Source of the DNA: Steroidobacteraceae bacterium
GTDB lineage: Bacteria; Chloroflexota; Limnocylindria; QHBO01
DNA length: 32,759 nt
Assembly (NCBI GenBank): GCA_025935615.1
Contig: JAICUY010000014.1
Location: forward strand, 1 to 32,759
Reading direction: 5' to 3'
Each line of letters begins with the position of its first letter. Within the stretch, counting starts at the first letter, position 1. Shown piece after piece: positions 1-32,759 of the stretch. A program made the translations under genes and the position numbers. The notes beneath the pieces were generated by a model that worked only from the letters and a program-made list of their open reading frames with translations, was not told where the DNA came from and did no database searches.

Positions 1-989
1 ACGCCCCACGGCAGGCTCACCAGCCAGTCGACGTAGGTGCGGATGACGCCCTGCTCCGGCGAGGCGCTGGGGATCCGCGACAGGCGGTCGACTTCCTTGG
101 TGGCCTTTTCCTTGACCTCGGGCGGCATGGCCGACTGCTCGACGCGCTCGCGCAGCTCGTTGGCTTCGGCGACCGCCGGATCGTCCTCGCCCAGCTCCTT
201 CTGGATGGCCTTCATCTGCTCGCGCAGGATGTACTCGCGCTGGGTCTTGTCCATCTCGGACTTGACCTCGGACTGGATGCGGCCCTTGAGCTCCAGCACC
301 TCGATCTGCTTGGCGAGGAAGCTGCTCACCTTGCGAAGCCGCTCGGCAACGTCGAGCGTCTCGAGCAGGTCCTGGCGCAGGTCGGTATCCATGTCCGGCG
401 AGTAGGCGACCATGTCGGCCAGCAGCCCACCGTCGGTGATGTTGCGCGCGGCGACCGCGACCTCCGGCGGAACGCTTGCGCCCGAGCTGACGTAGGACTC
501 GATCTGGGCCTGGACCGATGCCATCAGCGCCTCGATCTCGAGGTTCTTGCCCTCGCTCTCGTCCTCCACCTCCTGGACGCGAGCCTCGAGGTATGGATCG
601 GTCTGGAGGACGTCGAGCAGCCTGATGCGATGCTGGCCCTGCACGATGGCGCGAATGGTTCCGTCCTGCAGGCGGATCACCTGGGCGATCTTGGCCAGCG
701 TGCCGATCGGGTACAGCTCGTCGATGCCCTGCACCTCCTCCGTCTCCGCGCTGCGCTGGGTCACCAGCGCAACCGGGGTGTTGGTGCGGACGGCACGGTC
801 GAGGGCCTTGACGCTGCGGTCGCGGCCGACGGTGAGCGGCACGATCATCTCCGGGAAGATGACGGTGTCGCGCAGGGCGACCAGCGGCAGCACGCGGATC
901 TGCTCCGCCGCGTCCGCCACGTCCGCCTCGTCCTGTGGCTCGTCGTTGTGGTTGTTGTTGTCGCGGATCTCGGATGACACTCTTGTCAC
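1..989 (-). CDS. lon: Lon ATP-dependent protease, N-terminal part (runs off left edge)
   Basis: Read on the minus strand, about 329 codons are present and the gene continues beyond base 1. The translation has the typical Lon N-terminal substrate-binding domain: a short acidic, Asn-rich leader, then LPLVALRDTVIFPEMIVPL, a long helical coiled region with REYILREQMKAIQKELGE, and TYVDWLVSLPWG at the edge, just before where the AAA+ Walker A should begin. The ATPase and Ser-Lys protease domains are therefore outside the window. Lon is a cytosolic hexamer that degrades misfolded and regulatory proteins. The start is GTG at 989, because AAGGGA lies just upstream and the codon forms a GTGA overlap with the hspR stop. 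This implies translational coupling in hsp20-hspR-lon. An in-frame GTG at 980 is the alternative. Confidence 0.95.
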   Translation of the reverse strand, partial: MTRVSSEIRDNNNHNDEPQDEADVADAAEQIRVLPLVALRDTVIFPEMIVPLTVGRDRSVKALDRAVRTNTPVALVTQRSAETEEVQGIDELYPIGTLAKIAQVIRLQDGTIRAIVQGQHRIRLLDVLQTDPYLEARVQEVEDESEGKNLEIEALMASVQAQIESYVSSGASVPPEVAVAARNITDGGLLADMVAYSPDMDTDLRQDLLETLDVAERLRKVSSFLAKQIEVLELKGRIQSEVKSEMDKTQREYILREQMKAIQKELGEDDPAVAEANELRERVEQSAMPPEVKEKATKEVDRLSRIPSASPEQGVIRTYVDWLVSLPWG

Positions 990-1429
990 AATTCCCTTCG
1001 GTCTGGGTCGGTATCGTCGCCGATACCGCCCTCCACGAATCGTTCGACATCGTCGGCATCGAACAGGTCGTAGACGCGGATCTTGCCCAACGCTTCGAGC
1101 TGCAGGATGACCTTGACGCCCGCCAGGTTGACCCCCTGGCGACGGGTCAGAAAGCGGATGACGCGCACCCGCCGGATATCGGCCTCTGAGTAGAGACGCA
1201 GGTTGTTACGCCGTTGCGGGCAGAGGAGTCCCTCCTCCTCGTAGATGCGCAGCGTCCGCGGATGCACATCGGCGAGCTCCGCAGCGATGCTGATGAAATA
1301 GCGCGGTCGATGCGGATCGCGGAGGGAGCTCACCGGCTCCACTCCGCGCTGGTGCAGGTCGTGTGCCCCCTCGGGGCGCTGGCTGCGATTCCGTACCGGC
1401 GCCGCGTCACGCGGTCGCGCCGCCATCAT
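986..1429 (-). CDS. hspR: MerR-family heat-shock repressor, HspR-like
   Basis: The core YFISIAAELADVHPRTLRIY followed by EEEGLL, NNLRLYSEADIRRV and RRQGVNLAGVKVIL is the winged-helix signature of HspR. HspR represses chaperone and protease genes and usually senses the DnaK pool. The open frame gives 147 residues. The first 30 or so (MMAARPRDAAP...) look unconserved and overlap the end of hsp20, so a start at GTG 1333 (about 115 residues, purine-rich CGGAG upstream) is equally likely. The gene lies between hsp20 and lon, with a GTGA overlap to lon, so the operon is probably autoregulated. HspR commonly sits in dnaK operons; here it is with hsp20 and lon. The MerR/HspR family call is firm; the HspR subtype is likely. 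Confidence 0.9.
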   Translation of the reverse strand: MMAARPRDAAPVRNRSQRPEGAHDLHQRGVEPVSSLRDPHRPRYFISIAAELADVHPRTLRIYEEEGLLCPQRRNNLRLYSEADIRRVRVIRFLTRRQGVNLAGVKVILQLEALGKIRVYDLFDADDVERFVEGGIGDDTDPDRREL

Positions 1430-1895
1430 TCTGGGCCTTGGCAGTCACCGGCCGGATCTCGATCTGGCGCGGCTTGACCTCCTCAGCCTTGGGAATGGTC
1501 AGGGTCAGCACGCCGTTCTCGAACTCGGCGCTGGCTGCCTCGCCCTTGACCCGGACCGGAAGCTCCAGCTGGCGGCTGAACGAGCCGAAGCGGCGCTCGC
1601 GATACAGGTAGCGGTCGCGATCGCGCGACTCATCGGCCTTGAACTCGCCGCGTAGCTGCAGGGTTTGCCCGGTGATGGTGATGCTGACGTCCTCGGGCTT
1701 GAGGCCCGGAAGCGCCGTGGTGAGCACGAGGTCGTCATCGGTCTCGTGCACGTCGATGGGCGGCGTGAGCGTGCTGCCGGCCGTCAGGCTGCGCAGGCTG
1801 GCGGGGCTCACGACGCTGTCCTCGAAGAGCCGATCCATCGCCTGGCGAAGGGTCAGCATCTCGCGGAACGGGTCGAATCGTGTGATGTTTGCCAT
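1407..1895 (-). CDS. Small heat-shock protein (Hsp20/alpha-crystallin family)
   Basis: This 162-residue protein has the standard sHSP layout. The N-terminus starts MANITRFDPFREMLTLRQAMDRLF. The alpha-crystallin domain runs from about residue 45 to 145 (PPIDVHETDDDLVLTTALPG, then LKPEDVSITI), and the conserved FENGVLTLTIPKAE motif is near 130. A short tail follows, ending QNDGGATA, with KPRQIEIRPV before it. It acts as an ATP-independent cytosolic holdase that keeps unfolded proteins soluble. It is the first gene of the hsp20-hspR-lon operon, with a consensus-like promoter about 60 nt upstream that is overlapped by an inverted repeat. The start is ATG; only a weak purine stretch (GAGAG) precedes it. 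Confidence 0.96.
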   Translation of the reverse strand: MANITRFDPFREMLTLRQAMDRLFEDSVVSPASLRSLTAGSTLTPPIDVHETDDDLVLTTALPGLKPEDVSITITGQTLQLRGEFKADESRDRDRYLYRERRFGSFSRQLELPVRVKGEAASAEFENGVLTLTIPKAEEVKPRQIEIRPVTAKAQNDGGATA

Positions 1896-1951
1896 GTCTC
1901 TCGATCTGCTCCTGTGGTGGTGCAGTGGATGGGTACTTGGGCTTTTGCGGT

Positions 1952-1980
1952 ACCTTATGTCCTGACAACACCATTGTCAA
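1952..1980 (-). promoter_or_regulatory. Promoter of hsp20-hspR-lon
   Basis: On the minus strand TTGACA (1980-1975), a 17-nt spacer and TAAGGT (1957-1952) form a near-consensus sigma70-type promoter about 57 nt upstream of the hsp20 ATG. The perfect -35 box lies within the inverted repeat listed separately. No other promoter-like sequence stands out in the 153-nt gap between hsp20 and the upstream membrane-protein gene. Confidence 0.7.
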
Positions 1981-1981
1981 G
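1961..1981 (-). promoter_or_regulatory. Inverted repeat over the -35 box, candidate HspR operator
   Basis: On the minus strand the 21-bp site reads CTTGACA, 7 nt, TGTCAGG, with a perfect inner repeat TGACAA-N5-TTGTCA. It has the 7-7-7 geometry of the known HspR site HAIR (CTTGAGT-N7-ACTCAAG) and matches 9 of its 14 specified bases. It covers the -35 hexamer, as expected for a repressor. That HspR binds here is inference. Confidence 0.5.
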
Positions 1982-2048
1982 AGTGCTGGCAGAACCGATG
2001 CGACGGGCGGTGTCGGGCCAGCGCTGTGGCGCGTTTTCCAGCTGCTCG

Positions 2049-2879
2049 TCAGCGGGAGGCGGAGGCCACCTGCCAGCGGCGAGCGCCGAGCTCGATGCCG
2101 AACGGACCCGCGACGGGAGTGGCGGTCAGCTGCAGCTGCAGGACGGTGTCGCGCGCGACGGGCACGAGTTCGGTGCCGTTGAAGACGAGCAGCACCCGCG
2201 TCGGGCGTTGAACGTAGTCGACCGATTCGGCGACGGCGGTGGCGGCCGTATCGGTCTGGGAAACGATGCGGAGGCGAACGTCGTGCAGCAGGTTGGCGGG
2301 CGCCGTGGCGCAGTCCGCCGTCAGGTTGCCGGCGCGGCACTCGTCGGCGAGGTCGCCGAGGGCCGTCCGGGCAGCCGGCGTCACCGCGGCGGGGTCGCTG
2401 ACCAGGCCGCTTGGCCAAGCCACCTGGCCCGACGCCAGCCGGGGCCAGTCGCTGACGAACCGGTCGAGGATGCCGCCCGGCGAGGCACCTTCCGCACCGA
2501 TCAGCCAGAAGCCGGCGCCCCACAGCAGCAGCGGAACGGTGAGCCAGGCCACGACCGCAGCGGGCGAGCCGCGGGGCGTCGGAGGGCGTGCCGCTTGGCG
2601 CCGCTCGGCTCTGCGGTAGGCATCAATCGCCTGGAATGCCCACAGACCGATGAACAGCGTCCCGAGCAGGAACGGGACGAGATACCAGGTCGAGTTGGCC
2701 AGGCTGACGGTGGCAAGCAGCACGAGCACGATGCCCACGGCCTCGGCGATGAGCCAGGCGCCGGCTGCCGCCGTCTCGCCCAGGGAGCGATGGCCGAGGC
2801 CCCAGGCCAGGAGGGCCAGCCGCAGGGCACGGCCGGGGGTCGCCGCCGACACGCGAGGCGCGCCGACGCGCGCGGTCAC
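2049..2879 (-). CDS. Membrane protein of unknown function with extracytoplasmic C-terminal domain
   Basis: I do not recognise the family. The 276-residue product has a basic N-terminus and three clear hydrophobic segments: about residues 40-62 (WLIAEAVGIVLVLLATVSLA), 66-88 (WYLVPFLLGTLFIGLWAFQA) and 108-128 (WLTVPLLLWGAGFWLI). A soluble domain of about 145 residues follows, with two Cys in ADECRAGNLTADC and a beta-rich C-terminus. It starts at GTG with a GTGA overlap on the preceding trkA-like gene, so it is translated from the same mRNA as the two TrkA proteins and the universal stress protein. That context suggests a link to ion or envelope homeostasis, but there are too few helices for a TrkH/KtrB pore. 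It is the last gene of the operon. Confidence 0.8.
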   Translation of the reverse strand: MTARVGAPRVSAATPGRALRLALLAWGLGHRSLGETAAAGAWLIAEAVGIVLVLLATVSLANSTWYLVPFLLGTLFIGLWAFQAIDAYRRAERRQAARPPTPRGSPAAVVAWLTVPLLLWGAGFWLIGAEGASPGGILDRFVSDWPRLASGQVAWPSGLVSDPAAVTPAARTALGDLADECRAGNLTADCATAPANLLHDVRLRIVSQTDTAATAVAESVDYVQRPTRVLLVFNGTELVPVARDTVLQLQLTATPVAGPFGIELGARRWQVASASR

Positions 2880-3535
2880 TCGCCGATGAGCAGGGTGCGG
2901 AGCTCTCCCTCGCGGTCGGCAGAGGTCACGGCGAGCAGCTTGTCACCGGGGAGCAACCGCGTCTCGGGTCGCGTCGGGATGGCATGCGCGTCACGGATCA
3001 GGACGGCCAGGCTGCTGCCGGCCGGCAAGTCGAGGTTGCGGAGCTCGGTGCCGATCACCGGCGACTCCTCGGTGAGCTGGGCCTCGACGATCTGCAGCTC
3101 GCCGCCTTCCAGCTCGGCGAGGTGCAGCAGGTCGTGGACCGGGATCTCGTGCTCGATGACGCCCAGGATGGTGCGTGTCGGGCTAACCGTGTCGTCGATC
3201 GCCAGCTGACGGAAGAGCTGCTCGTTCTTCGGATTGTTCACGCGCGCGATGGCGCGCGGCACGCTGAAGCGCATCTTGGCGACCTGGCAGGCGGCCAGGT
3301 TGACGGCGTCGTCGCCGGTCACCGCCGCCACCACGTCGGCGCGGCCCATGCCGGCCTCGGCCTGGTAGCGTCCCTCGCAGCCGTCGTTGGCGACGACGAT
3401 GCTGCCGAGCTCGTCCGCGATCTCGCGAGCCCGATGCGGATCGTCCTCGATGATCACGACCTCGTGCCCGGCGGCCAGCAGCTCGCGAGTCAGGTAGAAG
3501 CCGACGGTACCGCCGCCGATGACGACCACGTACAT
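2876..3535 (-). CDS. TrkA-family NAD(H)-binding regulatory protein (TrkA-N plus TrkA-C)
   Basis: The 219-residue protein starts MYVVVIGGGTVGFYLTRELL, a Rossmann GxGxxG nucleotide site, with the acidic EDD at the end of the second strand. The RCK/TrkA-N domain covers about residues 1-135. A TrkA-C domain, about 140-219, ends with ETRLLPGDKLLAVTSADRE. Such proteins are cytosolic gating rings for K+ uptake or for APC-type transporters, responding to NAD(H), ATP or c-di-AMP. It overlaps the upstream trkA-like gene by one base (TGATG) and the downstream membrane gene by GTGA. Two adjacent TrkA genes are known in Actinomycetota (ceoB/ceoC) and elsewhere. No transport pore gene is visible in this operon. 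Confidence 0.92.
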   Translation of the reverse strand: MYVVVIGGGTVGFYLTRELLAAGHEVVIIEDDPHRAREIADELGSIVVANDGCEGRYQAEAGMGRADVVAAVTGDDAVNLAACQVAKMRFSVPRAIARVNNPKNEQLFRQLAIDDTVSPTRTILGVIEHEIPVHDLLHLAELEGGELQIVEAQLTEESPVIGTELRNLDLPAGSSLAVLIRDAHAIPTRPETRLLPGDKLLAVTSADREGELRTLLIGE

Positions 3536-4104
3536 CAGGCGTCCTCCTCCGGCCGTTCCTGCGCCGGGATGACCTGGGCGGCCTCGCCGGATTCGGGTTC
3601 GTCGGTCAACGCGAGACGCGCCTCCGCCTCGGCCAGCGAACCGGCAGCAGGGGCGCCGCGCAGCGGTTCGGCGGTCGGCTCGTTGACGAAGGGCGTTGCG
3701 CCTGCGCCGTCGACCGCGGCACTCACCAGTGCGTCGGAGAGCATCACGGTCCGGCAGATCGTCTCCAGGCCGAGAGCACGGTACGCATCGGCGCGCAGCG
3801 GGTCGTTGATCTTGGCCACGACCCTCGGAATGCCGAACTGGTGCTTGCCGAGCTGCGCGGCGAGGGCGTTGCGGTTATCGCCCTCGGTCAGGGCCATGAG
3901 AATGTCGGACAGCTCCGCCCCCGCGCCCCGCAGCACGTCCTCGTCGGTCCCGCTGCCACGGATCGTGGTGCCGCCGAAGGACGACGGCAGCCGGCTGAAC
4001 GCGCGCTGGTCGTTGTCGATCACCGTCACGCTCTCCCCGCGCCGGTCGAGCTCCGCCGCGGTCCGCGCGCCGACGCGGCCACAGCCGATGATCATGACCT
4101 TCAT
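3535..4104 (-). CDS. TrkA-family NAD-binding protein lacking a recognisable TrkA-C domain
   Basis: The 189-residue protein begins MKVMIIGCGRVGARTAAELD with the GxGxxG loop and VIDNDQRAFSRLP after the second strand. The Rossmann RCK domain ends near residue 135. The remaining 50 residues are acidic and Ala/Pro-rich with no TrkA-C domain, so it probably depends on its neighbour to make a complete regulator. The start is ATG at 4104, because it begins the family-typical sequence and overlaps the universal-stress stop as ATGA; the open frame extends further upstream without family similarity. Its stop overlaps the next trkA start by one base. The close coupling suggests a heteromeric gating ring. 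Confidence 0.9.
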   Translation of the reverse strand: MKVMIIGCGRVGARTAAELDRRGESVTVIDNDQRAFSRLPSSFGGTTIRGSGTDEDVLRGAGAELSDILMALTEGDNRNALAAQLGKHQFGIPRVVAKINDPLRADAYRALGLETICRTVMLSDALVSAAVDGAGATPFVNEPTAEPLRGAPAAGSLAEAEARLALTDEPESGEAAQVIPAQERPEEDA

Positions 4105-4586
4105 GGTGTCTGGGCGAGCTCCTTGGTCTCGATGCGCAGGCACCACACGGGGGTGACCGAGTTGCGCATCACATACGGAACGGTGCGCCCGGCGTCCCAC
4201 TGGCCGCCGAAGCGCTTCTTATAGCGTAGCCCCATCACGATCAGGTCGGCGTTGCGCTCGACCGAGTCGTCGACGATCGCAGCCCCGGCGGCACGCGCCT
4301 GCACCACCGCGGTCTCGACGCGCACTTCCTGTTCGGTGAGGAATGCTTCGCCGCGGCCCAGGACCTCGTCGGCAAACGCGATCGCCTCGGTGTCCTCGTC
4401 ATCGAGCTGCCGGTCGAACGGGACCTCGATGACGTGCAGCAGATGCGCCTCGCCGTCGGTGCCGCCCAGCAGGGCGACCGCCAGGCGGAGGGCCGTCTCA
4501 TCGGCCTCGGTTCCGCCCATCGGCACCAGGATGCGTTCGTAGTGCAGCAGTCGAGGGCGCCGTTCCGGGCGCCGGCCGAAGATCAT
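4101..4586 (-). CDS. Universal stress protein (UspA family)
   Basis: The 161-residue product has one Usp domain, starting near residue 17 with YERILVPMGGTEADETALRL and continuing AHLLHVIEVP. The late segment ADLIVMGLRYKKRFG followed by RTVPYVMRNSVTPVW corresponds to the ATP-binding loop region (G-x2-G-x9-G-S/T in ATP-binding members), though the Gly spacing is not perfect, so nucleotide binding is uncertain. Usp domains often regulate transporters, and here the gene overlaps a TrkA-like gene (ATGA) and follows a lipoprotein gene by 12 nt, so the operon probably couples stress or nucleotide sensing to ion transport. Confidence 0.9.
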   Translation of the reverse strand: MIFGRRPERRPRLLHYERILVPMGGTEADETALRLAVALLGGTDGEAHLLHVIEVPFDRQLDDEDTEAIAFADEVLGRGEAFLTEQEVRVETAVVQARAAGAAIVDDSVERNADLIVMGLRYKKRFGGQWDAGRTVPYVMRNSVTPVWCLRIETKELAQTP

Positions 4587-4598
4587 GGCCGACCTATC

Positions 4599-5111
4599 CT
4601 ACGGCGCGCTGTCCGCGGCAGGGACGGCGATCGTGCCCTCGACGATGAATTCGTCGCTCACGGTGTCGTCGGCGCTCACCTTCAGGTCGCCAACCGGCAA
4701 CGACGCGCGATCGACCGCGACGCACTGCGCCGGATGGGAGACCGATGTGTCACCCGCGCGCGGCGGGCGCTCGGCAGCGGCGACGTGCAGGGCCCCGTCC
4801 TCCAGCGTCAGCGCGTTGATGGCAAAGCCCCAGCGCCCGGTCCGCTCCCCGAGGTAGAGGCATAACACGCCCTGCCTGTCGAAGTCGACGGCGGACACGT
4901 CGTCGAGCAGCGAGCTCGCCGACTGCGCGTCGAAGGCGGCTTCGACCGATGCGTCGTTCCGGCTGGCCGGCGTGGCCTCGAGCGCCTCGAACCCGATGCC
5001 GCCGGTTCCCAGCGGCACGCTCGGCGACGGCGGTGCGTCGGACGTTCCAGGTGTCGTTGCCCCGCATCCAGCCAGCACGAGCGCAGCGACGGCAGCGGTG
5101 AGCGTCCTCAT
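4599..5111 (-). CDS. Lipoprotein of unknown function
   Basis: The 170-residue product has a short signal peptide and a lipobox (AALVLAGC, Cys near residue 16), followed by a Thr/Ser/Pro-rich linker. The mature domain is beta-rich and acidic with one further Cys pair (GVLCLYLGE and HPAQCVAV). It is predicted to be a membrane-anchored extracytoplasmic protein; I recognise no family. The start is ATG at 5111, which overlaps the phosphoesterase stop as ATGA; a second in-frame ATG three codons upstream is possible. It is in the same minus-strand operon as the phosphoesterase, Usp and TrkA genes. Confidence 0.8.
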   Translation of the reverse strand: MRTLTAAVAALVLAGCGATTPGTSDAPPSPSVPLGTGGIGFEALEATPASRNDASVEAAFDAQSASSLLDDVSAVDFDRQGVLCLYLGERTGRWGFAINALTLEDGALHVAAAERPPRAGDTSVSHPAQCVAVDRASLPVGDLKVSADDTVSDEFIVEGTIAVPAADSAP

Positions 5112-5830
5112 CGGCCCCATGAGAGTCGCTCGACGAGTCTTAGCGGCAGGTCGACATCACGCATCAGGCGCTGGGTCACGCCGACGTCGTAGGCGACGCG
5201 GCGGAAGATGGCGGTCTGCGCATCGGTATCCAGCAGCAGGTAGGAGCTTGCCGGATTGCCGTCGCGCGGCTGCCCGACGCTGCCAGGGTTGAGCAGCAGC
5301 CGTGCGGCACCGAGCGAGATCGGCTCGTCGGGGATCGCCGCCAGCGCGGTGCCCTGGCCGTCCTGGCTGGCGAACACGATCGGCAGGTGCGTGTGGCCGA
5401 AGAGGCACAGCCGCGTCTCGAACGCCTCGAGGTTGGCCATGGCGATCGAGGTGCTGGTGATGTACTCCCAGATCGGGTCGCGCGGCGAGCCGTGGACCCC
5501 GGTCAGGTCGCCCTCGGTCCGGACCTCGGGAAGCGTGGCCAGGTACGCCCGCGCGTTGTCGTCCAAGACCGATGCGGTCCACCGTATGGCCGCGGCCGCG
5601 TCCGGGTTGAAGTCGTGCGGGTCGACCGTCCCGATCGCCGCGCCGTCGTGGTTGCCGAGCACGCTGCGCGCCCCCATCTCCTGCAGCGCGGCGATCACCT
5701 CGTTGGGCTGCGGACCGTAGCCGACGATGTCGCCGAGGACCCACAGCTCGTCGATCTCGGGCAGGTCGGCACGCACGGCGTCGAGCGCGGCGAGATTGGA
5801 ATGGATGTCCGACAGGACGGCAATGCGCAT
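5108..5830 (-). CDS. Calcineurin-like metallophosphoesterase (YfcE/MJ0936-type)
   Basis: The 240-residue enzyme carries all motifs of the small bacterial metallophosphoesterases: DIHSN near residue 8, GDIVGYGPQPNEV near 33, GNHDGAA near 58, GVHGSP near 110, and GHTHLP near 144. These residues bind two metal ions, so it is likely a cytosolic phosphodiesterase; the substrate is unknown. The start is ATG at 5830 (MRIAVLSDIHSN); the frame is open further upstream only because it passes through a repeat region. A -10-like TATACT (5846-5841) sits 10 nt before the ATG, suggesting a very short or absent leader. It is the first gene of the operon that leads to the lipoprotein, Usp and TrkA genes. Confidence 0.92.
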   Translation of the reverse strand: MRIAVLSDIHSNLAALDAVRADLPEIDELWVLGDIVGYGPQPNEVIAALQEMGARSVLGNHDGAAIGTVDPHDFNPDAAAAIRWTASVLDDNARAYLATLPEVRTEGDLTGVHGSPRDPIWEYITSTSIAMANLEAFETRLCLFGHTHLPIVFASQDGQGTALAAIPDEPISLGAARLLLNPGSVGQPRDGNPASSYLLLDTDAQTAIFRRVAYDVGVTQRLMRDVDLPLRLVERLSWGR

Positions 5831-5840
5831 GGGCGCGCCG

Positions 5841-5846
5841 AGTATA
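5841..5846 (-). promoter_or_regulatory. -10-like box of the phosphoesterase operon
   Basis: TATACT on the minus strand lies 10 nt before the ATG at 5830. No good -35 hexamer is visible, and transcription starting about 7 nt downstream would give an almost leaderless message. Confidence 0.4.
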
Positions 5847-5892
5847 CCGATGGGCTTCGTGCCGTCCGCTGCCTCGGAACGTCGTCCCCGGC

Positions 5893-6049
5893 CGTTTTGC
5901 CACCAGCTGGCAATACCGGACATCGAGGGCCGTCCTGTCGGCCGATCGAGGCAGTTTCCTCGCCGCTTCTGCCACCCGCTGGCAAGGACGGCGAACGACG
6001 GACCGTTTTCGGTGGTTCCTTCGCCGGTACTTCCACCAGGTGGCAAAAC
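5893..6049. repeat. Three copies of a palindromic repeat in the rsmG-phosphoesterase gap
   Basis: The 254-bp non-coding gap (5831-6084) holds three same-orientation units whose CCACC cores start at 5901, 5972 and 6033 (spacing 71 and 61). Each is an imperfect palindrome: TTTTGCCACCAGCTGGCAAT, TCTGCCACCCGCTGGCAAGG and CTTCCACCAGGTGGCAAAAC, preceded by CCG. The shared core is CCACC-N-G(C/G)TGGCAA. They could fold as short hairpins in the RNA downstream of rsmG or act as protein-binding sites. No coding function is supported; the repeat translates to a recurring Pro-Ala-Gly-Gly motif only by frame coincidence. Confidence 0.7.
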
Positions 6050-6084
6050 CACTATCGAGCGGGCGCGGGCGCGATGGCCGATGC

Positions 6085-6825
6085 TCAGCCGAGCGGGTGC
6101 CTGGAGGGCTCGCCCGGCCGCCGCGGGAAGCGGGACGGCGTGGGAGCAACCTTCGGGACGATCACGAACGTGTGGCCGCCGAGCTCAGCGGCGCCAGCTG
6201 GCGCGATCCGCAGCTTCCCGCCGCCCAGCTGCCCGATGGCGACGCGACCGCGACGCACCTCGTCGTCGGTATCGCTGAGCGGTCCCTTCCAGGCGATCAG
6301 CTCACCCCCGGGTCGCAGCAGCGGCAGGGCCAGCTCGGCCAGGACCGGCAGCGGGGCACAGGCGCGCGCCGTTGCCAGGTCGAACCGCTCGCGGAGGACC
6401 GGGTTGCGGCCGAGCGCCTCGGCGCGGTCGGCGATCACCTCGACGTTGGCCAGGGACAGGGCGGAGACGAACGAGCGGAGGGCCGCGGCCTTCTTGCCGA
6501 CCGACTCGACGAGCGTCCAGCGGATCGCCGGTCGCGCGATGGCCAGCGGGATCGCCGGGACGCCGCCGCCCGACCCGAGGTCCACTGCAAGCGACGGCGA
6601 GGCGGCGTCGAGGAGCGGCAGGGCGGCGAGCGCATCGAGCAGGTGCAGGCGGGCGACGTCGGCCGGCTCGATCAGGCGCGTCAGGTTCAGCCGCTCGTTG
6701 GCAGAGAGCAGCAGCGCGACGTAGTGCTCGAGCGCGTCGAGCGCGTTCGCCGGCAGGGGCAGCCGCGCATCGAGGAGCGAGGCAAGCGCTGCGCGAGCGG
6801 CAGCGGCCGCATCGGTCTCGGACAA
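6085..6825 (-). CDS. rsmG: 16S rRNA (guanine-N7)-methyltransferase RsmG (GidB)
   Basis: The 246-residue protein has the RsmG sequence NERLNLTRLIEPADVARLHLL around residue 45, the SAM-binding loop VDLGSGGGVPAIPLA near 81-95, and LVESVGKKAAALR with the second-strand acidic residue. The family methylates N7 of G527 in helix 18 of 16S rRNA using S-adenosylmethionine, and its loss gives low-level streptomycin resistance. The C-terminus carries an extra basic tail. The start is TTG at 6825, supported by GAGGGAG eight nt upstream. rsmG commonly lies near oriC with gidA/parAB/dnaA; those genes are absent here, but the gap upstream holds DnaA-box-like sites. Confidence 0.95.
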   Translation of the reverse strand: MSETDAAAAARAALASLLDARLPLPANALDALEHYVALLLSANERLNLTRLIEPADVARLHLLDALAALPLLDAASPSLAVDLGSGGGVPAIPLAIARPAIRWTLVESVGKKAAALRSFVSALSLANVEVIADRAEALGRNPVLRERFDLATARACAPLPVLAELALPLLRPGGELIAWKGPLSDTDDEVRRGRVAIGQLGGGKLRIAPAGAAELGGHTFVIVPKVAPTPSRFPRRPGEPSRHPLG

Positions 6826-6983
6826 GAGAAATGCTCCCTCGGCAGCGTTTCAGTCTTCCCGGATCACGGCGGTGGGGAGGCCAGCTTGCGCATCGGCCCC
6901 GCCGTCACCCGGTTACCGTACTCGGCCACCGGCGGAAGCAGGAGGGCGACCGTACCAGCCCGCATCGGTCAGGGACAACCGGC

Positions 6984-7024
6984 TTATCCACCATCTGCGC
7001 GGTAATCCACCGTTTTGTGGATAA
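6984..7024. promoter_or_regulatory. Cluster of three DnaA-box-like sequences
   Basis: Within 41 bp there are TTATCCACC (6984-6992), TAATCCACC (7003-7011) and, on the other strand, a perfect TTATCCACA (7024-7016). The cluster lies in the 264-bp gap between divergent rsmG and the nuclease-like gene, a classic oriC neighbour position. No obvious AT-rich unwinding element or further boxes are seen, so this may instead be a DnaA-controlled promoter. Confidence 0.55.
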
Positions 7025-7034
7025 GTCGCACGCG

Positions 7035-7040
7035 TATACT
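7035..7040 (+). promoter_or_regulatory. -10 box before the nuclease-like gene
   Basis: TATACT lies just right of the DnaA-box cluster; the perfect box occupies roughly the -35 region. Eight nt after it an ATG (7049) opens an 18-codon reading frame that ends at 7105, overlapping the GTG start at 7090 of the next gene in another frame. This might be a leaderless leader peptide. Confidence 0.4.
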
Positions 7041-7089
7041 CGAATCCGATGCTGACCGAAGCGCGCCGGACCGCTAGGATCGAGGGCGA

Positions 7090-7491
7090 GTGGCGGCGGG
7101 TCTGAGCGACGACTCGCAGCCGCGATTCGCTCACCAGAGCGAGGCGGAGCTGGCGAGAATCCTCGACTACTACGGTGTCGCGTGGCGATACGAACCGGTC
7201 ACCTTCCCCATCTCCTGGAACGCAGACGGCGCGGTCGTCGAGTCGTTCGCGCCAGATTTCTACCTGCCCGAGATCGACCTGTTCATCGAGCTGACGACGC
7301 TCAAGCAGTCGCTGGTGCGCAAGAAGAATCGCAAGCTGCGCCACCTGCGTCAGCTCTATCCGGAGATTCGGGTGAAGCTCTTCTACGCGCGTGACTTCAA
7401 GGCGCTGATGCTCAAATACGGCCGCCTCTCCTTCCTGACCGATGTCGCCGCCGCGAACGGCGGCTCCAGCTCGCTGCTGGAGGCCGGCTGA
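7090..7491 (+). CDS. PD-(D/E)XK nuclease-like protein of unknown function
   Basis: The 133-residue protein has a layout typical of small restriction-endonuclease-fold proteins: an N-terminal helix with SEAELARILDYYGV, then WRYEPVTFPISW, the strand motif FAPDFYLPE and then IDLFIELTT, followed by a basic helix KQSLVRKKNRKLRHLRQLYP and KLFYARDFKAL. The Asp of PDFYLP and the Glu of IELTT would be the metal ligands; the usual catalytic Lys (ExK) is replaced by Thr, with Lys residues nearby, so activity is uncertain. The start GTG has GAGG just upstream. The stop overlaps the hpt start (TGATG), so the two are co-translated. Its role beside hpt is unknown; family assignment is from motif pattern only. 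Confidence 0.8.
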   Translation: MAAGLSDDSQPRFAHQSEAELARILDYYGVAWRYEPVTFPISWNADGAVVESFAPDFYLPEIDLFIELTTLKQSLVRKKNRKLRHLRQLYPEIRVKLFYARDFKALMLKYGRLSFLTDVAAANGGSSSLLEAG

Positions 7492-8066
7492 TGCACTCGG
7501 CACCGATGCGGACCATCCACGACGACGTCGAGGAGGTTCTCCTGTCGGCCGATGCGCTCGCCGATCGCGTCGCCCAGCTCGGCGCCCAGCTGAGCGCCGA
7601 TTACGCCGGACGGGATCCCGTGCTGGTGTCGGTGCTGAAGGGGTCGATCGTGTTCCTGGCCGACCTGATTCGCGCCATGGAGATCCCGCTGTCGGTCGAC
7701 CTGATGGAGGTCTCGTCCTACGGATCGGGCACCGAGACGAGCGGCCAGGTGCGGATCCTGAAGGACCTGTCAGCCTCGATCGAGGGCCGCGAGGTGATCG
7801 TGGTCGAGGACATCATCGACACCGGGCTGACGCTGAACTACCTGCTGCGCTACCTGTGGGAGCGCAACCCGGCTTCGATGCGCATCTGCTGCCTGCTCGA
7901 CAAGCCGGCACGCCGCCTGGCCGAGATCGAGATCGACTACACCGGCTTCACCATCCCGGACCGATTCGTCATCGGGTATGGGCTCGACTACGACGAGCGC
8001 TACCGCAACCTGCCGTACGTCGGAGTGCTGCGACCCTCGGTCTACTCCTCGCCCAGCGAGGAGTAG
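7491..8066 (+). CDS. hpt: Hypoxanthine phosphoribosyltransferase
   Basis: The 191-residue enzyme has the LKGS cis-peptide motif at residues 49-52, SSYGSGTETSG in the flexible loop, the PRPP-binding signature VIVVEDIIDTGLT near 102-114, and the purine-site region PDRFVIGYGLDYDERYRNLP near the C-terminus. It converts hypoxanthine or guanine plus PRPP into IMP or GMP in cytosolic purine salvage. Its ATG overlaps the stop of the nuclease-like gene. A short extension before MRTIHDDVE means the true start could be the ATG five codons later. In many bacteria hpt is followed by ftsH and preceded by tilS; neither is present here. Confidence 0.96.
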   Translation: MHSAPMRTIHDDVEEVLLSADALADRVAQLGAQLSADYAGRDPVLVSVLKGSIVFLADLIRAMEIPLSVDLMEVSSYGSGTETSGQVRILKDLSASIEGREVIVVEDIIDTGLTLNYLLRYLWERNPASMRICCLLDKPARRLAEIEIDYTGFTIPDRFVIGYGLDYDERYRNLPYVGVLRPSVYSSPSEE

Positions 8067-8072
8067 ACGCTC

Positions 8073-8501
8073 GTGAGCGAGCGCACGGGCGGCCGCTTCC
8101 GCTTCCTGGTCCTGCTCGGCTGCCTGCTGATGATCGTCGCCGGCTTCCTTCCGTGGTGGCACGCCGGCGGGGAGTCGGTCGATGGGGTGGCGGTGCCCGC
8201 CTCGTCGGGGATCGGGCTGGAGGGACCGGGCCTGGTGATCTACGGCGCGGCCATCGCCGCGCTGGTGTTGCTCGACATCGGCTACATGCGTGGCCGATGG
8301 GGATTCATCCTCGATGCGCCGTGGGTCTACCTGCTGCTCGGCCTGGTGGCGGGTGCGGCACTCGGCTATCGAGCTTGGGAGCTGTGGTCGGTGGGCTACC
8401 TGCCGTTGCCGCAGCGCTCCCCGGGGTTGGCGGTGGCGGCCGTCGGCGTTGCCCTGGTCCTCTACGGGGCAGGGACCGGCTTCGGGACGCGCCGCGCGTA
8501 G
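8073..8501 (+). CDS. Small four-helix membrane protein of unknown function
   Basis: The 142-residue product has four predicted helices: about residues 9-26 (FRFLVLLGCLLMIVAGFLPW), 52-70 (LVIYGAAIAALVLLDIGY), 80-100 (WVYLLLGLVAGAALGY) and 117-135 (LAVAAVGVALVLYGAG). The first loop with PWWHAGG and a Gly-rich external segment resembles small DUF-type membrane proteins common in Chloroflexota and Actinomycetota, but I cannot name a family. The start is GTG, 6 nt after the hpt stop, so it is probably the last gene of that operon. Confidence 0.8.
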   Translation: MSERTGGRFRFLVLLGCLLMIVAGFLPWWHAGGESVDGVAVPASSGIGLEGPGLVIYGAAIAALVLLDIGYMRGRWGFILDAPWVYLLLGLVAGAALGYRAWELWSVGYLPLPQRSPGLAVAAVGVALVLYGAGTGFGTRRA

Positions 8502-8590
8502 GGCCTTCCGCCTCGGCTCGACGGGATATCAGTCCCGCTCCTTCATCGGCCGCAATTGGGGGCCGAATGCCGCTGGTGGAGCAGTCCGGC

Positions 8591-9769
8591 TTATATCGGT
8601 GCGGCATCTGGCCGCACAGCGCGCCGATGTAGCAGCCCCACGTATTCCGAGGTGTCGTGCGACCAGGTCGTGGCGGCGTGGGTGTCGGGCCAGCCGGTCG
8701 AGCCAACCGCGACCAGCTTCCCGTTACCCAGGGTGACGGCATGCATGCCGCCGCCCGAGAAGCCCGGCTCGTCCGGCTCGCGCGTCCAGGTCACGCCGTC
8801 GGTCGAGGTCCACACCACCGCGGCGCCGTTGCCGCTCGAGTTCCAGCCGACCGCGACCAGCCGAGTGCGGGCGACCGTCACGTCGCTCATCTCCGCGTGC
8901 GGGGCGTACCTGCTGCGGCTGTGGAACGAGGCCTGCGACGGCGCCCGCGTCCAGGTCAGGCCGTCGTCCGAGGTCCAGGCTGCGGCCTCTTCGCCCGAAG
9001 CGGTCGTCCCCACCGCCACCCACCGCGCTCCGAAGGGCGTGACCGACAGCATGAGCGCCCCGTCGAGCGACGCCTGTACCGGCGACCGCTCCCAATGGAC
9101 GCCGTCATCCGATGCCCAGCTGGCGGCGCCGTCGTCCGAGCTGGCACGGCCGACCGCGACGAGGCGCGAAGCGGTCGCGGCGAGCGCGGCAACGCGCGAC
9201 TCGCGATGCGGGATGTCGACCGGCGTCCAGTGTGTGCCGTCGGGCGATCGCCAGATCGCCGCACCGGCCGGGCCGAACTCCGGGCCGAGGTAGCCGCCGG
9301 CGATGAAGCCGTCGTCGGTGGCGGTCACCGCAGTCATGCGTCCCTGGCCACGTGGCACCGTGGCGCGAGTCCAGCCGTCACCGTCGTCGACCCAGATCGC
9401 GGGGTCCGGACCGATGCTTCCCACCACAACGGTCCGCTGCCCAATCGCAACGGCCTCGAGCCGCGCGCCGGCCGCATCGGGGAGCGGCTCAGCGAGGGTC
9501 CACGAACGGCCGTCCGCTGACCGCCACAGCGTCCCGGTCGCCGGCGTCCGCGACCCAATCGCCAGGAAGCCGTCGTCGAGCGCGGCCACGTCGCGCAGCT
9601 CGGTGATCACCGCCGGGTGGCACGGCGCGCAGTACGCGGGGGTCGAACTGGGCTCCGCCGTGACTGCATCGGGCTGCTCGACCTCCCCACGCGGCCAGGT
9701 GTCGGCCGACGGCGGTACCGGGCCGCAGGCGGTCAGCAGCACGACCGCGATGGCCGCCAGCGGCCGCAT
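8591..9769 (-). CDS. Lipoprotein with sialidase/BNR-like beta-propeller repeats
   Basis: The 392-residue protein has a signal peptide with lipobox (AVVLLTAC), a Pro-rich linker with a CAPC pair, and then about six repeats of a 50-residue unit. Each unit contains a strand such as RLVAVGRASSDDG followed by an Asp-box-like turn: WRSADGRSWT, WRSPDGTHWTPV, WASDDGVHWERSP, WTSDDGLTWTRAP, WTSTDGVTWTREP. Asp-box (S-x-D-x-G-x-x-W) repeats form beta-propellers of sialidase/sortilin type. No catalytic residues can be identified, so a binding or structural role outside the cell membrane is more likely than glycosidase activity. A 7-bp inverted repeat (8599-8617) lies at the 3' end. The 89-nt gap to the convergent gene shows only a weak hairpin. 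Confidence 0.88.
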   Translation of the reverse strand: MRPLAAIAVVLLTACGPVPPSADTWPRGEVEQPDAVTAEPSSTPAYCAPCHPAVITELRDVAALDDGFLAIGSRTPATGTLWRSADGRSWTLAEPLPDAAGARLEAVAIGQRTVVVGSIGPDPAIWVDDGDGWTRATVPRGQGRMTAVTATDDGFIAGGYLGPEFGPAGAAIWRSPDGTHWTPVDIPHRESRVAALAATASRLVAVGRASSDDGAASWASDDGVHWERSPVQASLDGALMLSVTPFGARWVAVGTTASGEEAAAWTSDDGLTWTRAPSQASFHSRSRYAPHAEMSDVTVARTRLVAVGWNSSGNGAAVVWTSTDGVTWTREPDEPGFSGGGMHAVTLGNGKLVAVGSTGWPDTHAATTWSHDTSEYVGLLHRRAVRPDAAPI

Positions 9770-9774
9770 CGGTC

Positions 9775-9912
9775 TTAGGCGGGCGGCAGGACGAGCGGGC
9801 TGAGGAACAACCAGGCCAGCACCACCACGATGATCAGGACCACCAGGATCAGCATCGGACGCAGGTCGGGGCGGTAGTCGCGCGGCTGGCGGGGAGGCGG
9901 CTGCGACCGCAT
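9775..9912 (-). CDS. Small single-helix membrane protein (45 residues)
   Basis: A short reading frame, ATG at 9912 to TAA at 9775, encodes a Pro/Arg-rich N-terminus (MRSQPPPRQPRDYRPDLRP) and one strongly hydrophobic helix (MLILVVLIIVVVLAWLFLSP). It sits between livF and the propeller lipoprotein gene, 5 nt from the latter. Both starts share the sequence AGACCGATGCGG, suggesting one is a copy of the other or a common initiation context. The helix and tight packing support a real gene; function is unknown. Confidence 0.6.
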   Translation of the reverse strand: MRSQPPPRQPRDYRPDLRPMLILVVLIIVVVLAWLFLSPLVLPPA

Positions 9913-9933
9913 CGGTCTATGGAGGCCCCGCGA

Positions 9934-10752
9934 TCAGATCTCGCCGAGGTACGCCTGGCGGACCTGCTCATTGGCGGCGAGATTGGCGGCGGTGTCGGCC
10001 AGGATGATGTTGCCGGTCTGCAGGACGTAGCCCCGGTTGGCGACCTTGAGCGCCTGCAGCGCGTTCTGCTCGACCAGCAGGATGGTGGTGCCCTGCTGGT
10101 TGATCTCGGCGATGATCGAGAAGATCTGCTGCACCAGGATCGGCGCCAGGCCGAGCGACGGCTCGTCGAGCAGCAGCACGCGCGGCCGCGACATCAGCGC
10201 GCGCCCGATGGCCAGCATCTGCTGCTCGCCACCGGACAGGGTGCCGCCCTTCTGGTGCTGGCGCTCCTTGAGCCGCGGGAAGAGCTCCATCACCCGGCCC
10301 AGGTCCTCGCGGATCTCGCTGCTGTTGCGGGTGAAGCCGCCCATCTGCAGGTTCTCGAGCACCGTCAGGCGCGAGAAGATGCGCCGCCCCTCGGGCGCAT
10401 GACCGATCCCGCGCGCCACCAGCTCGTGCGCGCTGACGGTCGAGATGTCGTCGCCATCGAAGACGACGCTGCCCACACGCGCGCGGAGCAGGCCGCTGAT
10501 CGTCTTCAGCGTCGTCGTCTTGCCGGCGCCATTGGAGCCGATGAGGGTGACGATCTCCTGACGGCCAACCGTCAGGCTGATTCCCTTCAGCGCGTGAATG
10601 TGGCCGTAGTAGGTATGGACGTTCTCGAGCCGGAGCAGCGCTTGGCCGCCAGCATCGCCGGCCTGCGTCGGGGTGGCCTGCGCCGTGGTGCCGGTGGCAG
10701 CCGTATCGGTCGTCTGGGTCGCGTCGGTCGTCTGCGTCGCGTCAGTCGTCAC
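9934..10752 (-). CDS. livF: Branched-chain amino acid type ABC transporter ATPase LivF
   Basis: The 272-residue ATPase has Walker A GSNGAGKTT near residue 68, the Q-loop region, the signature TLSGGEQQMLAIGRAL near 170-185, Walker B RVLLLDEPSLGLAP, and the H-loop replaced by LVEQNALQAL, as is normal in LivF. It powers import of branched-chain amino acids or related compounds with LivG, LivH and LivM. The start is GTG at 10752, giving a GTGA overlap with livG. The first 30 or so residues are unusual: a Thr/Asp/Ala/Gln repeat from an 18-bp direct repeat (10709-10752), absent from typical LivF. It ends normally (QVRQAYLGEI). Confidence 0.95.
   Translation of the reverse strand: MTTDATQTTDATQTTDTAATGTTAQATPTQAGDAGGQALLRLENVHTYYGHIHALKGISLTVGRQEIVTLIGSNGAGKTTTLKTISGLLRARVGSVVFDGDDISTVSAHELVARGIGHAPEGRRIFSRLTVLENLQMGGFTRNSSEIREDLGRVMELFPRLKERQHQKGGTLSGGEQQMLAIGRALMSRPRVLLLDEPSLGLAPILVQQIFSIIAEINQQGTTILLVEQNALQALKVANRGYVLQTGNIILADTAANLAANEQVRQAYLGEI
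10709..10752 (-). repeat. 18-bp direct repeat at the livF start
   Basis: Two adjacent 18-bp copies (10709-10726, 10727-10744) and a partial third encode the TTDATQ-TTDATQ leader of LivF. The copies differ by two bases. In-frame unit length keeps the reading frame. Confidence 0.75.
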
Positions 10753-11858
10753 TCGGGGGCTCCCAGGTACGCCTCGATGACCTTCGGATTGCGCCGGATC
10801 TCCTCCGGCGTGCCCTCGGCAATCTGCTCGCCGTGGTCCAGCACGGTGATCCGGTCGCTGATGCCCATGACCACGTGCATGTCGTGCTCGATGAGGAGGA
10901 TGCCGACGCCAAGCTCGCGGCGGAGCCGCCCGATCAGGGCGGTCATCTCGGCCGTCTCGTTGGGATTCATGCCGGCCGTCGGCTCGTCGAGCAGCAACAG
11001 CTTCGGATCGTTGGCCAGCGCGCGGGCAAGCTCCAGACGGCGCTGGTCGCCGTACGGCAGGTTGCGGGCGAGCTCGTCCTCGCGTCCGGGCAGCCCGACC
11101 ATCCGCATCAGCTCGCCGGCGCGGACCCGCGACGCCTCCTCCTCGCGCTCCTGACGGCGCGACGAGATCAGGGCATCGACCGGCGTCGACTCGAGCTTGA
11201 GGTGCATGCCGACCTGCACGTTCTCGAGCGCGGTCATGTTCTGGAACAGCCGGATGTTCTGGAAGGTGCGGCCGATGCCGGCGCGCACCATGTGGTGCGG
11301 CTGGGCGCTCTTGAATATCCCCAGCCGGCCGATGGCACGGCGGTACCACGGCGGCCGGATGATGGCGAGCAGCAGCGAGATGATCAGGACGCCGAGGCCG
11401 ACCAGGATGCCGATCTCGAACCACACCGCGCCGCCGCTCACCGCCTCGGCGGCCGTCTGGGGCCGGCCCTGGGGCGCGGTGGGCGTGCCGGTCGCCAGGT
11501 TCAGCAGCCAGCCGATGAGCACGATCAGCAGCGCAGGCCCAACCCAGATGATGGGTTCCAGCCAAGCGCGCAACGGCGGGCCGATCAGCGGCGTGCCATC
11601 CACCCGAATCGTTCCGCGCGTCGGCTCGAAGATGCCGGCCACGATGTTGAAGAAGGTGGTCTTGCCGGCGCCGTTAGGGCCGATCAGGCTGACGATGCCG
11701 CCGGCCGGGATCTGCAGGTCGACGTTGCGCAGCGCTGCCAGGCCGCCGAACTGCTTGCTGATCCCCACGGCCGCGAGGACAAGGTCGTCGCGGCGCTCGG
11801 CCGTCGTCGCGCCGCCAGTCAATCGCTGGGCGGCCGGCTGGGTGCTCTGAGCCGTCAC
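10749..11858 (-). CDS. livG: LivG-type ABC ATPase with a two-helix membrane insertion
   Basis: The 369-residue protein is far longer than usual LivG (about 255). Walker A GPNGAGKTT is at 60-68, Q-loop GIGRTFQNIRLFQNM at 194-208, signature LPYGDQRRLELARAL at 267-281, Walker B LLLLDEPTAGMNP at 287-299, and the switch His in LLIEHDM at 325. About 90 extra residues (roughly 96-186) lie between the first sheet and the Q-loop. They hold two strong hydrophobic segments, about 103-123 and 146-167, joined by a polar Thr/Pro/Gln linker. The catalytic core is otherwise complete. A GTG start overlaps livM (GTGA), and the stop overlaps livF. The Leu-Pro-Tyr-Gly signature replaces Leu-Ser-x-Gly/Leu-Ser-Tyr-Gly. 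Function as import ATPase is likely; membrane anchoring by the insertion is inference. Confidence 0.93.
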   Translation of the reverse strand: MTAQSTQPAAQRLTGGATTAERRDDLVLAAVGISKQFGGLAALRNVDLQIPAGGIVSLIGPNGAGKTTFFNIVAGIFEPTRGTIRVDGTPLIGPPLRAWLEPIIWVGPALLIVLIGWLLNLATGTPTAPQGRPQTAAEAVSGGAVWFEIGILVGLGVLIISLLLAIIRPPWYRRAIGRLGIFKSAQPHHMVRAGIGRTFQNIRLFQNMTALENVQVGMHLKLESTPVDALISSRRQEREEEASRVRAGELMRMVGLPGREDELARNLPYGDQRRLELARALANDPKLLLLDEPTAGMNPNETAEMTALIGRLRRELGVGILLIEHDMHVVMGISDRITVLDHGEQIAEGTPEEIRRNPKVIEAYLGAPE

Positions 11859-13033
11859 TGGAGCGCTCCGCCCGCTTCCTGCGCCGGCGTTGCGGCTGCG
11901 TCGTCACCGGGTGCTGCCGTATGCAGCTCTCGGCGTCGCCGCTTCGAGGGAAAGAGGCCTTCCGGGCGGAGCAGCATCATGGACACGAGCGCGAGACCAT
12001 AGAGCAGGAACTGGTACTGAACGAAGTCAATATCGCTCAGGATCGGCACGGGGACGGCGTCGAAGAACTGGTTGAGTCCTTTCAACAGCACGCTCTGGAT
12101 CATGTACAGGATGAAGGCGCCCAGCGCCACGCCCCAGATGTTGCCCATGCCGCCCAGGACGACCATGGCCAGCACCGTGAACGACACCGTGAACAGGAAT
12201 TGGTCGGGGCCGGTGAAGGTGAGCTTGGCCGACGAGAAGACTCCGGCTAGCCCGGCGGTCGACGCACCCAGGGCGAAGGCCAGCAGCTTGGTGGTGACGG
12301 TGTTGATGCCGTTGCTGGCGGCAGCCAGCTCGTCCTCGCGAATCGCCATCCAGGAGCGGCCCAGCCGCGATTCCTGCAAACGGTAGATCAGGATCATGGC
12401 CAGCGTGACCAGCAGCAGCATGACGATGTAGAAGGGCAGGATCTCGATCGTCGAGAAGCGATACCCCAAGAGGTCGGGCGGATAGAGGCTGCTGATGCCG
12501 TTCGTGCCGCGCGTGTAGGTGTCCGAGTTCTTGAACACAATCGGCACGATCTCGCCGAAGCCCAGCGTGACGATGGCCAGGTAGTCACCGCGCAGCCGCA
12601 GGGTAGGTGCGCCGAGGAGCACGCCGAAGATGGCGGCCATGAGGGCTCCGATCAGGAGCATCGGCCAGAAGGGGATGTGCAGGCCCGAGAAGGGTGATGC
12701 GCCGAAGGCGTAGGTGTATGAGCCGATCGCGAAGAAGGCCGCGTAGCCGAGGTCGAGCAGGCCCGCCAGGCCGACCACGATGTTGAGGCCGAGCGCGAGC
12801 AGGATGTAGACGCCAGCCAGGGTGAAATTGTTCATCCAGGCGGCGCCCGCCTGGAACGTGCTGAATGGCGGCAGCATCACGACCAGCGGCAGCGCCAGGC
12901 CGACCAGCGCCATCCCGACGATGACCGAGATAGACCGATGCGCCTCGAAAAATCCGCGCACCGGCGCCAGTCCCCCGGGCATCCGGTCCCCGGAGCTGAG
13001 GTCCCGCCGCTCGGCGTCATCCTGGATGGTCAT
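11855..13033 (-). CDS. livM: Branched-chain amino acid type ABC permease LivM
   Basis: The 392-residue membrane protein has the LivM sequence pattern: LGLNIVVGLAGLLDLGYAAFFAIGSYTY near residue 80-110, TLRLRGDYLAIVTLGFGEIV near 145, and the EAA-like loop region SRLGRSWMAIREDELAAASNGI near 225, with about ten hydrophobic segments. It pairs with LivH to form the membrane channel. The start ATG overlaps the livH stop (ATGA), and the stop overlaps livG's start (GTGA). The C-terminal tail (RRRRELHTAAPGDD...) is polar and Ala-rich and longer than usual. The substrate cannot be told from the sequence; branched-chain amino acids, short amides and other amino acids are all imported by this family. Confidence 0.95.
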   Translation of the reverse strand: MTIQDDAERRDLSSGDRMPGGLAPVRGFFEAHRSISVIVGMALVGLALPLVVMLPPFSTFQAGAAWMNNFTLAGVYILLALGLNIVVGLAGLLDLGYAAFFAIGSYTYAFGASPFSGLHIPFWPMLLIGALMAAIFGVLLGAPTLRLRGDYLAIVTLGFGEIVPIVFKNSDTYTRGTNGISSLYPPDLLGYRFSTIEILPFYIVMLLLVTLAMILIYRLQESRLGRSWMAIREDELAAASNGINTVTTKLLAFALGASTAGLAGVFSSAKLTFTGPDQFLFTVSFTVLAMVVLGGMGNIWGVALGAFILYMIQSVLLKGLNQFFDAVPVPILSDIDFVQYQFLLYGLALVSMMLLRPEGLFPSKRRRRELHTAAPGDDAAATPAQEAGGALQ

Positions 13034-13956
13034 GCCCGCTCCGTGAGGGGCTGTCCGAGCAGGCCGGACGGCCGGAAGACGAGGACGAGGATCAGCACCG
13101 CGAAGACGAGTGCTTCGGACCAGCGGAAGAGGCCGAACTGGCCGGAATAGACCTCAACGAATCCGATGAAAAAGCCACCCAGCGCGGCACCGGTGGTGTT
13201 CCCGATGCCGCCCAGGACCGCCGCGGTGAACGCCTTCAAGCCGGCGCTGAAGCCGATGGTGAAGCCGATCTGGCCGAAATGGAGGCCGTAGACCACGCCA
13301 CCCGCGCCGGCCAGCGCCGATCCGATGAAGAAGGTGATGGCGATGGTGCGGTTGATGTTGACGCCCATCAGCTGTGCCGCCTCGCGGTCCTGCGCCGTGG
13401 AGCGCATGGCGCGTCCGAGGCGGGTGCGACCGACGAACGCCTGCAGCGCGAAGATTAGTCCGAGGGCCAGCAGGAAGATGAAGACGCCGCGGAACGAGAT
13501 GGAGGCACCCAGCAGGTCGAAGCGGGCGTCGTTGCCAAAGATCTGCGGCGTGCGGCGCGGCGACGAACCGAAGACGACCTGGATGATGTTCTGAAGGATG
13601 AACGAGACGCCGATGGCGGTCAGTAGTGGCGCCAGGCGCGGCGCATTCCGCAGCGGCCGGTAGGCGAAGCGCTCGATCACCACGCCGACGATGCCCATGA
13701 ACACCATCACCACGGTGAAGATGAGGAGCAGGATCCCGGCAAGCAGCACGGGATTGTCGACCGATCCGTGCAGCGCGAGTGGGACCGTCAGCAGCCAGAA
13801 GGCGGTGAAGGCGCCGACCATGAAGACATCGCCATGGGCGAAGTTGATGAGCTCGATGATGCCGTACACCATCGTGTAGCCAAGCGCGATCAGCGCGTAG
13901 ATCGAACCGAGTGTCAGCGCGTTGAAGAACTGCTGGACCAGGACCGAGAGTTCCAC
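13030..13956 (-). CDS. livH: Branched-chain amino acid type ABC permease LivH
   Basis: The 308-residue protein starts GTG with VELSVLVQQFFNALTLGSIY, then ALGYTMVYGIIELINFAHGD, the classical LivH N-terminal motif, and has about eight hydrophobic segments. GRTRLGRAMRSTAQDREAAQLMGVN near residue 175-199 is the coupling-helix region that docks the ATPases, and AAVLGGIGNTTGAALGGFFIG near 240 is conserved. GGAG lies about nine nt before the start. It is the first transporter gene after the binding-protein gene and is separated from it by a 95-nt gap containing a perfect hairpin. The stop overlaps livM. Confidence 0.95.
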   Translation of the reverse strand: MELSVLVQQFFNALTLGSIYALIALGYTMVYGIIELINFAHGDVFMVGAFTAFWLLTVPLALHGSVDNPVLLAGILLLIFTVVMVFMGIVGVVIERFAYRPLRNAPRLAPLLTAIGVSFILQNIIQVVFGSSPRRTPQIFGNDARFDLLGASISFRGVFIFLLALGLIFALQAFVGRTRLGRAMRSTAQDREAAQLMGVNINRTIAITFFIGSALAGAGGVVYGLHFGQIGFTIGFSAGLKAFTAAVLGGIGNTTGAALGGFFIGFVEVYSGQFGLFRWSEALVFAVLILVLVFRPSGLLGQPLTERA

Positions 13957-13998
13957 TCGACGGTCTCCGTGAACGCGGTTACGGACGCTGGATGAAGG

Positions 13999-14030
13999 AG
14001 AGGGGTCGGAACGTGCGTTCCGACCCCTCT
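13999..14030 (-). terminator. Perfect 15-bp hairpin between livJ and livH
   Basis: Arms 13999-14013 and 14016-14030 are exact inverse complements around a 2-nt centre. On the minus strand the sequence after the hairpin is CTCCTTCATCC, with no real U-tract, so it is more likely an mRNA-stabilising or attenuating hairpin than a full terminator. It would raise binding-protein mRNA relative to transporter mRNA. Confidence 0.75.
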
Positions 14031-14051
14031 ACACAGGGCTTGGTTGAAAGC

Positions 14052-15326
14052 CTACTTCTGCGACAGGTCGATCTGCTGGTCGAAGACCCAGTCGCCCGCG
14101 GAGGTATCGGCCTTGTACATCGAGATGATCTTCTGGCTCGTGTCACCGTTCTCGTCGAAGCTGACCGGACCGAGGACCGTGTCGAAGCTGTTGCCGCCGT
14201 CGGCGACATAGGCACGCACCTTTGCGCGCAGGTCCTTCATGTCGGTGGCGCCGCTGGCCGAGGCCTCCAGCGCCTTCAGGATGATCTGCGTGCAGGCGTA
14301 GGCCGGCGCGCTGTAGGCACCCGGGTCCTCGTTGTACTCCGTCTTGTACTTGTTGGCGAAGCCCTCAGGGTCGGGGATGTCATGGATGGCCGCGACGCTG
14401 CCGAACGAGTTGGCGGCGTTCTCGCCGGCCAGGTTCAGGTAGCTGCCGTCGGTCTGCGCGCTGCCGTCGACGATGCCGTCGCCGCCGATGTAGGGCAGGT
14501 CGCCCATGCCGACGTCGGCCATCTGGTTGCGCAGCTTGCCGCCGCCAGTGGTCGTCACGCCGCCGTACATCACCGCCTCGGGATTGTCACCCTTGGCAGC
14601 GGTCAGGACGCTGGTGTAGTCGGCCGACCCGTCGGAGTTCGGGACGCCCTGGCGACCGGTGACGGTCCCCCCAAGCTCCTCGAACTTCTTGACGAACTCG
14701 TCCGCCAGGCCCTTGCCGTAGGTCTCGGTGTCGTCGACCACGAAGACGGTGTTCTTCTTGAGGATGTCGTGCAGGTACACCGCGAGCGCGGGGCCCTGGA
14801 AGTCATCGCTGGCGGCGACCCGAACGTAGCTCACCTTGTTGTCGCCGCGGAGGAGCTTGCCCTCGGCGTCGGGCTTGGTGAGGCTGATGGCGGTGTTGGC
14901 CGGGCTGCACTGCAGCAGGCCCGCCGGGGCGGTGATCGGAATCTCGGCGGCGCCGACATTCGAGTTGTACGGGCCGACCATGGCGATCACGTTCTCGTTG
15001 CTCACCAGCTCGGTCACGTTGGTCGCGCCCTGGTCCGGGTTGTGGACGCCGTTGACCGCGTCGTCCTTGATGCTCAGCTCGATCTGGTAGCCACCCACGC
15101 CACCGTTGGCGTTGGCCTCCTTGACCGCCAGCTGAACGCCCTTGACGGTCGGCTCGCCGTTGGGCGCTTCGCCGCCCGAGAGCGGAAGGTCCACGCCGAT
15201 AGTGACCTTCTTGCCGCTGCCGGCGCTTCCGCCGCTGGCGTTGTTGCCGTTGCCGGTCCCCGAGCAGGCGGCCAGGATCAAGGCCACTGCGGCTAGGGGT
15301 GCGGCAAACCGCACGTGTCTCTGCAT
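14052..15326 (-). CDS. livJ: Branched-chain amino acid type substrate-binding lipoprotein
   Basis: The 424-residue protein has a signal peptide with lipobox (VALILAAC, Cys near residue 21), a Gly/Asn/Ser linker, and the periplasmic-binding fold of the Leu/Ile/Val family: KVTIGVDLPLSGGEAPNGEP, VKGVQLAVKEANANGG, VIAMVGPYNSNVGAAEIPI. It captures the substrate outside the membrane and delivers it to LivHM. The ATG at 15326 is chosen because GGAGGAGA lies seven nt upstream and the signal peptide starts there; the longer frame (to 15395) reads through the leader. It is the first gene of the operon. Ligand identity is not determinable; a Cys pair (LLQCSPANT and AYACTQII) may form a disulfide. Confidence 0.95.
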   Translation of the reverse strand: MQRHVRFAAPLAAVALILAACSGTGNGNNASGGSAGSGKKVTIGVDLPLSGGEAPNGEPTVKGVQLAVKEANANGGVGGYQIELSIKDDAVNGVHNPDQGATNVTELVSNENVIAMVGPYNSNVGAAEIPITAPAGLLQCSPANTAISLTKPDAEGKLLRGDNKVSYVRVAASDDFQGPALAVYLHDILKKNTVFVVDDTETYGKGLADEFVKKFEELGGTVTGRQGVPNSDGSADYTSVLTAAKGDNPEAVMYGGVTTTGGGKLRNQMADVGMGDLPYIGGDGIVDGSAQTDGSYLNLAGENAANSFGSVAAIHDIPDPEGFANKYKTEYNEDPGAYSAPAYACTQIILKALEASASGATDMKDLRAKVRAYVADGGNSFDTVLGPVSFDENGDTSQKIISMYKADTSAGDWVFDQQIDLSQK

Positions 15327-15393
15327 CCGGTCTCTCCTCCAGGAATGCTCGGTGGGCGCGCAAAGGCACGGCCCGTATCTAAAGGTGCGCGGC

Positions 15394-15423
15394 ATGATAG
15401 GCGCGCTCCACTCGTCAACGCAA
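15394..15423 (-). promoter_or_regulatory. Probable livJ operon promoter
   Basis: On the minus strand TTGCGT (15423-15418), 18 nt and TATCAT (15399-15394) are placed about 68 nt upstream of the livJ ATG. The -35 is imperfect, the -10 is good. Confidence 0.5.
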
Positions 15424-15464
15424 GCATTTTTCGCCTGCTAGGTGACTAGCCGTGCGGCTGCCGA

Positions 15465-15494
15465 TTGGTTCAGGCCGATGCAGCGTGGTATCCT
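15465..15494 (+). promoter_or_regulatory. Probable promoter of the acetyltransferase gene
   Basis: TTGGTT (15465-15470), an 18-nt spacer and TATCCT (15489-15494) lie 55 nt before the TTG start at 15549. It is divergent to the livJ promoter within the 222-nt gap. Confidence 0.45.
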
Positions 15495-15548
15495 GCGTGG
15501 GGTACGTCATGCAGCGTCTGCGCTGTGTCTCGCTCCCGAGAGGCTCCC

Positions 15549-16019
15549 TTGGAGTACCACGTCCGCATCGCGCGTCTCACCGACGTCGAGCCAGCCATGC
15601 GCATCCTGCATGGCGGCACAGAGGTCCACGAGGAGGCGCGACGCGACGATTCCGACCGGCTCCGCAGCCTGCTCTTCGTTCCGTCCGCGACCGTCGTCGT
15701 GGCCGAATCGGAGCGGCGCGTGATCGGTCTGGGGGTCCTCTCGATCCGTCCCTCGGTGCAGTCCGGGCCGTTCGTCGGCGTGATCGACGAGCTGGCCACC
15801 ACGGCCGATGACGTGAGCGAGCCATCCGCGGACGACGCCGACGCCCCGCGCCGGGTTCGCATCGGTTGCTCGATCGTCGAGCACCTCATCAGCTCGGCGC
15901 GGAACAAGGGTTGCACGCGCGTGGAGGTCACCGATCCCCTCGCATCCGCAGAACCGTCGCTCCTGGAGCAGGCCGGGTTCGCGAAGCGAGGAGTGCTGCT
16001 GAGCCGCGCCGTCGGCTGA
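15549..16019 (+). CDS. GNAT-like N-acetyltransferase
   Basis: The 156-residue product starts YHVRIARLTDVEPAMRIL, the usual first strand and helix of GNAT enzymes. It continues with ATVVVAESERRVIGLGVLSI (strands 2-3), VGVIDELATTADD (strand 4) and RRVRIGCSIVEHLISSARNKG, which stands where the acetyl-CoA-binding R/Q-x-x-G-x-G/A loop should be, and ends LLEQAGFAKRGVLL. A 17-residue acidic linker separates strand 4 from the CoA loop. The Gly pattern is incomplete, so activity is unproven. The start is TTG at 15549 with GAGAGG five nt upstream; the frame stays open to an upstream ATG at 15465 that lacks family similarity. The substrate is unknown. Confidence 0.75.
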   Translation: MEYHVRIARLTDVEPAMRILHGGTEVHEEARRDDSDRLRSLLFVPSATVVVAESERRVIGLGVLSIRPSVQSGPFVGVIDELATTADDVSEPSADDADAPRRVRIGCSIVEHLISSARNKGCTRVEVTDPLASAEPSLLEQAGFAKRGVLLSRAVG

Positions 16020-16086
16020 ACGTCGACGGCGCGCCGGGCCGGGGCACCAGGCGCCAACCACATCCATTCATCAGGAGACAGCTCAC

Positions 16087-17445
16087 TTGAGCAAGAACGT
16101 GGCGATCTTCATTGACGTCGCCAACCTCTATTACTCCGCCCGCGGGCAGGACGTTGACGTGGACTACGTCGCCCTGCTGAAGGCGGCAACCAAAGGGCGC
16201 GATCTGATTCGCGCCTATGCCTACTCGGGACTCGATCCCGAGAACGAGAACCAGCGCAAGTTCATCGACTTCCTCACCAAGAACGGCTACAAGGTCGTTC
16301 ACAAGGACATTCGCAAGTTCGGCGACGGGCGCGTCAAGGCCAACCTCGACATTGAGCTGGTCGTCGACCTGTTCCGGTTGCAGGACCGCATGGACATTGC
16401 TGTCATCGTCTCCGGCGACGGCGACTTCGCTCCCGCCATCCGAGCGCTGCAGGACGTCGGCGTCCGATGCGAGGTCATCAGCTTCCGGCCGAACACCAGC
16501 TCCGACCTCTTCGCGGTGGCCGATGAGTTCATCGACATCATGAAGATCGCCAGCATCGCGCGCGGAAAGGAAGCGGCCAAGGGGATGAGCGCCCCGCCGA
16601 TGCCCGCCAAGGAAGTCGAACCCGAGTTCGGGTTCCGGGACGCGTCCCCCGGCGTGGCGGCAGCCGCGCTCGCCGCGATTCGTGGTGGAGACTCGGGCCG
16701 TGGCCGCGGCCGTGGCCGGAACGGCCGACGCCGCGAGGAGCCCGCTGCGGAGGAAGCCGCGGCAGAAACCGCCACAACGGCCGTCGAGGTGCCCGCCGAA
16801 AACGGGCACGAGAACGGCGAGCATCGACGTCGTCGGCGCCGCGGTGGCCGCGGACGTGGCCGCGGTCGTGGCCACTCCGAGTCCGAGGTGGCGGTGAACG
16901 AGCCGGCGGCCGCCGGCGAGGAGGTCGCCTGGCAGGAGTTCGACGACATCAGCCAGCTGGGCGAGCTGGACGAGGATCGGACCTACAGCTTCGAAGAGGC
17001 CGATGCGGAGACGCTGGCTGAGCTCGGGCTGCTGGACGAGCCACCGGTCGAGCCGGCGGCCGAGGTGGCCGCCGAGGCTGTCGATGCGCCCGCGGAGAAG
17101 CCGAAGCGGTCCCGGGCTCGCAGGACCCCGGCGAAGGCCGAGACGGTGCCGTCCGCCGAGGAGCCGACAGCAAAGCCGAAGCGGACGCGGGCGCCCAAGA
17201 CGGCCGCGACCGAAACGACGGCTGACGAGAAGCCTGCGCGCCGAACCCGATCGCGAAAGGCCACCGAGCCGGAAGCTGGCGTCGGGGCGGCGGAGACTGC
17301 GAAGCCGAAGCGCACGCGCTCGCGCAAGCCAAAGGCGGAGTCGCCCGAGGCCGATTCCGGGGCGTCAGGCGAGGCGATGGCTGCCGAGGGCGAGCCGCAG
17401 GGGATCTGGGGCCGCTTCCGCTCGGCCCGCACCACCCGTCAGTAA
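16087..17445 (+). CDS. NYN-domain (PIN-like) ribonuclease-type protein with basic RG-rich tail
   Basis: The 452-residue protein begins with a NYN/LabA (DUF88) domain, about residues 1-165: NVAIFIDVANLYYSARG, KANLDIELVVDLFR and IVSGDGDFAPAIRAL. Asp10, Asp88, Asp94, Asp111 and Asp113 form the acidic metal cluster of PIN-like nucleases. The rest is low complexity: two Arg/Gly-rich blocks (GRGRGRGRNGRRR near 197 and RRRRRRGGRGRGRGRG near 247), acidic Ala/Glu stretches, and at least three KPKR(T/S)R blocks. This resembles the RNA- and protein-binding tail of RNase E, so a membrane- or RNA-associated processing role is inferred. TTG start with AGGAG nine nt upstream. It ends with GIWGRFRSARTTRQ. 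Confidence 0.9.
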   Translation: MSKNVAIFIDVANLYYSARGQDVDVDYVALLKAATKGRDLIRAYAYSGLDPENENQRKFIDFLTKNGYKVVHKDIRKFGDGRVKANLDIELVVDLFRLQDRMDIAVIVSGDGDFAPAIRALQDVGVRCEVISFRPNTSSDLFAVADEFIDIMKIASIARGKEAAKGMSAPPMPAKEVEPEFGFRDASPGVAAAALAAIRGGDSGRGRGRGRNGRRREEPAAEEAAAETATTAVEVPAENGHENGEHRRRRRRGGRGRGRGRGHSESEVAVNEPAAAGEEVAWQEFDDISQLGELDEDRTYSFEEADAETLAELGLLDEPPVEPAAEVAAEAVDAPAEKPKRSRARRTPAKAETVPSAEEPTAKPKRTRAPKTAATETTADEKPARRTRSRKATEPEAGVGAAETAKPKRTRSRKPKAESPEADSGASGEAMAAEGEPQGIWGRFRSARTTRQ

Positions 17446-17674
17446 GGGTCGGCTCATCGGTCAGATTGCGCCGGGTATCGGCTGGCGTTCCGCGGGCTGG
17501 AACGTTTGACGGCGAGGTGAGGGCGCGCCGGTCGAACGTGCTCATCCAGCGGAACGTCCGACGATGATCGCGCCGCGCTGAGCACTGGAGTCACCTGCTG
17601 GCGGTCATTCGTTCCGCCGGTTGAGACGCCGCGGCCGAAGCTGTCAAGCCGCGGCCAACCGACCGGCAGGCGCG
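17446..17674. repeat. Convergent gap with palindromic repeat pair
   Basis: This 229-bp gap between convergent genes has no credible gene. It holds a full inverted-orientation unit at 17486-17511 (minus strand: CGTCAAACGTTCCA, 6 nt, GGAACG), a degenerate unit at 17602-17628 in the other orientation, and a half-unit at 17546-17563. The same unit pair occurs at 26998-27160 in another convergent gap. The arms GTTCC/GGAAC can form a hairpin, perhaps serving as a bidirectional terminator or REP/BIME-like element. Confidence 0.65.
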
Positions 17675-18400
17675 CTAGATGGTCTCGTCGGCCTCGGGTG
17701 TGATCCCCGGAAGCTCCGGCTCGATCGGCGCGGTCGCGGGCGCGGACGGAGCCGTCGGCGTCACCGGCGTCGTCGTGGCTGACGTCGACTCTCCCAGTTC
17801 GCCGAGGGTCGCGTTGCCATTGCGGGGCTCGCGCTCGAACAGCGGCACCCATTCCGGGACGTTGTCAGCAGCCTCTCGGGCCCGCTCGGCGAGCTCGTCG
17901 CGCATCTCGCGCCCCGGCTTCGGGGCGGTCAGCAACGCGACGGCAGCGCCGGCCACGGCACCGATGATGAGGCCAAGGAAGAATGCGCCCCAATGGCGCT
18001 CCTCCCGCCGCTTGAGGTTCAGGCGGACGGCGGCGGCGTCGACCAGCTCGCGGCCCGCGGGAACGGCAGCGCCCGCAGCGGTGACGGCCACGGCGCGGCG
18101 CTTCCACAGGTCGCGCAACTGAGGCTGCACCTCCTTCGCCCAGGTGCGGCGGCTCCACTTGCCTGCATCGCGTGAGCTGCGCGCAAGGTGGCGCGATGCA
18201 TCGCGGCGCACGGGCGCGGAATCCCGCCATGCCCGCTGGGCGCGATCGGCCGCGGATTCGGTGGCGTCGGTCAGCGCTGCGGCGATCTCCTTGCCACGCT
18301 GAGCGATCGTATCGGTCACGTCCGCTTCGAGCACCCTGTCGACGATCGACCTGACGCCCGCGGAGAGATCATCGGCGGCCCTGGTGGCTCCGCTGGCCAT
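17675..18400 (-). CDS. YtxH-like protein with one membrane helix
   Basis: The 241-residue product has a charged N-terminal helical region of about 140 residues that is Ala/Arg/Asp-rich (AADRAQRAWRDSAPVRRDAS). Then comes the YtxH-type segment WGAFFLGLIIGAVAGAAVALLTAPKPGREMRDEL near 150-185, one membrane helix followed by the hallmark LLTAPKPGRE. An acidic Thr/Pro-rich C-terminus follows. A further weakly hydrophobic stretch (AVAVTAAGAAVPAG) precedes it. YtxH proteins are general-stress-associated membrane proteins of unknown biochemical function. The start is ATG at 18400, because AAGGAGGTGCAGC directly precedes it as an ideal ribosome-binding site; the frame extends upstream without homology. 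Confidence 0.85.
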   Translation of the reverse strand: MASGATRAADDLSAGVRSIVDRVLEADVTDTIAQRGKEIAAALTDATESAADRAQRAWRDSAPVRRDASRHLARSSRDAGKWSRRTWAKEVQPQLRDLWKRRAVAVTAAGAAVPAGRELVDAAAVRLNLKRREERHWGAFFLGLIIGAVAGAAVALLTAPKPGREMRDELAERAREAADNVPEWVPLFEREPRNGNATLGELGESTSATTTPVTPTAPSAPATAPIEPELPGITPEADETI

Positions 18401-18511
18401 GCTGCACCTCCTTGAGACTCGGGCTGTAACCGGGTGCACGAAGTATGCCACCGGAAGACCGATTCGCCGCTCGGCGGCACCCTCGCCTCAGCGCCGATAG
18501 ACTCCGATACC

Positions 18512-19603
18512 GTGATCGAGGTGACCGCCCAACCCGGCTTCCTGGGACTCGGCCAGCCGACGGCGCGCGCCATCGCCACTCGCGCCGCCGTCGGCGGCCG
18601 CCTCCAGCGCACGCTGCTCGTCCACGGGCCGGCCGGAGCAGGCAAGGACGCCTTCGTGGATGACCTGCTGGGGCTGCTGTTCTGCACCGATGCGGAAGGC
18701 TCCAGGCGACCATGCAACGCCTGCCGTGGCTGCCGGCTGGCTCGCGCTCGCAGCCACCCGGACCTGGTGATCGGCTCGCCGGAACGGTGGCGGGAGGAGA
18801 GGGCGCAGGGCGAGAGCATCGTCGGCGCCGCCCGGCGCTGGCTGTTGAACACGGCCGGCGCTCCGGTGGCGGCGGAGCGGCGGGTGATCGTCATCGAGCA
18901 TGCCGATCTCGCCAACGAGCAGGCACAGAACGTCCTGCTGAAGGTGCTCGAGGAGCCGGGCGAGCGACACATGTTCGTGCTGGTCGCGGATGAGCCGAGC
19001 CGCCTGCTGCCGACCATCCGGTCGCGGGCACAGCCGCTGCGGATCGGGCCTGTTCCACGGGACGAGCTGGTCGCATGGCTCGTCGACCGCGAGCGTCTCC
19101 CGGCCGATCAGGCCGATGCACTGGCCCGCATATCGGGCGGTCTGTCGGGCACGGCCGTGAGCTTTGCACGCGACGCGCGGCTCGTCGACTGGCGACGGAC
19201 GGCGCAGCAGCAGCTGCTCGACCTGCTGTCCAGGGGAACGGCGGATCGGTTCGGGGCCGTCCGGGACCTGCTCGACGCGGCCGCCTCACTGGCATTGGAG
19301 GCGCCACCGGCCGATGACGACCAGCTGTCGAGCGCCGCGCAGCGCGCCGCGGCGCTGATGGTCGTGGATGCCTGGCTGGACCTCGGCCGCGACCTCCTGG
19401 TCGTGCGCGCCGGACGTCCCGCCTTCGCTCCGTCTCGTGAGCTGCTGAGCGGCGTCGAGGCGGCCGCGGGGCGTATCGGTCAGGCGGAGCTGATGCGATG
19501 CATGCGCCGCCTGGAGCAGATCCGCGATGCCCTCCTCCAGAATGCCGCACCACGGCTGGCGATGGAGGTCGCCATGCTGGCCTGGCCATCCGTTCATGGC
19601 TGA
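18512..19603 (+). CDS. holB: DNA polymerase III, delta-prime subunit
   Basis: The 363-residue AAA+ protein starts GFLGLGQPTARAI, then Walker A GPAGAGKDAF (residues 39-48), where Asp replaces the usual Ser/Thr as in non-hydrolysing clamp-loader subunits. It has the zinc-binding Cys cluster (Cys58, 68, 71, 74) inserted after it, VIVIEHADLANEQAQNVLLKVLEEP (Walker B region with the sensor), FVLVADEPSRLLPTIRSRAQPL, where SRA stands at the arginine-finger SRC motif. This is a subunit of the clamp loader that opens the beta clamp. GTG at 18512 is preceded only by a TAGACT-like box 8 nt upstream, suggesting a leaderless start; an ATG at 18434 in frame is possible but non-homologous. The stop overlaps acyP. 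Confidence 0.92.
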   Translation: MIEVTAQPGFLGLGQPTARAIATRAAVGGRLQRTLLVHGPAGAGKDAFVDDLLGLLFCTDAEGSRRPCNACRGCRLARARSHPDLVIGSPERWREERAQGESIVGAARRWLLNTAGAPVAAERRVIVIEHADLANEQAQNVLLKVLEEPGERHMFVLVADEPSRLLPTIRSRAQPLRIGPVPRDELVAWLVDRERLPADQADALARISGGLSGTAVSFARDARLVDWRRTAQQQLLDLLSRGTADRFGAVRDLLDAAASLALEAPPADDDQLSSAAQRAAALMVVDAWLDLGRDLLVVRAGRPAFAPSRELLSGVEAAAGRIGQAELMRCMRRLEQIRDALLQNAAPRLAMEVAMLAWPSVHG

Positions 19604-19880
19604 CCAGGGGCGCCTGGTGGCGACGGTGATCGGTCGCGTGCAGGGGGTCGGATTCCGCTGGTGGACGCGGCGCCAGGCAGCACAGCTGGGGCTCACCGGC
19701 TGGGTCCGAAACGACGACGACGAGCGGACGGTCGAGGTGCTGGCCGAGGGCGCCACCGAGCGGCTGCAGGAGCTCGAGCGGCAACTGCGGCGAGGCCCGC
19801 ACGGCGCACGTGTCGAGACGGTCGAAGCGCGCTGGGAACCAGCCAGCGGCGAGTTCAGCTCATTCGAGATCGGACGGTGA
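19596..19880 (+). CDS. acyP: Acylphosphatase
   Basis: The 94-residue protein has the standard acylphosphatase signature VIGRVQGVGFRWWTRRQAAQ followed by LGLTGWVRNDDD. Arg21 and Asn39 are the catalytic phosphate-binding and nucleophilic-water residues. Length is typical of the family, which hydrolyses acyl phosphates such as carbamoyl- and acetyl-phosphate in the cytosol. The ATG at 19596 overlaps holB by eight nt, so translation is probably coupled. The two copies of GxxGFR expected in the loop are intact, so activity is likely. Confidence 0.95.
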   Translation: MADQGRLVATVIGRVQGVGFRWWTRRQAAQLGLTGWVRNDDDERTVEVLAEGATERLQELERQLRRGPHGARVETVEARWEPASGEFSSFEIGR

Positions 19881-20230
19881 ACTGGCGCGCAGGCGGCTGC
19901 CTGGTCGTGGGCGTGGTGCTGTTCGTCGGCATCGGGCTGCTGGGACTGTGGCGCGCCACCGGGCAGACCGGCTGCTTCGCCGAGCTCCACACGGCTGATG
20001 GCGTCTACCGCGCAGCCGGCACACCCGCGCCCAACCCGCAGCTCAGCAGCGGTGAGCGGGCGGTCGAGGTCGGAACGACGCTCGTCGGGCTAGCAACCCG
20101 TCGGGTCTACGCGCCGGCAGGCACGGATCCGCACGATCCGGCAGCGCCACGTCCGGCGCAGGTGGCGGTCGAGTGCGGCGATGGGACGTTCCAGGCCTAC
20201 GTGCTCGGCCCGGGACCATCGCCGTCATGA
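19877..20230 (+). CDS. Small secreted or membrane-anchored protein of unknown function
   Basis: The 117-residue product starts GTG with one helix (about residues 5-25, GCLVVGVVLFVGIGLLGLW), then a soluble domain with three Cys (one in TGCFAELHT, one in VAVECGDG plus one in the helix). I recognise no family. A GTGA overlap with acyP and an ATGA overlap with the following lipid kinase show that it is co-translated in the operon. The helix is short and near the N-terminus, so it may be an uncleaved anchor or signal peptide. Confidence 0.75.
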   Translation: MNWRAGGCLVVGVVLFVGIGLLGLWRATGQTGCFAELHTADGVYRAAGTPAPNPQLSSGERAVEVGTTLVGLATRRVYAPAGTDPHDPAAPRPAQVAVECGDGTFQAYVLGPGPSPS

Positions 20231-21153
20231 GCCGGCGCGCGATCCTGCTCCTCGTCAATCCGGCCGCCGGAGGCAAAGTCGGCTCGGGACCTGATCTGGC
20301 CAAGGACCCTGCCAAGCTCGAGCCTGAGGCGCTCGTCCGGACCCTCCGTGAGCGCGAGCTCGAGGTGGAGCTGCGCACCCTCACCGAGGACGACGACGTC
20401 GAGGCGCTTGCGCGTCAGGCCGCAGCCGACCGCGACGTGGTTGTCGCCGGCGGCGACGGAACGGTGGCCCTGGCTGCCGCCGGCCTGGCCGGGACCGATG
20501 CGATCCTCGGCATCCTGGCGCGCGGCAGCTTCAACAATGTGGCGCACGGCTTCAACGTCCCGCTGTCGCTGGATGCCGCGGTCGAGGTCATCGCCCGCGG
20601 CACGTGGACGGCGATGGACATGGGCGTGGCCCGCCACGGCGTCGACGGCGCCGACGATGCCGAGGAGCATCCGTTCTTCGAAGCGGCGGGCGTCGGGCTC
20701 GACGCCGCCGGCTTCGGCGCGGTGGAGCTGTCCGAGCGCCGCGGCTGGTGGCGCGGCCTTCGGGTGGTCCTGCGGGCGCTGCGGCAGCGCCGCCGCGCCA
20801 TGCGCCTCACGATCGACGACCGGAGCTACCACACGCGTGCGCCGGCGGTCACCGTATGCAATGGCCCGTACCTGGGCATGGGGTTCACGGTTGCCGCGGA
20901 CGCCGATCCGACCGATGGCCAGCTGGACGTGGCGCTCTTCTCGCACATGAGCCGCTGGGAGGTGCTGGCGCACTTCGCCCGCGTCGCGCGCGGCGTCCGA
21001 CGGCGCGAGCCGCGTATCACGCGTCGCCTGGCGCGCGAGGTGACGGTCGAGGCGGTGAATGGCGTGCTGCCGGCGCATGCCGATGGCCGGTCGATCGGGA
21101 CCACGCCGGTGACCTTCACGGTCCGCCCGGGAGCTCTTCGCGTCTTCCGATAG
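20227..21153 (+). CDS. Diacylglycerol/sphingosine kinase-like lipid kinase (YegS/DgkB type)
   Basis: The 308-residue enzyme begins AILLLVNPAAGGK, the typical family start, with the ATP-binding VVVAGGDGTVALAAAGLAG (GGDGTV at 75-80), and GILARGSFNNVAHGFNVP, in which RGSFNN replaces the more common PLGTGND/N motif. The C-terminal domain has the conserved MGFTVAADADPTDGQLDVALF and an ending PVTFTVRPGALRVF. Members phosphorylate diacylglycerol or related lipids at the inner membrane face. The ATG overlaps the previous stop (ATGA), so it is the last gene of holB-acyP-unknown-lipid kinase. The 29-nt gap to the convergent dGTPase gene has no clear terminator. Confidence 0.92.
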   Translation: MSRRAILLLVNPAAGGKVGSGPDLAKDPAKLEPEALVRTLRERELEVELRTLTEDDDVEALARQAAADRDVVVAGGDGTVALAAAGLAGTDAILGILARGSFNNVAHGFNVPLSLDAAVEVIARGTWTAMDMGVARHGVDGADDAEEHPFFEAAGVGLDAAGFGAVELSERRGWWRGLRVVLRALRQRRRAMRLTIDDRSYHTRAPAVTVCNGPYLGMGFTVAADADPTDGQLDVALFSHMSRWEVLAHFARVARGVRRREPRITRRLAREVTVEAVNGVLPAHADGRSIGTTPVTFTVRPGALRVFR

Positions 21154-21182
21154 CGAGTTATGCGGCTGGCGAATCGGCAGGC

Positions 21183-22172
21183 CTATGACGCGAAGAGGCG
21201 CTCGTGGGTCATGAGGGCGTATCGGTCTGTCATACCGGCGATGTAGTCGGCGACCTGCACCGGGAGCGGCGCATCGGTATCGCGATAGGTCGCCGGGATC
21301 TGGTCGGGGTGGGACAGGTGGTGGTCGACCAGGTCGCGGATGAGGCGGACCGCCCTGGTCTGCTCGGCGAGCTGGCTGGGCGCCTGATAGACGCGCTCGA
21401 ACATGAAGTCACGCAGCTCGTTCATGACCTCCAGCGTCGCATGGTCCATCTCGACGCGACCGACGCCCAGCGAGTGCTCGATCACCGCGTCGATCATCTC
21501 GCCGATCCAGGCGCGCCCCGGCTTGCCGAAACGCTCGCGCACGCGCCGCGGGAAGGCCGCCACGTCCAGCACCCCAGCGCGCATGGCGTCGAGCGCGTCA
21601 TGGCTGAGGTAGGCGATGCGGTCCGCGAACCGCACGCAGATGGCCTCGCAGGTGGCGGGCGGCGGCTCGATCTTCCAGGAGTGGGCGCGGATGCCGTCGC
21701 GCACCTCCCAGGTCAGGTTGAGCGGCTCGAGTGCCTCGAAGATGCGGACGCTCTGCGCGGCGTGGTGCCAGCCGTCAGGCGGGAAGTAGGGCGAGAGCGC
21801 GTCCTCGCCGGTGTGGCCGAACGGCGAGTGGCCGACGTCGTGCCCCAGCGCGATCGCCTCGGCCAGCGGCTCGTTGAGGCTCAATGCGGCCGCCAGCGCC
21901 CGCGCAATCTGCGTCACCTGCAGGGTGTGAGTCAGGCGCGTGACGAAGTGGTCCCCTTCGGGATTGATGAAGACCTGTGTCTTGTGCTTGAGGCGGCGGA
22001 ACGCCTTGGAGTGCAGGATCCGGTCGCGGTCGCGCTCGAAGGCGGTGCGGAACTCGTCGGGCGGTTCCGGGCGTTCGCGACCCCGGCTGCCGGTCGATCG
22101 GGTCGCCAGCGGCGAGAGGCGCTCCTCCTCGGCCTCACGTGCGGGCCGATCGCGCCTGATCAGGTTGTCCAC
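21183..22172 (-). CDS. Deoxyguanosinetriphosphate triphosphohydrolase-like protein (HD domain)
   Basis: The 329-residue protein has FRTAFERDRDRILHSKAFRR followed by LKHKTQVF, then RLTHTLQVTQIARALA with the first metal His, and the HD pair GHDVGHSPFGHTGEDAL (residues 110-126), and DRIAYLSHDALDAMRAG carrying the last Asp. Those are all hallmark dGTPase motifs; the enzyme class cleaves dNTPs to nucleosides plus triphosphate, and this type often precedes dnaG. The start is taken as GTG at 22172, overlapping the MFS gene by 38 nt; there is no clear ribosome-binding site, and the frame is open to 22250. It is last in the minus-strand operon with the PEP-utilising enzyme and MFS exporter. Confidence 0.93.
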   Translation of the reverse strand: MDNLIRRDRPAREAEEERLSPLATRSTGSRGRERPEPPDEFRTAFERDRDRILHSKAFRRLKHKTQVFINPEGDHFVTRLTHTLQVTQIARALAAALSLNEPLAEAIALGHDVGHSPFGHTGEDALSPYFPPDGWHHAAQSVRIFEALEPLNLTWEVRDGIRAHSWKIEPPPATCEAICVRFADRIAYLSHDALDAMRAGVLDVAAFPRRVRERFGKPGRAWIGEMIDAVIEHSLGVGRVEMDHATLEVMNELRDFMFERVYQAPSQLAEQTRAVRLIRDLVDHHLSHPDQIPATYRDTDAPLPVQVADYIAGMTDRYALMTHERLFAS

Positions 22173-23529
22173 GCACCGATGATGCCCGATGCGGGCCGGG
22201 CAGTCCGATCGAGACGAGCGCAATGGCCACGCCGACGACGGCCAGGACACCGAATCCGAGTGAGATACCGGCGGCCGTCACCTGCTCGCCGACCACCATT
22301 CCGGCCAGGCTGGCGCCCAGCACGCCCCCGAAGTAGCGGCCGGTGAAATAGGTCCCGGCCGCCATGCCGACCTCGTCGGCGCCGACCGCCTCCAGCGCTG
22401 CGGCCTGGCGCGGTGACCCGGCGAGCCCGAAACCGATGCCAACCAGCCCCAGCAACACGGCCACACCGAGGACGCCGGGCGCGATCAGCCACAGCCCCAC
22501 CAGGCCGACGCTCATCACCAGCGCGCCGGCCACGGCCGGCGTTCGGCGTCCGAGGCGGTCCGAGAGGCGGCCGCCGATGGGAGCGGTCACCGCCGACAGC
22601 CCCGACAGGCCGAGCAGGACGATGCCGGCGGTCGCCGCCGAGGCGAGCAGCAGGCGCTCGGTCAGCAGGGGGACGAGGATGAAGCTGGCGTGCAGCACGA
22701 CCGTGGCGCCCAGCACGCCCGCAACGGCCGCCGTGTATGCCGCACGCGAGAAGAGGCGTGGATCGACCGCCGGATGCCGTGCGCGCATCTCATAGGCGAC
22801 GAATGCGACGAGCAGCAGCGGAGCAGCGACCGCCGCGGCGATTCCGGCGGGGCTCGCGAAGGCGAGCAGCGCGACGAGCAGCGCAACCAGGAAGAGCGCT
22901 GCGAGCATGAGGCCCGGCAGGTCGACCGGCCTCGGTTCGGCCGCTGGCGCGTCGTTCCACTGGCCGAAGCCGACGATGACCGCGGCGACCACCGCAATCG
23001 GCACCGAGATCAGGAAGATGGCGTGCCAGCCGAACGCGCCGACCAGCAGGCCGCCCAGGAACGGTCCGATCGCCGCGCTGGTGGAGACGAGCATGTCAAA
23101 GAAGCCGAACGCGGCACCTCGTTGGCCGGCGGGCGCTGCCGCTCGCACGAGGGCGACCGCACCGGTTGAAACCAACGAGCCGGTCACGGCCTGAAGGACG
23201 CGCGACGCGATCAACAGCGCGAATGCGGAGGTGACGACCGCGAGGACCGATGCGATCGCGAAGCCAACGACGCCTGCCAGGAAGATGCGCCGATGTCCGA
23301 ACCGGTCACCCAGCGTGCCGCTGACCGGCAGCGCGACGACGACCGAGGCGAGATAGATGGTGACCAGCGTCGCCACCGTCCGGGGATCGACGCCGAACTC
23401 TTCCATGATGCTCGGCAGCGCCACGGCCAGCATGGTCGAGTTGAGCGGCACCAGGATCGCGCCGCTGGCGAGGCCGGCGATGCGGGGACTGACGAGCGAC
23501 GGCGGGGCCTCGGCTCGGGCGCCGGTCAC
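22135..23529 (-). CDS. MFS drug-efflux-type transporter
   Basis: The 464-residue protein has about fourteen hydrophobic segments, suggesting the DHA2 family (EmrB/QacA type). The MFS motif A appears as SGTLGDRFGHRRIF near residue 70 and its echo GRLSDRLGRRTPAV near 325. PLNSTMLAVALPSI in helix 1 is typical of the family. It likely exports toxic compounds with protons. It is directly coupled to the PEP-utilising enzyme, GTGA overlap, so the pair could form a detoxification operon: enzyme modifies, transporter exports. That is inference. The C-terminal tail runs into the dGTPase start. Confidence 0.9.
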   Translation of the reverse strand: MTGARAEAPPSLVSPRIAGLASGAILVPLNSTMLAVALPSIMEEFGVDPRTVATLVTIYLASVVVALPVSGTLGDRFGHRRIFLAGVVGFAIASVLAVVTSAFALLIASRVLQAVTGSLVSTGAVALVRAAAPAGQRGAAFGFFDMLVSTSAAIGPFLGGLLVGAFGWHAIFLISVPIAVVAAVIVGFGQWNDAPAAEPRPVDLPGLMLAALFLVALLVALLAFASPAGIAAAVAAPLLLVAFVAYEMRARHPAVDPRLFSRAAYTAAVAGVLGATVVLHASFILVPLLTERLLLASAATAGIVLLGLSGLSAVTAPIGGRLSDRLGRRTPAVAGALVMSVGLVGLWLIAPGVLGVAVLLGLVGIGFGLAGSPRQAAALEAVGADEVGMAAGTYFTGRYFGGVLGASLAGMVVGEQVTAAGISLGFGVLAVVGVAIALVSIGLPGPHRASSVRGQPDQARSART

Positions 23530-25103
23530 AGCAACCGGACGGATCCGGTCGTGCCGTCGATCTCGATCAACCGGCCGTCGGGGATGCGCAGCGTCGCGTC
23601 GCCGGTCCCGACCACGGCAGGCAGCGCGAACTCGCGTGCCACGACAGCGGCATGTGACAGCACGCCACCGGTGTTGGTGACGAGGCCGGCTGCGACCGCG
23701 AAGAGCGGGACCCAGGACGGATTCGACGACGGGCAGACGATGATGTCGCCGGGCTGAATGCGGTCGAAGTCGGCCGGGGAGAGGGTGACCCGCGCGGCGC
23801 CACGGACCACGCCGGCCGACGCGCCGACGCCACGAATCTCGTTCTCCGACGGCTGCTCGAGGCGCGGCCCGTCGAAGCGGCCGGGGCCGCCCGTTTCCGC
23901 TGGCGCGCCGACGACCCGTGGCGGCCGGATCGCGGCCTGTCGCTGGTGCGTTTCCCGGCGGTCGTGCACCAGGTGGCGCACGTCGGCGGCGTCGCGGATC
24001 AGCGCCGGCAGCTCGGTGCGATGGAGGTAGAAGATGTCGGCCGGCTCATCGATCACGCCGTCGCGCGCCAGTCGCGCACCAACGCGCACCACGAAACGTC
24101 GCAGACGCGACTGCGCCATGCGATCGATCCAGTAGTTGTGCCCCTCGGTCAGCGGCCCGATCTGGCGGGCATGCGCCAGCGTCTCGTCGAAGCGGCGCAG
24201 CGTGGCGGGTTCGGATGCCAAACGCTCGCGCACGTCGGCGAGGAGCGCCGCGGCCTCGCGTTGCATCTCATCGCGACGCTGGGCTGCGTTGCTCGAGCGG
24301 CCGGCGCGCTTGCCCAGCTCGGCCAGCAGGAGCGCCGGCTCTTCGATCCACGAGGCCAGCGTCAGATCGTCGAAGCTCTGGCCGAGGTGACCGTGGCGTT
24401 CGAGGAACGCGTCGAGGGCTGCCTGGAATGCCGCGGGCAACGCCTGCCCGCCGCGCAGGGCGTCCGCAACGTCCGGGTCGGCGACGCGGACCGCCAGCCG
24501 GTCGAGCTCCTCCTCGACCGAGCGCAGCTCCTCCACGAGCCCCTGGACCAGGCGCAGCGCTTCGCCGGGCGTGGCGTCCGGCTTGGCGGCTTCGTACGCA
24601 TCGGCCAGGTCGTCGAGCACCTGGTACGGGCCGGTGATCGCATAGAAGTGGATACGCCAGCACCGTTCGATGCGATGCCAGGCCTCGTCCCACGCGCCGG
24701 CCAGTTCCGCCGCCGGCATCGACTCAACGGGTACGGCATCGACCCAGGCGTACGCCGCCTTGAGGTCGGGCAGCGCCTGATCGCGCCAGTAGGCGGCGGC
24801 GATCGGCACCTGCTCGCGCCGGCGCGCGATCATGCGCGCGTAGAAGTCGTCGTCACTCTCCCCATCGGCCAACGAACGGCGGGACGCGAAATAGGCGTAC
24901 CCGTTCCAGACGCGAGCGAGCACCTCGAACGGCATCTCGAGGCGAACGTATCGGTATGCGAAGCCCTGCTCGACGACGTGTGCGTAGTCCTGCGCCAGCG
25001 GGGCGAGCGCATTCGGCATGTGCATGTCGTCCCACTCCCAGCTGAGCTCGGCATCACCGGGCTCGCGCCAGGTAACCGGGAAGTCGGAGGTCTCGGTCGC
25101 CAT
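23526..25103 (-). CDS. PEP-utilising enzyme, rifampicin-phosphotransferase-like middle plus phosphohistidine domain
   Basis: The 525-residue protein covers the second and third domains of a rifampicin phosphotransferase/PEP synthase: a long helical domain (about 1-400, e.g. LERHGHLGQSFDDLTLASW, IDEPADIFYLHRTELPAL) and the swivelling phosphohistidine domain, NTGGVLSHAAVVAREFALPA, with catalytic His484. In the known single-chain enzyme, ATP phosphorylates His, which then phosphorylates the substrate. Here the ATP-grasp domain is on a separate protein encoded just upstream with a 6-nt gap. ATG at 25103. The substrate may be an antibiotic, pyruvate or a phenolic; phenylphosphate synthase is also a multi-protein relative. 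The neighbouring MFS favours antibiotic modification, but this is unproven. Confidence 0.88.
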   Translation of the reverse strand: MATETSDFPVTWREPGDAELSWEWDDMHMPNALAPLAQDYAHVVEQGFAYRYVRLEMPFEVLARVWNGYAYFASRRSLADGESDDDFYARMIARRREQVPIAAAYWRDQALPDLKAAYAWVDAVPVESMPAAELAGAWDEAWHRIERCWRIHFYAITGPYQVLDDLADAYEAAKPDATPGEALRLVQGLVEELRSVEEELDRLAVRVADPDVADALRGGQALPAAFQAALDAFLERHGHLGQSFDDLTLASWIEEPALLLAELGKRAGRSSNAAQRRDEMQREAAALLADVRERLASEPATLRRFDETLAHARQIGPLTEGHNYWIDRMAQSRLRRFVVRVGARLARDGVIDEPADIFYLHRTELPALIRDAADVRHLVHDRRETHQRQAAIRPPRVVGAPAETGGPGRFDGPRLEQPSENEIRGVGASAGVVRGAARVTLSPADFDRIQPGDIIVCPSSNPSWVPLFAVAAGLVTNTGGVLSHAAVVAREFALPAVVGTGDATLRIPDGRLIEIDGTTGSVRLL

Positions 25104-25109
25104 CGGTTC

Positions 25110-25964
25110 TCAGGTGGTAATGGGTCGCGCCTGCAGGATGTACCAACGGTCGGCAGCCAGCGCGGCCTCGAGGTCCACGGGCTGTCCGAAGCTTCGCTCG
25201 AGCTCCAGGCCGATGCCGGCCAGCCGCAGCAGCGCGTCGCGCGTCAGCGCGTCACCGTCCTCCTCTTCGAGCGTGAGCGAGGCCTTGTCGAGGACCGCCA
25301 TGTGCGGCGTCACCTCCCCGCTGACCAGTGCCTCGCCAAAGCCTCGCACGGCGTTGACGACGATCCTGTCGTCGCGCCCGGTGACCGGATGTCGGGTGAA
25401 GACGACGGCCGCTGCCTCCGCCGGAACCAGGAGCTGCACGACCACCGCCATCGAGGCATCCGCCATCGACAGGCCCCGGATGCGCCGGTACCCGACCGCT
25501 CGCTCGCTGAGCAGCGAGGCCCAGCAGCGGCGCACCGCGGCGTCGACCTGGTCGGCACTGAGGCCAAGCTCGGTCTCGTGGATGCCCGCGAACGAGGCGC
25601 TGCGCCCGTCCTCGCCGACCGCCGAGGAGCGGACCGCCAGCGCGGCGTCGCCGGAACCGAGCGCGACCAGCTGCGCAACGGCTGCCGCGAGCTCGTCGCC
25701 CAACGGCGGGCGGAGCGGCGCCGACAGCGCGGCCAGCAATCGCTCGCGTTCGGCGGGCTCGTCGGCGCGCGCCACCCGTGCTGCTTCTTCGCCGAGCTGG
25801 TACGCGAATGCCTCCGTCGTCAGGCAGAAGCCGGGCGGCGTGTCGGCGCCCAGCCGGATCAGCTGGTCGAGGCCGGCGCCCTTGCCGCCCAGCAGGGCTG
25901 AACCGCCCGATGCCCGGCCCAGCCAGGCGATGCGCGCCGGAACGTCCTCGTGGAGCTGACCCAT
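25110..25964 (-). CDS. PEP synthase/pyruvate phosphate dikinase-type ATP-binding protein
   Basis: The 284-residue protein is only the N-terminal ATP-grasp domain of the PPDK/PEP synthase family: GGKGAGLDQLIRLGADTPPGFCLTT near 27-51, ALAVRSSAVGEDGRSASFAGIHET near 108-131 with Arg for ATP binding, VVFTRHPVTGRDD near 188, and the normal terminal ADRWYILQARPIT. In single-chain relatives the central and phosphohistidine domains follow directly; here they are on the next gene after a 6-nt gap, so this is a natural split at the domain boundary rather than a frameshift. It is the first gene of the minus-strand operon and divergent from eamA by 39 nt. Confidence 0.92.
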   Translation of the reverse strand: MGQLHEDVPARIAWLGRASGGSALLGGKGAGLDQLIRLGADTPPGFCLTTEAFAYQLGEEAARVARADEPAERERLLAALSAPLRPPLGDELAAAVAQLVALGSGDAALAVRSSAVGEDGRSASFAGIHETELGLSADQVDAAVRRCWASLLSERAVGYRRIRGLSMADASMAVVVQLLVPAEAAAVVFTRHPVTGRDDRIVVNAVRGFGEALVSGEVTPHMAVLDKASLTLEEEDGDALTRDALLRLAGIGLELERSFGQPVDLEAALAADRWYILQARPITT

Positions 25965-26003
25965 GCGACTGCTCGTGCTCGGAATGAGCGGAGAGTGTAG
26001 TCC

Positions 26004-26984
26004 GTGCTACCGTTGCCGGCTTTGACTGAACCGATGCATGCTGCCCAGCGCTCGGGCCGCGCCCACCTCGTGGCGGTCGGCCAGGGGTTGCTGGTCACGT
26101 TCCTGTGGTCGACCTCGTGGGTGCTCATCAAGATCGGCCTCGACGATCTGCACCTGGCGCCGCTCTCGTTCGCCGGGCTGCGCTACGTCCTGGCGGCCGC
26201 CATCCTGCTGCCCTTCGGCGTCCGCGCTCTCCGCCGCGCGGCGGTTCGGCCCGATGCCCGCCTCACGCGGCGCGTGGCGGTCTACGGTCTGCTGTTCGTG
26301 GCCGTGGCCCAGGGAGCGCAGTTCGCGGCGCTCGGGCTGCTGCCGGCAACGGCCGTCAATCTGGTCCTGTCCGCCACGCCGGCAGCGGTCGTCGCCATCG
26401 CCCTGCTGCGCCGGGAGGAGGCACCGTCGTCCACGCAGCTCGCCGGCGTGGCGTTGCTGGTCCTCGGAGCCGTCCTCTATTTCGGCCCGTTCGCCATCGG
26501 TGCCGACCAAGCGCTGGGGATCGGGGTCGCGCTGGTGTGCCTGCTGGCAGCGGCCGTATCGGCCCACCTGGGGAGAGGGCTGGCGCGCGATGCCATCGGT
26601 CGGGTCGGCGGCGCCATCGGTCTGACATCGGTCAGCATGGGAATCGGCGCCATTGCCCTGCTGGTGGCCGGCGTGGCGCTCGAGGGCTGGCCGGCGCTCA
26701 ATCTCGAGGGCTGGCTGATCGTGGCCTGGCTGGCGGCGGTGAACACCGCCTTCGCGTTCACGATCTGGAACCACACCCTGCGCACGCTGACGGCGGTCGA
26801 GTCGAGCGTGGTGAACAACACCATGACCATCCAGATCGCGATCCTGGCGGTCGTCTTCCTCGGCGAGCGGCTGGGCGCCGCGCAGGTCGCCGGGCTGCTG
26901 TGCGCCTCGGCCGGGGCGCTGGTGGTGCAGGTCGCGCCGATCATGGCCAGGCGCGCCGCGTTACGGCTGGGCACGAATGGCTGA
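26004..26984 (+). CDS. EamA/DMT-family exporter
   Basis: The 326-residue protein has ten hydrophobic segments in two EamA repeats, about residues 22-150 and 170-310. Typical motifs are FLWSTSWVLIKIGLDDLHLAPLSFAGLRYVLAA and, in the second half, NTAFAFTIWNHTLRTLTAVESSVVNNTM followed by LGERLGAAQVAGLLCASAG. Members export amino acids or metabolites and cannot be assigned a substrate here. The start is GTG at 26004 with GGAGAG ten nt upstream; ATG at 26034 is an alternative with no ribosome-binding site. It stands alone between a divergent operon and a convergent gap. Confidence 0.9.
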   Translation: MLPLPALTEPMHAAQRSGRAHLVAVGQGLLVTFLWSTSWVLIKIGLDDLHLAPLSFAGLRYVLAAAILLPFGVRALRRAAVRPDARLTRRVAVYGLLFVAVAQGAQFAALGLLPATAVNLVLSATPAAVVAIALLRREEAPSSTQLAGVALLVLGAVLYFGPFAIGADQALGIGVALVCLLAAAVSAHLGRGLARDAIGRVGGAIGLTSVSMGIGAIALLVAGVALEGWPALNLEGWLIVAWLAAVNTAFAFTIWNHTLRTLTAVESSVVNNTMTIQIAILAVVFLGERLGAAQVAGLLCASAGALVVQVAPIMARRAALRLGTNG

Positions 26985-27189
26985 GTGGTGCCGCCGCCGT
27001 TCCGCGTCGTGGAACGTTTGACGCCGCAACGTCGTCGCGGGACTGGCGCCGCTGCTATCAGCGTCGGTTGTCCCGGCTGGTGATCACAAGCGACCTCTGA
27101 GGCGTCGGTTCAGGGCTGCCGCTCGGTCGACGCCCGTCAAATGTTCCATCCGGTGGAACGCCGCGGCGGCGGGACGCCCAGCCGACTGC
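26985..27189. repeat. Convergent gap with inverted palindromic repeat pair
   Basis: This 205-bp gap between convergent genes has no credible gene. Unit D (26998-27023, minus orientation) and unit E (27135-27160, plus orientation) share CGTCAAA(C/T)GTTCCA, 6 nt, GGAACG and are about 110 bp apart. The same unit type sits at 17486-17511 in the other convergent gap. Arms GTTCC and GGAAC can pair. Their shared position suggests a bidirectional termination or REP-like function. Confidence 0.7.
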
Positions 27190-28056
27190 CTAGCTGACCA
27201 CCTCGGTGGCGAACTCGGGCTGCTCCAGCATCTCGCCCCGTGACGGCTTGTCACCGCCCTCGATGATCCGGCGCCGCACCCGTCCCGACAGCGTATCGAT
27301 GACGATGACCGTCAGCACGATCACGATCAGCGCCATGCCGGCCTTCTCGTAGCGCTGGTAGTTGATGGTGTTCACCAGCGAAACGCCGATGCCGCCGGCA
27401 CCCACCACGCCCAGGATCGCCGACTCTCGGATGTTGATCTCGAAGCGGTAGATCCAGAAGGCGACGATCTCGGGCAGCACCTGCGGCAGCACGCCCCAGC
27501 GCAGGACCTGCGACTGCCGCGCGCCGGTCGCGCGGCTGGCCTCCACCGGCCCGCCGTCGATGCCTTCGATCAGCTCGGCGGTCAGCTTCCCGAGCGTGCC
27601 GGTCGAGTGCACGCCGATGGCCATGGCGCCCGTGAACGCGCCGAGGCCGAAGAGCGGAATGAACAGGATCGCCAGGATCAGCGTTGGGAAGGCCCGAATG
27701 GCATTGAGGACCTGCCGGATCACGTTGCTGACGATCGAGCCCGAGACGTTCTTCGCCCCCAGGAAGCCGAGCGGGAACGAAAGGATGGCGCCCACGATGG
27801 TGCCGAACCACGCCATCTGGATCGACTGGACCATGCCGCCCCAGGCGGTTGGGAAGTACTCCCACTCCGGAAAGAAGAGCATCTTCCCGAAGATGTTTCC
27901 CAGCGTCGCTGGGAGTCCCAGCAGACGGTCGAGCCGCAAGTCGGTGGTGACCAGCGCCCATGCCAACAGGGCCGCGAGCCCGACGAGGAGCAATGTCCGA
28001 CCCATGCGCGAGGGGCGCGCCGGACGAGCGAGACGTGCGTCTGCGACCGTGGCCAT
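27190..28056 (-). CDS. phnE: Phosphonate-type ABC permease PhnE (second copy)
   Basis: The 288-residue permease has about six hydrophobic segments, a conserved GFLGAKNVSGS followed by RAFPTLILAILFIPLFG, and the EAA loop ELIEGIDGGPVEASRATGAR followed by LPQVLPEIVAFWIYRFEINIRESAILGVVGAGGIG. This matches the PhnE family; the adjacent phnE upstream is similar, so the channel is probably a heterodimer. The start ATG is three nt after the previous phnE stop. The C-terminal tail (RRRIIEGGDKPSRGEMLEQPEF) is polar. The substrate may be phosphonate, phosphite or phosphate esters; no C-P lyase or phosphite dehydrogenase gene is in the window. Confidence 0.93.
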   Translation of the reverse strand: MATVADARLARPARPSRMGRTLLLVGLAALLAWALVTTDLRLDRLLGLPATLGNIFGKMLFFPEWEYFPTAWGGMVQSIQMAWFGTIVGAILSFPLGFLGAKNVSGSIVSNVIRQVLNAIRAFPTLILAILFIPLFGLGAFTGAMAIGVHSTGTLGKLTAELIEGIDGGPVEASRATGARQSQVLRWGVLPQVLPEIVAFWIYRFEINIRESAILGVVGAGGIGVSLVNTINYQRYEKAGMALIVIVLTVIVIDTLSGRVRRRIIEGGDKPSRGEMLEQPEFATEVVS

Positions 28057-28059
28057 CGG

Positions 28060-28848
28060 CTACGTCAGCCTCCGGCGCAACCGCTCCGAGATGAACTCGA
28101 TGACGACGACCATCAGGAACAGCTCGAGGACGACCAGCGCAACGCGGTCGTAGTTGAAGAAGCGACGCTGCGTCTCGAGCAGGAGGCCGATCCCGCCGGC
28201 GCCAACGAATCCGACGACCGCGGACGCGCGGACATTGAGCTCGAACGTATACAGGGCGTATGCGACGTAATTGGGCAGCACCTGCGGCAGGACGCCGCTG
28301 GCGACCACCTGGGTATGCCGTGCGCCGGTCGCGCGCGCCGCCTCGATCGGCCCTCGGTCGACGCCGTCGACCGTTTCGGACAGCAGCTTGGCGACGACGC
28401 CAACGCTGAACAAGATCAGGGCCAGGACCCCCGGCAGTGGTCCGACCGACAGGGCAGCCACGAAGATGAGCGCGTAGAGCACGTCCGGAATCGAACGAAC
28501 GACGCTCAACACCGATCGGTCGATCCAGAAGACGACGGCATTCGGTGCGGACACGCGAGACGCCAGGAAGGCGACCGGCAGTGCGATGCCGCAGCCGATC
28601 ACCGAGGCGATGACTGCCATCTGGAAGGTTTCGATGATCGGATCGATCGTCCGGTCGAAGAACGAGAACTGCGGTGGCCAGAACTCCGAGAAGATCTCGC
28701 CGGCCTGGCCGAGGTTGGCGATGGTCCGTTCGAAATCGGGCGCCAGGCCGAGAACGACCCACACGGTGATGGCCACGAACGCGAGAAACGAGATCGCCAG
28801 CCACGGAGTGCGTGGCGGTTTCGCGGGTCGTGCGCTCGGCGCGGTCAT
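28060..28848 (-). CDS. phnE: Phosphonate-type ABC permease PhnE (first copy)
   Basis: The 262-residue permease has six hydrophobic segments, VAFLASRVSAPNA, RSIPDVLYALIFVAALSVGPL, and the EAA loop ETVDGVDRGPIEAARATGAR followed by LPQVLPNYVAYALYTFELNVRASAVVGFVGAGGIG. It pairs with the second PhnE. The ATG at 28848 is the last of four ATGs spaced exactly 17 nt apart; no ribosome-binding site is visible, so translation probably depends on coupling through the mini-ORFs described separately. It starts MTAPSARPAKPPRTPWL, the beginning of which comes from the repeat unit. Confidence 0.93.
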   Translation of the reverse strand: MTAPSARPAKPPRTPWLAISFLAFVAITVWVVLGLAPDFERTIANLGQAGEIFSEFWPPQFSFFDRTIDPIIETFQMAVIASVIGCGIALPVAFLASRVSAPNAVVFWIDRSVLSVVRSIPDVLYALIFVAALSVGPLPGVLALILFSVGVVAKLLSETVDGVDRGPIEAARATGARHTQVVASGVLPQVLPNYVAYALYTFELNVRASAVVGFVGAGGIGLLLETQRRFFNYDRVALVVLELFLMVVVIEFISERLRRRLT

Positions 28849-28916
28849 GAGAGGACGGCAGTCATACGACGACGGCGGTCATGGGACCATGGCAGTCATC
28901 AGACCGCGGCGGTCTC
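28832..28916 (-). repeat. 17-bp tandem repeat generating stop/start-coupled mini-ORFs
   Basis: Reading the minus strand, ATG codons occur at 28899, 28882, 28865 and 28848, each followed by AC(C/T)GC(C/G), with exactly 17 nt between. The first three open six-codon frames (MTAMVP, MTAVVV, MTAVLS) whose stop TGA overlaps the next ATG as ATGA; the fourth is the phnE start. The phnC stop overlaps the first ATG as TGATG. The phnC end (GACCGCCGCGG) looks like a fifth, degenerate unit. All four ATGs lack ribosome-binding sites. Confidence 0.85.
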
Positions 28917-29672
28917 CAGCACGTCGTCGGCGGTCAGCGAGCGGCCGTAGATGTCGCGGAAGACGTTCTCGTCCGCCTCGTGCCCCGGTCCGTCGAAGAC
29001 GACCTCGCCGTTGCGCATGCCGATCAGCCGATCGCCGTACTGCCGCGCCAGATCCAGGAAGTGCAGGTTCGTGATCGTGGTGATGTGAAGCTCACGATTG
29101 ATGCGCTGCAGGTCACGCATCACCACGTGACTGGTCGGCGGGTCGAGGCTGGCCACCGGCTCGTCGGCCAGGATGATCTTCGGCTGCTGGGCCAGCGCCC
29201 TGGCGATCCCGACGCGCTGCTGCTGGCCGCCCGACAGGTTGCTGGCGCGGACGTAGGCCTTGTCCACGATGCCGACGCGCTCGAGCGACTGCATGGCGAG
29301 CTCGACGTCGCCAGCCGCATACATGCCGACCAGCGAGCGCCAGGTCGACGTGGCGTGCAGGCGGCCCATCAGCACGTTGTTCAGTACGCTCGTGCGCTTC
29401 ACGAGGTTGAAGGTCTGGAAGATCATGCCGATCTTCGAGCGGATTTCGCGCATCTGTCCCGGGCTCGCCTTGCGGACGCTGACGCCGTCAATGGTGACGT
29501 CGCCGCCGGTCAGCGGCACGAGGCCGTTGATGGCGCGAATGAGGGTTGACTTGCCGGCGCCGGAGAGACCGACGATGACGATCATCTCGCCATCCGGAAT
29601 CTCGAGCGTCAGGTTCTTGAGGGCATGGACGCCGCCGGGGTAGGTGACCGACGCGTTCTCGAATCGAATCAT
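28899..29672 (-). CDS. phnC: Phosphonate-type ABC ATPase PhnC
   Basis: The 257-residue ATPase has Walker A VGLSGAGKSTLIRAINGL near residues 34-51, the Q-loop IGMIFQTFNLVKRTSVLNNV, signature ASNLSGGQQQRVGIARALA near 149-164, Walker B KIILADEPVASLDP, and the switch His in HITTITNLHFLDLA. This is the normal PhnC pattern. It energises the two PhnE permeases. The start ATG at 29672 has no purine-rich site and follows a terminator-like hairpin, so its level relative to phnD is probably reduced. Its C-terminal residues ETAAV come from the 17-bp repeat region, so the original end may have been shorter or longer. Confidence 0.95.
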   Translation of the reverse strand: MIRFENASVTYPGGVHALKNLTLEIPDGEMIVIVGLSGAGKSTLIRAINGLVPLTGGDVTIDGVSVRKASPGQMREIRSKIGMIFQTFNLVKRTSVLNNVLMGRLHATSTWRSLVGMYAAGDVELAMQSLERVGIVDKAYVRASNLSGGQQQRVGIARALAQQPKIILADEPVASLDPPTSHVVMRDLQRINRELHITTITNLHFLDLARQYGDRLIGMRNGEVVFDGPGHEADENVFRDIYGRSLTADDVLETAAV

Positions 29673-29684
29673 GGTGGGGATGAG

Positions 29685-29715
29685 AAAAGAGGCGGGCCCG
29701 TGACGGGCCCGCCTC
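29685..29715 (-). terminator. Rho-independent-type hairpin between phnD and phnC
   Basis: On the minus strand GAGGCGGGCCCG (29715-29704), loop TCA and CGGGCCCGCCTC (29700-29689) form a 12-bp perfect stem followed by TTTTCTC. It lies in the 54-nt gap right after phnD. Since phnC-phnE-phnE continue on the same strand, it is probably a partial terminator setting binding-protein excess. Confidence 0.85.
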
Positions 29716-29726
29716 CCTCGCGTCGA

Positions 29727-30791
29727 CTAGCCTTCGAAGCCGAGCTCGTCCACCGCCTGGCGGACCAGGTCGAGCGCATCGAGGTTCGGCTCGGTGAACG
29801 CCGTGATCTGGTAGATCGAGTCGAGCACCTCGGCGCCCTCGTCGGTCTCCGAGTAGTCGATCAGGGCCTGCTTGATCTGCTCCTTGAGATCATCGGGCAG
29901 GTCGCCCGAGACCGCCACCCCGTCGTTCGGGATCTCCGGCCCGTAGGCGAACACCACCACCTCGTTCGCCACGTCGCAGTCGGTCGTGGCGACGGTGCGG
30001 GCATCGTCGAAGCTCACGCCCACTTCCGCGTCACCCTCGCAGACCGCGATGACGGAGCCATCGTGGCTGCCCGGGAAGATCGGTTCGACGTCGTTCTCCG
30101 GGTCGATGCCGTTGGTGATCAGCACGGTGGCCGGGAAGATGTAGCCCGAGGCCGAGGTCTGCTCCACGAACGACATCGTGGTGCCCGGCTCGAGGTTCTC
30201 GAGCGCCTCGAGTCCGATCGGGCCCTCCGGGGTCTCGTCGTTCTCGCGCGCGGTGCCATTGCAGTTGAGGTAGGTCACGTCCGCATCATCGACGACGCGC
30301 GTGTTCTCCTCGGGATCCGAGATGGTGCAGTACTTGTCCGGGTTGTTGGTGAAGAACTGGGTGTGATAGGTGCCGGAACCGAAGCGCTCCGACTGCAGAA
30401 TGACTTCTGCGTTCGCACGATCCATCGCCTGCAGCAGGCCGAATGGCGGAAGGGCCGCGATCTGCGCCTGGCCGGTCTCCATGGCGGTGACGAGGCCGGT
30501 GTAGTCGTTGGTGACGGTGCCCTCGACCGGGATGCCGAGCTGCTCGCTCAGGTAGTCCGCCAGCGGCTGGATGTCCTCGACCAGCTGCCCCGCCTCGCTC
30601 GAAGGCACGAAGCCGATGGTGAGCTTGTCCGGCGTCTCGGCCGCCTCGGACTCGGCCGGCTGGCTCTCCGCGGCCTGGCTGGCGGGCGCTTCGCTTTCCT
30701 CATCGGCGCTCGGGGATGCCCCGCCGCCGGCGCATGCCGTCGCGATGAGCATCATCGTGACGAGCACTGCAAGAAGTCGCAGGTGCTTCAA
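29727..30791 (-). CDS. phnD: Phosphonate/phosphite-type ABC substrate-binding lipoprotein PhnD
   Basis: The 354-residue protein has a signal peptide with lipobox (IATAC at about residue 20), a Ser/Glu/Ala-rich linker with repeats of ESEA and AAES, and a PhnD domain: KLTIGFVPSSEAGQL, PLADYLSEQLGIPVEGTV, ETGQAQIAALPPFGLLQAMD. It binds the anionic substrate outside the membrane for PhnCE. The start is TTG at 30791, four nt after GGAGGAGG, the strongest ribosome-binding site in the window; the frame is open into the tRNA region only by chance. It contains six Cys in two clusters, unusual for PhnD, possibly disulfides. The 146-nt leader contains hairpins and a promoter. Confidence 0.94.
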   Translation of the reverse strand: MKHLRLLAVLVTMMLIATACAGGGASPSADEESEAPASQAAESQPAESEAAETPDKLTIGFVPSSEAGQLVEDIQPLADYLSEQLGIPVEGTVTNDYTGLVTAMETGQAQIAALPPFGLLQAMDRANAEVILQSERFGSGTYHTQFFTNNPDKYCTISDPEENTRVVDDADVTYLNCNGTARENDETPEGPIGLEALENLEPGTTMSFVEQTSASGYIFPATVLITNGIDPENDVEPIFPGSHDGSVIAVCEGDAEVGVSFDDARTVATTDCDVANEVVVFAYGPEIPNDGVAVSGDLPDDLKEQIKQALIDYSETDEGAEVLDSIYQITAFTEPNLDALDLVRQAVDELGFEG

Positions 30792-30903
30792 TGTTCCTCC
30801 TCCATGGCCGCGCGGTGATTCATCGCGGCAGCAGTCTGGGCCGTCCATCGGGGCTCCCCCGGACCCGCTCAAATCGGCGGCGGTGGCGGCGCAAGTCGGC
30901 GCC

Positions 30904-30931
30904 ATCATAGCGTCGGACCTGAAATACCGAA
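30904..30931 (-). promoter_or_regulatory. Candidate phnD promoter
   Basis: On the minus strand TTCGGT (30931-30926), 16 nt and TATGAT (30909-30904), just past the tRNA 3' end. The leader that follows (30792-30903) contains two GC hairpins, one (CGGGG-GAG-CCCCG) at 30861-30849 and one just before the ribosome-binding site, which may influence translation. Confidence 0.45.
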
Positions 30932-30937
30932 GAGGGC

Positions 30938-31013
30938 TGGCGCGCCGGACAGGATTCGAACCTGCGACCTTCGGCTCCGGAGGCCGACGCTCTATCCACT
31001 GAGCTACCGGCGC
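30938..31013 (-). tRNA. tRNA-Arg (anticodon CCG)
   Basis: The 76-nt sequence folds as a full cloverleaf with acceptor GCGCCGG/CCGGCGC, D-arm GCTC/GAGC, anticodon stem TCGGC/GCCGA with loop CTCCGGA (anticodon CCG, reading CGG), variable loop AGGTC, T-arm GCAGG-TTCGAAT-CCTGT, discriminator G and an encoded CCA. It lies between the candidate small RNA and phnD. No att-like duplicate of its 3' end is seen nearby. Confidence 0.97.
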
Positions 31014-31114
31014 CAGTTGTCTTGGCCGGTCGACGATGCTGGCCGACCCCGACCGGCCCATCGTACCCGAGGCGCAGCCGATGCGGGCGGTGCTGGACAG
31101 GCGATGGAAAGTCG

Positions 31115-31140
31115 AAGGCCCCCGCGGAAGCGGGGGCCTT
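31115..31140. terminator. Strong hairpin, terminator of candidate small RNA or PPIase operon
   Basis: Perfect 11-bp arms AAGGCCCCCGC (31115-31125) and GCGGGGGCCTT (31130-31140) around a GGAA loop. On the minus strand it is followed by CGACTTTCC, only a mild T-tract. It is placed between the PPIase operon and the tRNA-Arg gene. Confidence 0.8.
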
Positions 31141-31257
31141 CATTGCTGCCGGATTCGCTAATCGCAAGGGCATCTTTCACGCACGGTTTCCCGCACTACC
31201 CTAACCCTAACCTACCCATGGCCTTGCGACCAGTAGTGAATCGCTGTGCGAACAGCA
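31115..31257 (-). ncRNA. Candidate structured small RNA (about 145 nt), family unknown
   Basis: The gap 31141-31345 is visibly less GC-rich than its surroundings and contains no credible gene. On the minus strand a promoter (TTGTCT-N17-TATTCT) would start transcription near 31257, giving an RNA of about 145 nt ended by the hairpin at 31140-31115. The 5' end folds as GCTGT-TCGC-ACAGC; a CGG-GAAA-CCG GNRA hairpin and a GATT-AGCG-AATC hairpin follow, and 5' TGCTG can pair with CAGCA near the 3' end. I do not see SRP, 6S, RNase P or tmRNA hallmarks. Confidence 0.45.
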
Positions 31258-31262
31258 TCCAG

Positions 31263-31291
31263 AGAATAGACCACGCGTTCCCTTTAGACAA
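31263..31291 (-). promoter_or_regulatory. Promoter of candidate small RNA
   Basis: TTGTCT (31291-31286), 17-nt spacer and TATTCT (31268-31263) on the minus strand, a good sigma70-type match, in the gap downstream of the PPIase gene. Confidence 0.6.
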
Positions 31292-31345
31292 GGTTTTCGA
31301 GGTTTAGATTCCTTTACAAAGCAAAGCGGTTCCGCAGGCGAGCGG

Positions 31346-31990
31346 CTACTCCTCGGCGGCGGAAATCGTGATCGACTCGATCGTCACCGGCGTGAGCGGG
31401 ACGCCGATCTGCGGGTCGTTCACCGGGACGGCGGCGATCTCGTCGATGACATCGGTGCCGGAGGTGACCTGGCCGAAGATCGTGTAGGACGGTGGTAGGC
31501 CCGCGCTCAGATCGGCGAGGGCGATGAAGAACTGGCTGCCGTTGGTGCGCGTGTCGTTGGCCATCGACACCGAATACGGCTCATACGTCAGGCCGCTGGC
31601 CGGCGGCTCGATCTCGAACTCGTAGCCTGGACCGCCCGTGCCGATGCCCTGGAAGTCGCCCTCATGCTCCTTCGTGCCCGGATCGCCAGCCTGGATGACG
31701 AAGCCGGCCAGCACGCGGTGGAACTTGATGCCGTCGTAGAAGCCGCAGCGAGCCAAGGCGACGAAGTTGGCCGTCGCGATCGGTGCCTCATCGCCGTGCA
31801 GGTCGAAGGCGAACTCGCCCTCGACCGCGCCCGAGAGGCGGATGGTCGCCACGGCCGCGTTCTCGAGCGTCGCCTGGGCCGAGACCGATGTCGGCGCCTC
31901 GGTCGGGCACTCGGGCGCCGGCGTCGGCGTCGCGCCGGCGGTGCAGGCGGTGAGCAGCAGGACTGCGAAGAGGAGCGTGAGGCGCTTCAT
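31346..31990 (-). CDS. Cyclophilin-type peptidyl-prolyl isomerase lipoprotein
   Basis: The 214-residue protein has a signal peptide with lipobox (LLLTAC, Cys near residue 16), a Pro/Thr/Glu linker, and a cyclophilin domain: APIATANFVALARCGFYDGI followed by KFHRVLAGFVIQAGDP, with catalytic Arg in FHR, then SVSMANDTRTNGSQFFIAL and YTIFGQVTSGTDVID. It catalyses cis-trans isomerisation of Pro bonds in exported proteins at the outer face of the cytoplasmic membrane. The ATG overlaps the stop of the DUF885 gene as ATGA. The Trp of classical cyclophilins that binds cyclosporin is absent, as in many bacterial members. Confidence 0.94.
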   Translation of the reverse strand: MKRLTLLFAVLLLTACTAGATPTPAPECPTEAPTSVSAQATLENAAVATIRLSGAVEGEFAFDLHGDEAPIATANFVALARCGFYDGIKFHRVLAGFVIQAGDPGTKEHEGDFQGIGTGGPGYEFEIEPPASGLTYEPYSVSMANDTRTNGSQFFIALADLSAGLPPSYTIFGQVTSGTDVIDEIAAVPVNDPQIGVPLTPVTIESITISAAEE

Positions 31991-32759
31991 CGGCCGTTCA
32001 GCTCGAACAGCCGACGCGCGTAGCTGACGGGCATGGTGCCGGCGTACATGAGCGTGTCGTGGAAGCGGCGAAGGTCGAAGTCCGCGCCCTGCGCGCGCCG
32101 GACGTCGTCGCGCAGCCGTTCGATCATGTGGCGGCCGAAGAGGTAGGAGAGCTGGTAGGTCGGGGTGGAGGTGTAGCGCTTGACCTCCGCCACGGCGGCG
32201 GGCCGCTCGAAGCCCGTCTCACTGATCAGCCGCTCGACGGCCTCGTCGAAGCCGATGAGCCCGCGATGCAGCTTGACGTCGAGGATGATGCGAGTCGCGC
32301 GCCAAATGGCATCGGTGTGGACGATGTACCAGCCCTTCGGCGTGTCGTCGAAGCCTGCCTCCTTCATCATCCGCTCGCAGTAGAACGCCCAGCCCTCGGT
32401 GAACTCGGGCGCGCCGGAGAACAGCCGGACCAGGCTCGGGTTTGTGATTGCCGCGGAGAGCTGGAGGTGGTGCCCGGGGTAGGCCTCGTGGACCGAGGTG
32501 TTGCTGATCGAGGCGCGATTGTGCTCGCGCATCATGTCGGGCGAGCTTGGCGGCGTGACGATGTACGTGCCGACCGGCGTCGGATCGAACTTGGCGGGGT
32601 CGTAGTAGGCAGCGAACGGGATCAGGTGCCGGATGAAGGACGGCGTCTCGATGACGTTGAGGTGGTCCTCCTCCGGCGGCGTCGCCAGGCCGTTCGCGAC
32701 CACGAAAACGCGCGCTCCGTCCATCGACTCCCGGTACTCGTTGAGCGCCTCCGCGAACG
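31987..32759 (-). CDS. DUF885-family predicted metallopeptidase, C-terminal part (runs off right edge)
   Basis: About 257 codons are present and the frame continues beyond 32759. The sequence shows the DUF885 hallmark ISNTSVHEAYPGHHLQLS, a HExxxGH metal-binding variant, plus EGWAFYCERMM as a likely third-ligand region, and RYTSTPTYQLSYLFGRHMI near the C-terminus. The family is thought to include metallocarboxypeptidase-like enzymes of the gluzincin type; substrate unknown. The upstream signal peptide or start lies outside the window. The stop overlaps the PPIase ATG, so both genes are translated from one mRNA. Confidence 0.93.
   Translation of the reverse strand, partial: FAEALNEYRESMDGARVFVVANGLATPPEEDHLNVIETPSFIRHLIPFAAYYDPAKFDPTPVGTYIVTPPSSPDMMREHNRASISNTSVHEAYPGHHLQLSAAITNPSLVRLFSGAPEFTEGWAFYCERMMKEAGFDDTPKGWYIVHTDAIWRATRIILDVKLHRGLIGFDEAVERLISETGFERPAAVAEVKRYTSTPTYQLSYLFGRHMIERLRDDVRRAQGADFDLRRFHDTLMYAGTMPVSYARRLFELNGR

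Follow-up and report, generated by a model that had tools for sequence, protein, structure and literature searches.

What, if anything, is encoded in the spacer between a cyclophilin-type gene and a tRNA-Arg gene in the 32,759-nucleotide stretch of DNA analyzed here (hereafter, the window)? A sequence-only reading had proposed that this spacer is noncoding and poorer in GC than its surroundings, and that it specifies an independent small RNA for which no known class was recognized; conservation and covariation in relatives were suggested as a check. In the current study, we found both, and a lack of conservation is contradicted. The promoter and the terminator are kept among relatives, covariation is strong and no reading frame is conserved, all of which speaks for an independent small RNA. 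From sequence comparison, we are close to certain that this is a real structured small-RNA gene. The family to which it belongs, that of a single class of Chloroflexota, is new. It was by comparison among relatives that the boundaries of the gene, its secondary structure, the invariance of one loop, its class-wide distribution and its location were established.

Gene limits and genomic neighbors

The predicted RNA lies on the minus strand, at 31107 to 31258; its promoter, its structural elements and the two flanking genes are on that strand too. Blast found the element in 61 of the 101 relatives compared, and the window gave a 56-bit match, at 31160 to 31231, to a covariance model (R1) that comprises 20 sequences and leaves the window's own family out. 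By blast, identity was 81 to 99% within that family (f1 of the families f1 to f5 of the window's class), and in the other families of the class it was mostly the core alone that matched.

The promoter claimed in the sequence-only reading is present, with TTGTCT as the −35 hexamer (31286 to 31291) and TATTCT as the −10 hexamer (31263 to 31268), separated by a 17-nt spacer, and its position is kept across relatives. A promoter-like pair was found at a similar place in 101 of 118 upstream regions, against a mean of 2.7 after shuffling, and in nearly all of these 101 it sits 39 to 48 nt upstream of the CATGGG core. The 5′ end of the RNA would fall 6 to 8 nt past the −10 hexamer. The strong terminal hairpin was likewise found (GAAGGCCCCCGC-TTCC-GCGGGGGCCTTC, 31114 to 31141, followed by GACTTT), giving a transcript of about 150 nt whose 3′ end would lie within the T-rich tail; a terminator hairpin with such a tail is kept in 89 of 105 relatives, and terminator pairs are among the top covarying columns. 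A generic promoter and terminator scan called nothing at the RNA locus, since the T-tract is weak and TTGTCT/TATTCT does not reach the score that the scan requires. The retention of both promoter and terminator among relatives argues for an independent transcript, as against a leader or a 3′ UTR. The predicted transcripts of other families of the class are longer; in f3 and f5, the consensus folds show one more hairpin on the 3′ side. Within the window's family, we also observed that TGTAAAGGAATCT/TAAAGGATTCTTA is kept upstream of the −35 hexamer (at about 31300 to 31330 in the window); perhaps this stretch is an activator site or an UP element.

The upstream neighbor (31346 to 31990), which is not part of the RNA, encodes a lipoprotein-like, cyclophilin-type peptidyl-prolyl isomerase (NCBIfam peptidylprolyl isomerase A, 4.5e-19, under the model cut-off). 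Of 123 loci, 117 have a cyclophilin-type gene upstream of the RNA and on its strand; three of the six exceptions are truncated upstream. The downstream neighbor, tRNA-Arg(CCG) (30938 to 31013, by an Rfam tRNA match), is a frequent one, found in 45 of the 123 loci; in most loci it was not found within 700 nt, and the downstream gene varies. One possibility is that the element is a small-molecule sensor or a cis-regulator of a neighbor, acting within the cyclophilin 3′ UTR or as a leader of tRNA-Arg. Its very constant position behind the cyclophilin gene, with tRNA-Arg following in 45 loci, would suit such a role, and near-invariant loops, one of which is described below, are typical of aptamers. 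However, we find cis regulation difficult to reconcile with a promoter that lies past the cyclophilin gene, with a terminator ahead of the tRNA gene, and with a downstream neighbor that changes from locus to locus, and we consider it quite improbable. Cyclophilin homologues in f2 and f4 have no similar RNA alongside. Past the tRNA gene, the minus strand of the window carries phosphonate-type ABC transporter genes at 27190 to 30791 (a substrate-binding protein, a PhnC ATPase and a PhnE permease, by NCBIfam), together with an additional, putative permease-like frame at 27190 to 28056.

It might also be argued that there is no functional RNA here at all, and that the spacer is structured by chance or is a bidirectional terminator region. 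Strong terminator hairpins do fold well by chance, and simple scans found no promoter. The stretch is GC-poorer, as had been noticed: 31142 to 31330 has a GC content of 50.8%, as compared with 69.1% in the whole window, and no 189-nt stretch in the sample fell below it. The transcript is predicted to fold at −71.2 kcal/mol, against −56.3 kcal/mol for shuffled sequences (z, −3.69; better than 200 of 200 shuffles), an advantage that is owed in good part to the terminator hairpin. Nevertheless, class-wide conservation with compensatory changes and a conserved promoter weigh against a chance spacer, and the compensatory changes, together with the match of R1 to the window, contradict it; we regard this explanation as extremely improbable. 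Nor is the stretch likely to encode a peptide. No peptide-coding reading frame is open across all families of the class, and the loop described below differs by indels of 1 to 2 nt among relatives, which together argue against coding and agree with the earlier description of the stretch as noncoding. An antisense frame that is open in 18 of 18 f1 sequences was rejected, as it is not open in f3 or f5 and its variable columns show no third-position excess.

Secondary structure and the conserved loop

At the 5′ end, the hairpin GCTGT-TCGC-ACAGC, already seen in the letters alone, is present at 31243 to 31256, and the alignments show a CTG..CAG hairpin of changing sequence kept at its place in f3. 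Its 5′ arm has an alternative partner in GGCAGC (31145 to 31150), for which the consensus folds of f3 have GGGACAGC paired with GCTGCCCC. In the RNAalifold consensus folds of f1 and f3, a closing stem (P1) joins GATTC (31238 to 31242; counterpart in f3, GCTGCCCC) to GAATC (31152 to 31156), and the end-to-end pairing that had been suggested thus held up in kind. Between P1 and the next helix, P2, f1 has an 8/5-nt internal loop, and the f3 consensus leaves a single nucleotide or so unpaired on the 5′ strand.

Helix P2 pairs TCGCAAGG (31222 to 31229) with CCTTGCGA (31162 to 31169), both arms being supported by compensatory changes. At its top, CAT (31218 to 31220) pairs with ATG (31171 to 31173), and this CAT is invariant in the covariation analysis of 60 sequences; below CAT:ATG, P2 is usually broken by one mismatch, at the same place (C31221 and C31170 in the window). 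The apical hairpin, P3 (GTGCGG-GAAA-CCGTGC, 31181 to 31196), has four of its five model pairs covarying, with 100% of cells paired. A further claim did not survive. The letters of a GNRA hairpin, GGTC-GCAA-GGCC, are present at 31220 to 31231, but of 13 relatives, 5 break the pairing, which is no better than in shuffles; the same bases serve P2, and this hairpin is not supported.

In an alignment of 60 distinct sequences fitted to the covariance model, and hence biased towards it, P2 (including CAT:ATG) and P3 together gave 138 compensatory cells. Shuffled data gave 34.2 ± 5.7, and slid partners never more than 21; 13 of 17 pairs changed on both sides, and 96.5% of cells were paired. The outcome was the same (38 compensatory cells against 11.7) when 20 sequences from outside the window's family were aligned with MAFFT, with no fitting to the model. 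Within the window's family, a gap-free alignment of 13 sequences was 99.5% paired, with 11 compensatory cells against 3.6, and P2 was paired in 99% of cells. When all columns were compared with all others in f3, pairs of P2, P3 or the terminator made up 7 of the 20 strongest.

Between P2 and P3 lies an unpaired, G-rich loop, GGGTAGGTTAGGGTTAGGGTA (31197 to 31217), which across the family reads GGGUAGGU, 0 to 2 nt and then GGGUNAGGGUA. The opposite strand carries a conserved unpaired GUGAUAG or GUGAAAG (GTGAAAG at 31174 to 31180 in the window; GTGATAG in most of f3 and f5). By column conservation over the 60 distinct sequences, 18 of the 21 loop columns are unchanged in at least 59, while the pairs of P2 vary freely; about a third of these sequences came from an exact-pattern scan whose pattern includes the loop, which inflates its conservation, and the rest, from blast and model matches, show the same conservation pattern as the pattern-scan loci. 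Given that the stems vary freely and the loop is nearly invariant, it is probably the loop that does the work of the molecule. A frozen loop over covarying stems would be the mark of a scaffold that displays a recognition surface, and we propose the loop as the recognition site. ViennaRNA did not choose a G-quadruplex when quadruplexes were allowed; a two-layer quadruplex in the loop is conceivable but lacks support.

An invariant exposed loop would also be consistent with pairing to a target RNA or with the binding of a ligand. The RNA could, for instance, work in trans as an antisense small RNA, its invariant G-rich loop pairing with C-rich target mRNAs; the loop is exposed and near-invariant, its length is suitable, and the gene stands alone with a promoter and a terminator. 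A chance complement of 11 to 12 nt would, by our own estimate, occur several times per high-GC genome. However, the tight class-wide covariation of P2 and P3 and the conserved unpaired GUGAUAG go beyond the needs of a simple seed, and we think an antisense role rather unlikely.

Distribution and known RNA families

R1 matches 121 of 177 genomes of the class, mostly with one copy per genome. Over 400 genomes sampled from the phylum it gave 40 matches, all 40 within the class and none outside. When about 85,000 species genomes were scanned for an exact pattern, 117 stretches came back, and all matches listed were from Chloroflexota, including CSP1-4, “Candidatus Aquidulcis,” a “Candidatus Limnocylindrales” bacterium and QHBO01; the class that carries the RNA is probably Limnocylindria. 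Families f2 and f4 gave no match even when the threshold was permissive, and several fairly complete f3 genomes likewise have no copy. The RNA is therefore not strictly universal in the class, although assembly gaps could lie behind some of the absences in f3. Viral contigs gave no match to the RNA.

The window's assembly holds a second copy, 85% identical, on another contig (L002, G000:C46:1228-1446), where its neighbors are a cyclophilin gene and an enzyme gene that resembles the one at 31987 to 32757 in the window. Either the gene was duplicated or the binned genome includes a contig from a related species. A few binned genomes have two or three copies: L144 and L168 (JAKAHU010000003 and 012) are instances, and G142, which is listed as 8% contaminated, has three matches.

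At gathering thresholds, Rfam recognized only the tRNA, and none of its 4227 families matched the RNA in the window or in members of other families of the class, in keeping with the earlier view that no known class is represented. A permissive scan gave chance-level matches, mostly on the terminator hairpin, and members of other families of the class behaved alike. Among the matches in the window, BSnc120, RsmY and BjrC68 scored far under gathering scores and were limited to the terminator hairpin or its surroundings (RsmY, 20.5 bits against a gathering score of 57, covered the hairpin), and we rejected them as chance. Divergent forms of SRP RNA, RNase P RNA and tmRNA were rejected as well, as their own Rfam models find them elsewhere in 22, 30 and 31 of 31 genomes, respectively; in the window's own genome, RNase P RNA and tmRNA were found elsewhere, and SRP RNA was not found in the incomplete assembly. 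The literature searched held nothing on the RNA of the window, and we found no small RNAs described for such bacteria.

The case of 6S RNA deserves separate consideration. A divergent 6S RNA was rejected, there being no match above the RF00013 gathering cut-off in the window or its relatives. None of 101 genomes of the class group has a detectable 6S RNA, whereas 28 of 151 genomes of other Chloroflexota gave matches above the cut-off; controls also matched. This difference raises the possibility that the new RNA stands in functionally for 6S RNA by binding RNA polymerase. The f3 fold, with its closing stem, 3′-side hairpin and internal stem, is loosely 6S-like, and Ms1 RNA provides a precedent, showing that a 6S-like RNA can be unrecognizable by sequence (PMC9130861). 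On the other hand, the roughly single nucleotide between P1 and P2 on the 5′ strand of f3 leaves no open 6S-type bubble on that side, the RNA has no Rfam 6S score, and f2 and f4, lacking both the new RNA and a detectable 6S RNA, show that there is no strict exchange; we judge such a replacement to be improbable. Around two Chloroflexota 6S genes, we found no synteny with cyclophilin or tRNA. Since neither RNA was detected in f2 and f4, these families may hold yet another RNA in such a role, or none.

Proposed mechanism and relation to known RNAs

Our proposal is that transcription starts at the sigma-70-type promoter and ends at the intrinsic terminator, to yield a stand-alone transcript. In it, P1, the long, covarying P2 and the apical P3 would hold out the near-invariant loop and the short GUGAUAG-like strand. 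Presumably, the RNA acts in trans, and the loop would be the binding site of a conserved protein, rather than of an RNA or small-molecule partner. The RNA might then work as an RNA-protein particle, or it might titrate the loop-binding protein. Protein binding in trans is how 6S and CsrB RNAs work. As a whole explanation, a stand-alone small-RNA gene with a protein-binding loop, acting in trans, is the one towards which we lean, if only slightly; the protein-binding mechanism taken by itself we hold to be an evenly balanced proposition. A bolder version, which we offer tentatively and consider somewhat unlikely, is that the RNA belongs to a new core RNA-protein particle found in a single class of Chloroflexota. 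The nearly invariant G-rich loop, perhaps quadruplex-like, would bind the protein, and the RNA would possibly be a global regulator that takes the place which 6S RNA has in related classes.

The hosts are soil, groundwater and lake bacteria, most of them uncultured. That the RNA is kept class-wide, with one part almost unchanged, suggests an important job; for class-wide RNAs with a near-invariant exposed motif, central roles often emerge. Now that a model, a fold and a delimited motif are available for the family, a direct search for its partner becomes feasible.

With 6S RNA (RF00013) and the Ms1 RNA of Actinobacteria, the new RNA shares a stand-alone, clade-wide, structured nature, a closing and an internal stem, and a synteny-conserved locus. 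Unlike them, it has no 6S match and no open 5′ bubble, is shorter in the window's family, and displays a nearly invariant G-rich loop. The two also differ in genomic setting; while the Ms1 RNA gene in Actinobacteria adjoins an HAD-IB hydrolase gene (PMC9130861), the new RNA lies beside cyclophilin and tRNA-Arg in Chloroflexota. With the decoy RNAs CsrB and RsmY (RF00195 for RsmY), it would share, as a proposal, exposed and repeated G-rich motifs that titrate a protein, although its motif is GGGUNAG-like and theirs is GGA in hairpin loops. Finally, although it differs from the candidate structured RNA motifs that Weinberg et al. described in 2010 from comparative genomics (PMC2864571) in matching none of the 4227 Rfam families, it is otherwise akin to motifs of that kind, such as Chloroflexi-1 (RF01698): supported by covariation and found in one clade.
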